A stretch of DNA of 64,000 bases, taken from assembly GCF_030908215.1 (NCBI RefSeq), contig NZ_JAVFJK010000005.1:186001-250000 (forward strand), given 5' to 3'. A model generated the notes under the pieces. The model worked only from the letters and a program-made list of their open reading frames with translations, was not told the origin of the DNA and made no database searches. Positions 1 through 64,000 of the stretch are shown piece after piece (the first letter of the stretch is position 1; every line of letters starts with the position of its first letter). The position numbers were made by a program, and so were the translations under genes. Origin of the DNA: Sinomonas sp. ASV486. GTDB lineage: Bacteria; Actinomycetota; Actinomycetes; Actinomycetales; Micrococcaceae.

Positions 1-24
1 GGCATCGTGCAGATCGCGGCCTGA
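1..24 (+). CDS. 3' end of an upstream gene (partial, tentative)
   Basis: Reading from base 1 the codons spell GIVQIAA and then a TGA at 22-24, after which the operator and promoter of the next gene begin. This looks like the tail of a coding sequence that starts outside the window. Seven residues are too few to name a family, and another frame cannot be excluded. Confidence 0.3.
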   Translation, partial: GIVQIAA

Positions 25-46
25 GTACTCCCAGTGCAAGCTGTTC

Positions 47-93
47 CTGTCAGTTTGCATTGACACGGCCTACCTGTCAGTTTAGATTGACAG
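47..93 (+). promoter_or_regulatory. Promoter with two tandem operators, probably for a leaderless transcript
   Basis: A -35 hexamer TTGACA (60-65) and a -10 hexamer TAGATT (83-88) are separated by 17 bp, and the expected start site falls on the ATG at 96. Two copies of an inverted repeat overlap these elements: CTGTCA-N8-TGACAC (47-66) covers the -35 and the perfect CTGTCA-N8-TGACAG (74-93) covers the -10. The copies are 27 bp apart. The layout is that of a repressed promoter. The regulator is not known; autoregulation by the DNA-binding protein encoded immediately downstream is the simplest inference. Confidence 0.7.
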
Positions 94-95
94 GT

Positions 96-305
96 ATGGA
101 GGAACAGCAGATCTCACACTCCCTGCAATCCGAGGACCCCGCGGTGGGCCTGCGCGCCGTCGGCGCGCTCCATCGACTCGCCGAGTCCACGGAGACGCGC
201 TACGTGGCCCTCGCCCGCGAGCGCGGCTGGACCTGGGAGCAGATCGGGGACGCCCTCGGGGTGTCCCGCCAGTCCGTCCATACCAAGCACGGCAAGGCCC
301 GCTGA
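96..305 (+). CDS. Small helix-turn-helix DNA-binding protein
   Basis: A 69-residue protein starting MEEQQISHSL. Its C-terminal half (RERGWTWEQIGDALGVSRQS, then VHTKHGK) is a helix-turn-helix of the kind that ends many small actinobacterial regulators; the N-terminal half is a short helical segment. The ATG at 96 is chosen over the ATG at 60 because the -10 hexamer ends at 88, which puts the transcription start on or beside this codon; there is no Shine-Dalgarno sequence. It lies 32 bp upstream of a Clp N-domain gene in the same direction, so the two probably form an operon, and it is the obvious candidate to bind the tandem operators in its own promoter. Family assignment is by the visible motif only. 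Confidence 0.8.
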   Translation: MEEQQISHSLQSEDPAVGLRAVGALHRLAESTETRYVALARERGWTWEQIGDALGVSRQSVHTKHGKAR

Positions 306-337
306 GGCGCGCCCTGCCCATCTGAAGGGCGGACGAT

Positions 338-793
338 ATGTTCGAACGATTCGCAGCCGCGGCACGCACCACCGTGACCGAGGGGGTGCACGAGGCCGAG
401 CGCCGGGGGGACCGGCGCATCGGCACGCAGCACCTCCTGCTCGGCCTCCTCCACGATCCCGACAGTGCCGCGATCCTCGGCACCGGACTCGAGGATGCAC
501 GCGCCGCCGAGGCGGCCCTCGACCGTGAGGCTCTCGCCGCCGTCGGCATCGATCCGGGGCCGGGACCGCTCGCCCAGGTCCCGGGGAGGGTGGGGCGCCT
601 GCCCTTCGCGTCGGGGGCGAAGGGCGTCCTTTCCCGCTCTGTCGGGTACGCGGCTTCCGAGAAGTCCCGCACGATCACAGGGCGGCACCTGATCCTCGCG
701 CTCCTGGACGCACCGGAGCCCGACCCCGCGGCCTCGCTCCTCGCGCGCTTGGGCGTTGACCCGCGCACGGTCCGCGCGCGGCTCGCTGCATGA
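338..793 (+). CDS. Clp N-terminal repeat domain protein without ATPase domain
   Basis: A 151-residue protein made of two Clp-N-type repeats. The first is MFERFAAAARTTVTEG with IGTQHLLLGLLHDP (about residues 1-45); the second contains GRHLILALLDAPEPD (about 110-130). This is the substrate- and adaptor-binding fold at the N terminus of ClpA, ClpC and ClpB, but no Walker motifs follow and the gene stops here, so it is a free-standing Clp-N protein. Such proteins may bind degrons or compete with the Clp ATPase for adaptors; that role is inference. An AAGGGCGG-type ribosome site precedes the ATG. The stop codon lies in a hairpin at 790-810. Confidence 0.85.
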   Translation: MFERFAAAARTTVTEGVHEAERRGDRRIGTQHLLLGLLHDPDSAAILGTGLEDARAAEAALDREALAAVGIDPGPGPLAQVPGRVGRLPFASGAKGVLSRSVGYAASEKSRTITGRHLILALLDAPEPDPAASLLARLGVDPRTVRARLAA

Positions 794-810
794 ACGCGTG
801 GGTCGTTCAT
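790..810 (+). terminator. Hairpin containing the Clp-N gene stop codon
   Basis: ATGAACG (790-796) pairs with CGTTCAT (804-810) around a 7-nt loop. The TGA stop (791-793) is inside the stem. No T-run follows, so termination activity is uncertain. Confidence 0.4.
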
Positions 811-870
811 TTGCGGATGACCGCCCTTGGGCGAGATGACCCTCCCTGGGCGGCATAACCGTTGTTGCCG

Positions 871-940
871 CGGGCCGGAGTGTCTTGCCCGCGAGCGACG
901 GCGTGGGCGGGCCGGAGTGTTTGCCCGCGAGCGACGGCGT
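871..940. repeat. Tandem duplication of a ~34-bp intergenic unit
   Basis: Two nearly identical copies, 871-904 and 908-940, differ by one missing C in the second; each begins CGGGCCGGAGTGT and ends GCGAGCGACGGCGT, and each contains CGGGC and GCCCG able to pair. They fill most of the gap between the convergent Clp-N and phosphohexomutase genes. Two copies only, so this is not a CRISPR array. Confidence 0.75.
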
Positions 941-962
941 CCGCGAGCATAGCGCCGCCCGG

Positions 963-2819
963 TCAGAGCCCGAGGGCCTCGCGCACGTCGTCGATCGCCG
1001 CGTCCAGCGCGTGCCGCGCTGCCTGGCGTGCCTCGCCGAGCTCCGCCGAGTTGTCCACGGGACGGATCACCTCGAGATAGCACTTGAGCTTCGGCTCGGT
1101 GCCGCTCGGGCGGATGATGACTCTCGTCGCGTCCCGCGTCACCCATTGGAGCCCCTCGGTGGGAGGAAGCTCCTCGGAACCGGTCGAGAGGTCCAGGGCC
1201 GTCTCGACGGGGGAGTCGGCGAAGGACGCCGGCGGGTCGTGCCGCAGGCGCGTCATCATCGCGTCCAGCAGGCCGAGGTCGGCCACGCGTACGCTCAGCT
1301 GGTCAGTCAGATGCACGCCGTGCAGCACGTGCAGCGCATCGAGCCGGTCGAAGACGGTCTGGCCGTGGGCCTTCGCGTCCGCGGCCAGCTCGGCAACGAG
1401 CAGGGCCGCGGAGATGCCGTCCTTGTCCCTCACGAGACCGGGTGCGACGCAGTAGCCGAGGGCCTCCTCGTATCCGTACACGAGGCCCGGCACGCGGGAA
1501 ATCCACTTGAAGCCGGTGAGGGTCTCGCGGTGGCCCAGACCGGCCGACGCCGCGATCCTGGCCAACAGTCGGGAGGAGACGATCGAGTTCGCGAAGACAG
1601 GCGCGGCTTCTGAGGCCGCGAGATCCCCGTCCGCCGCTGCCAGAGGATCGGCGGCGGGTGAGCCGTCGGCGGGCGGCAGGGGGACGTCGTCGTCCGTCAG
1701 GCCCTGGGCCCGCCCGAGGCGGCGCGCCACGTGCGAGCCCAGGAGTGCGCCTACCTCGTCGCCGCGCAGCATGCGCCACTCGCCGGTCGCCGGGTCCGGG
1801 GCGGCCACGGCGCAGCGGTCGGCGTCGGGATCATTGGCGATCACGAGGTCCGCGCCGGCGGACTTCGCGGCGTCGATGGCCAGGTCCAGAGCACCGGCCT
1901 CTTCGGGGTTCGGGAAGGCGACCGTCGGGAACGCGGGGTCGGGCTGCGCCTGCTCGGGGACGAGCGAGACGTCGGTGAATCCGGCCGCCGTCAGCACGCT
2001 GATGGCCGTCTCGCCGCCCACACCGTGCATGGGCGTGAGGACCACCCTGAGGTCCCGCGCGGGGAACATCTCCGGCTTGGCGAGACGCACGACGGCGCCG
2101 CGGTAGTCCGCGGCGATGCTCGCCGGGAGCACGGTCCAGCCGCTCTCGGCCAGGGCGATGTCCCCGACCGGACCGACGCTCCCGATGAGCTCGGAGATCT
2201 CCGCGTCGATCGGGGCGACGATCTGTGCGCCGCGCCCGGCCTCCTCCACAGCGCGGCCGCCGAGGTAGACCTTGTAGCCGTTGTCCTGCGGCGGGTTGTG
2301 GCTCGCGGTGACCATGACGCCGGCATCGCAGCCGAGAGCCCGCAGCGCGTACGCCAGAACGGGCGTGGGCAGCGCCGACGGCAGGAGGCAGGCGTCGATC
2401 CCGGCCGCGGTGAAGATCGCAGCTGTCTCGGCCGCGAAGACGTCGGAGTTGGTGCGCGCGTCGTAGCCGACGACCGCGCGCGGCGGGGCGCCGTCGTCGT
2501 CCGCCGCAGAGACCCGGCGCGTCAGGAAAGCCGCGATCCCGGCCGCGGCCCGGCGCACCGTGACACGGTTCATCCGGTTCGGCCCGGGCCCGAGCGCAGC
2601 CCGCAGGCCGGCGGTGCCGAACTGGAGCGTCCCCGAGAAGGCGTCCGAGAGCTCCTGGACGGCCGCATCGCGGGCGGGCGAGGGATCCGCCTCGGAGGCC
2701 CGCGCGAGGGTCTCGCGCAGCTGCGCGGCCGTCTCGGGGTCGGGGTCTGTTGCCGCCCAGGCCTCTGCCAGCGGGGCGAGTTCGGCGAGGTCGGGCGTTC
2801 CAGGGGGGAGCGTGCTCAT
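963..2819 (-). CDS. Phospho-sugar mutase (alpha-D-phosphohexomutase family)
   Basis: A 618-residue enzyme that moves the phosphoryl group between C1 and C6 (or C5) of a sugar phosphate through a phosphoserine intermediate. All four family signatures are present: the phosphoserine loop TASHNP (Ser about 173), the Mg2+ loop DPDADR (about 330-335), the sugar-binding GYEEALGY and the C-terminal phosphate loop RPSGTEPKLKCYLEV. Length fits the bacterial/PGM2-type phosphomannomutase/phosphoglucomutase/phosphopentomutase group. It is followed in the same direction (13 bp between its start and the preceding stop) by a gene order purine nucleoside phosphorylase then mutase, which favours a phosphopentomutase role in nucleoside salvage, though sequence alone does not separate this from glucose or mannose phosphate. 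Confidence 0.93.
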   Translation of the reverse strand: MSTLPPGTPDLAELAPLAEAWAATDPDPETAAQLRETLARASEADPSPARDAAVQELSDAFSGTLQFGTAGLRAALGPGPNRMNRVTVRRAAAGIAAFLTRRVSAADDDGAPPRAVVGYDARTNSDVFAAETAAIFTAAGIDACLLPSALPTPVLAYALRALGCDAGVMVTASHNPPQDNGYKVYLGGRAVEEAGRGAQIVAPIDAEISELIGSVGPVGDIALAESGWTVLPASIAADYRGAVVRLAKPEMFPARDLRVVLTPMHGVGGETAISVLTAAGFTDVSLVPEQAQPDPAFPTVAFPNPEEAGALDLAIDAAKSAGADLVIANDPDADRCAVAAPDPATGEWRMLRGDEVGALLGSHVARRLGRAQGLTDDDVPLPPADGSPAADPLAAADGDLAASEAAPVFANSIVSSRLLARIAASAGLGHRETLTGFKWISRVPGLVYGYEEALGYCVAPGLVRDKDGISAALLVAELAADAKAHGQTVFDRLDALHVLHGVHLTDQLSVRVADLGLLDAMMTRLRHDPPASFADSPVETALDLSTGSEELPPTEGLQWVTRDATRVIIRPSGTEPKLKCYLEVIRPVDNSAELGEARQAARHALDAAIDDVREALGL

Positions 2820-2832
2820 GGGGTGCAGTCCT

Positions 2833-3630
2833 TCAGATCGCGGCGATGACGTCGGCGAGGAGGCGTGAGATGCGCGGTCCCGCGGCGCGGCCCGCCTCGA
2901 GGACTTCCTCGTGGCTCAGCGGTTCGGTGCCGATGCCTGCCGCGAGATTGGTCACAAGCGAGATTCCGAAGACCTCGAGCCCGGCATGGCGTGCGGCGAT
3001 CGCCTCGAGTGCCGTGGACATGCCGACGAGGTCCGCTCCGATCCGCTTGGCGTACTGGACTTCCGCCGGCGTCTCGTAGTGCGGCCCGGTGAACTGGGCA
3101 TAGACGCCCTCGGCGAGGCTCGGGTCCACGGAACGTGCCACGGCCCTCAGCCGCGCGGAGTACAGGTCCGTGAGGTCCACGAAGGTCGCGCCCTCGAGGG
3201 GGGAGGCGGCCGTGAGGTTGATGTGGTCGCTGATGAGCACTGGGGTGCCCGGCGCCCAGTCCGCATTGAGCCCGCCGCACCCGTTGGTCAGGACCACGAC
3301 CCGGCAGCCGGCAGCCGCGGCCGTGCGCACACCGTGTGCGACCGCGCGCACGCCCTTGCCCTCGTAGTAGTGGGTCCGGGCTCCGAGGACGAGGGCGCGC
3401 TTGCCGTCCGGGGTGAGCGCCGAGCGGACGGTCGCTACGTGCCCCTCGACGGCCGGCGCCGAGAATCCGGGGATTTCGGACGCCTCGAGCGTTGCCGTGG
3501 TCTCGCCGACGAGATCCGCCGCGCCGCCCCAGCCGGAGCCGAGGACCAGCGCGATGTGGTGCTGCTGAACGCCGGTTGCCCGCGCAATGTGGTCTGCCGC
3601 GGCATGGGCCAGTTCGAAGGGACTGTCCAT
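2833..3630 (-). CDS. Purine nucleoside phosphorylase (trimeric PNP family)
   Basis: Cleaves purine nucleosides with phosphate to base plus ribose 1-phosphate. Family signatures in order are LGSGWGG (phosphate loop), GRTHYYEG-type (ARTHYYEGK here), NGCGGLN, ISDHINL, FTGPHYETPAEV and VGMSTALEA, then SLVTNLAAG near the end. The ATG at 3630 (MDSPFELAH, 265 residues) is preferred to a GTG at 3657 because GGCGAGGA lies about 8 nt upstream of it. The gene is 13 bp upstream of the phosphohexomutase gene, so ribose 1-phosphate released here could be isomerised by the neighbouring product. The quinone reductase gene is divergent. Confidence 0.93.
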   Translation of the reverse strand: MDSPFELAHAAADHIARATGVQQHHIALVLGSGWGGAADLVGETTATLEASEIPGFSAPAVEGHVATVRSALTPDGKRALVLGARTHYYEGKGVRAVAHGVRTAAAAGCRVVVLTNGCGGLNADWAPGTPVLISDHINLTAASPLEGATFVDLTDLYSARLRAVARSVDPSLAEGVYAQFTGPHYETPAEVQYAKRIGADLVGMSTALEAIAARHAGLEVFGISLVTNLAAGIGTEPLSHEEVLEAGRAAGPRISRLLADVIAAI

Positions 3631-3749
3631 GATCGCCGTCCTCGCCGTTGTCGTCACAGGAAGAACCTACCAATCTGCACGACCCGGAGCACGCGCGCAC
3701 GCGGGGCGGGAATGGCCCACAGCGCGCAGCCGGGGCAGAATGGGTGTCC

Positions 3750-5174
3750 GTGACGATGAATCCTGACTTCGCGGCTCCTCATATCGCAATCCTCGGCGGC
3801 GGCCCGGGCGGCTACGAGGCGGCATCGGTCGCGGCCTCGCTCGGCGCCAGGGTGACGATCGTCGAGCGTGCCGGCCTCGGCGGCTCGGCGGTGCTGACCG
3901 ACGTGGTCCCCTCCAAGACCCTCATCGCCACCGCAGACCTCATGACCCGCGTCGAGGAGGCCTCTTCGGCGCTGGGCCTGCGCCTCGCTTCGGAGGGGGG
4001 CGGACCGCTCCAGCGCTCCGACCTCCACGCCGACCTCCGCATCGTCAATGACCGGCTGCTCGGGCTCGCGAGGCAGCAGTCCGAAGACATCCGGGCGGGG
4101 CTGGCGGCCCAGGGCGTGCGGATCGTCATGGGCTCCGGTCGGCTCGTCGACGGCAGCGTGATCGAGGCCACGACGGTGGACGGCGTCGAGCGCATCGAGT
4201 CCGATGCCGTGATCCTCGCCGTGGGCGCACACCCCCGGGAACTGCCTACGGCCCGCCCCGACGGCGAGCGCATCCTCAACTGGGCCCAGATCTACAGCCT
4301 CGAGGAGATCCCCGAGGAACTCATCGTGGTGGGCTCGGGCGTGACCGGCGCCGAGTTCGCCTCGGCGTACAACGGCCTCGGCTCCAACGTCACCCTCATC
4401 TCGTCCCGCGACCGGGTCCTCCCCGGCTCCGACACGAACGGGGCCGAGGTGCTCGAGAAGGTCTTCGCCCGCCGCGGCGTCCGCGTCCTGTCCCGGTCCC
4501 GCGCCGAGGCGGTCGAGCGGACCGGCGACGGCGTGGCCGTGACCCTCGGCGACGGCACCAAGGTGACGGGCACCCACTGCCTCCTGTGCGTGGGATCCAT
4601 CCCCAACACCGACGGGATCGGCCTCGCGCAGGCCGGCGTTGCGGTCACCGAGAGCGGCCACATCAAGGTCGACGGCGTCTCCCGCACCACCGCGACCAAC
4701 GTCTACGCCGCGGGGGACTGCACGGGTGTCCTCGCGCTGGCCTCGGTGGCCGCGATGCAGGGCCGCATCGCCGTCGCGCACATTCTCGGCGACCAGGTCA
4801 CCCCGCTCAACCTCAACCACGTCGCGTCCAACATCTTCACCTCGCCCGAGATCGCCTCGGTGGGCGTCTCGGAGGAGGACGTCACGAGCGGTCGGGTCGC
4901 CGGAGACGTCGTGATGCTGCGGCTCAAGAGCAACCCCCGGGCCAAGATGCGCAACACGACAGACGGTTTCATCAAGGTCATCTCGCGCAAGGGCTCGGGG
5001 ACGCTCATCGGCGCGGTGGTCATGGGCTCGAACGCCTCGGAGCTCATCTTCGGGCTCGCGATGGCCGTCGAGCAGAAGCTCCACGTGGACGACGTCGCGA
5101 ACACCTATGCCGTGTACCCCTCCCTGACCGGGTCGATCGCCGAGGCCGCCCGCCGCCTGCACGTGCACATGTAG
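3750..5174 (+). CDS. lpdA: NAD(P)H:quinone reductase, LpdA-like (pyridine nucleotide-disulfide oxidoreductase fold)
   Basis: A flavoprotein with an N-terminal FAD Rossmann motif (ILGGGPGGYEAA), a central NAD(P) motif (VVGSGVTGAEFASAY), the second FAD motif YAAGDC and a C-terminal dimerisation domain ending TYAVYPSLTGSIAEAARRL. Where lipoamide dehydrogenase has the redox cysteines (GGTCLNVGCIPSK) this protein reads GGSAVLTDVVPSK, so both cysteines are absent and disulfide chemistry is impossible. The same replacement is known in the mycobacterial LpdA quinone reductase, which the sequence resembles over its length. The N terminus is uncertain: GTG 3744, GTG 3750 and ATG 3756 all precede the FAD motif. 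A CAGAAT at 3736-3741 would place the transcript start near 3748. Confidence 0.9.
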   Translation: MTMNPDFAAPHIAILGGGPGGYEAASVAASLGARVTIVERAGLGGSAVLTDVVPSKTLIATADLMTRVEEASSALGLRLASEGGGPLQRSDLHADLRIVNDRLLGLARQQSEDIRAGLAAQGVRIVMGSGRLVDGSVIEATTVDGVERIESDAVILAVGAHPRELPTARPDGERILNWAQIYSLEEIPEELIVVGSGVTGAEFASAYNGLGSNVTLISSRDRVLPGSDTNGAEVLEKVFARRGVRVLSRSRAEAVERTGDGVAVTLGDGTKVTGTHCLLCVGSIPNTDGIGLAQAGVAVTESGHIKVDGVSRTTATNVYAAGDCTGVLALASVAAMQGRIAVAHILGDQVTPLNLNHVASNIFTSPEIASVGVSEEDVTSGRVAGDVVMLRLKSNPRAKMRNTTDGFIKVISRKGSGTLIGAVVMGSNASELIFGLAMAVEQKLHVDDVANTYAVYPSLTGSIAEAARRLHVHM

Positions 5175-5184
5175 CAGGGGCCCT

Positions 5185-5208
5185 CCACGGAGGTCTTCGG
5201 GTCCGTGG
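5185..5208 (+). terminator. Hairpin after the quinone reductase gene
   Basis: CCACGGA (5185-5191) and TCCGTGG (5202-5208) form a perfect 7-bp stem with a 10-nt loop containing CTTCGG, 10 bp after the stop codon. A T-run is lacking, as is usual for high-GC actinobacterial terminators. Confidence 0.55.
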
Positions 5209-5248
5209 TCCCTTGAGGACTGTCGGTGGTGCGCGGGACGATGGCGGC

Positions 5249-5776
5249 ATGGCACACACCGATGATGGACACGCGCACTCCCACTCCCACTCCCACGCGC
5301 ATTCGCACAGCGCGTTCGACAACGACAACGATGCCCTGGCAGCCATCGAGGAGCACCACACCCACATGCTGCACCGGGTGACGGCGCTGTCCGATGCCCT
5401 GATCGCCGCCGTCGCCGGGGGAGACGGCGGCACCGCGTACGACGAGCATGCCAACCTCGTTGCCTGGTGCGAGGACGAGCTCATTCCGCACGCCGTGGCC
5501 GAGGAAGGGCCGCTGTACGGCCCGGCGCGAGAGACGCCGGAGGGCCGGCTCCTGGTGGAGGGGATGCTCCTGGACCACCGGACGATCATCGGCCTCGTCG
5601 AGGAGCTCCGGCCCGCCGAGGGTGCGCGGGCTGCTGCGCTGGGCCTCGTGATCACCCGTGCGTTCGCGCTCCACCTCCGCAAGGAGAACGAGCTGCTCTT
5701 CCCCTACATCGCGCGGAACCCGGACCTCTCGCTCGCCAAGGCGGTGGCTGGGCTCGAGGAGGTCGTCGGGCAGTAG
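5249..5776 (+). CDS. Hemerythrin HHE-domain protein with a histidine-rich N terminus
   Basis: A 175-residue protein. Residues 1-20 include an alternating His/Ser/Ala tract (HAHSHSHSHAHSHS), a likely metal-binding tail. The remainder is an HHE helical bundle with HHTHMLHRV, the HxxxE pairs HAVAEE and HLRKENELLFPYI, and LLDHRTI between them, giving the ligand pattern of a di-iron or other metal-binding hemerythrin-like domain. It may sense or store oxygen, NO or iron; the sequence does not say which. A TTGAGG (5213-5218) and GACGAT (5237-5242), 18 bp apart, would give a leaderless transcript at 5249. Its start overlaps the terminator region of the preceding gene. Confidence 0.85.
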   Translation: MAHTDDGHAHSHSHSHAHSHSAFDNDNDALAAIEEHHTHMLHRVTALSDALIAAVAGGDGGTAYDEHANLVAWCEDELIPHAVAEEGPLYGPARETPEGRLLVEGMLLDHRTIIGLVEELRPAEGARAAALGLVITRAFALHLRKENELLFPYIARNPDLSLAKAVAGLEEVVGQ

Positions 5777-5881
5777 GCCCGTGGCCCCCTCGGATTGAGA
5801 CGCACGGAGTTTCGGCCCATATCCGCCCTCTGAGCTACCGTGGCCTCCGTCACAGGCAAGGTCGCAGCGCGAGGAGGGACC

Positions 5882-7183
5882 ATGACCAAGACCGCAGAGG
5901 AACTCGCCAGCGGCGAGGGCGCCGGCGTCGGTGGAGGCTCAGCGGCGGAGGGCACAGTGCGTCTGCGCGGGCAGGGGCTGCTTGCGGCGGCGTCGTTCTC
6001 TGCCGTCGCCGCCGGCTTCATCGCCGTGTCGATTTCGTACGCGGGGCCCATGGTCGTGGTCCTGCAGGCCGCCCAGGCCGCGCACCTCAGCGCCGAGCTG
6101 ACCGCGTCGTGGGTGAGCTCGATTGCGATCGCGAGCGGGATCACGTGTGTCGTCCTGAGCCTGCTCACGCGGCAGCCCGTCGTCGTGGCCTGGTCCGTGC
6201 CGGGTGCGGCCCTCCTGCTCACTGCGCTCGGCCACTACTCGTACAGCGATGCCCTCGGCGCCTACATCGTCGCGGCGGCAATGGCGCTCGTACTCGGCGT
6301 GACCGGCCTGTTCGGGAAGATCCTTGATGCGGTCCCCAAGCCCGTGGTGGCGGCCGTGCTGGCGGGAGTCCTGCTGCCGTTCGTGCTCAAGGCGAGCGGC
6401 GCCGTCGTCGATGCTCCGCTCGTGGCCGGCGGGCTCGTCCTCGCGTTCCTCGCCGGGCGTCGGTTCGCGCCGCGCTACGCCGTCCTCGTGGCGCTCGCGG
6501 CCGGCGTCGTGCTTGCTTCGGCGACGGGCGGCATCGCTGCGCCGAGTGTCGCGTGGGACTTCGCCGGTCCCGTCTGGACCACCCCGACGTTCGGCGCGCC
6601 GGCCATTGTCGGCATCTCGGTGCCGCTGCTCGTCGTGACGATGGCCGGTCAGAATGCGCCGGGGCTGGCGATGATGCGCCAGCTCGGGTACAGCGCCGGG
6701 GACCGGCTCATGATCGGCGGCGCGTCCCTCGCCTGGCTCGTCTCGGCACCCTTCGGCTCGCACGGGATCAACCTCGCGGCCATCACGGCAGGGATCTGCG
6801 CGGGCCGCGAGGCGCACCGGGATCCCTCCCGGCGCTACGTGGCCGGCGTCTCGTGCGGGGTCTTCTACATCCTGTTCGGGCTGTTCAGCACGGCGGCCGT
6901 GGCGCTCGTCGCCGTGGTGCCGGCCGCGCTCCTGACCGTCTTGGCGGGCGTCGCCCTCCTCGGGGCGACCCAGGGCGCGATCATCGACGCCGTGACCCAC
7001 TCGCGCGACGGCGCCGCGGGGCCCCACTCGATCGAGGCTGCGGTGATCACGCTCGTGGTCACGGCCTCAGGAGTCAGCGCGTTCGGCATTGTGGCGCCCT
7101 TCTGGGGGCTCCTGGCCGGGGCGGCAGCGTACGTCCTGCTCGGTGCACTCAGGCCGCGACGGCCGCGAAGTGCCGTTCGATGA
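5882..7183 (+). CDS. BenE-type benzoate/H+ symporter family membrane protein
   Basis: A 433-residue polytopic protein with about 12 hydrophobic segments after a 30-residue Gly/Ala-rich cytoplasmic N terminus. Diagnostic stretches are SISYAGPMVVVLQAA near the start, VVVAWSVPGAALL, ISVPLLVVTMAGQNAPGL and FGSHGINLAAITAGIC, all characteristic of the BenE family. Import of benzoate or a related aromatic acid is the family function; the real substrate is unknown because no aromatic-degradation genes lie nearby. GGAGGG precedes the ATG at 5882 by 6 nt, which decides the start over an upstream ATG at 5840. The gene converges on the nitrate operon, with the two stop codons 35 bp apart or less (its stop is at 7181-7183, and the neighbouring reading frame on the other strand ends at 7149, so the 3' ends overlap by 35 bp). 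Confidence 0.88.
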   Translation: MTKTAEELASGEGAGVGGGSAAEGTVRLRGQGLLAAASFSAVAAGFIAVSISYAGPMVVVLQAAQAAHLSAELTASWVSSIAIASGITCVVLSLLTRQPVVVAWSVPGAALLLTALGHYSYSDALGAYIVAAAMALVLGVTGLFGKILDAVPKPVVAAVLAGVLLPFVLKASGAVVDAPLVAGGLVLAFLAGRRFAPRYAVLVALAAGVVLASATGGIAAPSVAWDFAGPVWTTPTFGAPAIVGISVPLLVVTMAGQNAPGLAMMRQLGYSAGDRLMIGGASLAWLVSAPFGSHGINLAAITAGICAGREAHRDPSRRYVAGVSCGVFYILFGLFSTAAVALVAVVPAALLTVLAGVALLGATQGAIIDAVTHSRDGAAGPHSIEAAVITLVVTASGVSAFGIVAPFWGLLAGAAAYVLLGALRPRRPRSAVR

Positions 7184-8720
7184 GCTCGCGCACGTCGTCG
7201 CGGCAGCCGCCGCAGCCGGTTCCCGCACGCGTTGCGCCCGAGACCTCCTCGGTCGTGGCGCACCCTCCGGCAACGGCCTGCTCCACCGTCCCGCGGCTCA
7301 CGCCCGCGCAGCGGCACAGCGTGGACTCCGGGCCCGCCGCGGCCGCGATGCCGGGCAGCCCGGCGCCCACCGTCGCCTCGGGGCCGTCCAGACGCAGGAT
7401 CACCGAGCGGTCTGCCGGGAGCTCGGCCCCCGACTCGTACAGGAGCGTGAGCTCGGCGGCGGCGCGGGGCATGCCCAGTGCCACGAACCCCGCGAGGACG
7501 CCGGACCGGGTGGCCATCTTGACGTAGGCGCCGTGCTCGGGGTCGGACCACACTGAGACGCTCAGCGGCGCGGGGCCTCCCTCGCCGACCGCGTGGTCGA
7601 GCGCGAAGGCGTCGAGGGGATCGGCCATGACGTCCCCGGCAGTGGCCAGGTTCACCCCCCGGGCCTTGAGGAGGATGACGCTAGGCCCCTCGGCCGCGAG
7701 CGGGGCGGGCGCCGGCGCGCCGAGGAGTTCGTGGCGGAACCGGGCCGCGAGCCACTCGGCCTGGCGCCACCCGGGGCCGATGAGACCGCTCGGGGCGGTC
7801 TCGCCCGGCTGCGCGCAGTCGCCGATCGCGAACACGTGCTCGGTGTGCAGCGCACCGAGGCCTGCGTCGACGAGGACCCCGGGGCCGACGGCGAGTCCGG
7901 CGCCCTCGGCGAGCTCCGTCCGGGGCCTCGCCCCGCAGGCGAGGAGCAGCAGGTCCCCGTCGACCGCAGACCCATCCTCGAGCAGGAGGGCGCGGAACGA
8001 TCCGTCCGGCCCGGTCTCGAGCCCCGTCGACCGGGCGTTGCCCGCCACGCGGATCCCCCGGCGGCGCAGGACCGCGGCAAGGGTTGCTCCGCCGAGCCCG
8101 TCGATCGAGCGGCCGAGCGGCCGGTCGCCGTGGTGGACCACCGTCACCGTGGCCCCCTCCTCGCTCGCAGCGAGTGCGGCCTCGAGGCCCAGGACACCGC
8201 CGCCGAGGACCACGATCCGCCCGCGCGCCTCGACCGCCGCAGCCAGCCGGGCGGCGTCGTGCGTGTCGCGGAGCGCCGTGACGCCCGGCGGAAGGACCGG
8301 GTGGAGCGGATCCGGGTTGAGGCCGGTCAGGTTGGGCACGACGGCGCGCGCACCCGTCGCGAGGACCACGCGGTCATACGGGATCGTCTCCCCGCTGGCC
8401 AGATGGACGAGCCTGCGGGAGCGGTCGAGGCGCACCGCGCGGGTTCCGACGAGGACGCGCACGTTCTCCGCCGCGAGCTGGTCCGCGTCGGCGAGGCCCA
8501 TCAGGCCCAGATGCGTCCTGCCGACGCCGAGGTCCGCGACGAGGACCCGGTTGTAGGCGGCGTGCTCCTCGTCGCCGACCACGGTGACCTTGACGGCTCC
8601 CGTGGCCGCCGCGGGGAGCATCTCGTCCACGAACCGGGCGGCGACAGGTCCGAAGCCCACGACGACGATGCGCGGCGGCCGTCCCGTGGGCTCGGCGCTC
8701 TGGGGGAGCGGGCTGGTCAC
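7149..8720 (-). CDS. FAD-dependent electron-transfer subunit of assimilatory nitrate reductase (NasB/NirB N-terminal-like)
   Basis: A 523-residue protein with an FAD Rossmann motif (VVVGFGPVAARFVDEM), an NAD(P) motif (VLGGGVLGLEAALAA), YDRVVLATGA and HVFAIGDCAQ, as in the NirB/rubredoxin-reductase flavin module. It ends in a BFD-type [2Fe-2S] domain with Cys 469, 471, 503 and 506 (C-x-C-x31-C-x2-C). It lacks the siroheme domain of NirB, so it is probably the reductase that passes NAD(P)H electrons to the molybdenum subunit. The GTG start at 8720 has AGGAGG just upstream and overlaps the TGA of the preceding gene (GTGA), implying translational coupling. It is the last gene of narK-nas operon. 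Confidence 0.87.
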   Translation of the reverse strand: MTSPLPQSAEPTGRPPRIVVVGFGPVAARFVDEMLPAAATGAVKVTVVGDEEHAAYNRVLVADLGVGRTHLGLMGLADADQLAAENVRVLVGTRAVRLDRSRRLVHLASGETIPYDRVVLATGARAVVPNLTGLNPDPLHPVLPPGVTALRDTHDAARLAAAVEARGRIVVLGGGVLGLEAALAASEEGATVTVVHHGDRPLGRSIDGLGGATLAAVLRRRGIRVAGNARSTGLETGPDGSFRALLLEDGSAVDGDLLLLACGARPRTELAEGAGLAVGPGVLVDAGLGALHTEHVFAIGDCAQPGETAPSGLIGPGWRQAEWLAARFRHELLGAPAPAPLAAEGPSVILLKARGVNLATAGDVMADPLDAFALDHAVGEGGPAPLSVSVWSDPEHGAYVKMATRSGVLAGFVALGMPRAAAELTLLYESGAELPADRSVILRLDGPEATVGAGLPGIAAAAGPESTLCRCAGVSRGTVEQAVAGGCATTEEVSGATRAGTGCGGCRDDVRELIERHFAAVAA

Positions 8721-10960
8721 GGTGCCTCCTGGAGGTCGGGCGCTGCGGCGAGGGTGGGGCGCGCCGCGGGGACGAGGACGGGGCCGGGGACCGGCGCGCG
8801 CTCGACGATCACGTGGGTCGTCTTGAACTCGGGCATCCCGGAGATGGGGTCGGTGCGGGCCTCGGTGACGCGGTTGGCCGCGGCGGAGCCGGGGAAGTGG
8901 AACGGAAGGAAGACCGTGTCCGGCCGGACGCCGAGGGAGAGCTCGGCGCGGACCAGGACCGCAGGGCCCGCCGACGAAGCCCGCGCAGCCCCGGCCTCCC
9001 CGGAACGCCGGACCCGCACCCAGTCGCCGTCCGCGATCCCGAGCCCCGAGGCCGCTGCGGGATGCAGCGAGAGCCGGCCCTCGGGCTGGGCGGCCGAGAG
9101 GGAGGCGACCCTGCGGGTCTGCGTGCCGGACTGGTACTGCTCGAGCACTCGGCCGGTCGCGAGCACGAACTCGCCGCGCCCGGACGGACGCACGGGGGCG
9201 GCGGCACGGACGGCGACGAGCCGCGCACGGCCGTCGGCGTGTGCGAAGCGCTCTGCGAAGAGCCGGGGGGTCCCCGCCGACGGGAGCCCGTCCGGTCCCT
9301 GCGGGCACGGCCAGTGCAGCGCCTCGCCGGCGTCGAGCCGCCCATAGGTGATCCCCGAGTAGTCGGCGGGCCCACCCGCCGAGGCGGCGCGCAGCTCCTC
9401 GAACACCTCGCGTGGGTCTTCGGGGAAGCCTGACGGGGCGTCCAGGAGCGCCGCCAGCCGGTTGAGGATCCACAGCTCGGACCGGGCCCCGGCGGGAGGG
9501 CTGACGGCCTGCCGGCGCCGCAGCACGCGGCCCTCCAGATTCGTCACGGTGCCCTCCTCCTCGGCCCACTGCAGGACGGGCAGCACGAGGTCCGCCTCGA
9601 GGGCCGTTTCGGAGAGGAAGAAGTCGCTCACCACGAGGAAGTCGAGCGCCTGCAGCCCGCGGCGGACTGCGGTGGCGTCCGGGGCGGAGACCACGATGTT
9701 GGCACCGTGCACGAACAGGCACCGCACGCCGCCCGTCTGGCCCTCGGCCGCCGGCGCGCCCAGGGACGCGAGGAGCTCGACCGCCGGCAGCCCGGGGCCG
9801 GGGATGCTCGCCTCGGGGACGCCCCAGACGCGGGCGAGGTGCTCGCGCGCCGCGGGGTCGGTGATCTTGCGGTAGCCGGGGAGCTGGTCCGCCTTCTGCC
9901 CGTGCTCGCGGCCGCCCTGGCCGTTGCCCTGGCCCGTGAGCGTGCCGTAGCCGCCGCGCGTCGATCCGGGCAGGCCGAGCAGGAGGGCGAGGTTGATGGC
10001 AGCAGTCGCGGTGTCCGTACCGTCCGCGTGCTGCTCGATGCCGCGGCCCGTGAGGATGTAGCACGAGCCGGTGCGGGCCGAGTGCGCGAGGCGTGCGGCA
10101 GTCTCCCGGAGGAGGGCCGCGGGGACCCCGGTGGCCGCCTGCACGCGCTCGGGCCACCATGGCGCCACCGAGCGGATCAGGTCCTCCATGCCATCGGTGC
10201 GCTCGGTGAGGTAGCCGCGGGCGGCATAGCCGCCGTTGATGACCACGTGCGCGAGCCCGAGGAGCAGGATGAGGTCCGTGTGCGGGGCGGGCTGGAGGTG
10301 GAGCCCGGCGCCGTCGGCCGTGAGTGCCGCCGTCGCGGAGCGGCGGGGATCGACGACGATGAGGCCGCCGGCATCCCGCGCGCTGGCGAGGTGCTGCACG
10401 AACGGAGGCATGGTGTCCGCCACGTTGGAGCCCAGCAGGAGGACCGTGTCCGCACCGGCGAGGTCCGCGACGGGGAACGGCAGCCCGCGGTCGAGTCCGA
10501 ACGCGCGGTTCGCTGCCGCCGCGGCGGAGGACATGCAGAACCGGCCGTTGTAGTCGATGCGCGAGGTGCCCAGCGCGACGCGGGCGAATTTGCCCAGCAG
10601 GTACGCCTTCTCGTTCGTGAGGCCCCCGCCTCCGAACACGCCGACCGCGTCCTTCCCGTACCGGTCCTGTGCCGTCCGCACCTCCGCGGCAATCCTCGTC
10701 AGTGCCACGTCCCAGCTCACGGGGCGGAGCTCGCCGTCGTCCGAACGGAGGAGCGGCTCGGTGAGGCGCTCGGGGTGGCCGAGCAGCTCGGCGGCCGTCC
10801 AGCCCTTGCGGCACAGCCCGCCGCGGTTGGTCGGGAACTCGCGTCCTGCCACCTCGGGTGCGGCCGCTGGCGGGCCCGTGGGTGGGCCCTGCGGCGCCGC
10901 CACCACGGACATCGCGCACTGGAGCGCACAGTAGGGGCAGTGCGTTGCCGTCACCGTCAC
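8717..10960 (-). CDS. Molybdopterin oxidoreductase, assimilatory nitrate reductase catalytic subunit
   Basis: A 747-residue member of the molybdopterin oxidoreductase superfamily. The N terminus carries the [4Fe-4S] ligands Cys 8, 11, 15 and 50 (CPYCALQC and GGLCRKGW). FGGGGLTNEKAYLLGKF, the SSAAAA region, LLLGSNVADTMPP and GTVTNLEGRVLRR mark the cofactor-binding domains, and the C-terminal third has the dinucleotide-binding beta barrel (LATGRVLEQYQSGTQTRR). Between narK and a BFD-type flavoprotein the natural role is cytoplasmic nitrate reduction to nitrite. The translation starts at GTG 10960 and overlaps the narK stop (GTGA). It is somewhat longer than the catalytic core, but lacks the fused C-terminal BFD domain because that is carried by the next gene. 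Confidence 0.9.
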   Translation of the reverse strand: MTVTATHCPYCALQCAMSVVAAPQGPPTGPPAAAPEVAGREFPTNRGGLCRKGWTAAELLGHPERLTEPLLRSDDGELRPVSWDVALTRIAAEVRTAQDRYGKDAVGVFGGGGLTNEKAYLLGKFARVALGTSRIDYNGRFCMSSAAAAANRAFGLDRGLPFPVADLAGADTVLLLGSNVADTMPPFVQHLASARDAGGLIVVDPRRSATAALTADGAGLHLQPAPHTDLILLLGLAHVVINGGYAARGYLTERTDGMEDLIRSVAPWWPERVQAATGVPAALLRETAARLAHSARTGSCYILTGRGIEQHADGTDTATAAINLALLLGLPGSTRGGYGTLTGQGNGQGGREHGQKADQLPGYRKITDPAAREHLARVWGVPEASIPGPGLPAVELLASLGAPAAEGQTGGVRCLFVHGANIVVSAPDATAVRRGLQALDFLVVSDFFLSETALEADLVLPVLQWAEEEGTVTNLEGRVLRRRQAVSPPAGARSELWILNRLAALLDAPSGFPEDPREVFEELRAASAGGPADYSGITYGRLDAGEALHWPCPQGPDGLPSAGTPRLFAERFAHADGRARLVAVRAAAPVRPSGRGEFVLATGRVLEQYQSGTQTRRVASLSAAQPEGRLSLHPAAASGLGIADGDWVRVRRSGEAGAARASSAGPAVLVRAELSLGVRPDTVFLPFHFPGSAAANRVTEARTDPISGMPEFKTTHVIVERAPVPGPVLVPAARPTLAAAPDLQEAP

Positions 10961-12393
10961 ACCCCTGCCCGTGCGGCGCGTGCGCCGCGGCGCAGGTAGC
11001 ACGCCCACGAGACCGCGAGCATGAGCACGTACGCGCCCACGAACCCGAAGAAGGCGGGGACATAGGAGCCCGTCGAGCTGCTCGAGGCGCCCAGTACCTG
11101 CGGGATGACGAACCCGCCGTAGGCGCCGATCGCCGAGATGAGTCCGAGGGCGGCGGATGCGAGCCGGGCGGTGTACGACGGCGCGGTGCCGGCGCGCGCG
11201 GCGCGGCTGGAGGTCGCGAAGATGGCCGGAATCATGCGGTACGTCGAGCCGTTGCCGATGCCGCTTGCCGCGAAGAGCACCAGGAAGAGACCGAGGAAGA
11301 GCCAGAAGCTCTTGAGCGGCAGCGTGGCGATGACCGCGAGCGTCGTCAGCGCCATGGCCGCGAACGAGGCGACCGTGATCCGTGCGCCGCCGAAGCGGTC
11401 GGCGAGCCTGCCGCCGTAGGGCCGGGCGAGCGAGCCGACGAGCGGGCCGAGGAAGGCGAGCGAGAGGGCCACGGGGACGCTCGCTGCGTGGAGTGTGAAG
11501 GTCGAGTAGGCAGGGAAGATGTCGTGGATGAGCTTCGGGAAGACTCCGCCGAACCCGATGAATGAACCGAACGTGCCGACATACAGGAACGCGATGACCC
11601 ACAGGTGCGGTTCCTTCAGCGCGGCGAGCGAGCCCGCGACGTCGCCCTTCGCATGGGAGAGGTTGTCCATGTTCCGCCACGCGCCGAAGGCCGCGACGAG
11701 GATCAGCGGGATCCACATGAGGCCCGCCACGGCGAGGGTTGCGCCGTGCGCACCGGTGAGGAGGGCTGCCGTGAGGCCCACTGCGACCGGGACGGCCAGC
11801 TGTGCGACCGCCGCCCCGAGGTTGCCGCCCGCCGCGTTGAGGCCGAGCGCCCACCCCTTCTCCTTCGCGGGGAAGAAGAACGTGATGTTGGCCATCGAGC
11901 TCGCGAAGTTGCCCCCGCCGAACCCGGCCAGGCCCGCGACCGCGAGCATGAGCCAGAACGGCGTTGAGGCGTTCGAGACGCAGGCCGCGAGGCCCATCGC
12001 GGGGATCAGCAGGAGCAGCGCGGAGACGATAGTCCAGTTGCGGCCGCCGAAGCGGGAGACCATGAACGTGTACGGGATGCGGAGCGTCGCGCCGACGAGG
12101 CTCGGCATCGACAGGAGCCAGAACGTCTGCGCGGTGTCGAAGGCGAAGCCCGCAGCCGGCAGCTGGACGACGACGATCGACCACAGCTGCCACACCACGA
12201 ACCCCAGGAACTCCGCGAAGACCGACCACCGCAGGTTGCGCCGGGCCACGGTGCGGCCCTCGCGCTCCCACTGGTGGGTGTCCTCGGGATCCCAGTGCTC
12301 GATCCAACGGCCCTTGCGGACGTCGAGACGGAGCGAGGTTTCCCGGGTAGATGCGGGTGCGGCGTCGTGCGCCGTCTGGGATTCGGTGCTCAC
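10957..12393 (-). CDS. narK: Nitrate/nitrite MFS transporter NarK
   Basis: A 478-residue major-facilitator protein with about 12 membrane helices. A hydrophilic N terminus contains KGRWIEHWDPEDTHQWEREG, typical of actinobacterial NarK; the family signatures AGFGGGNFASSMANITFFFP (helix 5) and IPTGLGNG-like FAASGIGNGSTYRMIP (helix 10) are the nitrate-binding glycine-rich motifs. GTG at 12393 is chosen because GAGGAGGACCA lies directly upstream; an ATG at 12486 would add 31 unrelated residues. It heads a three-gene operon in which all genes overlap by four bases, so uptake and reduction of nitrate are expressed together. Confidence 0.94.
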   Translation of the reverse strand: MSTESQTAHDAAPASTRETSLRLDVRKGRWIEHWDPEDTHQWEREGRTVARRNLRWSVFAEFLGFVVWQLWSIVVVQLPAAGFAFDTAQTFWLLSMPSLVGATLRIPYTFMVSRFGGRNWTIVSALLLLIPAMGLAACVSNASTPFWLMLAVAGLAGFGGGNFASSMANITFFFPAKEKGWALGLNAAGGNLGAAVAQLAVPVAVGLTAALLTGAHGATLAVAGLMWIPLILVAAFGAWRNMDNLSHAKGDVAGSLAALKEPHLWVIAFLYVGTFGSFIGFGGVFPKLIHDIFPAYSTFTLHAASVPVALSLAFLGPLVGSLARPYGGRLADRFGGARITVASFAAMALTTLAVIATLPLKSFWLFLGLFLVLFAASGIGNGSTYRMIPAIFATSSRAARAGTAPSYTARLASAALGLISAIGAYGGFVIPQVLGASSSSTGSYVPAFFGFVGAYVLMLAVSWACYLRRGARAARAGV

Positions 12394-12468
12394 TGGTCCT
12401 CCTCGGGAGCGGGGTCTGTGCTTGCCTTCCACGGTAGGAACGTGGCGTTTCGCGGAGCCGCGCCAGCC

Positions 12469-12484
12469 GTAAACAGGTTGTGAC
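12469..12484 (-). promoter_or_regulatory. Possible GlnR-like site upstream of the nitrate operon
   Basis: On the minus strand GTCAC-N6-TTTAC contains the AC-N9-AC spacing described for actinobacterial GlnR half-sites, 76-91 bp before narK. Only one box is clear and the second half deviates from GAAAC. Nitrate assimilation is a usual GlnR target, so this is a reasonable but weak inference. Confidence 0.3.
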
Positions 12485-12563
12485 ATCCACCTCTCCGCGA
12501 CCCGCGGGATCCCGTGAGGCGGGGGACCCCGCTGTTTCGCCGAGGTTTCGGCGTCTCACTATG

Positions 12564-12578
12564 CGGACAATTTGTCCG
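12564..12578 (+). promoter_or_regulatory. Palindromic operator before the MHS transporter
   Basis: CGGACAA-T-TTGTCCG is a perfect 7+1+7 inverted repeat located 88 bp before the transporter ATG. No regulator gene is adjacent. IclR- or GntR-type regulators of aromatic and organic-acid carriers bind sites of this general kind, but the binder is not identifiable here. Confidence 0.6.
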
Positions 12579-12665
12579 TTGCGTGGACGGGCCGGACGTA
12601 GGATGGCGTGTACTCAAACCCAGGGCCGAAAGTCAATCCTCGGTCCAGCATGTGAAAGCGAAATC

Positions 12666-14072
12666 ATGTCCACCACTTCTGCGGTGACGGAGCCCTCGGC
12701 CGGCCAGGCGGCCAACACCAAGGGCCGGGTCATCTTCTCGAGCCTCATCGGCACGACCGTCGAGTTCTTCGACTTCTACGCGTACGCGACCGCCTCGGTC
12801 CTCGTGTTCCCGAAGCTCTTCTTCCCGAACGCGTCCGACATCAACGCGATCCTCTCCTCGTTCGCGATCTTCGGCGTGGCCTTCATCGCCCGGCCCGTCG
12901 GGTCGATCCTCTTCGGGCACTTCGGCGACAGGCTCGGCCGCAAGGGAACGCTCGTCGCGTCGCTGCTCACGATGGGCGTCGCGACGTTCCTCATCGGGCT
13001 CCTGCCGCCCGCGACGACGCCCGGCTGGATGGTCCTCGCCCCGTTGGTGCTCGTGGTCCTGCGGTTCCTCCAGGGCCTCGCACTCGGCGGCGAATGGTCC
13101 GGCGCGGCGCTTCTCGCCACCGAGAACGCACCCGCCAACAAGCGCGCCGTGTGGGGCACGTTCCCACAGCTCGGCGCCCCCATCGGGTTCATCATCGCCA
13201 ACGTGATGTACGTGGTCATGAACTCGTTCCTGACCACGGCGCAGTTCGAGGCGTGGGGCTGGCGGATCCCGTTCCTGTTCAGCATCGTCATGGTCGCGAT
13301 CGGCCTGTACGTGCGCCTCAAGCTCGTCGAGAGCACGTCCTTCAAGAAGGTCGTCGAGGAGGAGAAGGTCGCCAAGGTCCCGCTCGCGGCGACCTTCAAG
13401 TACCACTGGCGCGAGGTCATCGCCGGCACGTTCATCATGCTCGCGACCTATGTGCTCTTCTACCTCACCACGAGCTTCACCCTGACGTACGGCACGGCGA
13501 CCGACAAGGTCGAGGTGGCCAAGGCCGCCGCCGAGAAGGCCGGGAAGACGTTCGACGCCGCCTCGTTCGTCCCGGGCCTCGGGATCGACCGCGGGCTGTT
13601 CCTCTGGATGCTCATCATCGGCGTCGTGTTCTTCGGCATCTTCACGGTGCTGTCGGGCCCGCTGGCCGAGAAGTACGGCCGTCGGAAGTTCCTGCTCTGG
13701 GTTACTGGGCTCATCTTCGTGTTCGGCCTCGCCTGGGGCCTCATGTTCGGCCCGGGCACCGGTGCCGCGATGGTCGGCCTCATCGTGGGCTTCACGCTCA
13801 TGGGCTCCACGTTCGGCCCCATGGCCGCGATCCTGCCCGAGCTGTTCCCGGCGAACGTCCGCTACACGGGCTCAGCGATCGCCTACAACCTCTCGTCGGT
13901 GCTTGGCGCGGCTCCGGCGTCCTTCGTGGCGATCGCGCTCTGGCAGTTCGGCAAGGGCAGCACGGTGTGGGTCGGCGTGTACCTCGCGGCCGCTGCGGTC
14001 CTGACGTTCGTTGCGCTGCTGCTGACCAAGGAGACCCGCGACCGCAAGTTCGAGGACAACGTCTCGGCCTGA
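12666..14072 (+). CDS. MFS transporter, metabolite:H+ symporter (MHS/ShiA-ProP type)
   Basis: A 468-residue protein with 12 predicted helices. The opening GTTVEFFDFYAYATASVLVFP and the loop FGHFGDRLGRKGTL are hallmarks of the MHS family, and GLALGGEWSGAALLATENAP is its helix-4/5 motif. One extended loop (about residues 280-310, DKVEVAKAAAEKAGKTFDAA) is unusually polar. Substrates in the family include shikimate, proline/betaine, alpha-ketoglutarate and aromatic acids; none is indicated by neighbours. It is divergent from the nitrate operon and has its own palindromic operator. The ribosome site before ATG 12666 (GAAAG) is weak. Confidence 0.9.
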   Translation: MSTTSAVTEPSAGQAANTKGRVIFSSLIGTTVEFFDFYAYATASVLVFPKLFFPNASDINAILSSFAIFGVAFIARPVGSILFGHFGDRLGRKGTLVASLLTMGVATFLIGLLPPATTPGWMVLAPLVLVVLRFLQGLALGGEWSGAALLATENAPANKRAVWGTFPQLGAPIGFIIANVMYVVMNSFLTTAQFEAWGWRIPFLFSIVMVAIGLYVRLKLVESTSFKKVVEEEKVAKVPLAATFKYHWREVIAGTFIMLATYVLFYLTTSFTLTYGTATDKVEVAKAAAEKAGKTFDAASFVPGLGIDRGLFLWMLIIGVVFFGIFTVLSGPLAEKYGRRKFLLWVTGLIFVFGLAWGLMFGPGTGAAMVGLIVGFTLMGSTFGPMAAILPELFPANVRYTGSAIAYNLSSVLGAAPASFVAIALWQFGKGSTVWVGVYLAAAAVLTFVALLLTKETRDRKFEDNVSA

Positions 14073-14146
14073 CCCCGCACGGCTGAGAGCTGACCCCGCA
14101 TCGGAATCTTCCGATGCGGGGTCACCTTTCGCGGTTGGGGCGTCAG
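14069..14146. terminator. Nested palindromic element between convergent genes (element A)
   Basis: A perfect 16-bp inverted repeat, TGACCCCGCATCGGAA (14091-14106) and its complement (14109-14124), has a 2-nt loop. The left flank repeats CTGACCCCGCA (14069-14079), whose TGA is the stop of the MHS transporter; the right flank GGGGCGTCAG contains the stop of the carboxylase gene. It should act as a bidirectional terminator. The same CTGACCCCGCATC units occur near 25.4 kb and 49.1 kb. Confidence 0.8.
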
Positions 14147-15957
14147 TCCTCGATCGTGGCGATGACCGCGCCCGCAGCCACGGTCTGGCCCGCTTCGGCC
14201 GTCAGGCCCCGCACGGTGCCTGCCTTGTGCGCCGTGAGCGGCTGCTCCATCTTCATGGCCTCCAGCACGACGACGAGATCGCCTTCCGCGACCACGTCGC
14301 CGTCCGCAACAGCGACCTTGACGATCGTTCCCTGCATCGGGGCCGTGAGCGCATCGCCGCTCGCCGCCGCCGTCGCGGGACCGCGGGAGCTGCGGCCCTT
14401 CTTCTTCGCCTTGGGTCCCTTGGCCATGCCCAGCGACAGCCCGGCCGGGATCGTCACCTCGAGGCGCTTGCCGCCCACCTCGACGACGACGCTCTGCCGC
14501 GCCGCGTCGTCGTCCGCGTCCGTCCCGGCGGCGACCGCACCCGCGAAGGGCGGGATCTCGTTGACGAACTCCGTCTCGATCCACCGCGTGTGCACGCTGA
14601 AGGGCCCCTCGGCGGGGGCGAAGGCCGGATCGCGTACCACCGCGGCGTGGAACGGCACGACGGTCGGCATGCCGGTGATCTCGAGCTCGTCGAGGGCTCG
14701 GCGCGAGCGCTCCAGTGCCTGCTGTCGGGTGGCGCCGGAGACGACGAGCTTCGCGAGCATCGAGTCGAAGTTGCCCGAGATGACATCGCCGGCCACCACG
14801 CCGGAGTCGACGCGCACGCCGGGCCCGGTCGGGTAGACGAGCGTCTCGACCGTGCCGGGAGCCGGCATGAAGCCGCGGCCCGCGTCCTCGCCGTTGATGC
14901 GGAACTCGAATGAGTGCCCGCGGACCTCGGGGTCGCCGTACCCGAGCTCCTCGCCGCGCGCGAGGCGGAACTGCTCGCGCACGAGGTCGAGGCCTGTGAC
15001 CTCCTCGGACACGCAGTGCTCGACCTGGAGGCGCGTGTTGACCTCGAGGAAGCTGATGGTGCCGTCCTGGCCGACGAGGAACTCGCACGTGCCCGCGCCG
15101 AGGTAGCCCGCCTCCTTCAGGATGGCCTTCGACGCCGCATACAGGCGGCGGTTCTGCTCTTCGGTGAGGAACGGGGCCGGGGCCTCCTCGACGAGCTTCT
15201 GGTTGCGGCGCTGGAGCGAGCAGTCGCGCGTGGAGACGACGACGACGTTGCCCGCCGCGTCGGCGAGGCACTGGGTCTCGACGTGGCGCGGAGCGTCGAG
15301 GAAGCGTTCGATGAAGCACTCGCCGCGGCCGAAAGCTGCAGTCGCCTCGCGCACCGCCGATTCGTACAGCTCGGGGATCTCCTCGAGCGTCCGGGCGACC
15401 TTGATCCCTCGGCCGCCACCGCCGTAGGCGGCCTTGATCGCCACGGGCAGCCCGAAGTCCTGCGCGAACGCGAGGACCTCGTCCGCCGATTGGACTGGAT
15501 CAGCCGTCCCGGGCACGAGCGGCGCACCGACCTTCTCGGCGATGTGGCGGGCGCGGACCTTGTCGCCGAGTGCCGCGATGGCCTCGGGCGAGGGGCCGAC
15601 CCACGTCAGACCGGCGTCGATGACGCGCTGGGCGAACTCGGCGTTCTCCGAGAGGAACCCGTAGCCCGGGTGGACGGCGTCGGCGCCCGAGCCGCGGGCG
15701 GCGTCGAGGATCTTGTCCATGACGAGATAGGACTCGGCCGCTGTTGTGCCGCCCAGCGCGAACGCCTCGTCGGCGAGGCGGACGTGGAGCGCGTCGCGGT
15801 CCGGCTCTGCATACACGGCGACCGAGGAGATGCCCTCGTCCCGTGCCGCTCGGATGACGCGGACGGCGATCTCTCCGCGGTTGGCGATGAGCACCTTCGT
15901 GATGGGACGGCCGGCGGATTCGTGGGCAGCGCTGAGGGACGCGGCATTGGGAGACAA
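14143..15957 (-). CDS. Acyl-CoA (acetyl/propionyl-CoA) carboxylase alpha chain: biotin carboxylase plus biotin carrier
   Basis: A 604-residue two-domain protein. Residues 20-470 form a biotin carboxylase with [32 protein letters not shown], the ATP-grasp loop [29 protein letters not shown] and [22 protein letters not shown]. The C terminus is a biotinyl domain with EAMKMEQPL; the biotinylated Lys is about 569. It makes carboxybiotin for malonyl- or methylmalonyl-CoA synthesis with a separate beta subunit, probably the one at 25.7 kb. The TTG at 15957 is preferred because GGAG lies 6 nt upstream; an ATG at 16014 would add 19 residues without a ribosome site. A TTGTAGG-N3-CCTACAA palindrome lies 94 bp upstream. 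Confidence 0.94.
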
Positions 15958-16050
15958 GGGCAACTCCGTTCTGTACTCCGGGAAGCCTAGCGCCCCATTG
16001 GTGGGATCGCCCATATTGGTGGCGGATTCCGTGCGTAGACGGCCGATCCG

Positions 16051-16067
16051 TTGTAGGAGACCTACAA
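16051..16067. promoter_or_regulatory. Palindromic operator upstream of the carboxylase alpha gene
   Basis: TTGTAGG-AGA-CCTACAA is a perfect 7-bp-arm inverted repeat. A near-identical copy, CTGTAGG-AAC-CCTACAA (27434-27450), lies upstream of the beta-subunit gene of the same enzyme. Recurrence at two functionally linked genes and nowhere else noticed in the window supports a shared operator. Confidence 0.7.
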
Positions 16068-16096
16068 ATCCGACTCTGCGCTGCGCGGTGAGGCGT

Positions 16097-16777
16097 TCAG
16101 TCCCCGACGGCGGCCGCCCACCAGTCCGTGAGCCGCACCCCGACTCCCGTCAGGAGCATGCGCAAGGTGGAGACGGACAGGCCCACGACGGCGTGCGGGT
16201 CGCCGTCGACGCGCGCAAGGAACGCGCCGCCGAGCCCGTCGATCGTGAACGAGCCCGCGCACTGGAGCGGTTCGCCCGTGGCGACATAGGCCGCGATCTC
16301 CCGTTCGCTCATGCTCGTGAACTCGACCGTCGCAGAGGCGACCTCTCCCGCGCCCGGCGCGCGCGCGGCGTCGTGCGCGCCGTTGTGCGAGGCGGCGCGC
16401 CGGTCAACGAGCCAGTGTCCGGTGTGCAGCACGCCGCCGCGCCCGCTCATGGCCGCGAGGCGCTCGCGGGCAACGTGCGGCGTGTAGGGCTTGCCGAGCG
16501 CCTGCCCGTCGAGCTCGAAGACCGAGTCGCAGCCGAGCACGAGCGCCCCCGCGGCTGCGGGCAGCGCGGCCACGGCCTCGGCCTTCGCCCGCGCGAGGAG
16601 CAGCGAGGTTTCGGCCGGGGTTGCGGTGGGGTGGGCCGCGGCGAGGGCCTCCTCGTCCACGTCGGAGACCAGGACGCGGTGCGGGATTCCGGCTTCCTCG
16701 AGCAGCTTGGTCCTCGCTGGCGACTTCGAGGCGAGGATGAGGCTGGGTGGGGTGGCAGGGGCGGTGTGCACGGTCAC
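16097..16777 (-). CDS. maf: Maf-family nucleotide pyrophosphatase
   Basis: A 226-residue protein that hydrolyses non-canonical or modified nucleoside triphosphates to monophosphates. The signature [19 protein letters not shown] near residue 12, the DVDEE segment, AKAEAV, the catalytic-base region [18 protein letters not shown] and a C-terminal [20 protein letters not shown] all match the family. The start is a GTG at 16777; a second GTG two codons later is possible. A Ser/Gly/Ala-rich insert at about residues 130-145 ([18 protein letters not shown]) is longer than usual. It lies upstream of the carboxylase gene in the same direction, an arrangement common in actinobacteria; the gap of 139 bp with an operator suggests separate control. 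Confidence 0.93.
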
Positions 16778-16843
16778 GCCGCCAAGCGTAGCCCGGGAGC
16801 GGGTGGAGGGGTCTCCCGCAGCCTCCGGCGATTCAGCCCCGGC

Positions 16844-17725
16844 CTAGGAATCGGTTCCAGATCCCGCGTCCTGGGTCGACGTGTGGATCCTTTCGGGCCG
16901 GGCTTCGGCCGCAGACCAGTGCCGCAGGATGAGCTGCGCCGTCTCCTCGGGCACCTCGAGCGGCAGCAGGTACGCGGCGTGGGGAAGGGCGACGGCCGTG
17001 CCGTGTGGAAGGAGGCGTGCCGCCTCCGCGGCCAGTTCCGGTGGCCACGAGTTGTGCTCAGTTCCGGTCGCGAAGACCGTTGGCGCAGTGATCCTCGGCA
17101 GGAGTCCCGTCAAGTCGGGACGACGCACCGCGAGTGACCGTATGGCCCGTCCGAGGAGCCTCGGGTCGGACGCGGTGAGGCATTCCTCGACGTACCCGAC
17201 GGCCTCAGGATCGTGCGCGCGGGTCCGTTCCGAGAGGAGCACACTCACGATGGCCTGCCGCAGCCAGCCCGTCATTCCCATCAGCGCCCTTGCGGGCAGG
17301 ATGGCCGCCTCTTGGAGGCGGAAGGGCAGCGTCGGAGCCTGGACAGGAGCCCCCAGCGTGATGAGCGACCGTATCCTCTCGGGATAGTGGGCGGCGGCGA
17401 GGATGCCCGCATGGCCCCCGAGCGCGTTGCCCACCCAGTCGGCTGGGCCCGGTGGGATGCGCTTTTCGGCGGCCAGACCGTCGAGGATGCCGAGAGCGGC
17501 CGCCGCGATCTCGTGGATCGAGTACGTCCGGCCAGGGTCCCCGCTTGGCCCGTGCCCGGGCGCCGTGATCGCCACGAGCGTCCGTTCTGAGGCGAGGCGG
17601 CCGCGGACCCGGTCCCATGACCGCGAATCGACAAAGAGACTGTGCATGAGGACGGCCGCGGGCCCCACGCCGTCAACCGAGACCTCGAGCCGGCCGATCG
17701 GGGTTTCCATCATTCGGGATTGCAT
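16844..17725 (-). CDS. Alpha/beta-hydrolase-fold protein with an altered nucleophile elbow
   Basis: A 293-residue single-domain protein with a standard fold: PAAVLMHSLFVDSRSW (oxyanion strand), AITAPGHGPSG, and the elbow VGNALGGHAG at about residues 98-107. In relatives the elbow is usually GNSLGG, so the expected serine is alanine 101. A candidate histidine remains in ALPHAAYLLP, while the acid position reads TGTEHNSW. RutD-type hydrolases also carry Ala here, so the protein is not necessarily dead, but ordinary esterase chemistry is unlikely. ATG 17725 or 17710 could be the start; neither has a ribosome site. It is divergent from a TetR gene, and a TTGACAGTGTCAA operator lies on each side of their shared promoter region, so the TetR probably represses it. 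Confidence 0.85.
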   Translation of the reverse strand: MQSRMMETPIGRLEVSVDGVGPAAVLMHSLFVDSRSWDRVRGRLASERTLVAITAPGHGPSGDPGRTYSIHEIAAAALGILDGLAAEKRIPPGPADWVGNALGGHAGILAAAHYPERIRSLITLGAPVQAPTLPFRLQEAAILPARALMGMTGWLRQAIVSVLLSERTRAHDPEAVGYVEECLTASDPRLLGRAIRSLAVRRPDLTGLLPRITAPTVFATGTEHNSWPPELAAEAARLLPHGTAVALPHAAYLLPLEVPEETAQLILRHWSAAEARPERIHTSTQDAGSGTDS

Positions 17726-17739
17726 CGTGGATCACGACC

Positions 17740-17798
17740 TTGACAGTGTCAACTGGGGGTGTGGGTAAGATGATCCTCTTGGGACTTGACAGTGTCAA
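17740..17798. promoter_or_regulatory. Twin TetR operators in a divergent promoter
   Basis: TTGACAGTGTCAA occurs twice as a perfect palindrome, at 17740-17752 and 17786-17798, centres 46 bp apart, between the divergent hydrolase and TetR genes. Each palindrome contains TTGACA on both strands and so can serve as a -35 element; on the minus strand TTGACA (17798-17793) is 17 bp from GATCAT (17775-17770). The flanking TetR protein is the likely ligand-responsive repressor. Confidence 0.85.
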
Positions 17799-17819
17799 CC
17801 AGAGAGGATGGGCACCTCG

Positions 17820-18416
17820 ATGCAACCTGATGCCAGCAGCGTCGGTGGGCTGGACTCCCGGCTCATCGGACTCGCCCTGACGGCGCTCGAGCACACCCCG
17901 CCCGATCGTCTCAGCATCCGCGAGATCGCACGTGCCGCCGGCGTGAGCCATCAGGCGCCGTATGTTCACCTTGGCGGCAAGCGCGGATTCCTTGCGGCCG
18001 TGGCCGGCGTCGGTCTGGAGGCCGCGGCCCAGCGCGCGCGGGCGGCGGTCGACGCCGCCGGGCCGGGCGCCGTCGAACGTCTCCATGCGCTCGTGGACGC
18101 CTACCACGGCTTCGCAACCGACGAGCCGAACCTTCACGACCTGGCCTTCGGGCCGCTCGTTGCCAAGTCCGACCATCCGGACCTGCAGCGCGCCGCGATC
18201 CACTATTGGCGAGTGATGCAGGAGGCCGTGTCCGCCTGCCAGCCGCCGGGGATCGATCCTGGCGAGCTCCTGAGGCGCTGCGCCGCCGCGTGGGGGCTCA
18301 TCCACGGGCTGAGCCGGCTGAGCGCCGTGGGCCAGATCCCCGCGATTGTTCCGGGGGACCTGCACCGGCTGATGCACGACGGAATCGACACGATGCGGAG
18401 AGGCTGGACACCGTAA
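17820..18416 (+). CDS. TetR-family transcriptional regulator
   Basis: A 198-residue repressor. The N-terminal helix-turn-helix is LSIREIARAAGVSHQAPYVHLGGKRGFL (read here in two parts, IREIARAAGVSHQAPYVHL then GGKRGFL) at about residues 30-60; the remainder is the helical ligand-binding domain ending DGIDTMRRGWTP, like TetR_C_33-type domains. An in-frame ATG at 17808 abuts the GAGAGG ribosome site with no spacing, so the ATG at 17820 is preferred. It is divergent from the altered alpha/beta hydrolase and flanked by its twin operators. Ligand unknown. Confidence 0.9.
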   Translation: MQPDASSVGGLDSRLIGLALTALEHTPPDRLSIREIARAAGVSHQAPYVHLGGKRGFLAAVAGVGLEAAAQRARAAVDAAGPGAVERLHALVDAYHGFATDEPNLHDLAFGPLVAKSDHPDLQRAAIHYWRVMQEAVSACQPPGIDPGELLRRCAAAWGLIHGLSRLSAVGQIPAIVPGDLHRLMHDGIDTMRRGWTP

Positions 18417-18424
18417 GGCACGCG

Positions 18425-18490
18425 CTGACCCCATCGGCTGCTCTACTGTCCCGGGACAGTACAGCAGCCGATGGGCGCGGTGCGGGTCAG
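18425..18490. terminator. Long near-perfect palindrome between convergent TetR and MMPL genes (element D)
   Basis: Bases 18430-18452 and 18453-18475 are complementary with a single mismatch, giving a 23-bp stem centred on CCCGGG. Outside it CTGACCC (18425-18431) and GGGTCAG (18484-18490) are also complementary; the latter contains the stop codon of the MMPL gene. Bidirectional terminator, related in its outer bases to elements A and B. Confidence 0.75.
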
Positions 18491-21123
18491 CGCACGCTGT
18501 CCGCCGCAGGCTCCGGTTGGCCCCCGCCGTCGACATGCGCCCCATGAGGCGCCGCCGTCGCGCGCTCGAGCTTGGCGCCTTCGATGTCGAGGTCGGGCAG
18601 GATGCGGTCAAGCCAGCGCGGCAGCCACCACGCCGCCTTGCCGAAGAGGCGCATGATGGCGGGCACGAGCGTCATGCGCACCACGAAAGCGTCCAGGAGC
18701 ACGCCTAGGGCCAGCCCGAAGCCGAGCGGCCGGACCATCGTGAGGTGGCTGAAGATGAAGCCCGCGAACACGCTCACCATGATGATGGCGGCGGCCGTGA
18801 TGACCCGCGCCGCGTGGTGGAACCCGGTCCGGATGGCGAGGTGCGCCTCCTGGCCGTGCGCGTACGACTCCCGGATGCCCGAAGTGATGAACACCTGGTA
18901 GTCCATCGCGAGGCCGAACAGGATGCCTATGAGCAGGATCGGCATGAAGCTCAGGATCGGACCCGGATGGGTGATGTCGAAGACCGGGCCGAGCCAGCCC
19001 CACTGGTACACGGCGACGACTGAGCCGAACGCCGCGCCGAGCGAGAGCAGGAATCCAGCCGTGGCGAGAATCGGCACGAGAAGCGAACGGAACACGAGCA
19101 GCAGCAGGAGGAACGAGAGGCCGACGACGATCGCGAGGTAGACCGGGAGCGCGTCCGCGATCTTGGACGTCACGTCGACGTTGGCCGCGGTCTGGCCCGT
19201 GAGGCCGATCGAGACCCCGGTACGGGACTGGATCGCACTGCCCTGGGACCGCAGGTCGTGGACCACCTGGACGGTGCTCGCGCTGGCGGGGCCCTCAGTG
19301 GGGATCACGCGGAACACGGCTGTGTGATGGTCCGGGCTCAGCGCGAGCGGGACGGCGGCGACCACGCCCGGCACGGCGCGGAGCTGGTCCGCGACGTCGA
19401 GCTGCTTGACCTTCGCCGCCGCGTCGTCGAGGCCCGCCGGGAGTTCGCCGACCACGACGATGGGCCCCGTCATGCCTGCGCCGAAGTACTTGCCCGTGGC
19501 GTCGTAGGCCTTGAAGGACGTGGAGTCCACGGGGTCCGCGCCGCCATCCGGGAGCGCGAGGTGCAGCTGGGACGCCGGGAGCGTGAGCACGCCCAGCAGG
19601 ATCACCGAGGCGACGACGGCGATCCACGGGTGCCGCGTGACCCACGCGCCCCAGCCGCGGTTGGACTTGGCGAGGTCCTCGCGCGCCTCCACGACCCCGT
19701 GCCCGGGCTGGGTGTTCTCCCGGGCAGCCTTGGCCCAGCGCCGCTTGGAGATGATGTGCTTCCCGACGAGGCTCAGGAGTGCTGGAAGCAGTGTGACGGC
19801 GATGATCACGGCCACTGCGACCGTCGCCGCGGCGGCCACGCCCATGACCGCGAGGAACGGCAGCCCGGGCACCACGAGGGCGACGAGTGCGATGACCACG
19901 GTGAGGCCGGCGAATACGACGGCAGTGCCGGACGTACCGATCGCGAGTGCGACGGACTGGCGGGGATCCATGCCGCCGAGCAGCTGGTTGCGGTGCCGGT
20001 TGAGGATGAACAGCGAATAGTCGATGCCAACGGCCAGGCCGAGCATGAGGCCCAGCATCGGCGTCACGGAGCTCATCTCGATCACGCCGGTGAGGGCTAT
20101 GGTCCCGCCAACGCCAACTGCCACGCCGACGAGCGCCATGACGAGTGGCAGGCCGGCCGCGACGAACGCGCCGAGCATGACGACGAGCACGAGTGCCGCG
20201 ACGGTCACGCCGATGGTCTCGCCTGCCCCGAAGATCTGGTTGATGTCCTGGGTGAGCTCCTTGCTCGCGTGCCCCTGCACTCCGTCAACGCTCGAGGCGA
20301 TGTCCTGGATCTGCGTGCGGAGCGAGGTCGGGAGGCTGTCGGTGGACTTCGTGAACTGTACCGGGGCAATGGCCGCGCGATGATCGGAGGAGACGAACCT
20401 CAGGCCTGCCGAGGCATCCGCCTGACGCTGGCCGAGGGCAAGCTCCTGCTTCTTCTGGGCGATCGTCGCGGCACCGTCTGCCGCCTTCTTCGCGCCGGCG
20501 TCGTACTGGGCCTTGCCGGCGTCGTACTGGGCGCGCCCGGCATCGAGCTGTGCCTGCGCGGAGGCGGTCGCTTGGGCGATCGCGGCGGCCGACATTCCCT
20601 GGGCCGCGAGGGCCTGCTTCTGGGCGTCAAGCTGCGCCTGCCCGGCATCGAGCTGTGCCTTCGTCTGGTCGAGCTGGGCCTTGGCGGCATCGAGCTGGGG
20701 CTTGCCGGCGTCGAGCTGGGCCTGCGCCGCGGCGAGCTGCTTCTCGCCGTCGGCGATCTGCGCGCTGGCGCTGTCGAGCTGCGCCTGGGTCGCGAACGGG
20801 TCGGTGACGCTCTGTACGCCGTCGAGCCCCTTGATCTTCTCCAGCGCGGCGCTCAGTTGCTTCTTCTGCGCGTCCGTGAAGGGGGCATCGGGGGATTCGA
20901 AGACGAGCGTCGCGTTGCCGCCCGCGGCGGACGGCAGGTCCGCCTTGAGCTTGTCGAGCATCCGCTGCGTCTCGGTGCCGGGGATCTGGAACGTGTTGGT
21001 CGTGGTGCCGTGGAACGCGGCGGCAGAGCCTCCGACGGCCGCGATGATCACGAGCCAGAGGGCTATGACGAGCCACCTGCGGTCGTAGGCGAACCGCCCG
21101 AGGCGGTAGAGGAGCGAAGCCAT
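18487..21123 (-). CDS. MMPL-family transporter (RND superfamily)
   Basis: An 878-residue membrane protein. Helix 1 (RWLVIALWLVIIAAVGGSAAA) is followed by a large extracytoplasmic domain, then a first bundle (about residues 290-450, with GVAVGVGGTIALTGV and LGLMLGLAVGIDYSLFILNRHR), a second extracytoplasmic domain and a C-terminal bundle with LLIGILFGLAMDYQVFITSGIRE and LGFGLALGVLLDAFVVRMTLVP. Residues about 115-225 are a striking coiled coil built from AQLDAGKAQLDA-type units, not part of the minimal MMPL fold. MMPL proteins export lipids, siderophores or drugs by proton motive force. It lies 82 bp downstream of a TetR gene on the same strand, so it is probably induced by that regulator's ligand. 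Confidence 0.92.
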   Translation of the reverse strand: MASLLYRLGRFAYDRRWLVIALWLVIIAAVGGSAAAFHGTTTNTFQIPGTETQRMLDKLKADLPSAAGGNATLVFESPDAPFTDAQKKQLSAALEKIKGLDGVQSVTDPFATQAQLDSASAQIADGEKQLAAAQAQLDAGKPQLDAAKAQLDQTKAQLDAGQAQLDAQKQALAAQGMSAAAIAQATASAQAQLDAGRAQYDAGKAQYDAGAKKAADGAATIAQKKQELALGQRQADASAGLRFVSSDHRAAIAPVQFTKSTDSLPTSLRTQIQDIASSVDGVQGHASKELTQDINQIFGAGETIGVTVAALVLVVMLGAFVAAGLPLVMALVGVAVGVGGTIALTGVIEMSSVTPMLGLMLGLAVGIDYSLFILNRHRNQLLGGMDPRQSVALAIGTSGTAVVFAGLTVVIALVALVVPGLPFLAVMGVAAAATVAVAVIIAVTLLPALLSLVGKHIISKRRWAKAARENTQPGHGVVEAREDLAKSNRGWGAWVTRHPWIAVVASVILLGVLTLPASQLHLALPDGGADPVDSTSFKAYDATGKYFGAGMTGPIVVVGELPAGLDDAAAKVKQLDVADQLRAVPGVVAAVPLALSPDHHTAVFRVIPTEGPASASTVQVVHDLRSQGSAIQSRTGVSIGLTGQTAANVDVTSKIADALPVYLAIVVGLSFLLLLLVFRSLLVPILATAGFLLSLGAAFGSVVAVYQWGWLGPVFDITHPGPILSFMPILLIGILFGLAMDYQVFITSGIRESYAHGQEAHLAIRTGFHHAARVITAAAIIMVSVFAGFIFSHLTMVRPLGFGLALGVLLDAFVVRMTLVPAIMRLFGKAAWWLPRWLDRILPDLDIEGAKLERATAAPHGAHVDGGGQPEPAADSVR

Positions 21124-21205
21124 GAGGGTCTCTCTCTGGGGTGGGACGGAAGGGCGGAAGGGGTGGGGACGGAAGGCTCAGCCGGTGCGGAACGGTTCAG
21201 CGGGC

Positions 21206-21817
21206 TCAGGGCATGGCGAAGCCGGCCCTGAGGTGGGTGATCGCTTCGCGGAGGAGGGTGCGGAGTCTGGCGAGGGACGACGGCGAGAGGTCGCCGGAGC
21301 GCTCGGCGAGCCAGACCTCGAGTGCGGATTTCCCGCACGCGATGACGCTTGCGGACAGGGCCGCGACGTACAGGTCGCCGAGCGCGGGTTCACGGGCGCG
21401 GATGGCAGCTGCGATCTTCTCGCCGCATTCGTCGAACGCCTGGAGCTGGTAGCGGGTCACCGGGTCGTGGCCCACGGCCAGGAGGAAGGACTGGGCCATG
21501 GGCGCGATGAGGTCGTTGTCCGCGAGGCCGGTGAGCACGTGCAGGGCCGAGTCGAGGAGTGCCTCGTCCGCCGGGCGGCTCGTCAGCTTGCCGAGCGCCG
21601 TGTCGAGGAAGCCGAAGGTGGGCGCGGCAATGGCCTCTTCGACGCTGCTGAAGTAGTTGAAGAAGGTGCGACGGGAGACGCCAGCCGCGTCGGCGAGTTC
21701 CTCGACCGTGAACCCGCCGAGCCCGCGCGCGGTTGCGAGCGAGAGCCCGGCTCCGATGATCGACTCCCGGGTGGCGGCCTTGTTCTGCTCACGGCGGGAC
21801 GGGGTTTCTGTGGTCAC
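21206..21817 (-). CDS. TetR-family regulator of the MMPL exporter
   Basis: A 203-residue protein with an N-terminal helix-turn-helix (TVEELADAAGVSRRTFFNYF at about residues 38-57) and a helical ligand domain. The start is GTG 21817. A -35 TTGCCC, 18-bp spacer and -10 TAGTGT end 6 nt before that GTG, so the mRNA is probably leaderless; the palindrome GTGCAA-CT-TTGCAC lies in the spacer, consistent with autorepression. The MMPL gene follows on the same strand with an 82-bp gap, making a regulator-exporter operon. Confidence 0.9.
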   Translation of the reverse strand: MTTETPSRREQNKAATRESIIGAGLSLATARGLGGFTVEELADAAGVSRRTFFNYFSSVEEAIAAPTFGFLDTALGKLTSRPADEALLDSALHVLTGLADNDLIAPMAQSFLLAVGHDPVTRYQLQAFDECGEKIAAAIRAREPALGDLYVAALSASVIACGKSALEVWLAERSGDLSPSSLARLRTLLREAITHLRAGFAMP

Positions 21818-21823
21818 GTATTT

Positions 21824-21853
21824 ACACTAGGTGCAACTTTGCACTCAGGGCAA
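21824..21853 (-). promoter_or_regulatory. Leaderless promoter with TetR operator
   Basis: On the minus strand TTGCCC (21853-21848) and TAGTGT (21829-21824) are 18 bp apart. GTGCAA-CT-TTGCAC (21831-21844), a perfect 6-bp-arm inverted repeat, occupies the spacer. The GTG start follows 6 nt after the -10. Confidence 0.7.
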
Positions 21854-21886
21854 ATTTTTGCGCGCGGTTTCTCTCAATCAGACAAC

Positions 21887-21946
21887 GCCGCACCCGGACC
21901 TACCGCTGTCTCCGAGGGGAATGCGGCATGCCCAGGTGCGGCGTCA
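21887..21946. terminator. Imperfect inverted repeat downstream of the SDF symporter gene
   Basis: ACGCCGCACCCGG (about 21887-21899) is complementary to CCAGGTGCGGCGT (about 21932-21944) with one mismatch. It lies between the symporter 3' end and the TetR promoter and probably ends transcription from one of them; strength is uncertain. Confidence 0.4.
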
Positions 21947-21993
21947 TGAGTGGCTGCTGCGCGAACGAGGTGACCCCCGTCGGGGGCGGGTGG

Positions 21994-23406
21994 TCAGTGT
22001 GAGGCAGCCAGCTCGCCGTCGTGCGCGTGTCCCTCCGCCGAATCCGACCCAGTGGCCGAATCGTCGTTGAACGGGTCCCCGTGGCGCGGGGCGTTGTAGA
22101 GGTCCAGATCGAGGATGCCCTGGCGCTTGGCGACGATTGCCGGAACGAGTGCCTGGCCCGCGACGTTGACGGCCGTGCGGCCCATGTCCAGGATCGGGTC
22201 GATCGCGAGCAGCAGGCCCACGCCGGCCAGCGGGAGGCCGAGGGTCGAGAGCGTGAGGGTCAGCATGACGACGGCGCCCGTGGTGCCGGCCGTCGCGGCC
22301 GAGCCGAGGACTGAGACGAGCACGATCAGGAGGTACTGGCTGAAGTCCAGCGGGATGCCGAAGAACTGGGCCACGAAGATCGCTGCGACCGCGGGGTAGA
22401 CCGCCGCGCAGCCGTCCATCTTGGTGGTCGCGCCGAGGGGCACGGCGAAGGACGCGTAGCCGGAGGGGACCCCGAGGTTGCGCTCGGTGACGCGCTGTGT
22501 GAGCGGCAGCGTTCCGATCGAGGAGCGGGAGACGAAGCCGAGCTGGACCGCGGGCCAGACCCCGGTGAAGTACTGCTTGACCGAGAGCCCGTGCGACTTG
22601 ACGAGGATCGGGTAGACCACGAAGAGCACGAGGACGAGCCCGGCGTAGATCGCGACGGAGAACTTGCCCAAGGCGCCGATCGTGTCCCAGCCGTAGACGG
22701 CGACCGCGTTGCCGATGAGGCCGATGGTTCCCAGAGGGGCCAGGCGGATGATCCACCACAGCACCTTCTGGATGATCTCGAGGGCCGACCGGTTGAAGGT
22801 CAGGAAGGGCTCCGCCTTCGCACCGATCTTGAGGGCGGCGACCCCTACGGCGATGGCGATGACGAGGATCTGCAGCACGTTGAAGCTCACGCTCGTGGTG
22901 ACGGTGCCGCCGTCGGCAACCGCGGAACTAGCCGACAGGCCGAGGAAGTTCTTCGGGAACAGGCCGACGAGGAACGCCCACCAGTCACCGGTCTTGCCGG
23001 CGTACGTGGCCTGCTGCGTGATGCCGGTGTTGGCACCCGGCTGGAAGAACACGCCGAGGCCGATGCCGATCATGACGGCGATGAACGCGGTGATCGCGAA
23101 CCACAGGAGCGTGTTCCACGCGAGCTTCGCGGCGTTGGAGACCTGGCGCAGGTTGGCGATCGAGCTGACGACTGCTGTGAAGATGAGGGGGACCACAGCG
23201 GTCTGCAGGAGGCTCACATAGCTGCTGCCGATCATGGCGAGGGTCGCGCCGAGGCCGTTCGGATGCGCCTTCGTGCTGCCGGTGTACTTGGCGAGGAGGC
23301 CGAGGGCGAGGCCGATGACGAGGGCGGCGATGATCTGTGGGCCGAATGAGGTGGCCCACTTCGGAAGTCGGCGCTCTGCGCGCTGGGTGCTGGTAGAGGT
23401 GCTCAC
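21994..23406 (-). CDS. Dicarboxylate/amino acid:cation symporter (SDF family)
   Basis: A 470-residue carrier of the DctA/GltP fold. The serine-rich hairpin motif region SRSSIGTLPLTQRV and the transport core FAVPLGATTKMDGCAAVYPAV, then SAATAGTTGAVVMLTLTLSTLGLP and DPILDMGRTAVNVAGQAL, are diagnostic. It imports acidic amino acids or C4-dicarboxylates with Na+ or H+. The C-terminal 35 residues are His/Asp/Ser-rich and cytoplasmic. Start GTG 23406. It stands alone: a strong hairpin at 23471-23516 separates it from the DUF885 gene upstream. Confidence 0.93.
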   Translation of the reverse strand: MSTSTSTQRAERRLPKWATSFGPQIIAALVIGLALGLLAKYTGSTKAHPNGLGATLAMIGSSYVSLLQTAVVPLIFTAVVSSIANLRQVSNAAKLAWNTLLWFAITAFIAVMIGIGLGVFFQPGANTGITQQATYAGKTGDWWAFLVGLFPKNFLGLSASSAVADGGTVTTSVSFNVLQILVIAIAVGVAALKIGAKAEPFLTFNRSALEIIQKVLWWIIRLAPLGTIGLIGNAVAVYGWDTIGALGKFSVAIYAGLVLVLFVVYPILVKSHGLSVKQYFTGVWPAVQLGFVSRSSIGTLPLTQRVTERNLGVPSGYASFAVPLGATTKMDGCAAVYPAVAAIFVAQFFGIPLDFSQYLLIVLVSVLGSAATAGTTGAVVMLTLTLSTLGLPLAGVGLLLAIDPILDMGRTAVNVAGQALVPAIVAKRQGILDLDLYNAPRHGDPFNDDSATGSDSAEGHAHDGELAASH

Positions 23407-23470
23407 CGAGCTACCGTAGGGCGAAGGCTCCTAGCACAGATAGCTTGTGTTTCGCAGTGTGACGTTGAGT

Positions 23471-23516
23471 GTGACGGCGCGGATTCGAGGCTTAGGCCGA
23501 TAATCCGCGCCGTCAC
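23471..23516. terminator. Perfect 15-bp stem between DUF885 and SDF symporter genes
   Basis: GTGACGGCGCGGATT (23471-23485) and its complement (23502-23516) enclose a 16-nt loop. It lies 50 bp after the DUF885 stop codon on the minus strand and isolates the symporter promoter. Confidence 0.75.
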
Positions 23517-23566
23517 GCCACTTTTGTTACGCTATTCCGCGCTCGTCTATGGGATATGTCACCCGC

Positions 23567-25291
23567 TCAGCCCACAAGGGCTCGCCGCAGCGTGTCCAGG
23601 CCTACGGAGCCGAGGTTCAGTGCCCGCATGTGGAACGCCTTGACGTCGAACTCGCGGCCCTCCGCCTCGGCCTCTGCCTTGAGCTCCGCGCGGATCTGCT
23701 CCCAGAGCCGCTGGCCGATCTTGTACGACGGCGCTTGGCCAGGCCAGCCGAGGTAACGGTGGTACTCGAAGTCGAGCTGCCCCTCGGAGATGTCGAGGTT
23801 CTGCTTCAGGAAGTCGTAGCCCTTCTCAGGCGTCCACGTCCCGGAGCCCCAGCGCTCGGGAATCTCGAGGCCGAGGTGCACTCCGATGTCGAAGACGACG
23901 CGTGCCGCGCGCATCCGCTGGCCGTCGAGCATGCCCATGCGGTCTCCCGGGTCGGAGAGGTAGCCGAGCTCGTCCATGAGACGCTCCGCGTAGAGGGCCC
24001 AGCCCTCGCCGTGGCCGGAGACCCAGCAGATGTTCCGGCGCCAGTTGTTGAGGAGCTCGCGGCGGTAGACCGCGGTGGCGCACTGGAGGTGATGGCCGGG
24101 GACTCCTTCGTGGTAGACGGTGCTGGTCTCGGCCCATGTGGTGAACGTGTCCTCGCCCTCGGGTACGGACCACCACATGCGGCCGGGCCGTGAGAAGTCG
24201 TCCGACGGCGCGGTGTAGTAGATGCCGCCGTCCTGGGTCGGAGCGATCATGCACTCGAGCTTGAGCATGGGCTCGGCGATCTCGAAGTGCGTGCCCGCGA
24301 GACCCGCCACGGCCCGGTCGGAGAGGCCCTGCATCCATGCCTTGAGAGCGTCGGTTCCCTTGAGCTGGCGCTCCGGGTCGGCGTTCAGGATCGCCTTGGC
24401 CTCGGCGATCGTGGCGCCGGGCTTGATCTGCTCGGCCACCGCCTCCTGCTCGGCGATGATGCGGTCCAGCTCGGCCACGCCCCACGCGTAGGTCTCCTCG
24501 AGGTCCACGGTGGCGCCGAGGAACCGGCGCGACGCGAGGATGTAGCGCTCGCGTCCCACGGCGTCCTGCTGAGGTGCCTGGGGGAGGAGCTCTTCCTCAA
24601 GGAAGTCGGCGAGCCTGAGGTAGGCGGCGGATGCTGCGGCGCAGCCGTCCGAGACGGCAGAGGCGACGTCGTCGGGGAGGGGAGCGCCGCCGTCGAGCTT
24701 CGCATCCTTGGCCAGCTGCGCGAAGAAGCCGCCCTCTTCGGCGCCGTACTTGCGGCACTGGCCGATCACTGCCTGCACCTGCCGCGCTGCCGCGACCTTG
24801 CCGTCCGCGGCGGCCGAGCGCAGCGAGGCGATGTAGCCCTCGATTGCGGCCGGCACGTTGGCCGCGCGGCCGGCAATATGGCCCCACTGCTCTGAGGTGT
24901 CGGTGGGCATGAGGTCGAAGGTCGCGCGGATGTGCTGGGCGGGGGAATCGATGTTGTTCAGCTCCGCCGCGACCCAGCCGCTCTCGTGACGCTCGACCTC
25001 GAGGCCGAGCCGCTCACGCATCGCGTCCACGGTGACCTCGTCGATCCCGTCTGTGGGAGTCGCCGACTCGAGCCCGGCGAGGGTGTCCCTGGCGAGCGAC
25101 AGGAGCGCGTTGAGGCCGGCGGGGGAGTAGTCCGGGTACTCGGTCTCGTGGCCCGGGTAGCCGAGTTCGGTGGCGAGGGCCGGTTCGAGTTCGAGGAGCT
25201 TCGCGGTGAACTCGTTCGCGATCCCGTCGACGGCGGTGGGCTCGCGGTGGGTCGTGCTGGTCTGAGTGTTCTCGTCAGTGTTCTGCGTCAC
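23567..25291 (-). CDS. DUF885-family protein, probable zinc metallopeptidase
   Basis: A 574-residue soluble protein with no signal peptide. The motif YHEGVPGHHLQ (about residue 395) carries the His/Glu pattern of a gluzincin-type zinc site and defines DUF885 proteins; ICWVSGHGEGWALYAERLMDELGYL downstream (quoted in part: GHGEGWALYAERLMDEL) supplies the third ligand region, and the tail LNLGSVGLDTLRRALVG is also conserved. Biochemical function in the family is poorly defined; peptidase activity is inferred from the motif. GTG 25291 is the likely start. A nested palindrome separates it from the carboxylase operon upstream. Confidence 0.88.
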   Translation of the reverse strand: MTQNTDENTQTSTTHREPTAVDGIANEFTAKLLELEPALATELGYPGHETEYPDYSPAGLNALLSLARDTLAGLESATPTDGIDEVTVDAMRERLGLEVERHESGWVAAELNNIDSPAQHIRATFDLMPTDTSEQWGHIAGRAANVPAAIEGYIASLRSAAADGKVAAARQVQAVIGQCRKYGAEEGGFFAQLAKDAKLDGGAPLPDDVASAVSDGCAAASAAYLRLADFLEEELLPQAPQQDAVGRERYILASRRFLGATVDLEETYAWGVAELDRIIAEQEAVAEQIKPGATIAEAKAILNADPERQLKGTDALKAWMQGLSDRAVAGLAGTHFEIAEPMLKLECMIAPTQDGGIYYTAPSDDFSRPGRMWWSVPEGEDTFTTWAETSTVYHEGVPGHHLQCATAVYRRELLNNWRRNICWVSGHGEGWALYAERLMDELGYLSDPGDRMGMLDGQRMRAARVVFDIGVHLGLEIPERWGSGTWTPEKGYDFLKQNLDISEGQLDFEYHRYLGWPGQAPSYKIGQRLWEQIRAELKAEAEAEGREFDVKAFHMRALNLGSVGLDTLRRALVG

Positions 25292-25383
25292 GTGACGAGC
25301 CTAGCGCGCAGCACCGACATCTGAAAGAACCCGTGCACATCCGTCCCGCGCAATAGCGTTGCGGAGTCATGTCTCACCGAAGA

Positions 25384-25474
25384 GGGGTCAGCTCTCTGGG
25401 ATGCGGGGTCGCGTCTCTGGAAGAGGCATTCGCCACTCGAGACGGGTGACCCCGCATCGTGGGGAGATGACCCC
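25384..25474. repeat. Nested palindromic element downstream of the carboxylase epsilon gene (element C)
   Basis: GATGCGGGGTC (25400-25410) pairs with GACCCCGCATC (25448-25458), continued by GTCTC/GAGAC, and GGGGTCA (25384-25390) pairs with TGACCCC (25468-25474). The units match elements A (14.1 kb) and B (49.1 kb). It lies just after the epsilon-subunit stop codon (25484 on the minus strand) and likely terminates that operon. Confidence 0.7.
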
Positions 25475-25483
25475 ACATTGGGC

Positions 25484-25735
25484 TTACTGCCGGCCGCGGC
25501 GCTGGGCGATCATGTGCCGCGGGCGCAGCGTCGCCTGGCGGATGCGCTCGCGGCGGGTCGGCGCGGCGGCCTCCTCCTGCGCCGGTGGCGCGCTGACCGC
25601 CGCGATCACTGCGGTCAGCGCGGCGAGCTCCTCCGGCGTCGGGTGCCCCTTCGTGACGGCGAAGAGCAGCGGAGCCTCCTCGCCGAGGGACGCCTCGGAA
25701 GCGGACGGCGCGGTGGGAACCGGACCAGTGCTCAC
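25484..25735 (-). CDS. Acyl-CoA carboxylase epsilon subunit
   Basis: An 83-residue protein with an acidic/alanine-rich first third and the conserved segment [20 protein letters not shown], followed by a basic tail ([23 protein letters not shown] in part). This is the small AccE/PccE-type subunit that stabilises and activates actinobacterial carboxyltransferase complexes. The GTG at 25735 overlaps the TGA of the beta-subunit gene in a GTGA, implying coupled translation in fixed ratio. It is easily missed because of its size. Confidence 0.88.
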
Positions 25736-27327
25736 AGCGGGATGTTCCCGTGCTTCTTGGCGGGCATCGACGCGTGCTTGTCGCGCAGAGCGCGGAGCCC
25801 GCGGAGCAGTTGGACCCGGGTCTCCGAGGGGGCGATGACGGCATCGATGTACCCGAGCTCGGCGGCCTGGTAGGGGTTGAGGAGCTCCTCCTCGTAGTCC
25901 CGGATGAGCTCGGCGCGCTTCGCATCGACGTCGCCGGCTGCTGCTCCGGGCTCGGCCGCGACCGCCGCCAGCTCGCGGCGGTACAGGATGTTCACGGCGC
26001 CCTGGGCTCCCATGACGCCGATCTGAGCGGTGGGCCACGCGAAGTTCAGATCCGCCCCGAGCTTCTTCGAGCCCATGACGATGTACGCGCCGCCGTAGGC
26101 CTTGCGGCAGATCACGGTGAGCTTGGGGACCGTGGCCTCGGCGTAGGCGTACAGGAGCTTGGCCCCGCGCCGGATGATCCCCTGGAACTCTTGGTCCTTG
26201 CCCGGCAGGAACCCCGGGACGTCCACGAGCGTGATGATCGGGATGTTGAACGCGTCGCAGTGGCGCACAAACCGCGCGGCCTTTTCCGAGGCCGCGATGT
26301 CCAGCGTCCCGGCGAACTGGATCGGCTGGTTCGCGACGATGCCCACGGTGTGGCCCTCCATGCGCCCGTAGCCGATCATGACGTTCGGCGCGTAGAGGGC
26401 CTGCATCTCGAGGAAGTTGCCGTCGTCGACGATCCCCGCAATCACGGCGCGCATGTCGTAGCCCTGCGTCGCTGAGTCCGGAACGAGCGCGTCGAGCGTA
26501 GCGTCGTCGTCGGTCTCCTCGAGCTCCTGGTCGGCATCCAGCACCGGCGCCTCGACCAGGTTGTTCGATGGGAGGAAGTCGAGGAGCTCGCGGACGAACT
26601 CGATGGCGTCCGACTCGTCGGAGGCGAGGTACGTCGCGGTGCCGGTCGTGGCGTTGTGCTGGCGCGCGCCGCCTAGCGTCTCCATATCCACCTCCTCGCC
26701 CGTGACGGTCTTGATGACGTCCGGACCGGTGATGAACATGTGGCTCGTCTTGTCCACCATCACGATGTAGTCGGTCAGGGCGGGGGAGTACGCCGCGCCC
26801 CCGGCGGACGGGCCCATGATGAGGGAGATCTGGGGTATGACGCCGGAGGCATGGACGTTGTTGCGGAAGATGTCCGCGAACATCGCCAAGGACGCGACGC
26901 CCTCCTGGATGCGCGCGCCGCCGCCGTCGAGGATGCCGACGACGGGGAAGCCGTTGCGGAGCGCGAACTCCTGGACCTTGACGATCTTCTCGCCGTTGAC
27001 CTGGCTGAGCGAGCCGCCGTAGACGGAGAAGTCCTGGCTGTAGACGGCGACCGGGCGGCCGTCCACGGTGCCGTAGCCAGAGACCAGCCCATCCCCGAGC
27101 GGCTTCTTCTTCTCCATGCCGAACGCGGTGGAGCGATGCACGGCCAGCGCGTCGAGCTCGACGAACGAGCCCTCGTCGAGGAGCATGTCGATGCGCTCGC
27201 GGGCCGTGTTCTTGCCGCGGGCGTGCTGCTTCTCGATCGCCTCCTGCCCCGAGGGTGCGAGCGACGCCGCCCGCCGGTCGCGGAAGTCCGCGATCTTGCC
27301 TGCGGTCGTGGTCAGGTCGTGGGTCAC
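25732..27327 (-). CDS. Acyl-CoA (propionyl/acetyl-CoA) carboxylase beta chain, carboxyltransferase
   Basis: A 531-residue carboxyltransferase of the PccB/AccD type. Both crotonase-like halves are intact: [21 protein letters not shown] with [16 protein letters not shown] in the N half, and [54 protein letters not shown] (shown by its ends VDVPGFLPG and [13 protein letters not shown]) in the C half. It transfers carboxyl from biotin on the alpha chain (14.1 kb) to acyl-CoA. GTG 27327 is chosen because GGAG lies 5 nt upstream; a longer frame to 27402 has no ribosome site and runs into the promoter. Followed by the coupled epsilon gene and divergent from birA. Confidence 0.95.
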
Positions 27328-27433
27328 ACTCACTCCAGCTTGTCGGTCCGTGCTCACCCGTGGTGGCTTTCGTAGGTTCCGCACAATCGGCGGAGACGTC
27401 ACCTCAGTCTAGTGAGGCAGGCGTGGCAGGCGT

Positions 27434-27450
27434 CTGTAGGAACCCTACAA
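27434..27450. promoter_or_regulatory. Palindromic operator between the carboxylase beta gene and birA
   Basis: CTGTAGG-AAC-CCTACAA matches the palindrome upstream of the alpha-chain gene (16051-16067) in 6-bp arms TGTAGG/CCTACA plus the outer A. It is 107 bp before the beta gene start (94 bp in the alpha gene). A weaker copy, CGTAGG-N3-CGCACA (27371-27385), lies closer to the gene. Confidence 0.7.
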
Positions 27451-27561
27451 TTTCCGCCGGTGCTCAGGGGCGCGGTGCACGACGGCGCGTCGCGCGCCCG
27501 CCGTCGCGACCGCAAATTCTTGTCCTTCTTCATTTCCTTGGGACCGCCGGGACGTACAGCC

Positions 27562-27596
27562 CTGACCCGGCCGGGCGGCATCGGTACCATGCATCC
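27562..27596 (+). promoter_or_regulatory. Leaderless promoter of birA
   Basis: CTGACC (27562-27567) and TACCAT (27585-27590) are 17 bp apart, and the ATG of birA starts 7 nt after the -10, so transcription should begin at the start codon. No ribosome site is present. Confidence 0.6.
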
Positions 27597-28487
27597 ATGG
27601 ACGATCACGCGCAGCCAGAGCCCCGCGGCCCCCTCGACAGGACGGTTCTGGGCCCGGACCTGGTGCGAGAGGCCGGTCTGTCCCGGCTCGACGTCGTCGA
27701 CGAGATCGACTCGACCAATGCCGAACTCGTGCGCCGGGCCACGACGGACCCCGCGGGCTGGGGCGACCTCTCCGTCCTCGTGGCGGAGCACCAGTCCGCA
27801 GGCCGAGGGCGCCTCCACCGTGCGTGGGACTCACCGGTGGGGGAGTCGGTTGCCGTCTCCATCGTGCTGCGGCCGCACAACCGCGACGGCCGGCCCCTGC
27901 CCACCCAGGGCTATTCGTGGTTTTCGCCCCTCGCCGCCCTCGCGCTCCGTGAGGCGCTCGCGGTGCTGGCCGGCATCGAGGCCTGCCTCAAATGGCCCAA
28001 TGACGTGATCGTGCAGGGCCGGAAGATCTCCGGAATCCTCGCCCAGCTTGCGCCGGGAGCGAACGGCGCCCCGCCCGCCGTCGTCCTCGGAACGGGGATC
28101 AACGTGGCCCAGACCGAGGAGGAGCTGCCCGTGCCCACCGCGACGAGCATGCTGCTCGCGTGCGGCCGGGAGGTGCGGCGGGAGGACATCCTCACCGCGT
28201 ACCTCTCCGCCTTCGCGCGGCGGTACCGGGAGTTCTGCGAGGCCGACGGCGACCCGGAAGTGCCTCTGTCGGGCGGCCGCGGTCTGTGGGGCCAGGTGGA
28301 GGACGCGACGATCACGCTCGGCAAGCGCGTCCGGGTCGAGCTGCCAGGCGGCCAGACGCTCGTGGGCCGCGCGACCGGGCTGGACAGCCACGGCGCCCTG
28401 CGCGTCGTCGAGGAGGACGGCTCGCGCCACTCGGTCGCAGCAGGGGATGTGGTCCACCTGCGCCCCGCCGACGGCGGCTATGCGTAG
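27597..28487 (+). CDS. birA: Biotin-[acetyl-CoA-carboxylase] ligase
   Basis: A 296-residue ligase that activates biotin with ATP and attaches it to the carrier lysine. It has STNAE, the adenylate loop AEHQSAGRGRLHRAWDSP (GRGR motif), LKWPNDVIVQGRKISGILAQ and VVLGTGINVAQT, then an SH3-like C-terminal domain (LGKRVRVELPGGQTLVGRATG). It lacks the N-terminal DNA-binding domain of E. coli BirA, so it is a monofunctional ligase and cannot itself be the repressor of the carboxylase genes. Divergent from the beta-subunit gene with the shared operator between them, which links enzyme and modifying ligase. Stop overlaps the next gene by 8 bp. Confidence 0.95.
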   Translation: MDDHAQPEPRGPLDRTVLGPDLVREAGLSRLDVVDEIDSTNAELVRRATTDPAGWGDLSVLVAEHQSAGRGRLHRAWDSPVGESVAVSIVLRPHNRDGRPLPTQGYSWFSPLAALALREALAVLAGIEACLKWPNDVIVQGRKISGILAQLAPGANGAPPAVVLGTGINVAQTEEELPVPTATSMLLACGREVRREDILTAYLSAFARRYREFCEADGDPEVPLSGGRGLWGQVEDATITLGKRVRVELPGGQTLVGRATGLDSHGALRVVEEDGSRHSVAAGDVVHLRPADGGYA

Positions 28488-29064
28488 GGTCCTGTCCCCT
28501 GGGGAGCAGCTCATCGTCAGGACACGGCGGCACGGAAGGATGCTCCTGCTGCCCGCCGTCGTGCTCGTCGCCGTCAGCGGCGCGGGAGCCTTCGCGGCCG
28601 GCTGGCTCTCACGCGGCCACCTCGAGCAGGCGTTCCCCTGGCTCCCGCCCGCGTCGCGGGTGTGGTTCGAGCTCGCCCCGGCGGCCCTTGCTGTGTGGAT
28701 CCTGCTTGGATACTGCCTGCGCGAGCTGTTCGTGTGGCGCTCCGTGAGCTACGTGCTCACGAGCCGGCGCGTGCTCAGGCGTGAGCGGGGCCTTACCCGC
28801 CAGGACCGCGAGATGCCGCTGTCCCTCGTGCGGGATGTCAACGTCCGCCAAGGTTTCGTGCAGGGGATGTTCAGGTCCGGAACGATAATCTTGACCTCGG
28901 GCCAGTCTGCGCAGCTCACGTTCGCCGATGTCCCGGAAGCGCGGCGCTTCAGCCAGTTTGTCCTCGACGCCATCGAGGAGCTGCCCGACGACGAGTGGGG
29001 GCCGGGCAATGAGATCACTGACGTCGGCGACGAGTCGCTTCCGTGGGAACTGAGGGAGGACTGA
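28480..29064 (+). CDS. PH-domain (YdbT-like bPH) membrane protein
   Basis: A 194-residue protein with two transmembrane helices (LLLPAVVLVAVSGAGAFAAGW and ELAPAALAVWILLGYCL) and a cytoplasmic bacterial PH domain: the core YVLTSRRVLRRERGLTRQDREMPLSLVRDVNV followed by GTIILTSG (residues about 95-145). Bacterial PH domains of this kind are membrane associated and of unknown ligand. It starts inside the end of birA (8-bp overlap) and its TGA overlaps the ATG of the adenylate cyclase gene, so the three genes form one translationally coupled unit. Conserved birA-PH-cyclase order is typical of the family; function is not established. Confidence 0.85.
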   Translation: MRRVLSPGEQLIVRTRRHGRMLLLPAVVLVAVSGAGAFAAGWLSRGHLEQAFPWLPPASRVWFELAPAALAVWILLGYCLRELFVWRSVSYVLTSRRVLRRERGLTRQDREMPLSLVRDVNVRQGFVQGMFRSGTIILTSGQSAQLTFADVPEARRFSQFVLDAIEELPDDEWGPGNEITDVGDESLPWELRED

Positions 29065-30206
29065 TGGACGAGCCGATCGAGGATTCCGACGTGGAGTCCG
29101 CCGAGGATCTCTCCGACGAAGGTCCCGGCGCCCTCGCGGCCCCCGCGGCGGCGCTGGCCCCGGTGCCCGCCCGGCGTGGCTCGTCCAAGGACCTCGAGCT
29201 CCTCCTGCTCGGAGGCGACCGCACGCTCAAGCGCCGTGAGGTGGCCTCCGCGGTCGGCCTCTCCCTCTACTCGGCGCGCAAGCTGTGGCGCGCGCTGGGC
29301 ATGCCGAACTTCACCGACGACGATCTCGCGTTCACCCGGACCGACCTCGAACACCTCAAGGTCATGCCGGCGCTCGTGCGCGAGGGCGTCCTCACCGAGG
29401 AGGCGGCCATCTCGGTCACGAGGGCCATCGGCCAGATGACCGACCGCATGGTCGTGTGGCAGGTCGAGGCGCTCGTCGAGGACATGATCTCCTCAGAGGG
29501 CATGACCGACGCCGAGGCACGCGTCGCCCTCCTGGACCGCATCCCGACCCTCATCGAGCCTCTTGAAGAGATGCTCGTGTACTCGTGGCGGCGGCAGCTG
29601 ACCGCCGGCGTCCAGCGGCTTGCGCTGAGGGCCCGGGAGGGCCTCGAATCGAGCGCCGAGGGCCGCGACGGCACGGAGGACGACGCCCCGCTGCCGCTCG
29701 CGCGCGCCGTCGGCTTCGCGGACCTCGTCTCCTATACGTCGCTGTCCCGGCGGATGAACGAGCGGACGCTCGCCCAGCTGGTCCAGCGCTTCGAGAACCG
29801 GTGCTCGGAGATCATCACGGTGGGCGGCGGCCGGCTGGTCAAGACCATCGGCGACGAGGTGCTCTACATCGCCGAGACGCCGGCCGCGGGGGCGCAGATC
29901 TCGCTCGCCCTCGCGAAAGAGTTCGCGGACGACGAGATCCTCCCCGAGTGCCGTGTGGCCATGGTCTGGGGGCGGGTCCTCAGCCGGCTCGGCGACATCT
30001 ACGGCCCCACCGTGAACCTTGCGGCACGCCTTACCTCGATCGCCGATCCCGGGCAGGTCCTCGTGGATGACATCACGGCCAAGGCCCTCGCAGGTGACGA
30101 GCGCTTTGTGCTCGAACCCCAGGAGCCCGAGATGGTCCGCGGTTTCGGGGAGATCCATCCCGTGTCGCTCAGCCACGGTGCAGGCCCGGGAATCGTGCTC
30201 GACTGA
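29064..30206 (+). CDS. Class III adenylate cyclase with N-terminal regulatory domain (Rv1264-like)
   Basis: A 380-residue cyclase. Residues 1-40 are acidic and disordered, 45-190 form a helical regulatory domain (DRTLKRREVASAVGLSLYSA through LVYSWRRQL) like the autoinhibitory pH-sensing domain of mycobacterial Rv1264, and 210-370 form the catalytic domain. All active-site residues are present: metal-binding Asp 220 and 264, substrate-defining Lys 260 and Asp 311, and transition-state Asn 318 and Arg 322 (motifs FADLVSYTSL, VKTIGDEVLYI, DIYGPTVNLAARL). It should make cAMP as a homodimer. ATG 29064 overlaps the upstream stop (TGATG) and GGGAGGA precedes it. Confidence 0.93.
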   Translation: MDEPIEDSDVESAEDLSDEGPGALAAPAAALAPVPARRGSSKDLELLLLGGDRTLKRREVASAVGLSLYSARKLWRALGMPNFTDDDLAFTRTDLEHLKVMPALVREGVLTEEAAISVTRAIGQMTDRMVVWQVEALVEDMISSEGMTDAEARVALLDRIPTLIEPLEEMLVYSWRRQLTAGVQRLALRAREGLESSAEGRDGTEDDAPLPLARAVGFADLVSYTSLSRRMNERTLAQLVQRFENRCSEIITVGGGRLVKTIGDEVLYIAETPAAGAQISLALAKEFADDEILPECRVAMVWGRVLSRLGDIYGPTVNLAARLTSIADPGQVLVDDITAKALAGDERFVLEPQEPEMVRGFGEIHPVSLSHGAGPGIVLD

Positions 30207-30308
30207 CCCGGCCCGAGGCGGACGCGGGATGTCGCTGCCGGGTGCGCCGGGCGGAGGCCGTCGGTGTGTCACGATGGTCCGGCAGACGGCGAGGGGAGGG
30301 CTGGGACG

Positions 30309-34469
<4,161 letters not shown>

Positions 34470-34473
<4 letters not shown>

Positions 34474-34970
34474 GGCCCCCGGTCACGATCCGGGAGGCCA
34501 CCCCGGAGGACTACCCGGACATCGCGCGCATCGTCGAAGCCGCCTACCTCGGCGCGGGCTACTTCGAGGGTCCGGAGCACCCCTATATGCGCCAGATCGC
34601 GGATGTCTCCTACCGGGCTGCGCGCGGCACGGTCCTCGTCGCGGAGCGGGACGGGCGCGTCATCGCGTCCGTGACGGTCATGGCGCACGGTGATGGCTTC
34701 GAGCAGGTCGCCGGCGCGGGCGAGTACGAGTTCCGGCTGCTCGTCGTAGACCCGGACGTGCAGCGCACGGGCGCGGCGTCCGCCCTCGTGGCCGACGTCG
34801 AGGCGAGGGCCCGGCGCGCGGGCGCGACCGCCGTCGTGCTCACCACGGGAGAGGGCTGGGAGGCGCCGAATGCGCTCTATCCCCGTCTCGGCTACGAGCG
34901 CGCGCCCGAGCGCGACTGGCCGATTCCGGAGACCGACATCATGCTGCCGGTGTACATCAAGCGGCTCTGA
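34470..34970 (+). CDS. GNAT-family N-acetyltransferase
   Basis: A 166-residue acetyltransferase. The acetyl-CoA binding strand and P-loop are seen in YEFRLLVVDPDVQRTGAASALVADVEARA (key part VDPDVQRTGAASALV, about residues 88-105), and the C-terminal strand ends ALYPRLGYERAPERDW. Substrate unknown; it could be a small molecule or protein. ATG 34470 overlaps the preceding stop in an ATGA. Confidence 0.9.
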
Positions 34971-35088
34971 CTCAACCCGCACCCTCTGGCCGTCCTGGAG
35001 GCGCTGTCCCGCCCCGGCACGCCGTAGCGGTGTTCGGGGCGCGACTAGACTGGACCGCGAACCTTATTCACCTTCACAGGGGAGATCC

Positions 35089-35385
35089 ATGGCTGAGATC
35101 ACTCGCGACGACGTTGCGCACCTCGCGCAGCTCGCGCGGATCGAGATGAGCGAGGCGGAGCTGGACAAGATGGCGGGCGAGCTCGCCCACATCGTCGACG
35201 CCGTCAAGAGCGTGAGCGAGGCCGCCGGGCCCGACGTCCCGGCCACATCGCACCCGATCCCGTTGCAGAACGTCTTCCGCGAGGACGTCGTGGGCCACGT
35301 GCTCACGCCCGCCGAGGCGCTCTCCGGGGCCCCCGATGCCGACGAGGGCCTCTTCAAGGTCCCTGCGATCCTGGGCGAGGAGTAA
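35089..35385 (+). CDS. gatC: Asp-tRNA(Asn)/Glu-tRNA(Gln) amidotransferase subunit C
   Basis: A 98-residue subunit that stabilises the GatA-GatB interface. It begins MAEITRDDVAHLAQLARIEM and has the conserved TSHPIPLQNVFREDVV and C-terminal GLFKVPAIL. It heads gatC-gatA-gatB. AGGGGAG lies 5 nt before the ATG, and a -10 candidate TAGACT occurs at 35046-35051, giving a short leader. Confidence 0.95.
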   Translation: MAEITRDDVAHLAQLARIEMSEAELDKMAGELAHIVDAVKSVSEAAGPDVPATSHPIPLQNVFREDVVGHVLTPAEALSGAPDADEGLFKVPAILGEE

Positions 35386-35388
35386 CCC

Positions 35389-36939
35389 ATGAGCGCCAAT
35401 GAGAAGAACCTCAGCGAACTGATCACCTCCACCGCCTCGGCCCTCGCCGAGAAGCTCACCGCCAGGGAGGTCTCCTCCGAGGAGGTCGTCCAGGCGCACC
35501 TCGACCGGATCGCCGAGGTCGACGGCGGCGAGCGGGGAGTCCACGCGTTCCTGCACGTCAACACCCAGGAGGCGCTCGGCGTCGCCCGGGAGGTCGACTC
35601 GGCCCGCGCCGCCGGCGGGGATGACGCTGCGGCCCTCCATCCGCTCGCGGGCGTCCCGATCGCGATCAAGGACCTCATCGTCACGGTAGGCCAGCCCACG
35701 ACGGCGGGCTCCCGCATCCTCGAGGGCTGGATGAGCCCCTACGACGCCACCGTCATCAAGAAGATCCGGGCCGCCAAGCTCCCGATCCTCGGCAAGACCA
35801 ACCTCGACGAGTTCGCCATGGGTTCCTCGACCGAGCACTCGGCGTTCGGTCCCACCCGCAACCCGTGGGACCTCGACCGCATCCCGGGCGGCTCAGGTGG
35901 TGGCTCGGCTGCGGCCGTTGCGGCCTTCGAGGCGCCCCTCGCGCTCGGCACCGACACCGGCGGGTCCATCCGCCAGCCCGGCGCCGTCACCGGCACAGTC
36001 GGCGTCAAGCCCACCTACGGTGCGGTGTCCCGCTACGGCGCGATCGCGATGGCCTCGAGCCTGGACCAGATCGGCCCGGTCTCGCGGTCCGTGCTCGACG
36101 CCGCGCTCCTCCAGGAGCTCGTCGGCGGCCACGACCCGTTCGACTCCACCTCGCTCACCGACCGGTTCGACACCCTCGTCGCGGCGGCGAAGGCCGGCGC
36201 AGCCGGAGGGGCCCTCAAGGGGCTGCGCATCGGCGTCGTGAAGGAACTCGGCGGCGAGGGCTACCAGCCCGGCGTCGAGGCCCGCTTCCGCGAGGCGCTC
36301 ACTCTGCTCGAGGGCGCCGGTGCGCAGATCGTCGAGGTCTCGTGCCCCAACTTCAAGTACGCGCTCGGCGCCTACTACCTCATCATGCCGAGCGAGGTCT
36401 CCAGCAACCTCGCGAAGTTCGACGGCGTCCGGTACGGACTGCGCGTCACGCCCCAGGACGGCCCGATGACGATCGAGCGCGTCATGGCCGCCACGCGCGC
36501 TGCGGGCTTCGGCGACGAGGCGAAGCGTCGCATCATCCTGGGCACCTACGCCCTTTCCGCCGGCTACTACGACGCCTACTACGGCTCGGCGCAGAAGGTC
36601 CGCACCCTCATCCAGCGCGACTTCGACGCCGCGTTCGCCCAAGCGGACGTGCTCATCTCGCCGACGGCACCCACCACGGCCTTCAGGCTCGGCGAGAAGC
36701 TCGATGACCCGCTGGCGATGTACCTCAACGACGTTGCGACCATCCCGGCCAACCTCGCAGGTGTCCCCGGACTCTCGCTCCCGAGCGGTCTTGCCGACGA
36801 GGACGGACTGCCCGCTGGCCTGCAGATCCTCGCCCCGGCCCGCGAGGACGCACGCCTGTACCGGGTGGGTGCGGCCCTCGAGGCCCTGCTCGAGGCGCAG
36901 TGGGGCGGCCCGCTGCTCGCCCAGGCCCCGGCACTCTAA
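35389..36939 (+). CDS. gatA: Asp-tRNA(Asn)/Glu-tRNA(Gln) amidotransferase subunit A (amidase)
   Basis: A 516-residue amidase-signature protein that hydrolyses glutamine and passes ammonia to GatB. Catalytic Lys 94 (IAIKDLI), the glycine/serine loop [16 protein letters not shown] with the cis-Ser, and nucleophile Ser 193 ([11 protein letters not shown]) are present, as is the C-terminal [20 protein letters not shown]. The gene begins 3 bp after gatC ends. Confidence 0.96.
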
Positions 36940-36952
36940 GAAGGAGAGAGAA

Positions 36953-38464
36953 ATGGCATCCACTGACGAGATCCTGTCCTTCGACGAGGCCATGGAGAAG
37001 TTCGACCCGGTCCTCGGCTTCGAGGTCCACGTCGAGCTCAACACCAAGACCAAGATGTTCTCCTCCGCCCCGAACGTGTTCGGCGACGAGCCGAACACGG
37101 ACGTCAACGAAGTCGACCTCGGCATGCCCGGCGTCCTTCCCGTGGTGAACAAGGCCGCCGTGGAGTCGAGCATCAAGATCGGCCTCGCGCTCAACTGCAA
37201 GATCGCCGAATCCTGCCGGTTCGCCCGGAAGAACTACTTCTACCCGGACACGCCCAAGAACTTCCAGACCTCCCAGTACGACGAACCGATCGCCTACGAC
37301 GGCTGGCTCGACATCGAACTCGAGGACGGGACGGTCTTCCATGTGGAGATCGAGCGTGCGCACATGGAGGAGGACGCAGGCAAGCTCACCCACCTCGGCG
37401 GCGCGACCGGCCGCATCCAGGGCGCCGACTACTCCCTCGTGGACTACAACCGTGCAGGCGTGCCGCTCGTCGAGATCGTCACGAAGCCGATCGTGGGCGC
37501 CGGCTCCCGCGCGCCCGAGCTCGCGAAGGCCTACGTCGCGGCAGTCCGCGAGATCGTGAAGAACCTCGGTGTCTCGGACGCCCGCATGGAGCGCGGCAAC
37601 GTGCGCTGCGACGCGAACGTCTCGCTCATGCCCAAGGACGCCACGAAGTTCGGCACGCGTTCGGAGACGAAGAACGTCAACTCGCTCCGATCCGTCGAGC
37701 ACGCGGTGCGCTTCGAGATCCAGCGCCACGCGGCCGTTCTCTCCGCGGGGGAGAAGGTCACCCAGGAGACGCGCCACTGGCACGAGGACACGCGCACGAC
37801 GACGGCCGGTCGCCCCAAGAGCGACGCCGACGACTACCGGTACTTCCCGGAGCCGGACCTCGTGCCCGTGGTTCCGAGCCGCGAGTGGGTCGAGGAGATC
37901 CGCGCGACACTGCCCGAGCCCCCCGCCGAGCGGCGTAAGCGCCTCAAGGAGGCGTGGGGCTACGCGGACGCCGAGTTCCGCGACGTCGTCAACGCCGGCG
38001 TCATGGACTCCATCGAGGAGACCATCGCCGCGGGCACCACCGCGCAAGCCGCCCGCAAGTGGTGGATGGGCGAGATCGTGGGCCGCGCCAAGGTCGCCGA
38101 CGTCGAGCCCGCTGACCTCGGCGTGACCCCGCAGGCGATCGTCGAGCTCAACGGCCTCGTCGAGGGCGGCAAGCTCAACAACAAGATGGCTGGCCAGGTG
38201 CTCGACGGCGTCATTGCCGGCGAGGGAACCCCGACCCAGGTCATGGAGGCCCGCGGACTCGTGCTCGTCTCCGACGACGGCCCTCTCCTCGAGGCCATCG
38301 ACGCGGCGCTGGCCGCACAGCCCGATGTCGCGGACAAAATCCGCAGCGGCAAGGTCCAGGCGGCCGGCGCGATCGTGGGCGCGGTCATGAAGGCCACGCG
38401 CGGCCAGGCTGACGCGGGCCGCGTCAAGGAGCTCATCCTCGAGAGGCTGGGCGTCCAGGTCTAA
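36953..38464 (+). CDS. gatB: Asp-tRNA(Asn)/Glu-tRNA(Gln) amidotransferase subunit B
   Basis: A 503-residue kinase/amidase partner that phosphorylates and amidates mischarged tRNA. Seen are [29 protein letters not shown], the Zn/metal region [28 protein letters not shown] and the C-terminal YqeY-like tail ([14 protein letters not shown]-like [21 protein letters not shown]). AAGGAGAG precedes the ATG. The stop codon overlaps that of the convergent sigma-factor gene by 4 bp, leaving no room for a terminator between them. Confidence 0.96.
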
Positions 38465-39477
38465 CGCGAGGGCACGCTCGCGAGCGTTACGGGCAGCCTG
38501 AAGCTCGCGAGTGTGGCCTCCTGGAAGTGCGTGATCCCGCGCAACCCATCGCGTCCCGGGGTGAGCACGATGACGCCGATCGACCGCCACAGCCCGGTGG
38601 TGTCGTCGTGCACGTAGGGCGCGATGGCAGGGTCCCCGTTCGCACGCGTGCGCACCACGGCGACCTGCCGCGCGGCCCGAGGCCGTATCGATGCGAAGAA
38701 GCGCTCGGCCGCCGCCGTCCCTTTGTACTCGAACGGCATGGGCGGCATCGATACTGTGGCGTCTTCGGTGAGGAGCGCGACGAGCCCGTCGACGTCGTGC
38801 ACCGTGAACGCGTCCACGAACCGGTCCACCAGCGCCCGCTCGGCCGCCGATCCCGGCGCGGGCCGCTCCGCCTCGCCGCCTCGGCGGGAGGCGAGCGTGG
38901 CGCGCGCCCGCTTGAGGGCGCTCGTCACCGACTCCGCGCTCGTGCCCAGCATCCCCGCCACCTCGCGTGCCCTATAACCTAGGACGTCGCGCAGGATCAG
39001 CACCGCGCGCTGCCGCGGCGGCAGAAGCTGCAGTGCGGTGATGAATGCGAGCGCGATCGACTCCCGCGTGTTCAGGGCGGCCTCGGGTCCGGGCACAGCG
39101 GGGGCGGCCTCGAGGAGTGAGTCCGGGTACGGCTCGAGCCACGCCACTTCGCCGAGACTGCTGGGCTCGGGCGGTGTGGTGCCGCGGATCGTGGTGACCG
39201 CGGGCGGCCGACGCCGGGCGGCCCGCAGCGCGTCGAGGCAGCTGTTCGTGGCGATCCTGTAGAGCCACACCCGTACCGAGGAACGTGCCTCGAAGCGGGG
39301 CATGGCCCGCCACGCGGACAGCAGTGCCTCCTGGAGCGCATCCTCGGCATCGTGCACTGAGCCGAGCATCCGGTAGCAATGCGCGTGGAGTTCGCGCCGA
39401 TGCGGGGCTACCAGCTCGTCGAACGCACTCTGGTCTCCGGCCTTGGCACGTCCAAGGACGTCGGGGTCTTCCTCCAT
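38461..39477 (-). CDS. ECF sigma factor with C-terminal SnoaL-like domain (SigG/ECF41-like)
   Basis: A 338-residue sigma factor. Region 2 ([41 protein letters not shown]) and region 4 ([44 protein letters not shown], key part [13 protein letters not shown]) are followed from about residue 210 by a SnoaL-like NTF2-fold domain ([29 protein letters not shown]). In related ECF groups this C-terminal domain controls sigma activity instead of a dedicated anti-sigma factor; none is encoded nearby. GGAGGAG precedes ATG 39477. Divergent from a VOC gene and tail-to-tail overlapping with gatB. Confidence 0.92.
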
Positions 39478-39575
39478 GAGTTTCTCCTCCGACCGCCCAC
39501 TTTAGGCACCGGCCGGCGTCTGCACCATTGGACGCGGATCCGTCGAGGGACCCGCCGCGGAAGACGGAGGATGCC

Positions 39576-39929
39576 ATGACCACGCAGGTGAACTACTTCG
39601 AGATCGGAACCCAGGACCCCGAGGGCTCGAAGACGTTCTACAACGGCCTCTTCGGCTGGGGCTTCGGAGAGCCCTCGCCGGTCGGCTATCGGATGATCAA
39701 TACGGACGCCGGCGGCATGTGGGACAGCGGGGCGGTGGGCGGGGGCCATTGGGCAGTGTTCTACGTCCAGGTGGACGATGTCGCGAGCTCGCTCGCCGAG
39801 GCCGAGCGGCTCGGGGCTACCGTCGTCATCCCGCTGACGAACAACGGTGCGATCGAGTTCGCGCACCTGGGCGATCCGGAAGGGAACCGGTTCGGAATCT
39901 GGCGGCCACTCGGGACGCCCCCCGAATGA
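39576..39929 (+). CDS. VOC-superfamily (glyoxalase/bleomycin resistance-like) protein
   Basis: A 117-residue single-module VOC protein (YFEIGTQDPEGSKTFYNGLFGW at the start, HWAVFYVQVDDVASSL in the middle and DPEGNRFGIWRP at the end). Metal ligands of glyoxalase I are only partly evident. Divergent from an ECF sigma gene of a class often found beside small metabolic or VOC genes, so it may be part of that sigma factor's regulon. GGAGG precedes the ATG. Confidence 0.88.
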   Translation: MTTQVNYFEIGTQDPEGSKTFYNGLFGWGFGEPSPVGYRMINTDAGGMWDSGAVGGGHWAVFYVQVDDVASSLAEAERLGATVVIPLTNNGAIEFAHLGDPEGNRFGIWRPLGTPPE

Positions 39930-40025
39930 CGACGAGGCACCTCAGCGGGTCTGCTCGTCGACGAACCCCGAAAGGGGCCCACGGACATCTTCCGATGGTG
40001 GCTCCGAAGTGAATAGTGTGAGCGC

Positions 40026-40397
40026 ATGGCGTCACTCATCCAGTACCACGCGACGGTCCTCGGAAGCCCCGAACCGCAGGCTGCGGCCCGCTTCTACTCC
40101 AATCTCCTCGGGTGGGAGCTCGGCGACGATGAGCAGGAGTGGGCCACCGTCCTCGACCCTGCGGGTGGCCGGCAGCTCTCGTTCCAGTTCGAGGAGGGCT
40201 ACGAGCGTCCCGTCTGGCCGGAGCGGCCAGGGAAGCAGCAGATGATGATGCACCTCGACCTGCTCGTGACGGATCTCGCCAAGGCCGCGGAACACGCCGA
40301 GGACTGCGGCGCCCAGCGCTCGCCGCATCAGCCGCAGGAGGACGTCATGGTGTTATTCGACCCGGATGGCCATCCGTTCTGCCTCTTCGAGAACTGA
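40026..40397 (+). CDS. VOC-superfamily protein
   Basis: A 123-residue VOC protein: SPEPQAAARFYSNLLGWEL, QQMMMHLDLLVTDLAKAAEHAEDCGA and the terminal VMVLFDPDGHPFCLFEN. The MMMHLDL and GHPFCLFE stretches supply candidate His and Glu metal ligands as in type-I VOC enzymes. Function unknown. It lies 96 bp after another, only distantly similar, VOC gene. Confidence 0.88.
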   Translation: MASLIQYHATVLGSPEPQAAARFYSNLLGWELGDDEQEWATVLDPAGGRQLSFQFEEGYERPVWPERPGKQQMMMHLDLLVTDLAKAAEHAEDCGAQRSPHQPQEDVMVLFDPDGHPFCLFEN

Positions 40398-40429
40398 CCT
40401 CGCGGGTACCGGCCCCACGGGTGCGCGGA

Positions 40430-40463
40430 TCTTAGGAGATTCTTAGACGGCGGTTCCTACGCT
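40430..40463 (+). promoter_or_regulatory. Direct-repeat activator site and -10 for the DUF6069-like gene
   Basis: TCTTAG (40430-40435), 5 bp, TCTTAG (40441-40446): two repeats one helical turn (11 bp) apart. Eleven bp later is TACGCT (40458-40463), a plausible -10, so the second repeat occupies the -35 position. Such 11-bp direct repeats are typical of OmpR/PhoB-family response regulators. The same arrangement precedes the PAP2 gene at 53 kb. Confidence 0.6.
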
Positions 40464-40505
40464 GGAGTCAGCTTCACGCGACCGATCCCCAGCAGGAGGA
40501 ACTCC

Positions 40506-41024
40506 ATGTCCGCACCGTCCCCTCACCGTTCCGGAACCCCGGCGCAGACCCTCATTGAGGGCACCCGCGCGGCACGGACGCTCGGGCTGGACTTCCCTCG
40601 CGGCGCCAACCAGCCGGCCCTGGGCCGCTGGGTGCTGGCCAGCCTCGTGGCGATCGCTGCCTCGGTGCTGGCGTGCGCCGTCCTCGCGGCCGCCGGCATC
40701 GCGGCGTTCCCGGACACGGCCGGCTACGAGCACTTCCAGTTCGCCGACTACTTCAAGCTCACCGTGGTCGGCGTGGGGCTGGCCTGCCTCGCCTGGCCAG
40801 CGGTCGCATGGATCTCCTCCCGCGCCTGGAAGCCCTTCCTGTGGCTCGCCGTCGCGGTCACCCTGGTCGGACTCGCCCCGGACGCGTGGATCCTGGCCAA
40901 AGGCCAGCCGCCGGCCGCCGTGGGGGTGCTCGTGCTCATGCACTTCGCCCTCGCGCTCATCACGTATCCGGCGCTGGTCTTCATCGCGCCCCAGCGGGCG
41001 GCGTCCCTCAGCCCCGGTCGCTGA
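40506..41024 (+). CDS. Four-helix membrane protein, DUF6069-like
   Basis: A 172-residue protein with a 40-residue cytoplasmic N terminus and four predicted helices: SLVAIAASVLACAVLAAAGIA, YFKLTVVGVGLACLAWPAVAW, PFLWLAVAVTLVGLAPDAWI and VGVLVLMHFALALITYPALVF. The pattern resembles DUF6069 proteins; no function is known. GGAGGA precedes the ATG. Its promoter carries a TCTTAG-N5-TCTTAG site. The 3' end overlaps that of the convergent PfpI-family gene by 17 bp. Confidence 0.75.
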   Translation: MSAPSPHRSGTPAQTLIEGTRAARTLGLDFPRGANQPALGRWVLASLVAIAASVLACAVLAAAGIAAFPDTAGYEHFQFADYFKLTVVGVGLACLAWPAVAWISSRAWKPFLWLAVAVTLVGLAPDAWILAKGQPPAAVGVLVLMHFALALITYPALVFIAPQRAASLSPGR

Positions 41025-41586
41025 CGAGCTTCATCATTTCCCGTGAGAACGCGGCGATGTCCATGGGCCACCTCGACGTGACGAGATTGCCGTCGATCAC
41101 CACGTCGGCATCTTCCCACTGGCCGCCTGCGGCAGTAATTTCCTCCGGCACGCCGTCGCCCCAATAGGAGGTGAGCCGCCGCCCCTCCACGACGCCTGCG
41201 GAGACGAGCAGATAGGGGCCGTGGCAGATCGCCGCCACCGGCTTGTCCTTGGCGAAGAAGGAACGTGCGATCTCCCGCGCGTGGCTGTTGTTCCTCACCG
41301 TGGTGGGCGCGCCATGGGGCTTTCCGCCGGGGATGACGAGGAGGTCGTACCCGTCCGGGTCGATCTCATCGATGCTCTTGTTGGCCATGATGTAGTACCA
41401 GTTGCTCTCGCCGGTGATCTTCCCCTTCTCGGGGGCGGCGATGTCCACGGTCCAACCGGCTTCGACGAGGCGGAAGACCGGCACATAGAGTTCCAGATCT
41501 TCGAAGGCGTCCGCGGAGAGGACAACGGCCCTCGGTGCCCTGTCATCGGCGGCCTGGGGAATGACGCCGTATTCGCGTGCTGCCAT
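41008..41586 (-). CDS. DJ-1/PfpI-family protein (type 1 glutamine amidotransferase-like)
   Basis: A 192-residue protein with the class I GATase-like fold. The nucleophile elbow is AAICHGPYLLVSAG, with the cysteine in the usual AICHGP context; LLVIPGGKPHGAP and the early Glu in DAFEDLELYVPVFRL complete the DJ-1 active-site set. Family members act as glyoxalases/deglycases, chaperones or proteases. ATG 41586 is chosen: TACACT (41598-41593 on the minus strand) ends 6 nt before it, suggesting a leaderless transcript. Confidence 0.92.
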   Translation of the reverse strand: MAAREYGVIPQAADDRAPRAVVLSADAFEDLELYVPVFRLVEAGWTVDIAAPEKGKITGESNWYYIMANKSIDEIDPDGYDLLVIPGGKPHGAPTTVRNNSHAREIARSFFAKDKPVAAICHGPYLLVSAGVVEGRRLTSYWGDGVPEEITAAGGQWEDADVVIDGNLVTSRWPMDIAAFSREMMKLVSDRG

Positions 41587-41607
41587 GGCCACAGTGTAGG
41601 TGCGGCG

Positions 41608-42585
41608 TCAAGGGCCGGTCTTCCTGCCCTCGGCCTCGGAGACGAGGTCTCCGACGAGGTCCCGCAGAGCGTCGGCGACTGTCTGCACCGACCGCCGCCG
41701 CGCATTCTCAGGGCGCACGAGCAGGTCGATGCTGCGTTCCGTGCCTATCCCCGCGAGCGGCCGCAGCACGACGCCGGTCGGCAGCCCGATCGCCGCGGTG
41801 TACCGGGGCAGGAGGCCGACCACCCCGCCGCCGGCCACGACCGCTGCCACTGTCGAGTAGTCGTTGATCCGGTGGGCGACCTCGGGAGACCGGCTCGCGA
41901 CGGCTCCGATCGCAGAGAGCACGTCCGCGGGCGAGTAGCCCGGACGGCTCGAGACCCAGCGCTCTCCCGCGACGTCCGCGGGGGTGAGCACCGCGCTCGC
42001 CGCGAGCGGGTGTGCGGCGGGGAGCGCTACGTCGAACGGCTCGCGCACGAGCGGGACCACTACGAGCCGGTCCTCGGGCCACGATTCGCTGTGCGCGAGG
42101 CGGTGGGCGAGGACGATGTCATACCGGGCGGTGAGCGCCGGGAAGCCGTGCTGGGGGACGTCCTCGTCGGCGAGGAGCAGCCGCGGTGCCGGCTGCGCGG
42201 CGGCTTGAGTCGCGCCGTCGTGCGTCACGTCGTGATCGGGCCCCGCGAGGCGTGCCGTGAGCCGACCGAACAGCGCCTGCGCGGCCGAATGGAAGGCGCT
42301 CACGCTCACGATCCCCGCCGGGTCCTCGTGGTAGGCGCCGATCGCGGCGCGGGCGTCCGCCATCGCGCGGACGACGGCGCCCCCCGCCTCCGCGAGGACC
42401 CTCCCCGCGTCGGTGAGGACGAGGGTGCGGCCCTCCTTGCGGGTGAGCGGCACCCCCGCGCTGCGGGCCAGGAGTGCGAGCTGCTGCGAAACCGCGGACG
42501 GTGTGACCATGAGCTCCTCAGACACGGCCTTGACGCTTCCGAGCTCCCCGAGCTCGCGAAGGATCTGCAGCTGGCGGATATCCAT
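41608..42585 (-). CDS. LysR-family transcriptional regulator
   Basis: A 325-residue regulator with the N-terminal winged helix (LQILRELGELGSVKAVSEEL then MVTPSAVSQQLALLARSAG) and a C-terminal substrate-binding domain. It is divergent from tdh-kbl across a 63-bp gap, the classical LysR arrangement, so control of threonine catabolism is the likely job. The gap contains an imperfect inverted repeat (TTGAGAA near 42609 and TTCTAA near 42626). Effector unknown. Confidence 0.9.
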   Translation of the reverse strand: MDIRQLQILRELGELGSVKAVSEELMVTPSAVSQQLALLARSAGVPLTRKEGRTLVLTDAGRVLAEAGGAVVRAMADARAAIGAYHEDPAGIVSVSAFHSAAQALFGRLTARLAGPDHDVTHDGATQAAAQPAPRLLLADEDVPQHGFPALTARYDIVLAHRLAHSESWPEDRLVVVPLVREPFDVALPAAHPLAASAVLTPADVAGERWVSSRPGYSPADVLSAIGAVASRSPEVAHRINDYSTVAAVVAGGGVVGLLPRYTAAIGLPTGVVLRPLAGIGTERSIDLLVRPENARRRSVQTVADALRDLVGDLVSEAEGRKTGP

Positions 42586-42648
42586 TAGTCGATCCTAAAC
42601 CGTCCGTTGAGAAACATCCGGTTGTTCTAAGCTGTTCGACAGCGTTGA

Positions 42649-43704
42649 ATGAGCCTCATGAAGGCCCTGTACAAGCCCGGCCCGCAGGCCGGCTTCGAAT
42701 TCACCGAGCGACCCGAGCCCGAGACCGGCGCCGCGGACGTCAAGATCCGCGTCCTCGCCACCGGCATCTGCGGCACCGACCTGCACCTGGAGTCGTGGGA
42801 CGCGTCCGCCCAGGCGATGGCCACCGCCCCGTTCATCCCCGGCCACGAGTTCTACGGCGAGATCGTCGAGACCGGCGAGGACGTCAAGGTGGTCAAGGTC
42901 GGCGACCGCGTTTCGGGCGAAGGCCACATCGTGTGCGGCATGTGCCGCAACTGCCGCGCCGGCCGCCGGCAGATGTGCATCAACGTGGTCAGCGTCGGGG
43001 TGCAGCGCGACGGCGCGTTCGCCGAGTATGTCGTCATCCCCGAGGCCAACGTGTGGGTCCACCACGACCCGCTCATCACCCCCCAGCTGGGCGCGATCTT
43101 CGACCCGTTCGGCAACGCCGTCCACACCGCACTGAGCTTCCCCCTCGTCGGCGAGGACGTCCTCATCACCGGCGCGGGGCCGATCGGGCTCATGGCCATC
43201 TCCGTCGCGCGGCACGCGGGCGCCCGGAAGATCGCGATCACCGACGTCTCCGAGCGACGCCTCGAGCTCGCGCGGCAGATGGGCGCAGACCTCGCGGTGG
43301 ACGTCTCGTCGATGAGCGTGCGCGAGGCGCAGCGTGAGCTCGGCATGGTCGAGGGCTTCGACATCGGCTTCGAGATGTCCGGACGCCCCGCGGCCCTCTC
43401 GGGGATGATCGAGAACATGAACCACGGCGGCCGCATCGCGCTGCTGGGGCTGCCGTCCGAGTCTGCCGAGATCGACTGGACCAAGATCGTCACCCACATG
43501 CTCACGCTCAAGGGAATCTACGGCCGCGAGATGTTCGAGACCTGGTACGCCATGAGCGCCATGCTGTCCTCCAATCCCGTGCTCCGCCGCAACGTCGCGT
43601 CCGTGGTGACCGACGTCCTCCCGGCCGAGCGCTGGGCGGAGGGGTTCGCCGTCGCCCGCTCTGGCAGCGTCGGCAAAGTGGTGCTGGACTGGTCGGAAGT
43701 CTGA
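42649..43704 (+). CDS. tdh: L-threonine 3-dehydrogenase
   Basis: A 351-residue zinc alcohol dehydrogenase-family enzyme that oxidises threonine to 2-amino-3-ketobutyrate with NAD+. The catalytic-zinc ligands are in [10 protein letters not shown] and [11 protein letters not shown]; the structural-zinc cysteines are in [15 protein letters not shown]; the Rossmann motif is [20 protein letters not shown]; and [17 protein letters not shown] is characteristic of Tdh. An in-frame ATG three codons on (MKALYKPG) is an alternative start. It is 10 bp upstream of kbl, which uses its unstable product. Confidence 0.96.
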
Positions 43705-43714
43705 GAGGAATCGC

Positions 43715-44959
43715 ATGTTCACTGGTATCAAGGAGCAGCTCGCCGCCGAGCTCGAGGACATCCGCACCGCCGGGACGTTCAAGGAGGAGCGGCACATCGA
43801 CTCGCCGCAGTCGGCGCACATCCAGGCGGGCCCCCTCGGCGCGCCCGCCCAGGAGGTGCTCAACTTCTGCGCCAACAACTACCTCGGGCTCGCCGACCAT
43901 CCCGACCTGATCGCGGCGGCGAAGCGTGCCCTCGACGAGCGCGGCTTCGGCATGGCCTCGGTGCGCTTCATCTGCGGCACCCAGGACACCCATCTGGCCC
44001 TCGAGCGCCGCGTCTCCGAGTTCCTCGGCACCGAGGACACCATCCTGTTCTCCAGCTGCTTCGACGCGAACGGGGGCGTCTTCGAGGCGCTCCTGGGCCC
44101 TGAGGACGCCGTCATCTCGGACGCCCTCAACCACGCGTCCATCATCGATGGCATCCGGCTCTGCAAGGCCGCCCGCCTCCGGTACGCGAACCGGGACATG
44201 GGCGAGCTCGAGGCGCGCCTGCAGGAGGCGAAGGCGATGCACGACGGCGCGGGGGCGCGTCGTGTCCTCGTCGTCACCGACGGCGTCTTCTCGATGGACG
44301 GCTACCTCGCCCCCCTGCGCGAGATCTGCGACCTCGCGGACAAGTACGGTGCGATGGTCATGGTGGACGATTCGCACGCCGTCGGCTTCATGGGCGCGAC
44401 GGGCGCGGGCACCCCGGAACATGCAGGGGTCTCGGACCGCGTGGACATCTATACCGGGACGTTCGGCAAAGCGCTCGGCGGCGCGTCCGGCGGGTACGTC
44501 TCGGGCCGTTCCGAGATCGTCGCGACGCTGCGACAGAAGGCCCGGCCGTACCTGTTCTCGAACTCGGTTGCGCCCTCCATCGTCGCCGCGACGATGCGCG
44601 CCCTCGACCTGGTCGCCGAGTCCGCCCAGCTGCGCGAGCGGCTCTTCGCGAACGCCGCCCGCTTCCGGGCACGGATGGCCGAGGAGGGCTTCGAGCTCCT
44701 GCCGGGCGAACACGCGATCGTCCCCGTCATGTTCGGCGACGCAGCGCTCGCGGGCCGTATCGCGGCCGAGATGCTCGCCCACGGTGTGTACGTGACGGCC
44801 TTCTCGTTCCCTGTGGTGCCTCGGGGCCTCGCACGGATCCGCGTGCAGCTCTCGGCAGCGCATTCAGCCGAGGACGTCGAGGTGGCGGTGCGGGCCTTCA
44901 CCGCGGCGCGTGACGCAGTCGGAGGGAACGCAGTCGGGGGGGACGCCCTCGGGGCATGA
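43715..44959 (+). CDS. kbl: Glycine C-acetyltransferase (2-amino-3-ketobutyrate CoA ligase)
   Basis: A 414-residue PLP enzyme of the alpha-oxoamine synthase family; it splits 2-amino-3-ketobutyrate with CoA to glycine and acetyl-CoA. [47 protein letters not shown] and the PLP lysine in [16 protein letters not shown] are clear. The C-terminal 20 residues are a low-complexity Gly/Ala/Val extension. With tdh it completes threonine-to-glycine catabolism. Confidence 0.96.
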
Positions 44960-45033
44960 CTCCGCGGAGGTGGGCCTGCGGTAGGGGCGGAGTTCCCCTC
45001 CCCGCCCGCGCGCGGCGCGGGTAGGGTGGGGCC

Positions 45034-46161
45034 ATGCCGGGCACCACGAACAGCACCCATGACGTCGACGTCCTCATTGTCGGAGGCGGTATCGCCGGCC
45101 TCTCGCTGGCCTCGCAGCTCGCCGGGAAGTGCCGGGTGGCACTGGTCGAGGCCGAGCCCTCGCTTGCCTACCACACGTCCGCCCGCTCGGCCCAGCAGCT
45201 CATCCCGAGCTATGGCCCCGAGCCCGTCCAGGACCTCACGCGGCGCACCCTCGCGGTGCTCGCGGATGCGGTGGACGCCGCCGGCCGCCGCCTCGCGTGG
45301 CCGAGCCGCTTCCTGCTCGTGGGCACCGCGGCGCAGGTCGAGGCCGAGGCCCACGCGGGCATGCGGCGCCTCACCCCGGACGAGGCCCGCACCCTCGCTC
45401 CGACTCTGCGCGCGGGCGCCTTCGAGGCGGCGGCGCTGGATACCGGGTCCGTCCGGACCGACGCCCTCGCGCTGCTCGCCGACCATGAGGCCAGAGCCCG
45501 GGCCGGCGGCGTCACGATCCATCCCGGCAGCCCGGTCCACACCGCCCAGCGGGTGGGGGAGGGCTGGCTTGTCGGGGCCGGAGCCGAGGGCTTCCACGCG
45601 ACCAACGTGGTCAACGCGGCGGGCGCCTGGGCCGACGACCTCGCGATCCTCTTCGGCGTAGAGCGCCTCGGCCTCCAGCCCTACCGGCGCACGGCCGCGC
45701 TCGTCTCCCTCGCACAGCCGCTCGACCCCGATTCGCCCATGGTCTGCGCTGCCGACGACTCGTGGTACTTCCGGCCGGATGAGGCGGGCGCGCTCGTCTC
45801 GCCGTCGGAGTCCGAGCCGTCTCGCGCCGAGGACGCCGTGCCGCGGCCCGGGGACGTGGAGAGGACCATCGAGCTCATCCGCAGGGTCGCCGACCTGCCC
45901 GTGACCGGGATCGTCAGGGCGTGGACGGGGCTGCGGACCTCACCCCAGGACGGGCTGCCCATCATGGGGTACGACCCCGAGGCCCCGGGGTTCTTCTGGC
46001 TCGCAGGGCAGGGCGGCTACGGCTTCCAGACGTCCTCCGCCCTCGCCGAAGACGCCGCAGGCCAGCTCCTGGCGGGCCAGCAGGCGGTCCGAACAGGGGA
46101 ACATCCGGTATCCGAGACAGCAAGGGCGCTTGATCCGCATAGATTGTCGGTGCGGCGGTAG
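45034..46161 (+). CDS. FAD-dependent amino-acid-oxidase-like protein (DAO family)
   Basis: A 375-residue flavoprotein: N-terminal FAD motif VLIVGGGIAGLSLASQLAG, NVVNAAGAWADDLAILFG in the middle and the C-terminal GLRTSPQDGLPIMGYD with WLAGQGGYGFQTS, as in D-amino-acid, glycine and sarcosine oxidases. Coming 74 bp after kbl, a glycine- or N-methylglycine-oxidising role is tempting but not shown. A TAGGGT (45022-45027) ends 6 nt before the ATG, so it probably has its own leaderless promoter rather than belonging to the tdh-kbl transcript. Confidence 0.88.
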   Translation: MPGTTNSTHDVDVLIVGGGIAGLSLASQLAGKCRVALVEAEPSLAYHTSARSAQQLIPSYGPEPVQDLTRRTLAVLADAVDAAGRRLAWPSRFLLVGTAAQVEAEAHAGMRRLTPDEARTLAPTLRAGAFEAAALDTGSVRTDALALLADHEARARAGGVTIHPGSPVHTAQRVGEGWLVGAGAEGFHATNVVNAAGAWADDLAILFGVERLGLQPYRRTAALVSLAQPLDPDSPMVCAADDSWYFRPDEAGALVSPSESEPSRAEDAVPRPGDVERTIELIRRVADLPVTGIVRAWTGLRTSPQDGLPIMGYDPEAPGFFWLAGQGGYGFQTSSALAEDAAGQLLAGQQAVRTGEHPVSETARALDPHRLSVRR

Positions 46162-46172
46162 AGGATAGCGCC

Positions 46173-47450
46173 ATGAGCAAGCGTGGCCGAACCCTCCTCA
46201 TCGACAACATCGGTGAACTGTCCACCCAGCATCTTCCGGACGGTGACGGCCAGGCTGTTCTTGGCGCGGGCGGTTCCGAGGCTGGCGTGATGCGGGACGC
46301 CGCCGTCGTGCTCGACGGCGAGAGGATCGCCTGGGTCGGCCCGTCGTCGTCCGCCCCGGAAGCCGACGAGCGATTCGACTCGGCTGGCCGCGCCGTGCTT
46401 CCCGGGTGGGTCGACTCGCACTCGCACCTCGTGTTCGCTGGCGACCGCACGGCGGAGTTCGAGGCGCGGATGGCCGGAGAGGCGTATGCCGCGGGCGGGA
46501 TCGGCGTCACGATGGGCGCCACGCGGGCCGCGTCGGACGACGAGCTGCGCCGGCTGCTTGCTGCACGCGTTGCCGAGGCCGTCGCGGGGGGAACGACGTA
46601 TCTCGAGACGAAGACGGGCTATGGGCTCGATGTCGCGAACGAGCTCCGCAGCGCCGCGTTGGCCGCCGAGTTCGTCGATGAGGTCACGTATCTGGGCGCG
46701 CACCTCGTGCCCGCCGGAGCGGACGCCGACGAGTACACGGCCCTGGTCTGCGGCGACATGCTCGCCGCCGTGCGGCCGCACGTGCGCTGGGCCGATGTGT
46801 TCTGCGAGACCGGCGCGTTCTCGGAGGAGCAGTCGCGCCGGGTGCTCCTCGCGTGCCGCGAGGCGGGCCTCGGAGTGCGCGTGCACGGCAACCAGCTCGG
46901 ACCGGGCCCGGGCGTGCGGCTCGCCGTCGAGCTCGGCGCCGCGAGCGTGGACCATGTCAACTTCCTCGACGACGCCGACGTGGAGGCGCTTGCGGGAAGC
47001 TGGGCACGGTGGACGGGGCCGGCGTCGGCCGATTCCGCAGCCATGGCCGGAACCGTCGCGACCGTCCTGCCCGCGTGCGACCTCTCGACCCGCGCGCCGC
47101 TGGCGCCCGCGCGCCGTCTCATCGACGCTGGCGTCCAGATCGCGATCGCCTCGAACTGCAACCCCGGCACGAGCTACACGAGCTCGGTGGGCTTCTGTGT
47201 CACGACCGCGGTCCTGCAGATGGGGCTCTCCGTCCAGGAGGCCGTGCGCGCCGCGACGTTCGGAGGAGCGCTCGCGCTTCGCCGCCACGTGGGCAACGAC
47301 GTGGACGGGCAGCGCGCGGTGGGCTCGATCGCCGTCGGGCATCGCGCCGACCTCCACATGCTCAACGCTCCGTCGGCCACGCACCTCGCGTATCGGCCCG
47401 GCATGCCGCTCACGCACGCCGTGTGGCGCGCGGGCCAGCGCGTGGTCTGA
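46173..47450 (+). CDS. hutI: Imidazolonepropionase
   Basis: A 425-residue metal-dependent amidohydrolase that opens imidazolone propionate to formiminoglutamate in histidine breakdown. Metal and substrate motifs are DSHSHLVFAGDRTAEFEARM, TYLETKTGYGLD, VHGNQLGPGPGVRLAVELGA, ASVDHVNFLDD and IASNCNPGTSYTSS. It lies 11 bp after the flavoprotein gene with GAGGAT before its ATG. The other hut genes are not in the window, so this copy is separated from the rest of the pathway or on the edge of a split locus. Confidence 0.95.
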   Translation: MSKRGRTLLIDNIGELSTQHLPDGDGQAVLGAGGSEAGVMRDAAVVLDGERIAWVGPSSSAPEADERFDSAGRAVLPGWVDSHSHLVFAGDRTAEFEARMAGEAYAAGGIGVTMGATRAASDDELRRLLAARVAEAVAGGTTYLETKTGYGLDVANELRSAALAAEFVDEVTYLGAHLVPAGADADEYTALVCGDMLAAVRPHVRWADVFCETGAFSEEQSRRVLLACREAGLGVRVHGNQLGPGPGVRLAVELGAASVDHVNFLDDADVEALAGSWARWTGPASADSAAMAGTVATVLPACDLSTRAPLAPARRLIDAGVQIAIASNCNPGTSYTSSVGFCVTTAVLQMGLSVQEAVRAATFGGALALRRHVGNDVDGQRAVGSIAVGHRADLHMLNAPSATHLAYRPGMPLTHAVWRAGQRVV

Positions 47451-47472
47451 TCGCAGTCTGGCCGCGCCGGCC

Positions 47473-48153
47473 CTAGAGCCGCTCCCGCATCGAGCTCAGG
47501 ACCGTGTCCGTCGCGGTGCGCGGCGTCCACTGGGTGAACGGTGCGTCGAGCTCGTAGCGGCCGTCGGGCTGCCTCACGAGCGTGTGGATGCCTGCATTGT
47601 CCGGGTTGTTCAGCGACTCGAAGTACTCCACCGTCCAGTGGAACCACCGCATGCACAGCAGGCGCATCGTGAGGCCGTGCGTGACGAGGAGCGTGTTGGG
47701 GGCGTAGGCGGGCTTGTTCCAGTGCCGGTGGAGGGTCTCCATGAACGCCGAGACGCGGTCGTAGACGTCGCTGCCGGACTCGCCCTCGCGGAACCGGTAG
47801 AAGAAGTGCCCGTACGAGTTGCGCAGCGCGCGCTCCTTGCCGATCTCGTCGGCGTCCTGGAAATTGGCCCAGTCCTGCTCCCGCAGGCGGGGCTCCTCGA
47901 TGACCCGTTCGGTGAGGTCCTCGATGCCCAGCGCCTCGAGGGTCTGGTACGCCCGGAGGTATGGGGATACATAGACGCAGACCTGCTCGCCCGCGAGCTG
48001 GGCGCGGATCTGGCGCCCGGACTCGCGGGCCTGGGCGATCCCCAGGTCCGTCAGCGGGATCCGGTAGTCCGGGACGCGGTCGTAGATGCTCGTGTCCAGG
48101 TTCGCGGCCGACTGGCCGTGCCGGACCAGGATGATCTGCCGCGGCGCGCTCAT
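47473..48153 (-). CDS. Histidine-phosphatase-superfamily protein (phosphoglycerate mutase-like)
   Basis: A 226-residue phosphatase. The phospho-histidine motif IILVRHGQSAANLD is at residues 6-19, SPYLRAYQTLEAL provides the second arginine, and LVTHGLTMRLLCMRW the second histidine. Broad-specificity phosphatase activity is likely. ATG 48153 has GGGAG just before it; the frame extends further upstream but without family similarity. Convergent with hutI. Confidence 0.92.
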   Translation of the reverse strand: MSAPRQIILVRHGQSAANLDTSIYDRVPDYRIPLTDLGIAQARESGRQIRAQLAGEQVCVYVSPYLRAYQTLEALGIEDLTERVIEEPRLREQDWANFQDADEIGKERALRNSYGHFFYRFREGESGSDVYDRVSAFMETLHRHWNKPAYAPNTLLVTHGLTMRLLCMRWFHWTVEYFESLNNPDNAGIHTLVRQPDGRYELDAPFTQWTPRTATDTVLSSMRERL

Positions 48154-48218
48154 AGCTCCCCAGCGTAGAGCAGGCGTGCGGCCCCGGCGGCAGCGAGCAC
48201 CGCCGCGAGGCGCACGGC

Positions 48219-49031
48219 ATGATGGGAGGCATGCCCCAACCACGCGCCGTCGTCCGTCCCGTCTCCCACGCCCGCCGGCGGGCCCAGCTGCTCATCGTGC
48301 TGGGGCTCTCGCTGGGGCAGTCGGCGGTCTACTCCGTGGTGCAGCTGATCGACAAGGCCACCCAGGCGCCGCTGTCACAGGGGACCAGCACCCTCAACCG
48401 GTCACTCAACGCTCGCGAATACTTCGATCTCACGTATCAGCTGCTGGACATCGTGTTCGCGCTCGTCCCCGTCGCGCTCGCGCTGTACTTCGTGTGGGAC
48501 GCTGTTGCGCGCACGAGCGGCGGCCCGGTGGAATGGACCGCGCCGTTCCGTCGCCTCGGGCTCGATCTCGCACGGCCCGGCCGGGACTGGCTCTGGGGTG
48601 TGGGGCTGTTCCTCGCGATAGGCATCCCCTCGCTCGGTCTGTACTGGGCTGGGCGCGCGCTCGGGATCACGACGGCGATCATCCCCAGTGGGCTCGACCA
48701 GCATTGGTGGACAGTGCCCGTGCTCATCGTGTCCGCCATGCGCCACGCCGTCCTCGAGGAGGTCATCGTCGTGGCGTTCATGTTGGGGTGGCTGCGGCGG
48801 CTCGGGTGGGCCGTTCCGGCCGCGGTGGCGGCGAGCGCGCTCTTGCGGGGGAGCTACCACCTGTACCAGGGGATCGGGCCGTTCGTCGGGAATGCCGTGA
48901 TGGGGCTCGTGTTCGCCCTCGTCTACCGGAAGTACGGGCGGGTGATGCCGCTCGTGATCGCTCACGCGCTGCTCGACATCACGGCGTTCGTGGGCTTCAG
49001 CCTTGTGGGCAGGACGATAGGCCTGGGCTGA
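48219..49031 (+). CDS. CPBP-family intramembrane metalloprotease
   Basis: A 270-residue membrane protein with about seven helices. The three CPBP motifs are visible: HAVLEEVIVVAFMLGWLRR (EE pair), LLRGSYHLYQG (His) and IAHALLDITAF (His/Asp). The second half of motif 1 differs from the common EExxxR. Members cleave prenylated or membrane peptides or serve in bacteriocin immunity; target unknown. ATGs at 48219, 48222 and 48231 are all possible starts. The TGA stop is inside the palindromic element at 49028. Confidence 0.87.
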   Translation: MMGGMPQPRAVVRPVSHARRRAQLLIVLGLSLGQSAVYSVVQLIDKATQAPLSQGTSTLNRSLNAREYFDLTYQLLDIVFALVPVALALYFVWDAVARTSGGPVEWTAPFRRLGLDLARPGRDWLWGVGLFLAIGIPSLGLYWAGRALGITTAIIPSGLDQHWWTVPVLIVSAMRHAVLEEVIVVAFMLGWLRRLGWAVPAAVAASALLRGSYHLYQGIGPFVGNAVMGLVFALVYRKYGRVMPLVIAHALLDITAFVGFSLVGRTIGLG

Positions 49032-49105
49032 CCCCGCAATGCCGAAAGGTGACCCCGCATCCAGATCTCCAGATGCGGGGTCACCTTTCGCGGATGCGGG
49101 GTCAG
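49028..49105. terminator. Nested palindromic element carrying both stop codons (element B)
   Basis: The inner stem CGAAAGGTGACCCCGCATC (49043-49061) pairs perfectly with 49072-49090. An outer pair CTGACCCCGCA (49028-49038) and TGCGGGGTCAG (49095-49105) encloses it. The outer left TGA ends the CPBP gene and the outer right TCA is the stop of the convergent VOC gene. Confidence 0.85.
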
Positions 49106-49749
49106 ATGATGACCGCGCCGTTGGTCGTGTCGAACGTGACGGACATGATGCCCGGGGTGCCCTTCGGGGAGACCCACTCGACGTCTACGTCCTCGAGCGG
49201 CTTCTCGACCGGCTCGCCGAGCCACTCGGTGACGCGCTCCGCCGAGCCCGCGATCGTCAGCTTGCTCATGCGCACGGTGGCCGGGTAGGCGTTCGACGGG
49301 TGGAGCGACGGGTCGCCCTCCCACTTGAGCATGTACGGCACCTGGGGGTCGGCGATGAGCCCGAGGATGCCGATCTGCTTCCACACGAGCTCGCGGCCGT
49401 CGGGGAACTTGCGGTTGCCGGGCACGGCCTGGCGCCCGAGGCGCTCCTCGAACGGCGCGAGGTCATGGACCTCGACGCACCAGCCCATCCAGCCCCCGCC
49501 AGCGGCGCTGCGGGCGCGCACGGCCTGGCCGAAGGGCGCCTTGTCCGACGCCGGGTGGTCCAGGACCTCGACGACCTCAAGGTAGTGGTGGTCCGCGAGG
49601 GGGATGATCATGTTGCGGGTACCGAATCGCGGGTGGACCCCGCCCTTGACGGCCTCGACGCCGAGGGCCTGAGCGATCCGCTCCGTCGTGGCCAGCAGGC
49701 CGTCGGCTTCGCAGGCATAAGAAACATGGTCCATACGCATAAAAGTCAT
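49102..49749 (-). CDS. VOC-superfamily protein (glyoxalase-like domain)
   Basis: A 215-residue protein: MDHVSYACEADGLLATTERI, HHYLEVVEVLDHP and a C-terminal domain ending SVTFDTTNGAVII. The two halves resemble paired VOC repeats (glyoxalase_5-like). No function can be assigned. Its stop codon is in the palindromic terminator shared with the CPBP gene. Confidence 0.85.
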   Translation of the reverse strand: MTFMRMDHVSYACEADGLLATTERIAQALGVEAVKGGVHPRFGTRNMIIPLADHHYLEVVEVLDHPASDKAPFGQAVRARSAAGGGWMGWCVEVHDLAPFEERLGRQAVPGNRKFPDGRELVWKQIGILGLIADPQVPYMLKWEGDPSLHPSNAYPATVRMSKLTIAGSAERVTEWLGEPVEKPLEDVDVEWVSPKGTPGIMSVTFDTTNGAVII

Positions 49750-49772
49750 GGTGCCACTTTGTGATCGGGCAC

Positions 49773-50858
49773 TCAGCTTAGGGTACCCTTACCGAGGTGG
49801 GATGACCGTCGCGGGGTCGCTTCCGCGAGCGGCAGCGTGACCTCCATGGTCGTCCCGCCCGCGCCGGTGGAGGCGATCCGCACGGCGCCGCCGTTGCGCA
49901 CGGCGATGTCCCGCACGAGGGCCAGGCCGAGGCCGAAGCTGCGGCGCCCGGTGTGAGAAGCCGTCCCGCCACCGGCATACCGCTCGAACACGCGCTCCGG
50001 CGCCGGCCCCGCGATCCCGGGCCCGGTGTCCGCGACGGTGAGTACCGCCGTCGGGCTCCGCCTGTCGGTTCCTGTGCCGCCCGCGACGCGGACGCCCACG
50101 GTGACCCGCCCGCCGTCGGGCGTGTATTTGAGCGCGTTGTCGGCCAGCGCCACGATCACGCGGCGCAGGGGTGCGGGGTCTACCGCGACGGGGACGGGGA
50201 TGGTCGGGGCGTCCGCGGCGAGCGAGATGCCGCGCTCGGCCGCGAGGACGGAGAGGTCGCGGACCACGTCGCGTGCGAGCGAGCCGAGGTCCGTGGGCGT
50301 TTCGGGGATGTCGGGTCCGCCCGAGACGGCGTGGAGGAGGTCCTCGATGACGGCGGCAAGCTTCGCCGAGTCGCCGCGAAGCTCGGCGAGGACGCCCGCC
50401 GCGTCGCTGTCCGGGCCGAGGCGCCGCTGGGCCAGCTGGATGCGCGTGTCGATGACGGTCAGCGGGGTGCGCAGCTCGTGGCTTGCATCCTGGACGAAGC
50501 TGCGCTGGAGCGCGAGCGACTCGCCCAGGGGGCGCACTGCCTGCCGGGCGACGAACACTCCAACAATCCCGGCGAGCACAATCCCGGCTAAGCCGCCCAC
50601 GATGAGCGCTCCGAAGACGTCGATCGGGTCCAGGACGATCTGCGGCCCGCTGTGGGACAGGTGCGCGACGACCTCGGCCGGCTGCGACTTGACGGCAACG
50701 AAGATGGCCGCCGCCGCGATCATGAGCACGACGACGACCGCGACCGCCGCTGCGATCTGCACCCCGACGCGGACGGCAGCGCGCTGCAGCGCCGCCTCGT
50801 CCGAGTTCGCGGGGACACGCCGCATCCAGCGGAGGGCCGATTGGGACGGCCCGGTCAT
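49773..50858 (-). CDS. Sensor histidine kinase
   Basis: A 361-residue kinase. Two transmembrane helices (VQIAAAVAVVVVLMIAAAAI and GALIVGGLAGIVLAGIVGVF) bracket a short 30-residue extracytoplasmic loop. The H box is FVQDASHELRTPLTVID with the phosphorylated His, then N box ALADNALKYTPDGG, G1 VADTGPGIAG and G2 GRRSFGLGLALVRDIAV. A distinct HAMP domain is not evident. The loop is too small for a sensor domain, so it may sense within the membrane, as expected for envelope-stress kinases. Start overlaps the response-regulator stop (ATGA). Confidence 0.93.
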   Translation of the reverse strand: MTGPSQSALRWMRRVPANSDEAALQRAAVRVGVQIAAAVAVVVVLMIAAAAIFVAVKSQPAEVVAHLSHSGPQIVLDPIDVFGALIVGGLAGIVLAGIVGVFVARQAVRPLGESLALQRSFVQDASHELRTPLTVIDTRIQLAQRRLGPDSDAAGVLAELRGDSAKLAAVIEDLLHAVSGGPDIPETPTDLGSLARDVVRDLSVLAAERGISLAADAPTIPVPVAVDPAPLRRVIVALADNALKYTPDGGRVTVGVRVAGGTGTDRRSPTAVLTVADTGPGIAGPAPERVFERYAGGGTASHTGRRSFGLGLALVRDIAVRNGGAVRIASTGAGGTTMEVTLPLAEATPRRSSHLGKGTLS

Positions 50859-51538
50859 TCGAGGCCGCCGAGCTGGTACCCGACGCCGTGCACGGTCCTG
50901 ATCACTGTCTTCTGCGTCTTCTTCCGGAGGTAGTGGACATACGTGTCGACGACGCCGGGCGTGTCGCCCGCGTCGAACACGGACTCGAGGAGCTCGGCCC
51001 GCGAGTGGACGCGGCCCGGATCCGCCGCGAGGCGCCCGAGGAGCGCGGACTCGGCCGCGGAGAGCTCGACCCTGTGCCCGTACGGAGAGGTGAGTACCCG
51101 GGCGGCCGGGTCGAGGTCCCAGGCACCAATGGGGAGCAGGCCGGGCTCGGAGGTGGCAGCAGCAGCGGATGTCCGGGTGAGCGCACGGAGCCGGGCCGCG
51201 AGCTCCTCTACGTCGAAGGGTTTGACGAGGTAGTCGTTGGCGCCTGCGTCGAGGCCCTCGACCTTGTCCGGCACGCTGCCGAGGGCCGTGAGGACGAGGA
51301 TCGGCGTCATGAGCCCCTTCGCCCTGAACGACTTGACGAGGGACACACCGTCCAGCGACGGCAGCCCTCGGTCGACGACGAGCGCATCCCACTCCCGTGC
51401 CAGCGCGAGCCGGAGCCCCTCGCGGCCATCTGCGGCAAGGGAGACATCGAAGTCGTCACCGAGCAGCTCGGCCAGGAGTGGCCCCAGCTGACGGTCGTCC
51501 TCGACGAGCAGCACGCGGGGAGGCTGTGGGGTGTCCAT
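50855..51538 (-). CDS. OmpR/PhoB-family response regulator
   Basis: A 227-residue regulator. Receiver: VLLVEDDRQLGPLLAELL, the phosphoacceptor in DALVVDRGLPSLDG, LVLTALG and the LVKPFDVEEL lysine. The C terminus is a winged helix (VELSAAESALLGRLAADPGR, VVDTYVHYLRKK, IRTVHGVGYQL). It pairs with the overlapping kinase gene. The start at 51538 follows CACAAT by 7 nt; an ATG at 51547 is possible. Direct repeats of the kind bound by this family lie before the PAP2 gene 1.5 kb upstream and a DUF6069-like gene at 40.5 kb. Confidence 0.93.
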   Translation of the reverse strand: MDTPQPPRVLLVEDDRQLGPLLAELLGDDFDVSLAADGREGLRLALAREWDALVVDRGLPSLDGVSLVKSFRAKGLMTPILVLTALGSVPDKVEGLDAGANDYLVKPFDVEELAARLRALTRTSAAAATSEPGLLPIGAWDLDPAARVLTSPYGHRVELSAAESALLGRLAADPGRVHSRAELLESVFDAGDTPGVVDTYVHYLRKKTQKTVIRTVHGVGYQLGGLE

Positions 51539-51634
51539 GGCTGTCATTGTGTCAACCGGCGCGGGCATAGGCCCCGTTGCGTGGCCAGTTCCGCGGGTCC
51601 AGACCCCGTGGAAGCGGCCACGCACGGTGCGCGG

Positions 51635-52300
51635 TCAGCGCGAGTAGTCCTCGGCGTCGGCCGTCTCCTCGTCGTCCGCGGGCACGGTCACCCGGACGGG
51701 CATGGCCTGTGCGGCCTTGCGGCGCCGGCGGATGACCTCGATGCCGATCGGTATGACGGACGCGGCGACGATGAGCACGGACAGGATGTCGATGTTCTTC
51801 GCGATGAACTCGACGTGCCCGAGCCAGACGCCGAGCAGCGTGACTGAAATGGACCATGCCACGCCGCCGAGCACGTTCCAGCCGAGGAACTTGCGGTACG
51901 GGTAGTGGGCCATGCCGGCGGCGAGCGGCACGTAGGTGCGCACGATCGGCACGAACCGGGCCAGCACGAGGGCCCGGCCACCGTACCGGCCGAAGAACTC
52001 GTCGGCGCTGTCGAGATAGCTGAGCTTGAGGATCCTTGCGTCTTCGCGGAACCAGCGCTTGCCCACGAACCGTCCGATGAGGTAGCCGGCCTGATCGCCC
52101 GCGACGGCCGCGATCGCCACCACGAGCATGAGCACGGGAAGGCTCAGTCCGAGCTGGGCATGGAGGAGTCCTACGGTGAACAGGAGGGAGTCGCCCGGCA
52201 GGAACGGGAAGAGCAGGCCGGACTCGATGAACACGATGAGCGCGACGACGCCCAGGACCCAGGGTCCGGCGCCGACGAGGAGGGCAGTGGGATCAAGCAT
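51635..52300 (-). CDS. DedA-family membrane protein (VTT domain)
   Basis: A 221-residue protein with the DedA hallmarks FIESGLLFPFLPGDSLLF, IAAVAGDQAGYLIGRFVGKR, ARFVPIVRTYVPLAAGMAHY and GGVAWSISVTLLGVWLGH. DedA proteins are lipid scramblases or undecaprenyl-phosphate flippases needed for envelope stability. It lies between a two-component system and a PAP2 phosphatase, a grouping that suggests envelope lipid recycling. The preceding PAP2 gene ends 7 bp upstream, so the two are co-transcribed. Confidence 0.93.
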   Translation of the reverse strand: MLDPTALLVGAGPWVLGVVALIVFIESGLLFPFLPGDSLLFTVGLLHAQLGLSLPVLMLVVAIAAVAGDQAGYLIGRFVGKRWFREDARILKLSYLDSADEFFGRYGGRALVLARFVPIVRTYVPLAAGMAHYPYRKFLGWNVLGGVAWSISVTLLGVWLGHVEFIAKNIDILSVLIVAASVIPIGIEVIRRRRKAAQAMPVRVTVPADDEETADAEDYSR

Positions 52301-52307
52301 TGGGGGA

Positions 52308-53051
52308 TCAGCGGCTCTCGAGTCGGGAAATGAAGGGAAGTCGGTTCAGGATGGGCGGGGCAATCCGGTTCCAGACGCCGGACCACAGGAAGACGCCCGC
52401 GATCGATGCCGGGAAGGAGGCCACGACGTCCATCGGGTAGTGGACACCGACATAGACCCGGGTCCAGGCGACGAAGGCCGATGCGATGAGGCCGACGACG
52501 AGGACCCACGTGCCCCACTTCGTATGGCGGAACAGGAAGTACAGCGCGATCGTGAGGGAGACGGCGAAGCACACATGGCCGCTCGGGAAGCTGTTCGGGT
52601 CCATGTCCGGCGAGAGGGGGTTGGCCAGCAGATTCGGGTCCGGGCGGTGCCGGTGGACCGCGTACTTGAAGATGAGGCTGTACACCCAGCCGAATCCGGT
52701 CACGGTAACCACGGCGATCGCGTCGACAGGTGTGCGGCGCACAAACCACAGGACAATGAGCAGGAGGACCAGGATCACGATGGCGCCCCGCGGGCCGAGG
52801 ATCTGCTCGAGGGCGAGTGCCACGGCGTTCATCCAGCCCACGTGCTGAGTGCTCATCCACTGGTTGATCGCGAGCTCAGAGTTCTGGTACGAGGGCGTTG
52901 TGGACGCGAAGCCGAGTGCCAGGAGCACGATGCTCATGGCGATCGGCACGACGATCCAGTGCTTGATGGTTGGCAGCCGGAGGAGGCGGCTCCGGATGGG
53001 CAGCTGGGTCCACCCGCCGGCGGTCGTCTTCGCGTGGTCCGAGGCAGTCAT
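52308..53051 (-). CDS. PAP2-family membrane phosphatase
   Basis: A 247-residue protein with six helices and the three phosphatase motifs KYAVHRHRP, FPSGH and TRVYVGVHYPMD (conserved Arg here preceded by Thr rather than Ser). Likely substrates are undecaprenyl pyrophosphate or phosphatidyl phosphates. A -10 CACCAT (53063-53058 on the minus strand) ends 6 nt before the ATG, so the transcript is probably leaderless, and a TCTTAG-N5-TCTTAG direct repeat lies 11 bp upstream of the -10. Followed 7 bp later by dedA. Confidence 0.93.
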   Translation of the reverse strand: MTASDHAKTTAGGWTQLPIRSRLLRLPTIKHWIVVPIAMSIVLLALGFASTTPSYQNSELAINQWMSTQHVGWMNAVALALEQILGPRGAIVILVLLLIVLWFVRRTPVDAIAVVTVTGFGWVYSLIFKYAVHRHRPDPNLLANPLSPDMDPNSFPSGHVCFAVSLTIALYFLFRHTKWGTWVLVVGLIASAFVAWTRVYVGVHYPMDVVASFPASIAGVFLWSGVWNRIAPPILNRLPFISRLESR

Positions 53052-53057
53052 GGTTCT

Positions 53058-53091
53058 ATGGTGGACCCCGGAATCTAAGACAGTTCTAAGA
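53058..53091 (-). promoter_or_regulatory. Direct-repeat activator site and -10 for PAP2-dedA
   Basis: On the minus strand TCTTAG (53091-53086), 5 bp, TCTTAG (53080-53075), then 11 bp and CACCAT (53063-53058). Repeat spacing and distance to the -10 equal those at 40430-40463. Likely bound by an OmpR-family regulator, plausibly the one encoded at 50.9-51.5 kb. Confidence 0.6.
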
Positions 53092-53125
53092 AACTCGCGC
53101 AGACAGGCCATATTCTCGCGAAATA

Positions 53126-53212
53126 GGAACGTTCGTGCCGATCGGATGGCTCGGTCGTGCCTTGACTCACACTCCCTGCCAGCGCAAGCTGGGAAGCGGA
53201 ACGTTCGTGCCG
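53126..53212 (+). promoter_or_regulatory. Repeated operator-like sequence upstream of hipBA
   Basis: GGAACGTTCGTGCCG occurs identically at 53126-53140 and 53198-53212, 72 bp apart; each holds the palindrome GAACGTTC. They precede the hipB start by 67 and 139 bp. HipB-HipA complexes autoregulate through repeated operators, so these are the obvious candidates. Confidence 0.65.
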
Positions 53213-53278
53213 TTTCGGTGAGCGGTTCGGCGAGCGGGGAACCGAAGGCCGTCTCACCCGACTCCGGGAGGGGGGCGT

Positions 53279-53497
53279 GTGGAGCGCCTGAGCCGTGAGA
53301 TTGCCGCCGGGGTGAGGGAGCGGCGTCGTGCGCTCGGGCTGACCCAGCAGGATCTGGCCGAGCTAGCCGGGGTGAGCGAGCGGTTTGTCCGCTTCGTCGA
53401 GCAGGGCAAATCCAGCGTCCAGCTCGACGCCCTCGGAGCGGTCCTCGATGCGCTCGGCCTCGAGCTGCGCGTCGCCACGCGAGGATCCGCGCGATGA
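53279..53497 (+). CDS. hipB: HipB-type antitoxin, XRE-family
   Basis: A 72-residue protein that is almost entirely a Cro/CI helix-turn-helix: VRERRRALGLTQQDLAELAG, VSERFVRFVEQGKSSVQLDAL. The start is GTG 53279 with GGGAGG upstream. It overlaps hipA by 4 bp (ATGA), as expected of a type II toxin-antitoxin pair. It should bind HipA and repress the operon through the repeats upstream. Confidence 0.92.
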   Translation: MERLSREIAAGVRERRRALGLTQQDLAELAGVSERFVRFVEQGKSSVQLDALGAVLDALGLELRVATRGSAR

Positions 53498-54723
53498 CCC
53501 GGCACCGCATCGCGGATGTCTACAAGGCCGGGGTCCTGGCCGCCCGCCTCGAGCGGTTCGAGGGCGGCACGCGCTTCACCTACCTCCCGTCCTATCTGGC
53601 CTCGGGCGTCGACGCGGTGGCGAGCACCCTCCCGCTCTCGTCCCGCCCCGTGGTGACGGGCGCCGGCGCCGTCCCGCCGTTCTTCACCGGGCTGCTGCCC
53701 GAGGGCCGCCGGCTCGCGTCCCTGCGCCGCGCCGTCAAGACGAGCGCGGACGACGAGCTCGGGCTCCTCATGGCCGCGGGCTCGGACCCCGTCGGCGACG
53801 TCCAGATCGTCCCCCACGGCGAGCCCCTCCCCAGCGAAGCCGCGCACCCGGGTGACGCCCACGCCGTCGTGCTCGATGCCCGCCGTACCCCCGATTTCGC
53901 GGCACTCCTGAACGATCCCGCCCTCGTGGACCCGAAGGCGCTCGCCGGGGTCCAGGACAAGGTCAGCGCCGGCATGATCTCCGTGCCGGCGGCGCAGTCC
54001 GGGCGGCGGTACATCCTCAAGCTCAACGCCCCCGAGTTCCCTCACGTGGTCGAGAACGAGCGCCTCATGTACCGGTATGCCGCCAAGCTGCGGATCCCGG
54101 TGAGCCCGGTCAGGCTCGTGCACGACGTCGCGGGGCGGGCGGGGCTGCTCGTCGAGCGGTTTGACCGCCCTCCCGACGAGGCGGGCGGGGGGACACGCCG
54201 ACTCGCTGTCGAGGACGGCTCCCAACTGCTGGGCCTGTACCCCGCGGACAAGTACAACGTGACCTATGAGGAGTTGTGCCACGCCGTCGCCGCGCACTGC
54301 GCGGCGCCCCTCCCGGCGCTGCGGAGCCTCGCCCTCCAGGGCGCGTTCGCGTGGCTGACCGGCAACGGCGACCTCCACGCGAAGAACGTCTCCGTGGTCC
54401 GAGGACTCGCCGTGCCGGGGGAGTGGGCTGTCGCGCCGGTCTACGACATCCCGTCGACGGTTCCGTACGGCGACAAGACCCTCGCGCTGCCGATCGGCGG
54501 CAAGACCACGGGCGTCTCGCGGCGCCACTTCCTCGCGTGGGCGCTCGAGCTCGGCCTGCCCGCACGCGCGGCGGAGGGGGTGCTCGGCTCGGCTCTGCGG
54601 GCGGCCGGGCCGCTCCTGGAGGACCTGCAGGAGCACGACGGCGGTCCCTCGCCGTTCGCCGCCACCGTCACGCGGGCGTGGGTCAAGGAGCTGCGCCACC
54701 GGCGCCGGCTCATGGAGGGCTGA
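53494..54723 (+). CDS. hipA: HipA-type serine/threonine kinase toxin
   Basis: A 409-residue HipA. The N-terminal subdomain has SGVDAVASTLPLSSRPV and FFTGLLPEGRRL; the kinase core has GVQDKVSAGM (ATP loop), YILKLN with the nucleotide-binding Lys, the catalytic loop GNGDLHAKNVSVV and the metal-binding Asp in APVYDIPSTVPYG. Catalytic residues look intact. E. coli HipA phosphorylates glutamyl-tRNA synthetase; this one's target is unknown. Follows hipB with an ATGA overlap. Confidence 0.93.
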   Translation: MTRHRIADVYKAGVLAARLERFEGGTRFTYLPSYLASGVDAVASTLPLSSRPVVTGAGAVPPFFTGLLPEGRRLASLRRAVKTSADDELGLLMAAGSDPVGDVQIVPHGEPLPSEAAHPGDAHAVVLDARRTPDFAALLNDPALVDPKALAGVQDKVSAGMISVPAAQSGRRYILKLNAPEFPHVVENERLMYRYAAKLRIPVSPVRLVHDVAGRAGLLVERFDRPPDEAGGGTRRLAVEDGSQLLGLYPADKYNVTYEELCHAVAAHCAAPLPALRSLALQGAFAWLTGNGDLHAKNVSVVRGLAVPGEWAVAPVYDIPSTVPYGDKTLALPIGGKTTGVSRRHFLAWALELGLPARAAEGVLGSALRAAGPLLEDLQEHDGGPSPFAATVTRAWVKELRHRRRLMEG

Positions 54724-54776
54724 GGCCCCCACTTAACACACGGTCACATGCTTGGCCCAGTGATCAGTGTGCCGCC

Positions 54777-54895
54777 TACACTCCAGATAGGTCATGAGTG
54801 CCAGCGCCAAACCCCGGTTCGCTGGCCGGCAACCCTCCAGATGCGGCGGGGTGCCCCGGGTGAAGACCTGGGCCGGCGAGAGCCGTCGGTCAAGC
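54777..54895 (+). ncRNA. SAM-IV-type riboswitch leader of metYX
   Basis: The leader contains GGTCATGAGTGCCAGCG, CAAACCCCGG, GCTGGCCGGCAACCCTCC, GCGGCGGGGTGCCCCGGG and GAAGACC in the order recalled for the actinobacterial SAM-IV aptamer. P1 can form between AGGTC (54789-54793) and GACCT (54865-54869); GCCAGCG (about 54800) pairs with CGCTGGC (about 54820). A -10 candidate TACACT lies at 54777-54782. The aptamer ends about 30 nt before the metY ribosome site, suggesting control of translation or termination by S-adenosylmethionine. Confidence 0.85.
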
Positions 54896-54916
54896 GCAGC
54901 TGCAAAGGAGCTTGCT

Positions 54917-56314
54917 ATGTCCAGCAACCCCGAATGGTCCTTCGAGACCCGCCAGATCCACGTCGGCCAGACTCCTGACTCCGAGACCGGAGCCCGGGCC
55001 CTCCCGATCTACCAGACCACCTCGTTCGTGTTCCCGAGCGCCGAGAGCGCCGCGGCCCGCTTCGCGCTCGCGGAGCTCTCACCGATCTACACGCGCATCG
55101 GCAACCCGACCCAGGACGCCGTCGAGCAGCGCCTCGCGAGCCTCGAGGGCGGGGTCGGAGCGCTGCTCCTCGCGTCGGGCCAGGCGGCGACGACCTACTC
55201 GATCCTCAACGTCGCCGAGTCCGGCGACCACGTCGTGGCGAGCGCGAGCCTCTACGGCGGCACGTACAACCTCCTCGCCCACACCTTCAAGAAGCTGGGC
55301 ATCGAGGTCACATTCGTCACGGACCCGGACAGCCTTGACGAGTGGAAGGCCGCTGTGCGGCCGAACACCAAGGCGTTCTTCGCCGAGTCGATCTCCAACC
55401 CGCGCCAGAACGTCCTCGACATCGAGGCCGTCGCCGCTGCCGCGCACGGGGCCGGTGTGCCGCTCATCATCGACAACACCGTTGCGACCCCGTACCTCGT
55501 GCGTCCCCTCGAGCACGGCGCGGACGTCGTCGTGCACTCCGCCACGAAGTACCTCGGTGGCCACGGCACGGCCATCGCCGGCGTGATCATTGACGGCGGC
55601 ACGTTCGACTACGCCAAGGATCCGGAGCGTTTCCCGGGCTTCAACACTCCGGACGAGACCTACAACGGCCTCGTCTTCGCCCGCGACCTCGGCGTCAACG
55701 GGATCCTCGGCGCAAACCTCGCGTACATCCTCAAGGCGCGCGTCCAGCTCCTGCGCGACCTCGGCTCCGCCGTCTCGCCGTTCAACGCCTTCCTCATCGC
55801 GCAGGGCATCGAGACTCTCTCGCTGCGGATCGAGCGGCACGTCGAGAACGCCCAGAAGGTTGCCCGGTGGCTCGAGGAGAGGGTCGACGTCGAGTCGGTC
55901 GCCTACGCGGGCCTGCCCTCGAGCCCGTGGTTCGAGCTCGGCAGGAAGTACGCACCGAAGGGCGCTGGTGCGATCGTCTCGTTCGAGCTGGCCGGCGGCA
56001 CCGAAGTGGACGGCGCCGCCCAGGCCAAGGCTGGCGCAGCATTCGTGGATGCGCTGACCCTGCACTCGCACGTGGCGAACATCGGCGATGTGCGCTCGCT
56101 CGTGATCCACCCGGCGTCGACCACGCATGCCCAGCTCACCGCGGATCAGCAGCGCGCCGCCGGCGTCACCCCGGGCCTCGTGCGCCTGGCCGTCGGCCTC
56201 GAGAACATCGACGACATCCTCGCAGACCTCGAGGCCGGATTCGCCGCTGTCGCCTCATCCCTGCAGGATGCCGACGGGCAGGTCGACGACGTCGTCGCGG
56301 AGCCCGTGGCGTGA
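54917..56314 (+). CDS. metY: O-acetylhomoserine aminocarboxypropyltransferase (sulfhydrylase)
   Basis: A 465-residue PLP enzyme of the Cys/Met metabolism family that makes homocysteine from O-acetylhomoserine and sulfide. Seen are PIYQTTSFVFPSAESAAARF, YTRIGNPTQDAVEQRLASLE, the cofactor-binding IIDNTVATPYLVRPLEHGAD and the PLP lysine in VVHSATKYLGGHGT. The length (about 430-465) and the long middle segment separate MetY from cystathionine gamma-synthase. AAAGGAG lies 7 nt before ATG 54917. Downstream of a SAM-responsive leader and coupled to metX by a GTGA overlap. Confidence 0.95.
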   Translation: MSSNPEWSFETRQIHVGQTPDSETGARALPIYQTTSFVFPSAESAAARFALAELSPIYTRIGNPTQDAVEQRLASLEGGVGALLLASGQAATTYSILNVAESGDHVVASASLYGGTYNLLAHTFKKLGIEVTFVTDPDSLDEWKAAVRPNTKAFFAESISNPRQNVLDIEAVAAAAHGAGVPLIIDNTVATPYLVRPLEHGADVVVHSATKYLGGHGTAIAGVIIDGGTFDYAKDPERFPGFNTPDETYNGLVFARDLGVNGILGANLAYILKARVQLLRDLGSAVSPFNAFLIAQGIETLSLRIERHVENAQKVARWLEERVDVESVAYAGLPSSPWFELGRKYAPKGAGAIVSFELAGGTEVDGAAQAKAGAAFVDALTLHSHVANIGDVRSLVIHPASTTHAQLTADQQRAAGVTPGLVRLAVGLENIDDILADLEAGFAAVASSLQDADGQVDDVVAEPVA

Positions 56315-57522
56315 CTCTCGTTGACGGCACCCCGGGAAGGACTGTGGTTGACGGCATCGCCCGAGAGAGGACGGCACGCGAACGCGCAGCAGGCGGGGCG
56401 CAGCGCACCACGCCGGTGCGGCAGGACGCTGCCGTCAGCGGTGTGCTCCGTACCGTCGCGGTCGGTGCGCTCCAGCTCGAAGCAGGCGGCGCGCTGCCCG
56501 AGGTCGAGCTCGCCTTCGAGACTTGGGGCACCCTCAACGCGGATGCGTCCAACGCGGTCCTCATCCAGCACGCCCTGACCGGAGACACCCACGTTGCCCA
56601 GGGCAGCGGGGACGAAGCCGGTTGGTGGGACGCGCTCGTGGGCCCGGGGAAGCCTGTGGATACGGACAAGTACTTCGTGGTCGCAGCGAACATGCTGGGC
56701 GGCTGTTACGGCTCGACCGGGCCGAGCAGCCTCGATCCCGAAGGCGTTCCGTGGGGATCCCGGTTCCCCTTCGTGACGATCCGTGATTCGGTCCGGGCCG
56801 AGGCGCGGCTTGCCGATCGGCTCGGCATCCGGCGGTGGCATGCTGTGGTCGGTGGCTCGCTGGGCGGCGCGCGGGCCCTCGAGTGGGGCGCCACGTACTC
56901 GGAGCGGGTTCGGCACTGCGTGGTCGTGGCGATCGGCGGCTATTCCACGGCCGAGCAGATCGCGCTCGCCCAGGCCCAGCTCCTCGCGATCCGGCAGGAC
57001 CCGGCCTACAACGGCGGTGATTACTACGGCGGGCCGGCCCCCACGGCTGGGCTGGGCCTCGCCCGCCGCATAGCGCACATCTCGTACCGCTCTGAGCCGG
57101 AGCTCAACTTCCGGTTCGGCCGGCGGGGACAAGGCGCAGAGAACCCGCTCGAAGCGCCTGCGGGCGCCGCCGGGCGTGGGCGGTACCAGGTGGAGAGCTA
57201 TCTGGACCACCAGGCGAACAAGCTCGTGGGCCGCTTCGATGCGAACAGCTATGTTGCGCTCACCGAGGCCCTCATGAGCCACGACGTGGGCCGTGGCCGC
57301 GGCGGGATGCAGCGTGCGCTCGCCACCGCCAAGGCCGAGTTCTTCCTTGCCTCGGTCAACTCGGACCGGCTGTACTTCCCCGAGCAGAGCGACGAGCTTG
57401 CGCGCGCGCTTCCCGGCGAGGTCCCCGTGTACACGATCGATGCGAAGATCGGCCACGACGGCTTCCTCACCGAGATCGGCCAGCTCGGGGGGGACCTGCG
57501 GCGGAGGGTCTTCACCCTATAG
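56311..57522 (+). CDS. metX: Homoserine O-acetyltransferase
   Basis: A 403-residue alpha/beta-hydrolase-fold acetyltransferase providing O-acetylhomoserine for MetY. The nucleophile elbow is VVGGSLGGARALEWG, the early loop HALTGDTHV and NMLGGCYGSTGPSS form the acyl pocket, and SDRLYFPEQSDELA with KIGHDGFL supply the Asp and His of the triad. The GTG start overlaps the metY stop. The N terminus has about 40 extra residues before the conserved core. A strong hairpin follows the stop codon. Confidence 0.95.
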   Translation: MTLVDGTPGRTVVDGIARERTARERAAGGAQRTTPVRQDAAVSGVLRTVAVGALQLEAGGALPEVELAFETWGTLNADASNAVLIQHALTGDTHVAQGSGDEAGWWDALVGPGKPVDTDKYFVVAANMLGGCYGSTGPSSLDPEGVPWGSRFPFVTIRDSVRAEARLADRLGIRRWHAVVGGSLGGARALEWGATYSERVRHCVVVAIGGYSTAEQIALAQAQLLAIRQDPAYNGGDYYGGPAPTAGLGLARRIAHISYRSEPELNFRFGRRGQGAENPLEAPAGAAGRGRYQVESYLDHQANKLVGRFDANSYVALTEALMSHDVGRGRGGMQRALATAKAEFFLASVNSDRLYFPEQSDELARALPGEVPVYTIDAKIGHDGFLTEIGQLGGDLRRRVFTL

Positions 57523-57529
57523 CGCATGG

Positions 57530-57585
57530 TTGCCGGGTGGACCGGCGGTCGCCCGACGGTGGTACGGCGCCGGTCCACCCGGCAA
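57530..57585 (+). terminator. Perfect 18-bp stem after metX
   Basis: TTGCCGGGTGGACCGGCG (57530-57547) is exactly complementary to 57568-57585 across a 20-nt loop, starting 8 bp after the metX stop. It should end the met transcript and insulate the next cluster. Confidence 0.85.
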
Positions 57586-57669
57586 GGCACAGTCAGCGCA
57601 CAGGATTCTCGGGTTGCAGCCACATCTGGATGCTCCATGCTGGAACAAAGACAGCAGAGGAGGCACGTG

Positions 57670-57951
57670 ATGGCTGAGAGCATTCGCGAAACCGGGCGTC
57701 GGCGGGCACGGCTCACGGCAGTCGCCGTGGGCGCGACGAGCGTCTTCGGGGCCGGTGCGATCGCCGCGGCGGTCTACGCGCCGGCGGTCGTCCAGAACGT
57801 CTCGACGACCGGAACGAGCCAAGCGCCCGCCACCGGCTCGGACGGAGGCAGCCTGAACAGCGGCTCCCAGCGCCATCAGCGCGGCCAGCAGTACCAGGGC
57901 CTCCAGCCATCGCAGGGCGGCGGCGCCATGGGCACCTCGTCTGGATCGTGA
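57670..57951 (+). CDS. Small membrane-anchored Gly/Ser/Gln-rich protein of the redox cluster
   Basis: A 93-residue protein with a basic N terminus (RETGRRRARLTA), one hydrophobic segment (VAVGATSVFGAGAIAAAVYA, about residues 17-36) and an extracytoplasmic tail rich in Ser, Thr, Gly and Gln with no cysteine. GAGGAGG lies 6 nt before ATG 57670. It is the first gene of a tight cluster with apbE, a heme-b membrane protein, a NuoF-like protein and a ferredoxin. In related clusters I would expect an FMN-binding domain protein here, but no flavinylation motif of the (S/T)GA(S/T) kind is visible. Function unknown. Confidence 0.7.
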   Translation: MAESIRETGRRRARLTAVAVGATSVFGAGAIAAAVYAPAVVQNVSTTGTSQAPATGSDGGSLNSGSQRHQRGQQYQGLQPSQGGGAMGTSSGS

Positions 57952-57952
57952 C

Positions 57953-58921
57953 GTGCCGGCCAGCGCAGACTTCGAGGCTTTCACGTGTGAGTGCCGTCTG
58001 GTGGTCAGCGACCCTGCCGCACTCGGTCCGGCGCTTGAGCTAGTCCGTGACCTCCTGCACCGGGTCGATGAGGCGGCGAGCCGCTTCAGACCGGACTCTG
58101 AGCTCAACCGGCTTGTCCAGGCTGGCGGCGGAACGGTCAGCCCCCTTCTCGCGGGCCTGCTCGATTGCGCGCTCGATACCGCCGAGCGCAGTCGCGGTGC
58201 CGTGGTGCCAACACTCGGACGGCCGTTGGCCGAACTCGGATTCGGTCCTGCGCCGGTTTCCGACGCGTCTGCCTCGCCTGTTGCCTCGGAAGTCGCCGGG
58301 ACCTCGTCTGTCGTCCCCCGAATCGTGCCCGCCGAGAGCTGGCGGGACGTCCGACTCGACGGCAGCGTCCTCACGGTTCCCCCCGGCGTCGTGCTCGATC
58401 TCGGCGCGACCGCGAAGGCCGCGTCCGCTGATCTTGCCGCGCGCGAGGTGTTCGCGCGCTTCGAGACGTCCGTGCTCGTCTCGCTCGGAGGGGACATCGC
58501 GACCGCCGGCTCCGAATCATGGGAGGTCCTCGTACAGGATCTGCCCAGCGATCCTGTCACCCAGGTGCGTCTCGATGGGGGCTGGGCCATCGCGACGTCG
58601 AGCACCCAGAAGCGCCGCGCTCGGCAGTCCCACGCGCAGCACATCCTCGATCCGTGGACGTCCCTTCCGGCCCCCGAGCTCTGGCGCAGTGTCTCGGTCG
58701 CGGCCCCTGACTGCCTCAGCGCCAACATGGCGAGCACCGGTGCCGTGGTGCTGGGCACGCGGGGAGTCGCCTGGCTCCGTGAGCTCGGGTACCCCGCGCG
58801 GCTGGTGCGCAGTGACGGGGACGTCGTGGAGTTGAATGGGTGGCCTCCGACGCCCGCCGCCTTTGGCACGACCTTTGCCGCGACCGCGGCAGCCGGCGCC
58901 GTGGGGGAGATTCTGCAGTGA
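57953..58921 (+). CDS. apbE: ApbE-family FAD:protein FMN transferase
   Basis: A 322-residue flavinyltransferase. Family features are ASRFRPDSELNRLVQAG, a GLDLGATAKAASADLAAREV-type segment (here VVLDLGATAKAASADLAA), LVSLGGDIATAG and the C-terminal metal loop CLSANMASTGAVVLG. It has no signal peptide, so it would act in the cytoplasm or on a substrate before export. ApbE attaches FMN covalently to Ser/Thr of electron-transfer proteins; the neighbours form a membrane redox chain, but an obvious substrate is absent. Start GTG 57953; the stop overlaps the next GTG (GTGA). Confidence 0.88.
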   Translation: MPASADFEAFTCECRLVVSDPAALGPALELVRDLLHRVDEAASRFRPDSELNRLVQAGGGTVSPLLAGLLDCALDTAERSRGAVVPTLGRPLAELGFGPAPVSDASASPVASEVAGTSSVVPRIVPAESWRDVRLDGSVLTVPPGVVLDLGATAKAASADLAAREVFARFETSVLVSLGGDIATAGSESWEVLVQDLPSDPVTQVRLDGGWAIATSSTQKRRARQSHAQHILDPWTSLPAPELWRSVSVAAPDCLSANMASTGAVVLGTRGVAWLRELGYPARLVRSDGDVVELNGWPPTPAAFGTTFAATAAAGAVGEILQ

Positions 58922-59472
58922 ACGAGGTCATGTGGGCCTTCGGCAGGGCGAGCGGCATCGTGTCGCTGGGCCTCTTCACCCTTGTGCTCGTCTTCGGCGT
59001 GGTGAGCCGATCCGGGCGCCCGCTCCTGGGCCTGCCCCGCTTCTCGGTGGCGCTCGTCCATCGGAGTACGTCTCTCATCGCACTCGTGTTCCTCGTCCTC
59101 CACGTGGGCACGCTTATGCTCGATCCCCACGCGAAGCTCGCGCTGCAGGACGCGGTCGTGCCGTTCATCTCCGGCTGGAACCCGTTGTGGGTCGGGCTCG
59201 GCACGGTGGCGTTCGACCTCGTGATCGCGCTCGTCGTCACGGGACTGCTGCGGAACCGCATCGGCCAGCGCACGTTCCGGGCCATCCACTGGGCCGCCTA
59301 CGCCATGTGGCCGTTGGCGTTCGCCCACGCCCTGGGGTCCGGGACCAACGCCGGTGATCTCCTGTTCGAGGCCTTTGCCTGGGCCTGCGCAGGCGCAGCC
59401 GTCTGCGCGGTGATCTGGCGCCTCAGCCGCGGCTTCGCCGAGACGTCCGCTGCCCGACTCGGGCGCGTCTGA
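58918..59472 (+). CDS. Ferric-reductase-like transmembrane heme b protein
   Basis: A 184-residue protein with about five helices. Two His pairs of the ferric reductase/MsrQ domain are present: HRSTSLIALVFLVLH (13 residues between) and HWAAYAMWPLAFAH (12 between), which would hold two b hemes across the membrane. It lacks the FAD/NAD domain of full ferric reductases, so electrons must come from another protein such as the NuoF-like product or ferredoxin encoded next. GTG start overlaps the apbE stop. Confidence 0.87.
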   Translation: MNEVMWAFGRASGIVSLGLFTLVLVFGVVSRSGRPLLGLPRFSVALVHRSTSLIALVFLVLHVGTLMLDPHAKLALQDAVVPFISGWNPLWVGLGTVAFDLVIALVVTGLLRNRIGQRTFRAIHWAAYAMWPLAFAHALGSGTNAGDLLFEAFAWACAGAAVCAVIWRLSRGFAETSAARLGRV

Positions 59473-59489
59473 GCCCGGGAACGAGAGCG

Positions 59490-60716
59490 ATGATGAGCAC
59501 GACGACTGGCGACATGGTGCACGTGCCGGCTCTCGGCACAGGCCGGCTGTTCGCTGCAGCCGCGCCGAGCCTCGCTGCCCACGAGGCCGCGTATGGGAAG
59601 CGCGCCTTGGACTGGACTCGCGAGAGCCTGCTGGCTGAGCTTGAGGCCTCCGGACTGGCCGGCCGTGGCGGCGCGGGTTTCCCCGCCTGGCGCAAACTCT
59701 CGTCCGTGACTGGACGGCGCCCCGTGGTCATCGCCAACGGGGCCGAGGGCGAACCACTCAGCCGCAAGGATGCCGCGCTGCTGAGGGGAGCCCCCCACCT
59801 CGTCCTGGACGGTCTCCTGACGGCGGGGGAGGCGCTCGGCGCCGCGCAGCTGTTCCTGTATGCGCCCGCGGACTCGCTTGCGATCGTGGGGCGGGCGGTG
59901 TCCGAACGGCGCGATGCCCGGAGGGTCAAGCTCGTCGAGGCCCCCGGGACGTTCATCGCGGGCGAGGCGAGCGCGGTCGTCAACGCACTCGAGACCGGGA
60001 ATGCGGTCCCGAGGGACACGACCGCACGCCTGAGCGTCTCCGGCTTCCGCGGCCTGCCGACCCTCCTGCACAACATCGAGACGCTCGCCCACCTCGCGCT
60101 GGTGGCCCGCTACGGCGCTACGTGGTTCCGGAAGGCCGGCACGGCCGAGGATCCCGGGACGCGGCTCGTGAGCGTGTCCGGCGACGTCCCGGGCGATGCG
60201 GTCATCGAGGTCGAGGGCGGGGCGCGGTTGCGGGACATCCTCACTGCGGCCGGAGCGGGCGCGGGTTCGACGGCCGCAGTCCTCGTGGGAGGGTTCCACG
60301 GTGCGTGGGTGCCACGTGACGGCTTCGACCGGCCCATGACTGCGGCGGGTCTGGCCCGCTACGCTGCCCGCCCCGGGGCTGGCATCGTGTACGCCGTCGC
60401 GGAGGGCCGGTGCGGGCTGGCGGCGGCCGCGCCCATCGCGAGGTACCTCGCCGACAGCTCGGCACAGCAGTGCGGGCCGTGCATGTTCGGGCTGCCTGCC
60501 ATGGCCACAGTCCTGGAGCGGATCGCGGCGGGGGAGCGTACCCCGTGGCTCGCCTCGGAGGCAGAGCGCCTTGCCGGCGTCGTGTCCGGGCGAGGAGCGT
60601 GCAGGCATCCCGACGGGACGGCGGGGTTCGTCAGGAGCACGCTCTCGGTGTTCCGGAACGAGGTGCAGGCGCACCTCGGCGGCGTCTGCAGTGCCGGGCC
60701 GAGGGGGGACCGATGA
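59490..60716 (+). CDS. NuoF-like (complex I 51-kDa) flavo-iron-sulfur protein
   Basis: A 408-residue protein with the FMN loop GRGGAGFPAWRKL, NADH-binding ANGAEGEPLSRKD, APGTFIAGEASAVVNALETG, an SLBB-like domain and the C-terminal iron-sulfur region. The usual C-x2-C-x2-C is reduced: the first position is Ala 325 (AQQCGPC), leaving Cys 328 and 331 plus Cys 371 in GRGACRHPDGT. A standard 4Fe-4S N3 cluster therefore lacks one ligand. It probably takes electrons from NAD(P)H and delivers them to the heme b protein via the ferredoxin. The stop overlaps the ferredoxin ATG (ATGA). Confidence 0.86.
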   Translation: MMSTTTGDMVHVPALGTGRLFAAAAPSLAAHEAAYGKRALDWTRESLLAELEASGLAGRGGAGFPAWRKLSSVTGRRPVVIANGAEGEPLSRKDAALLRGAPHLVLDGLLTAGEALGAAQLFLYAPADSLAIVGRAVSERRDARRVKLVEAPGTFIAGEASAVVNALETGNAVPRDTTARLSVSGFRGLPTLLHNIETLAHLALVARYGATWFRKAGTAEDPGTRLVSVSGDVPGDAVIEVEGGARLRDILTAAGAGAGSTAAVLVGGFHGAWVPRDGFDRPMTAAGLARYAARPGAGIVYAVAEGRCGLAAAAPIARYLADSSAQQCGPCMFGLPAMATVLERIAAGERTPWLASEAERLAGVVSGRGACRHPDGTAGFVRSTLSVFRNEVQAHLGGVCSAGPRGDR

Positions 60717-60940
60717 GCCGCACCCAGCTCGAGCTGCACATCGACTTCACAGTCTGCGAGGGCCGGGGCCTGTGCACGGAGCTGCTGCCGGAGGTCCTCG
60801 TGCGTGACGACTGGGGCTACCCGATGGGCCGCGGCGGGCGCGACGTGCCGGTGCCGGGCTCGCTCGCGGATGCCGCCCAGGATGCCGTGGACCTGTGCCC
60901 CGTGCGGGCGCTCATGCTGAGGCGAGTCAGCCGCGCATGA
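60713..60940 (+). CDS. Single-cluster ferredoxin (3Fe-4S type)
   Basis: A 75-residue ferredoxin with cysteines in VCEGRGLC and DLCPVRAL, i.e. C-x5-C and a distal C-P, the pattern of P450-type [3Fe-4S] ferredoxins. It overlaps the NuoF-like gene by 4 bp. Its role is probably to carry electrons between that flavoprotein and the membrane heme protein. Its 3' end overlaps the convergent SHOCT gene by 14 bp. Confidence 0.88.
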   Translation: MSRTQLELHIDFTVCEGRGLCTELLPEVLVRDDWGYPMGRGGRDVPVPGSLADAAQDAVDLCPVRALMLRRVSRA

Positions 60941-61454
60941 CCTCGTTGCGCGCTTTCATGTACTCCTCCAGGGAGATCTTCTGGTCGGAGAACTGCCGGT
61001 CCAGTTCGGCGAGCTTCTTGGCGCGGTAGCCGTCGGGCGCCTCGCCGGGGATGGCGGGCGCGTCCGACGGCGCGGGGGCCGGCTGCGCCTGCCGGGGAGC
61101 CTCATGCTGGGGCTGCTGATTCTGAGGCATGGGCTGCGGCGCGGGCTGCGGCGCGGACTGCCCCTGCGGGGCTGGCTGGCCGGGAAATCCGGGGGGGAGT
61201 GGCTGCTGCCACCACGGGGTCTGCGCACCCTGCGGCCCCGCCCCCTGTCCCCCGGGCAGCGGTGCCGGCGGAGGCTGCGGCCCGGGATACCGACCCTGCG
61301 GGTACTGCCCCGGGATCTGGCCATACTGGTCGCGCGGCGGATACGGGCCCTGCTGGTACGGCGGGCGGCCCCCGCGCGGCCCGGGCTGGCCGAGCCTCCG
61401 CATGATGAACGGAACGATCCAGCTCAGCGCGATCACCCAGAAGATCCAGCTCAT
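60927..61454 (-). CDS. Membrane-anchored Pro/Gln-rich protein with SHOCT domain
   Basis: A 175-residue protein: an N-terminal helix (SWIFWVIALSWIVPFIM), then about 115 residues of Pro/Gln/Gly-rich low complexity, then a C-terminal SHOCT domain (KKLAELDRQFSDQKISLEEYMKARNEV in part: LAELDRQFSDQKISLEEY). SHOCT modules mediate oligomerisation or membrane-proximal contacts; function is unknown. Codon use is skewed by the repeats but the frame is continuous. Confidence 0.8.
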   Translation of the reverse strand: MSWIFWVIALSWIVPFIMRRLGQPGPRGGRPPYQQGPYPPRDQYGQIPGQYPQGRYPGPQPPPAPLPGGQGAGPQGAQTPWWQQPLPPGFPGQPAPQGQSAPQPAPQPMPQNQQPQHEAPRQAQPAPAPSDAPAIPGEAPDGYRAKKLAELDRQFSDQKISLEEYMKARNEVMRG

Positions 61455-61483
61455 GGTCCCAGCCTACGCGCGGAGGCTGGGTG

Positions 61484-62338
61484 TCAGCTCGGTTCGCCCG
61501 AGCCCATCGGGACGCCCGCGCCGAAGACGGGTTCCGCCGTCGGCCGCTTCGCCAGGACGCCGTCGCCGCTCGATCTGTGCCGGATCCGTCGCACCACCCA
61601 GGGAACGAAGAACTCGCGCGCCCACACGAGGTCTTCGGAGCGCGCCGTCCGCCAGGTGCGCACCGGCATGGGGCTGGGTTCCATGGGCTCGAGCCCATGC
61701 ACGACGTTGAGTGCGTCGAGCGCCATGATGGCGATCGTGTGGTGCCCGAGCGGGGAGAAATGCAGCCGGTCCGCGTCCCACATGCGCGGGTCCGAGAGCT
61801 GGCGCAGGCCCCACATGTCCGCGACCACCGCGTCGTGCCGTGCCGCGACCACGCGCACGTTCTCGTTGTAGATGGCGACTTTGCCCCGGATTGCCGAGAG
61901 CACGGGGGTCGAGCCGATGTCCGGGCCGTTGAACAGCAGGACGGTCGCTCCCGCGTCGGAGAGGCGCCCGACGGCGTCGTCGAGCCTGAGCGCCAGGGCG
62001 TCGGGGTCGCTTCCCGGGCGCAGCAGGTCGTTGCCGCCAGCTGAAAGGGACACGAGGTCCGGGTGGAGGACGAGGGTGGGTTCGACCTGCTCCTCGAGGA
62101 TCCGGCCCAGAAGGCGGCCCCGGATCGCGAGGTTGGCGTAGGCGAAGTCCTCGGAGCCGCGTGCGAGCTCTTCGGCCAGCCGGTCCGCCCAGCCGCGATG
62201 GCGGCCTGGATTGTGGGGATCCGGGTCGCCGATGCCCTCCGTGAACGAGTCGCCGATCGCAACATACCGGTGCCACGGGTGGCGCGGGCTGTTTGGCGAC
62301 TCGATCTCCTGACGATCGTTCTCATGCATCTCGGTCAC
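61484..62338 (-). CDS. SGNH/GDSL-family hydrolase
   Basis: A 284-residue esterase-fold protein. Block I is YVAIGDSFTEGIGD with the nucleophile Ser, block II has ANLAIRGRL, block III VSLSAGGNDLLRP, and block V DRLHFSPLGHHTIA with the Asp and His. No signal peptide. Activity on lipid or carbohydrate esters is likely. GTG 62338 is chosen because CATAAT on the minus strand ends 6 nt before it, implying a leaderless mRNA; an ATG at 62329 is possible. Divergent from the carboxylesterase gene. Confidence 0.92.
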   Translation of the reverse strand: MTEMHENDRQEIESPNSPRHPWHRYVAIGDSFTEGIGDPDPHNPGRHRGWADRLAEELARGSEDFAYANLAIRGRLLGRILEEQVEPTLVLHPDLVSLSAGGNDLLRPGSDPDALALRLDDAVGRLSDAGATVLLFNGPDIGSTPVLSAIRGKVAIYNENVRVVAARHDAVVADMWGLRQLSDPRMWDADRLHFSPLGHHTIAIMALDALNVVHGLEPMEPSPMPVRTWRTARSEDLVWAREFFVPWVVRRIRHRSSGDGVLAKRPTAEPVFGAGVPMGSGEPS

Positions 62339-62456
62339 CGGACCATTATGCGCTGATTGGCATATCACTTGCTACTTGCGGGTAACATGACTGGCGGCTC
62401 GGGCCCCATCGACTTGTTCGATGCTGTGCTCCAGTCATACCGCGGGGTGATGAAGT

Positions 62457-62484
62457 CCATATAGTTGATGTTTCAACTATATGG
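62457..62484 (+). promoter_or_regulatory. Perfect palindromic operator before the carboxylesterase gene
   Basis: CCATATAGTTGA (62457-62468) and TCAACTATATGG (62473-62484) form a 12-bp-arm inverted repeat with a 4-nt spacer. It is AT-rich in a GC-rich background and sits directly before AACAAT (62485-62490), a candidate -10 ending 6 nt before the ATG. TAGTTGA/TCAACTA arms are of the kind bound by MarR-family repressors. Confidence 0.8.
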
Positions 62485-62496
62485 AACAATAGAGTC

Positions 62497-63195
62497 ATGA
62501 CTGACGCCACCGCCGACGCCCGGCGCGCCAACTTCCCTGCCCACTACCCCGCGCACGTCGCGCTCTGGAGCCGCCCCGAGGGCGAGCGTGCCGGGTCCCC
62601 GCTGATCGTGCTGTTCCACGGCTATGGGTCCAATGAGGCCGATCTCATGGGCCTGGCCGGGTACCTGCCGGAGGAGTTCACCGTCGTTTCGCTGCGGGCG
62701 CCGCAGACGCTTGCCCCCGGTGCGTACCAGTGGTTCCCGCTCATGGCCGCGCAGGACTTCACGATGGACTCCGTTGAGGCGGCGACCGAGTACGTGCTCG
62801 CGTGGCTCGACGGGGTGCGCGAGCAGCACACCTCGGTGACCCTGCTCGGGTTCTCGATGGGCGTGGCGATGGCGACCTCGCTCGTGCGCCGCCGGCCCGA
62901 CGACTTCGCCGCCGTGGTGGGACTCTCGGGCTTCGCGATCGATCCGGCCGCCGCCGGCGAGAAGGACTACGAGTACTTCCGCGATACCGAGCTCGACGGG
63001 ACCGTGCCCATGTTCTGGGGGCGCGACCAGGCGGATCCGGTCATCACGGCGGACAAGGTCGAGTACACGATGGGATGGGTCCGCAGCCACGTGGCCCTCA
63101 CGAAGGTCACCTATCCCGGGAGCGGGCACGGCATCAGCGGACCCGAGCTCGCGCACGTCAAGGAGTTCCTCGAGCTCTCCGTGCTCAAGGGCTGA
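62497..63195 (+). CDS. Phospholipase/carboxylesterase-family hydrolase (MhqD-like)
   Basis: A 232-residue alpha/beta hydrolase. VLFHGYGSNEADLMGLAGYL forms the oxyanion loop, LLGFSMGVAMATSLVRR the nucleophile elbow, GRDQADPVI the acid and GSGHGISGPE the His of the triad, as in PF02230 carboxylesterases. In firmicutes a homologue (MhqD) is induced by quinones through a MarR repressor; the MarR-like palindrome at this promoter fits such control but no regulator gene is adjacent. The ATG follows the -10 by 6 nt with no ribosome site. Confidence 0.92.
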   Translation: MTDATADARRANFPAHYPAHVALWSRPEGERAGSPLIVLFHGYGSNEADLMGLAGYLPEEFTVVSLRAPQTLAPGAYQWFPLMAAQDFTMDSVEAATEYVLAWLDGVREQHTSVTLLGFSMGVAMATSLVRRRPDDFAAVVGLSGFAIDPAAAGEKDYEYFRDTELDGTVPMFWGRDQADPVITADKVEYTMGWVRSHVALTKVTYPGSGHGISGPELAHVKEFLELSVLKG

Positions 63196-63208
63196 CGCGC
63201 GCCGGCCG

Positions 63209-63472
63209 TCAGCCGCGGGGAACGAGCCGAACGCGCTGGCCGTTGACCTCGACCACGTCGCCGACCGTGAGCTGCCGTCCTCGGCGGTCCTCGATGTCCC
63301 CGTTGACCTTGACGAGGCCGTTGCGGATGAGATCGGCCGCCTCAACGCCGTCATCGACGAGCGAGGCGAGCTTGAGCAGCTGCCCGAGCCGGATCGTGCC
63401 CTCGCGGACTTCGACCTCCTCGGCACCTTGGGCGTAGGGAGGGAGCGCGGCGGAGGATTCTCGGTCAGGCAT
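63209..63472 (-). CDS. S4 RNA-binding domain protein
   Basis: An 87-residue protein consisting of a 25-residue acidic lead and an S4 domain (IRLGQLLKLASLVDDGVEAADLIRNGLVKVNGDIEDRRGRQL, with core GLVKVNGDIEDRRGRQLTVG). Similar small S4 proteins (YaaA/RlbA type) bind rRNA or tRNA fragments. Convergent with the carboxylesterase, divergent from glyS. Confidence 0.9.
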   Translation of the reverse strand: MPDRESSAALPPYAQGAEEVEVREGTIRLGQLLKLASLVDDGVEAADLIRNGLVKVNGDIEDRRGRQLTVGDVVEVNGQRVRLVPRG

Positions 63473-63512
63473 GCTGCAACTCTAGGCCAGGTGCGTGCCT
63501 CGCAGCCCCGGC

Positions 63513-63536
63513 GGCGGGCGGGCTCCGCCGCCCGCC
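63513..63536. other. GC hairpin in the S4/glyS divergent region
   Basis: GGCGGGCGG (63513-63521) and CCGCCCGCC (63528-63536) pair with a 6-nt loop. It lies between two divergent starts, so it is not a terminator of either; a TACTCT (63539-63544) just after it may be the glyS -10. Confidence 0.45.
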
Positions 63537-63601
63537 GGTACTCTTAGAAGCGCACACTTGACGGACCGCACCCAGCGGCCTGACGCTACGGAGGAACCGC
63601 T

Positions 63602-64000
63602 TTGGCACCCAAGACCGCACTGGACTCGATCGTCTCCCTGGCCAAGCGCCGCGGATTCGTCTACCAGGCCGGTGAGATCTACGGAGGCTCCCGGTCTGCG
63701 TGGGACTACGGTCCGCTCGGCGTCGAGCTCAAGGAGAACATCAAGGAACAGTGGTGGCAGACCTTCGTCCGCGGGCGTGAGGACATGGTGGGGCTCGACT
63801 CTTCGGTGATCCTGCCCAAGCAGGTCTGGGAGGCCTCTGGCCACGTTGCGACGTTCACGGATCCGCTCGTCGAGTGCCTCCAGTGCCACCACCGCTTCCG
63901 CCAGGACCACCTGATCGAGGCGTATGAGGCCAAGAAGGGCCGGGCGCCGGAGAACGGCATGGAGTCGATCTCGTGCCCGAACTGCGGCACCACCGGGGAG
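63602..64000 (+). CDS. glyS: Glycyl-tRNA synthetase, N-terminal part (runs off the window)
   Basis: The first 133 residues of a class II dimeric glycyl-tRNA synthetase: [20 protein letters not shown], then [20 protein letters not shown] (motif 1 region), [15 protein letters not shown] and [19 protein letters not shown] with a CxxC, then SCPNCGTTG providing a second CxxC. These make an additional zinc-binding element common in actinobacterial enzymes. The start is TTG 63602, supported by GGAGGAA 6 nt upstream. The gene continues past the right edge. Confidence 0.94.

Follow-up and report, generated by a model that had tools for sequence, protein, structure and literature searches.

A conserved palindrome before two unlinked acyl-CoA carboxylase genes of Sinomonas as a probable operator of the PucR-type regulator FasR

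How bacteria fit the level of carboxylase to fatty-acid synthesis is poorly known; regulators that specifically control acyl-CoA carboxylase (ACCase) genes are said to remain elusive, and the LysR-type AccR has been reported for a different ACCase gene (PMC11602165). Closest to the system considered here are FasR of Streptomyces coelicolor (SCO2386), a PucR-type activator of fabDHPF (PMC7324645) whose operator lies at about -67 of the fab promoter, and its mycobacterial orthologue MabR (Rv2242 / MSMEG_4324), with the operator TTTTGT(N)9ACAAAA; the repeats recognised by the Streptomyces protein are highly similar to those of MabR (PMC5541348). MabR was originally described as a repressor (PMC11617747, PMC5541348), the M. 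smegmatis protein acts as an activator (PMC5541348), and the fasII operon of MabR includes accD6 (PMC11617747). Fatty-acid genes of mycobacteria are also controlled by another protein called FasR (PMC5541348). This namesake is of the TetR family.

The window analysed here is a 64-kb stretch of Sinomonas DNA. It contains, for the first enzyme of fatty-acid synthesis, an accA-type alpha-chain gene (biotin carboxylase and biotin carrier; 14143..15957, minus strand) and an accD-type beta-chain gene (carboxyltransferase; 25732..27327, minus strand), both from Pfam matches and open reading frames, with the likely starts TTG at 15957 and GTG at 27327 inferred from aligned upstream sequences. The initial annotation had placed two near-identical palindromes about 95-107 bp upstream of these genes, and a direct scan agrees: on the plus strand 16051-16067 reads TTGTAGGAGACCTACAA and 27434-27450 reads CTGTAGGAACCCTACAA, lying 93 and 106 bases upstream of those starts. 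They are the only two sites for TGTAGGNNNCCTACA at one mismatch or fewer in the 4.28-Mb genome, as against eight for the reversed control pattern. When two mismatches are allowed, TGTAGGNNNCCTACA has three matches in the window versus 0.39 expected, a count reached in one of 100 shuffles; the third match, at 52161 with two mismatches, may be chance. The exact form TTGT-N9-ACAA occurs in the window at 16051-16067 alone, one end base being changed at 27434-27450.

Written as TTGTAG-N5-CTACAA, the box is also found in the same genome before fabD and before fasR, a PucR-type regulator gene immediately upstream of fabD (C16:260424-261659). Sequence matches join this FasR to MabR: both MabR domains of solved structure align with it (E 7.7e-55 and 5e-21), its N-terminal domain resembles the globin-like one of MabR, it carries the same PF17853 (GGDEF-like) and PF13556 (PucR HTH) domains, and it has NTVRYRL in common with MabR within the HTH. 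Its gene adjoins fabD, as does that of S. coelicolor FasR. Compared over these inner bases, outer TT/AA aside, the box has the TTGT-N9-ACAA frame of the MabR operator, and it differs from that operator in an inner AG...CT that is largely fixed in the family. The motif had initially been taken as of an unrecognised kind, a view overturned by this spacing and by the boxes before fasR and fabD; the FasR dismissed at that stage may have been the TetR-type namesake, not the PucR-type Streptomyces protein. Judged from sequence, the palindromes are very probably operators of the PucR-type FasR encoded upstream of fabD, and their common form most likely implies one separate regulator for both acc loci.

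The regulator and the operator type are already known; what appears to be new is a regulon that takes in acc and bioY genes at unlinked places. In the extracts of the literature cited above, the described target of S. coelicolor FasR is fabDHPF, whereas in Sinomonas boxes also stand at the unlinked accA, accD and bioY genes. MabR reaches a carboxylase gene via an operon under its control, whereas the Sinomonas carboxylase genes are separate loci with boxes of their own. Among the matches listed, no paper dealt with FasR boxes of Micrococcaceae or with such boxes before acc or bioY. A candidate regulator and its exact sites can thus be named in a group of soil bacteria, which makes the question of carboxylase supply testable; the regulon would have been rewired through boxes at unlinked genes, and the sites may be of use where the supply of lipids or malonyl-CoA is to be engineered in relatives of Arthrobacter.

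Conservation was followed in family f1, which is taken to be Micrococcaceae since Sinomonas, Arthrobacter and Pseudarthrobacter make up most of the named relatives. With one genome per genus and up to two mismatches, the box precedes accA in 30 of 31 FasR-positive genera (the exception is G012) and accD in 26 of 31, a good copy being absent from G010, G013, G014, G016 and G021. At the 30 fasR loci of the family, a box with up to two mismatches always precedes fabD (an exact one at 25) and precedes fasR itself at 23, or at 27 with up to three mismatches, several genera being counted twice in these figures. A reversed-pattern control on 27 FasR-positive windows per gene, those examined before eight more were added, gave 0/27 at accD, 1/27 at accA and 0/27 at bioY. 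A fortuitous origin might be entertained given that comparable patterns are not rare, as the eight control sites at one mismatch in the genome illustrate. Against it stand a TGTAGGNNNCCTACA-type site ahead of accD in every one of 80 named relatives and a box in 52 of 54 acc windows, where the reversed pattern occurs in only 1, and this conservation leaves chance a negligible probability. The palindromes are real, and the claim that two unlinked carboxylase loci share an operator is upheld by their retention before orthologous accA and accD genes.

Within the same family, the box occurs with the regulator and is absent without it. FasR is encoded in 58 of 61 genomes, and the three that lack it form a single genus, g3, in which no box was found before accA, accD, bioY or fabD (0/3 genomes for each gene); the joint loss of FasR and box is therefore one event. 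One g3 genome, G033, has four sites with one mismatch or fewer elsewhere, none before those four genes. The fabD box likewise was present in 7 of 7 FasR-positive and 0 of 7 FasR-negative genomes, g3 included.

Other families provide a second natural comparison beside this one genus, in that they never or rarely have boxes at acc genes. Among FasR-positive genomes outside the family the box was found at accD in 6 of 23 and at accA in 4 of 22, the accA count omitting two likely paralogues, G081 (L378) and a second G195 hit (L379). These searches covered 35 genomes, six of them without an accD and six without an accA hit at the cut-off, including four FasR-negative f3 genomes that hence fall outside the box counts. 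A box lies by fasR or fabD at 32 of 48 fasR loci outside the family, and at none of eight in family f19. Across families, the box tracks the PucR-type gene.

The initial annotation had proposed a genome scan and a conservation check of the motif, which proved not to be scattered and to be kept before orthologous carboxylase genes. At two mismatches, the Sinomonas genome has 30 box sites versus 198 for the reversed control, and most other genomes scanned likewise have no excess; the case therefore rests on location. A one-mismatch site at C12:183710, found again in a relative (L179), falls within the coding frame of a hisC-like aminotransferase and is taken as a chance match in coding sequence. 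The GC3 frame test applied to genome sites is crude, since by it even the boxes of accA and fasR fall within extended frames.

TetR-family FasR and BioQ control acc and biotin genes in corynebacteria. The TetR-type FasR proteins of mycobacteria and corynebacteria, and BioQ, belong to other protein families than Sinomonas FasR and have other operators, only the FasR name being in common. With such namesakes acting on acc genes, one of two TetR genes physically near accA in the window (17808-18416, plus strand, or 21206-21817, minus strand) might be thought to regulate the carboxylase loci. Both were rejected and the idea is very improbable: neither gene has an NCBIfam match at the cut-off or a TGTAGGNNNCCTACA site of its own, the acc sites being the only two in the genome at one mismatch or fewer, and it is the PucR-type gene that the box follows from family to family. 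CrtR was also rejected; in the extract of the source, TGTAGG appears solely in oligonucleotide lists (PMC5401885).

The divergent neighbour of accD is the biotin ligase gene birA (27597..28487, plus strand; Pfam). Pfam gives only BPL_LplA_LipB (PF03099) and BPL_C (PF02237) for its product and no HTH match, which confirms that this BirA lacks a DNA-binding domain and sets it apart from BirA-type biotin operon repressors. The accD-side palindrome had been read as serving birA too, under a separate regulator that co-ordinates carboxylase and biotin ligase. The common operator at both acc loci supports the carboxylase part of that proposal; the link to birA is weak. Here 146 bases separate the palindrome from the birA start, and of 75 loci in which birA was located, only 3 have its start no more than about 240 bp from the accD match. 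In 76 of 80 named relatives an SDR gene intervenes, upstream of and divergent from accD. Conserved control of birA was rejected on these counts.

The biotin link appears at bioY rather than birA, in part of the family. Both bioY genes of the Sinomonas genome have a weaker box (two mismatches, about 110 bp upstream), and a box is found at 8 of 27 FasR-positive family loci, counted as the best BioY hit per genome in 27 of the 31 genera. These boxes, and the biotin carried by the alpha chain, would suit a biotin-sensing repressor, whether a BioQ-like TetR protein or another factor, that binds at acc, birA and bioY and for which fatty-acid genes are secondary. Such a repressor is improbable, since the box is most constant at fabD (30/30), a gene that does not use biotin, is missing where fasR is missing, and is lacking from 19 of the 27 bioY loci. 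The BioQ operator is of the TGAAC-N3-GTTCA type, and the box sequence does not conform to it.

At accA the predicted FasR box is the 17-bp palindrome TTGTAGGTCTCCTACAA (16051..16067, minus strand; window and genome scans, upstream alignment), centred about 82 bp upstream of the transcription start predicted from the -10 element. That predicted element, TAGGCT (15984..15989, minus strand), recurs in the accA upstream alignment, and by a loose test a TA-type -10 lies at the accA distance in 22 of 27 rows. At accD the predicted box, TTGTAGGGTTCCTACAG (27434..27450, minus strand; scans, upstream alignment), is centred about 43 bp upstream of the start predicted in the same way. Its predicted -10, TAGACT (27406..27411, minus strand; comparison and logo), lies 22 nt beyond the box, and all 80 named loci have TAGACT at precisely this spacing. 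No -35 consensus was seen in the accD upstream alignment. The 22-nt spacing was not seen at bioY of the same genome (L259), and at fasR the box is close to the -10. Because the distance between box and -10 varies from promoter to promoter, no single activation geometry suits them all.

Two modes of action can be considered. At accD, and in several genera at bioY too, the box would stand in for the -35 element, some 31 bp ahead of the -10, as with activators in direct contact with RNA polymerase. FasR might instead bind as a repressor that blocks the polymerase, as overlap of the boxes with the -35 region at accD and several bioY genes, the box near the -10 of fasR and the first description of MabR (PMC11617747, PMC5541348) would allow. 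Repression seems unlikely, though hardly negligible, because S. coelicolor FasR and M. smegmatis MabR are activators (PMC7324645, PMC5541348) and the accD promoter lacks a -35 consensus, which one would expect where transcription depends on an activator.

For FasR acting as an activator, sites, conservation, spacing and co-occurrence with FasR were observed here, and the literature supplies the operator spacing and, for related regulators, the role as activators and the sensing of acyl-CoA; we infer FasR binding, the sign of regulation, tetramer bridging and the ligand. A FasR dimer would bind TTGTAG-N5-CTACAA before accA, accD, fabD and fasR, and before bioY in Sinomonas and some other genera. 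FasR would then jointly raise or lower the production of malonyl-CoA, the elongation of fatty acids and, in genera whose bioY has a box, the import of biotin, matching malonyl-CoA supply to FAS II. As has been reported for MabR, a long acyl-CoA or other fatty-acid intermediate probably serves as the signal.

Weak second boxes lie downstream of the main ones. That of accA, ATGGGCGATCCCACCAA (15998..16014, minus strand), was placed by sequence and genus-level offset 53 bp downstream; that of accD, TTGTGCGGAACCTACGA (27370..27386, minus strand), lies 64 bp downstream within the predicted 5' UTR and is the degenerate third copy first noticed at 27371-27385, which is thus real. A FasR tetramer may hold both sites, some five or six helical turns apart. 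One can tentatively picture a single FasR supply-chain circuit from biotin import via carboxylase to FAS II, in which tetramer-bridged pairs of strong and weak boxes at acc and bioY genes might give graded rather than on-off control of malonyl-CoA, a reading somewhat less probable than its opposite. The best secondary site is offset by 53-54 bp at accA in 20 of 27 genera and by 64-65 bp at accD in 17 of 25, both near whole helical turns, and at bioY too a weak second box often lies 64-65 bp downstream.

The two palindromes described in the initial annotation are present exactly, at 16051-16067 before the carboxylase alpha-chain gene (accA, 14143-15957, minus strand) and at 27434-27450 before the beta-chain gene (accD, 25732-27327, minus strand). 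Across the whole genome (4,278,912 bases) they are the only matches to TGTAGGNNNCCTACA with at most one mismatch, while the reversed control pattern yields eight sites at the same tolerance. The looser 17-mer TTGTAGNNNNNCTACAA, with up to two mismatches, gives 30 sites versus 198 for its reversed control; there is thus no excess, and it is the location of the sites that counts. Six of the 30 precede genes of one pathway, namely accA, accD, fabD, fasR and two bioY genes. On contig C16 the box-like sites of fabD and fasR lie at 260380 and 261693, respectively, and those of bioY, at C13:55748 and C5:3891, are weak boxes with two mismatches each, about 110 bp upstream of the genes at C13:55879-56475 and C5:3197-3784 (BioY, PF02632). 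A seventh site, TTGTCGGAAACCTCCAA, at C13:45720 (L380:1521), has a fabG1-like gene on one side and an SDR gene on the other, and is a possible further FasR target. At another locus, L180, a one-mismatch site is found close to a FabG-like frame.

The two C16 sites flank a gene for a PucR-type protein with GGDEF_2 and HTH_30 domains. Its sequence matches both of the solved MabR domains from mycobacteria, and this pair of Pfam domains, together with a globin-like N domain, has been reported for MabR (PMC11617747). From this match and the adjacency of fabD, the protein is assigned as the FasR/MabR orthologue. FasR has been described as an activator of fabDHPF (PMC7324645), and the box, TTGT-N9-ACAA, has the spacing of the MabR recognition sequence TTTTGT(N)9ACAAAA; repeats highly similar to the latter are reported for FasR of S. 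coelicolor (PMC5541348). Sequence comparison points to a known regulator and a known type of operator, with a predicted regulon that takes in the unlinked carboxylase genes and, partly, biotin uptake. An earlier description of a FasR regulon over unlinked acc and bioY genes was not found among the matches listed, a search in which subscription journals were mostly outside the scope.

Conservation bears out the initial expectation that the site would be kept before orthologous carboxylase genes. Among named relatives, the best 80 of 300 at accD, the upstream box occurs in 80/80, perfectly preserved in 28 and differing at a single position in 52. When one genome was taken for each of 31 FasR-positive genera of the family (taken as Micrococcaceae) and two mismatches were allowed, the box precedes accA in 30 and accD in 26. 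In a first batch of 27 accD and 27 accA windows it was found in 52/54, versus 1/54 for the reversed pattern, and dinucleotide shuffles of these windows contained it in 0.4% (accD) and 0.2% (accA) of cases. Of 30 fasR loci from the family, 30 carry the fabD box, 25 of them exactly, and 23 carry the fasR box (27 at three mismatches).

FasR is present in 58 of 61 sampled family genomes, and the three that lack it, all of one genus (g3), have no box before accA, accD, bioY or fabD. The fabD box was seen in 7/7 FasR-positive genomes (six of the family and one other) versus 0/7 FasR-negative ones, g3 included. G033, a g3 genome, has four sites that differ from the box at no more than one position, away from accA, accD, bioY and fabD. 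In wider sampling, a FasR match turned up in 128 of 149 genomes at the level of the order (E up to 1e-25) and in 163 of 197 at that of the class (E up to 1e-20). At 32 of 48 fasR loci from outside the family the box (up to two mismatches) lies by fasR or fabD, representing 17 of 19 families; it is absent by both genes in the other two, f19 (0/8) and f38 (0/1). Boxes at the carboxylase genes are patchy there (accD 6/23 and accA 4/22 FasR-positive genomes; 0/6 for each gene in FasR-negative ones), which argues that the acc link is a trait of the family and some neighbours and not of the class.

The second palindrome had also been tied to birA (27597-28487, plus strand), a link that the relatives do not sustain. 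BirA is encoded upstream of accD in 75 of the 80 named loci (best 80 of 300), but just three of these have its start no farther than about 240 bp from the accD match, and a divergent SDR gene lies upstream of accD in 76; the single-genus set is mixed, several genera having BirA nearest and no SDR hit. In the window no SDR gene intervenes (27328-27596), probably through local loss, and birA is the direct divergent neighbour. Control of birA by the accD box is possible in this genome; conservation gives it no support. A different palindrome, GTTAC-N4..8-GTAAC, occurs in the divergent region, at most 400 bp upstream of the accD box, in 72/80 named loci (L003-L082); in the eight loci inspected it stands shortly before the start of the SDR gene, near the likely promoter of that gene.

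At accD, TAGACT follows the box by exactly 22 nt in 80/80 named loci (best 80 of 300), and no -35 consensus is visible in the aligned upstream sequences. TAnnnT occurs at this distance in 23/25 genera for accD and 6/8 for bioY; the bioY locus of the present genome (L259) lacks it. This spacing places the box centre near -43, which would correspond to a class II activator position. At accA the box lies near -82, with TAGGCT as predicted -10. When the best secondary site 30-120 bp from the main box was sought, a weak second box emerged 64 bp downstream at accD in 14/25 genera (plus three at 65), 53-54 bp downstream at accA in 20/27 and 65 bp downstream at bioY in 4/8. Measured against all offsets, the mean score at these positions reached a z of 7.1 for accD, 7.2 for accA (at 54) and 6.0 for bioY; since the genera are related, the counts are not independent. 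About 10.5 bp, or one turn of the helix, separates the two offset classes. Because tetramers as well as dimers are reported for MabR (PMC11617747), it is a fair guess that a FasR tetramer bridges main and weak boxes.

The spacing from box to -10 is variable at fasR (L101-L130). In many of these rows ATG follows the -10 (TATGCT type) within some ten bases, so the fasR mRNA may be leaderless. In the same loci, AGCTTGGT and AACACC are conserved in the fabD leader, downstream of the FasR box and ahead of the ribosome site; these blocks may be a variant promoter or form a stem-loop.
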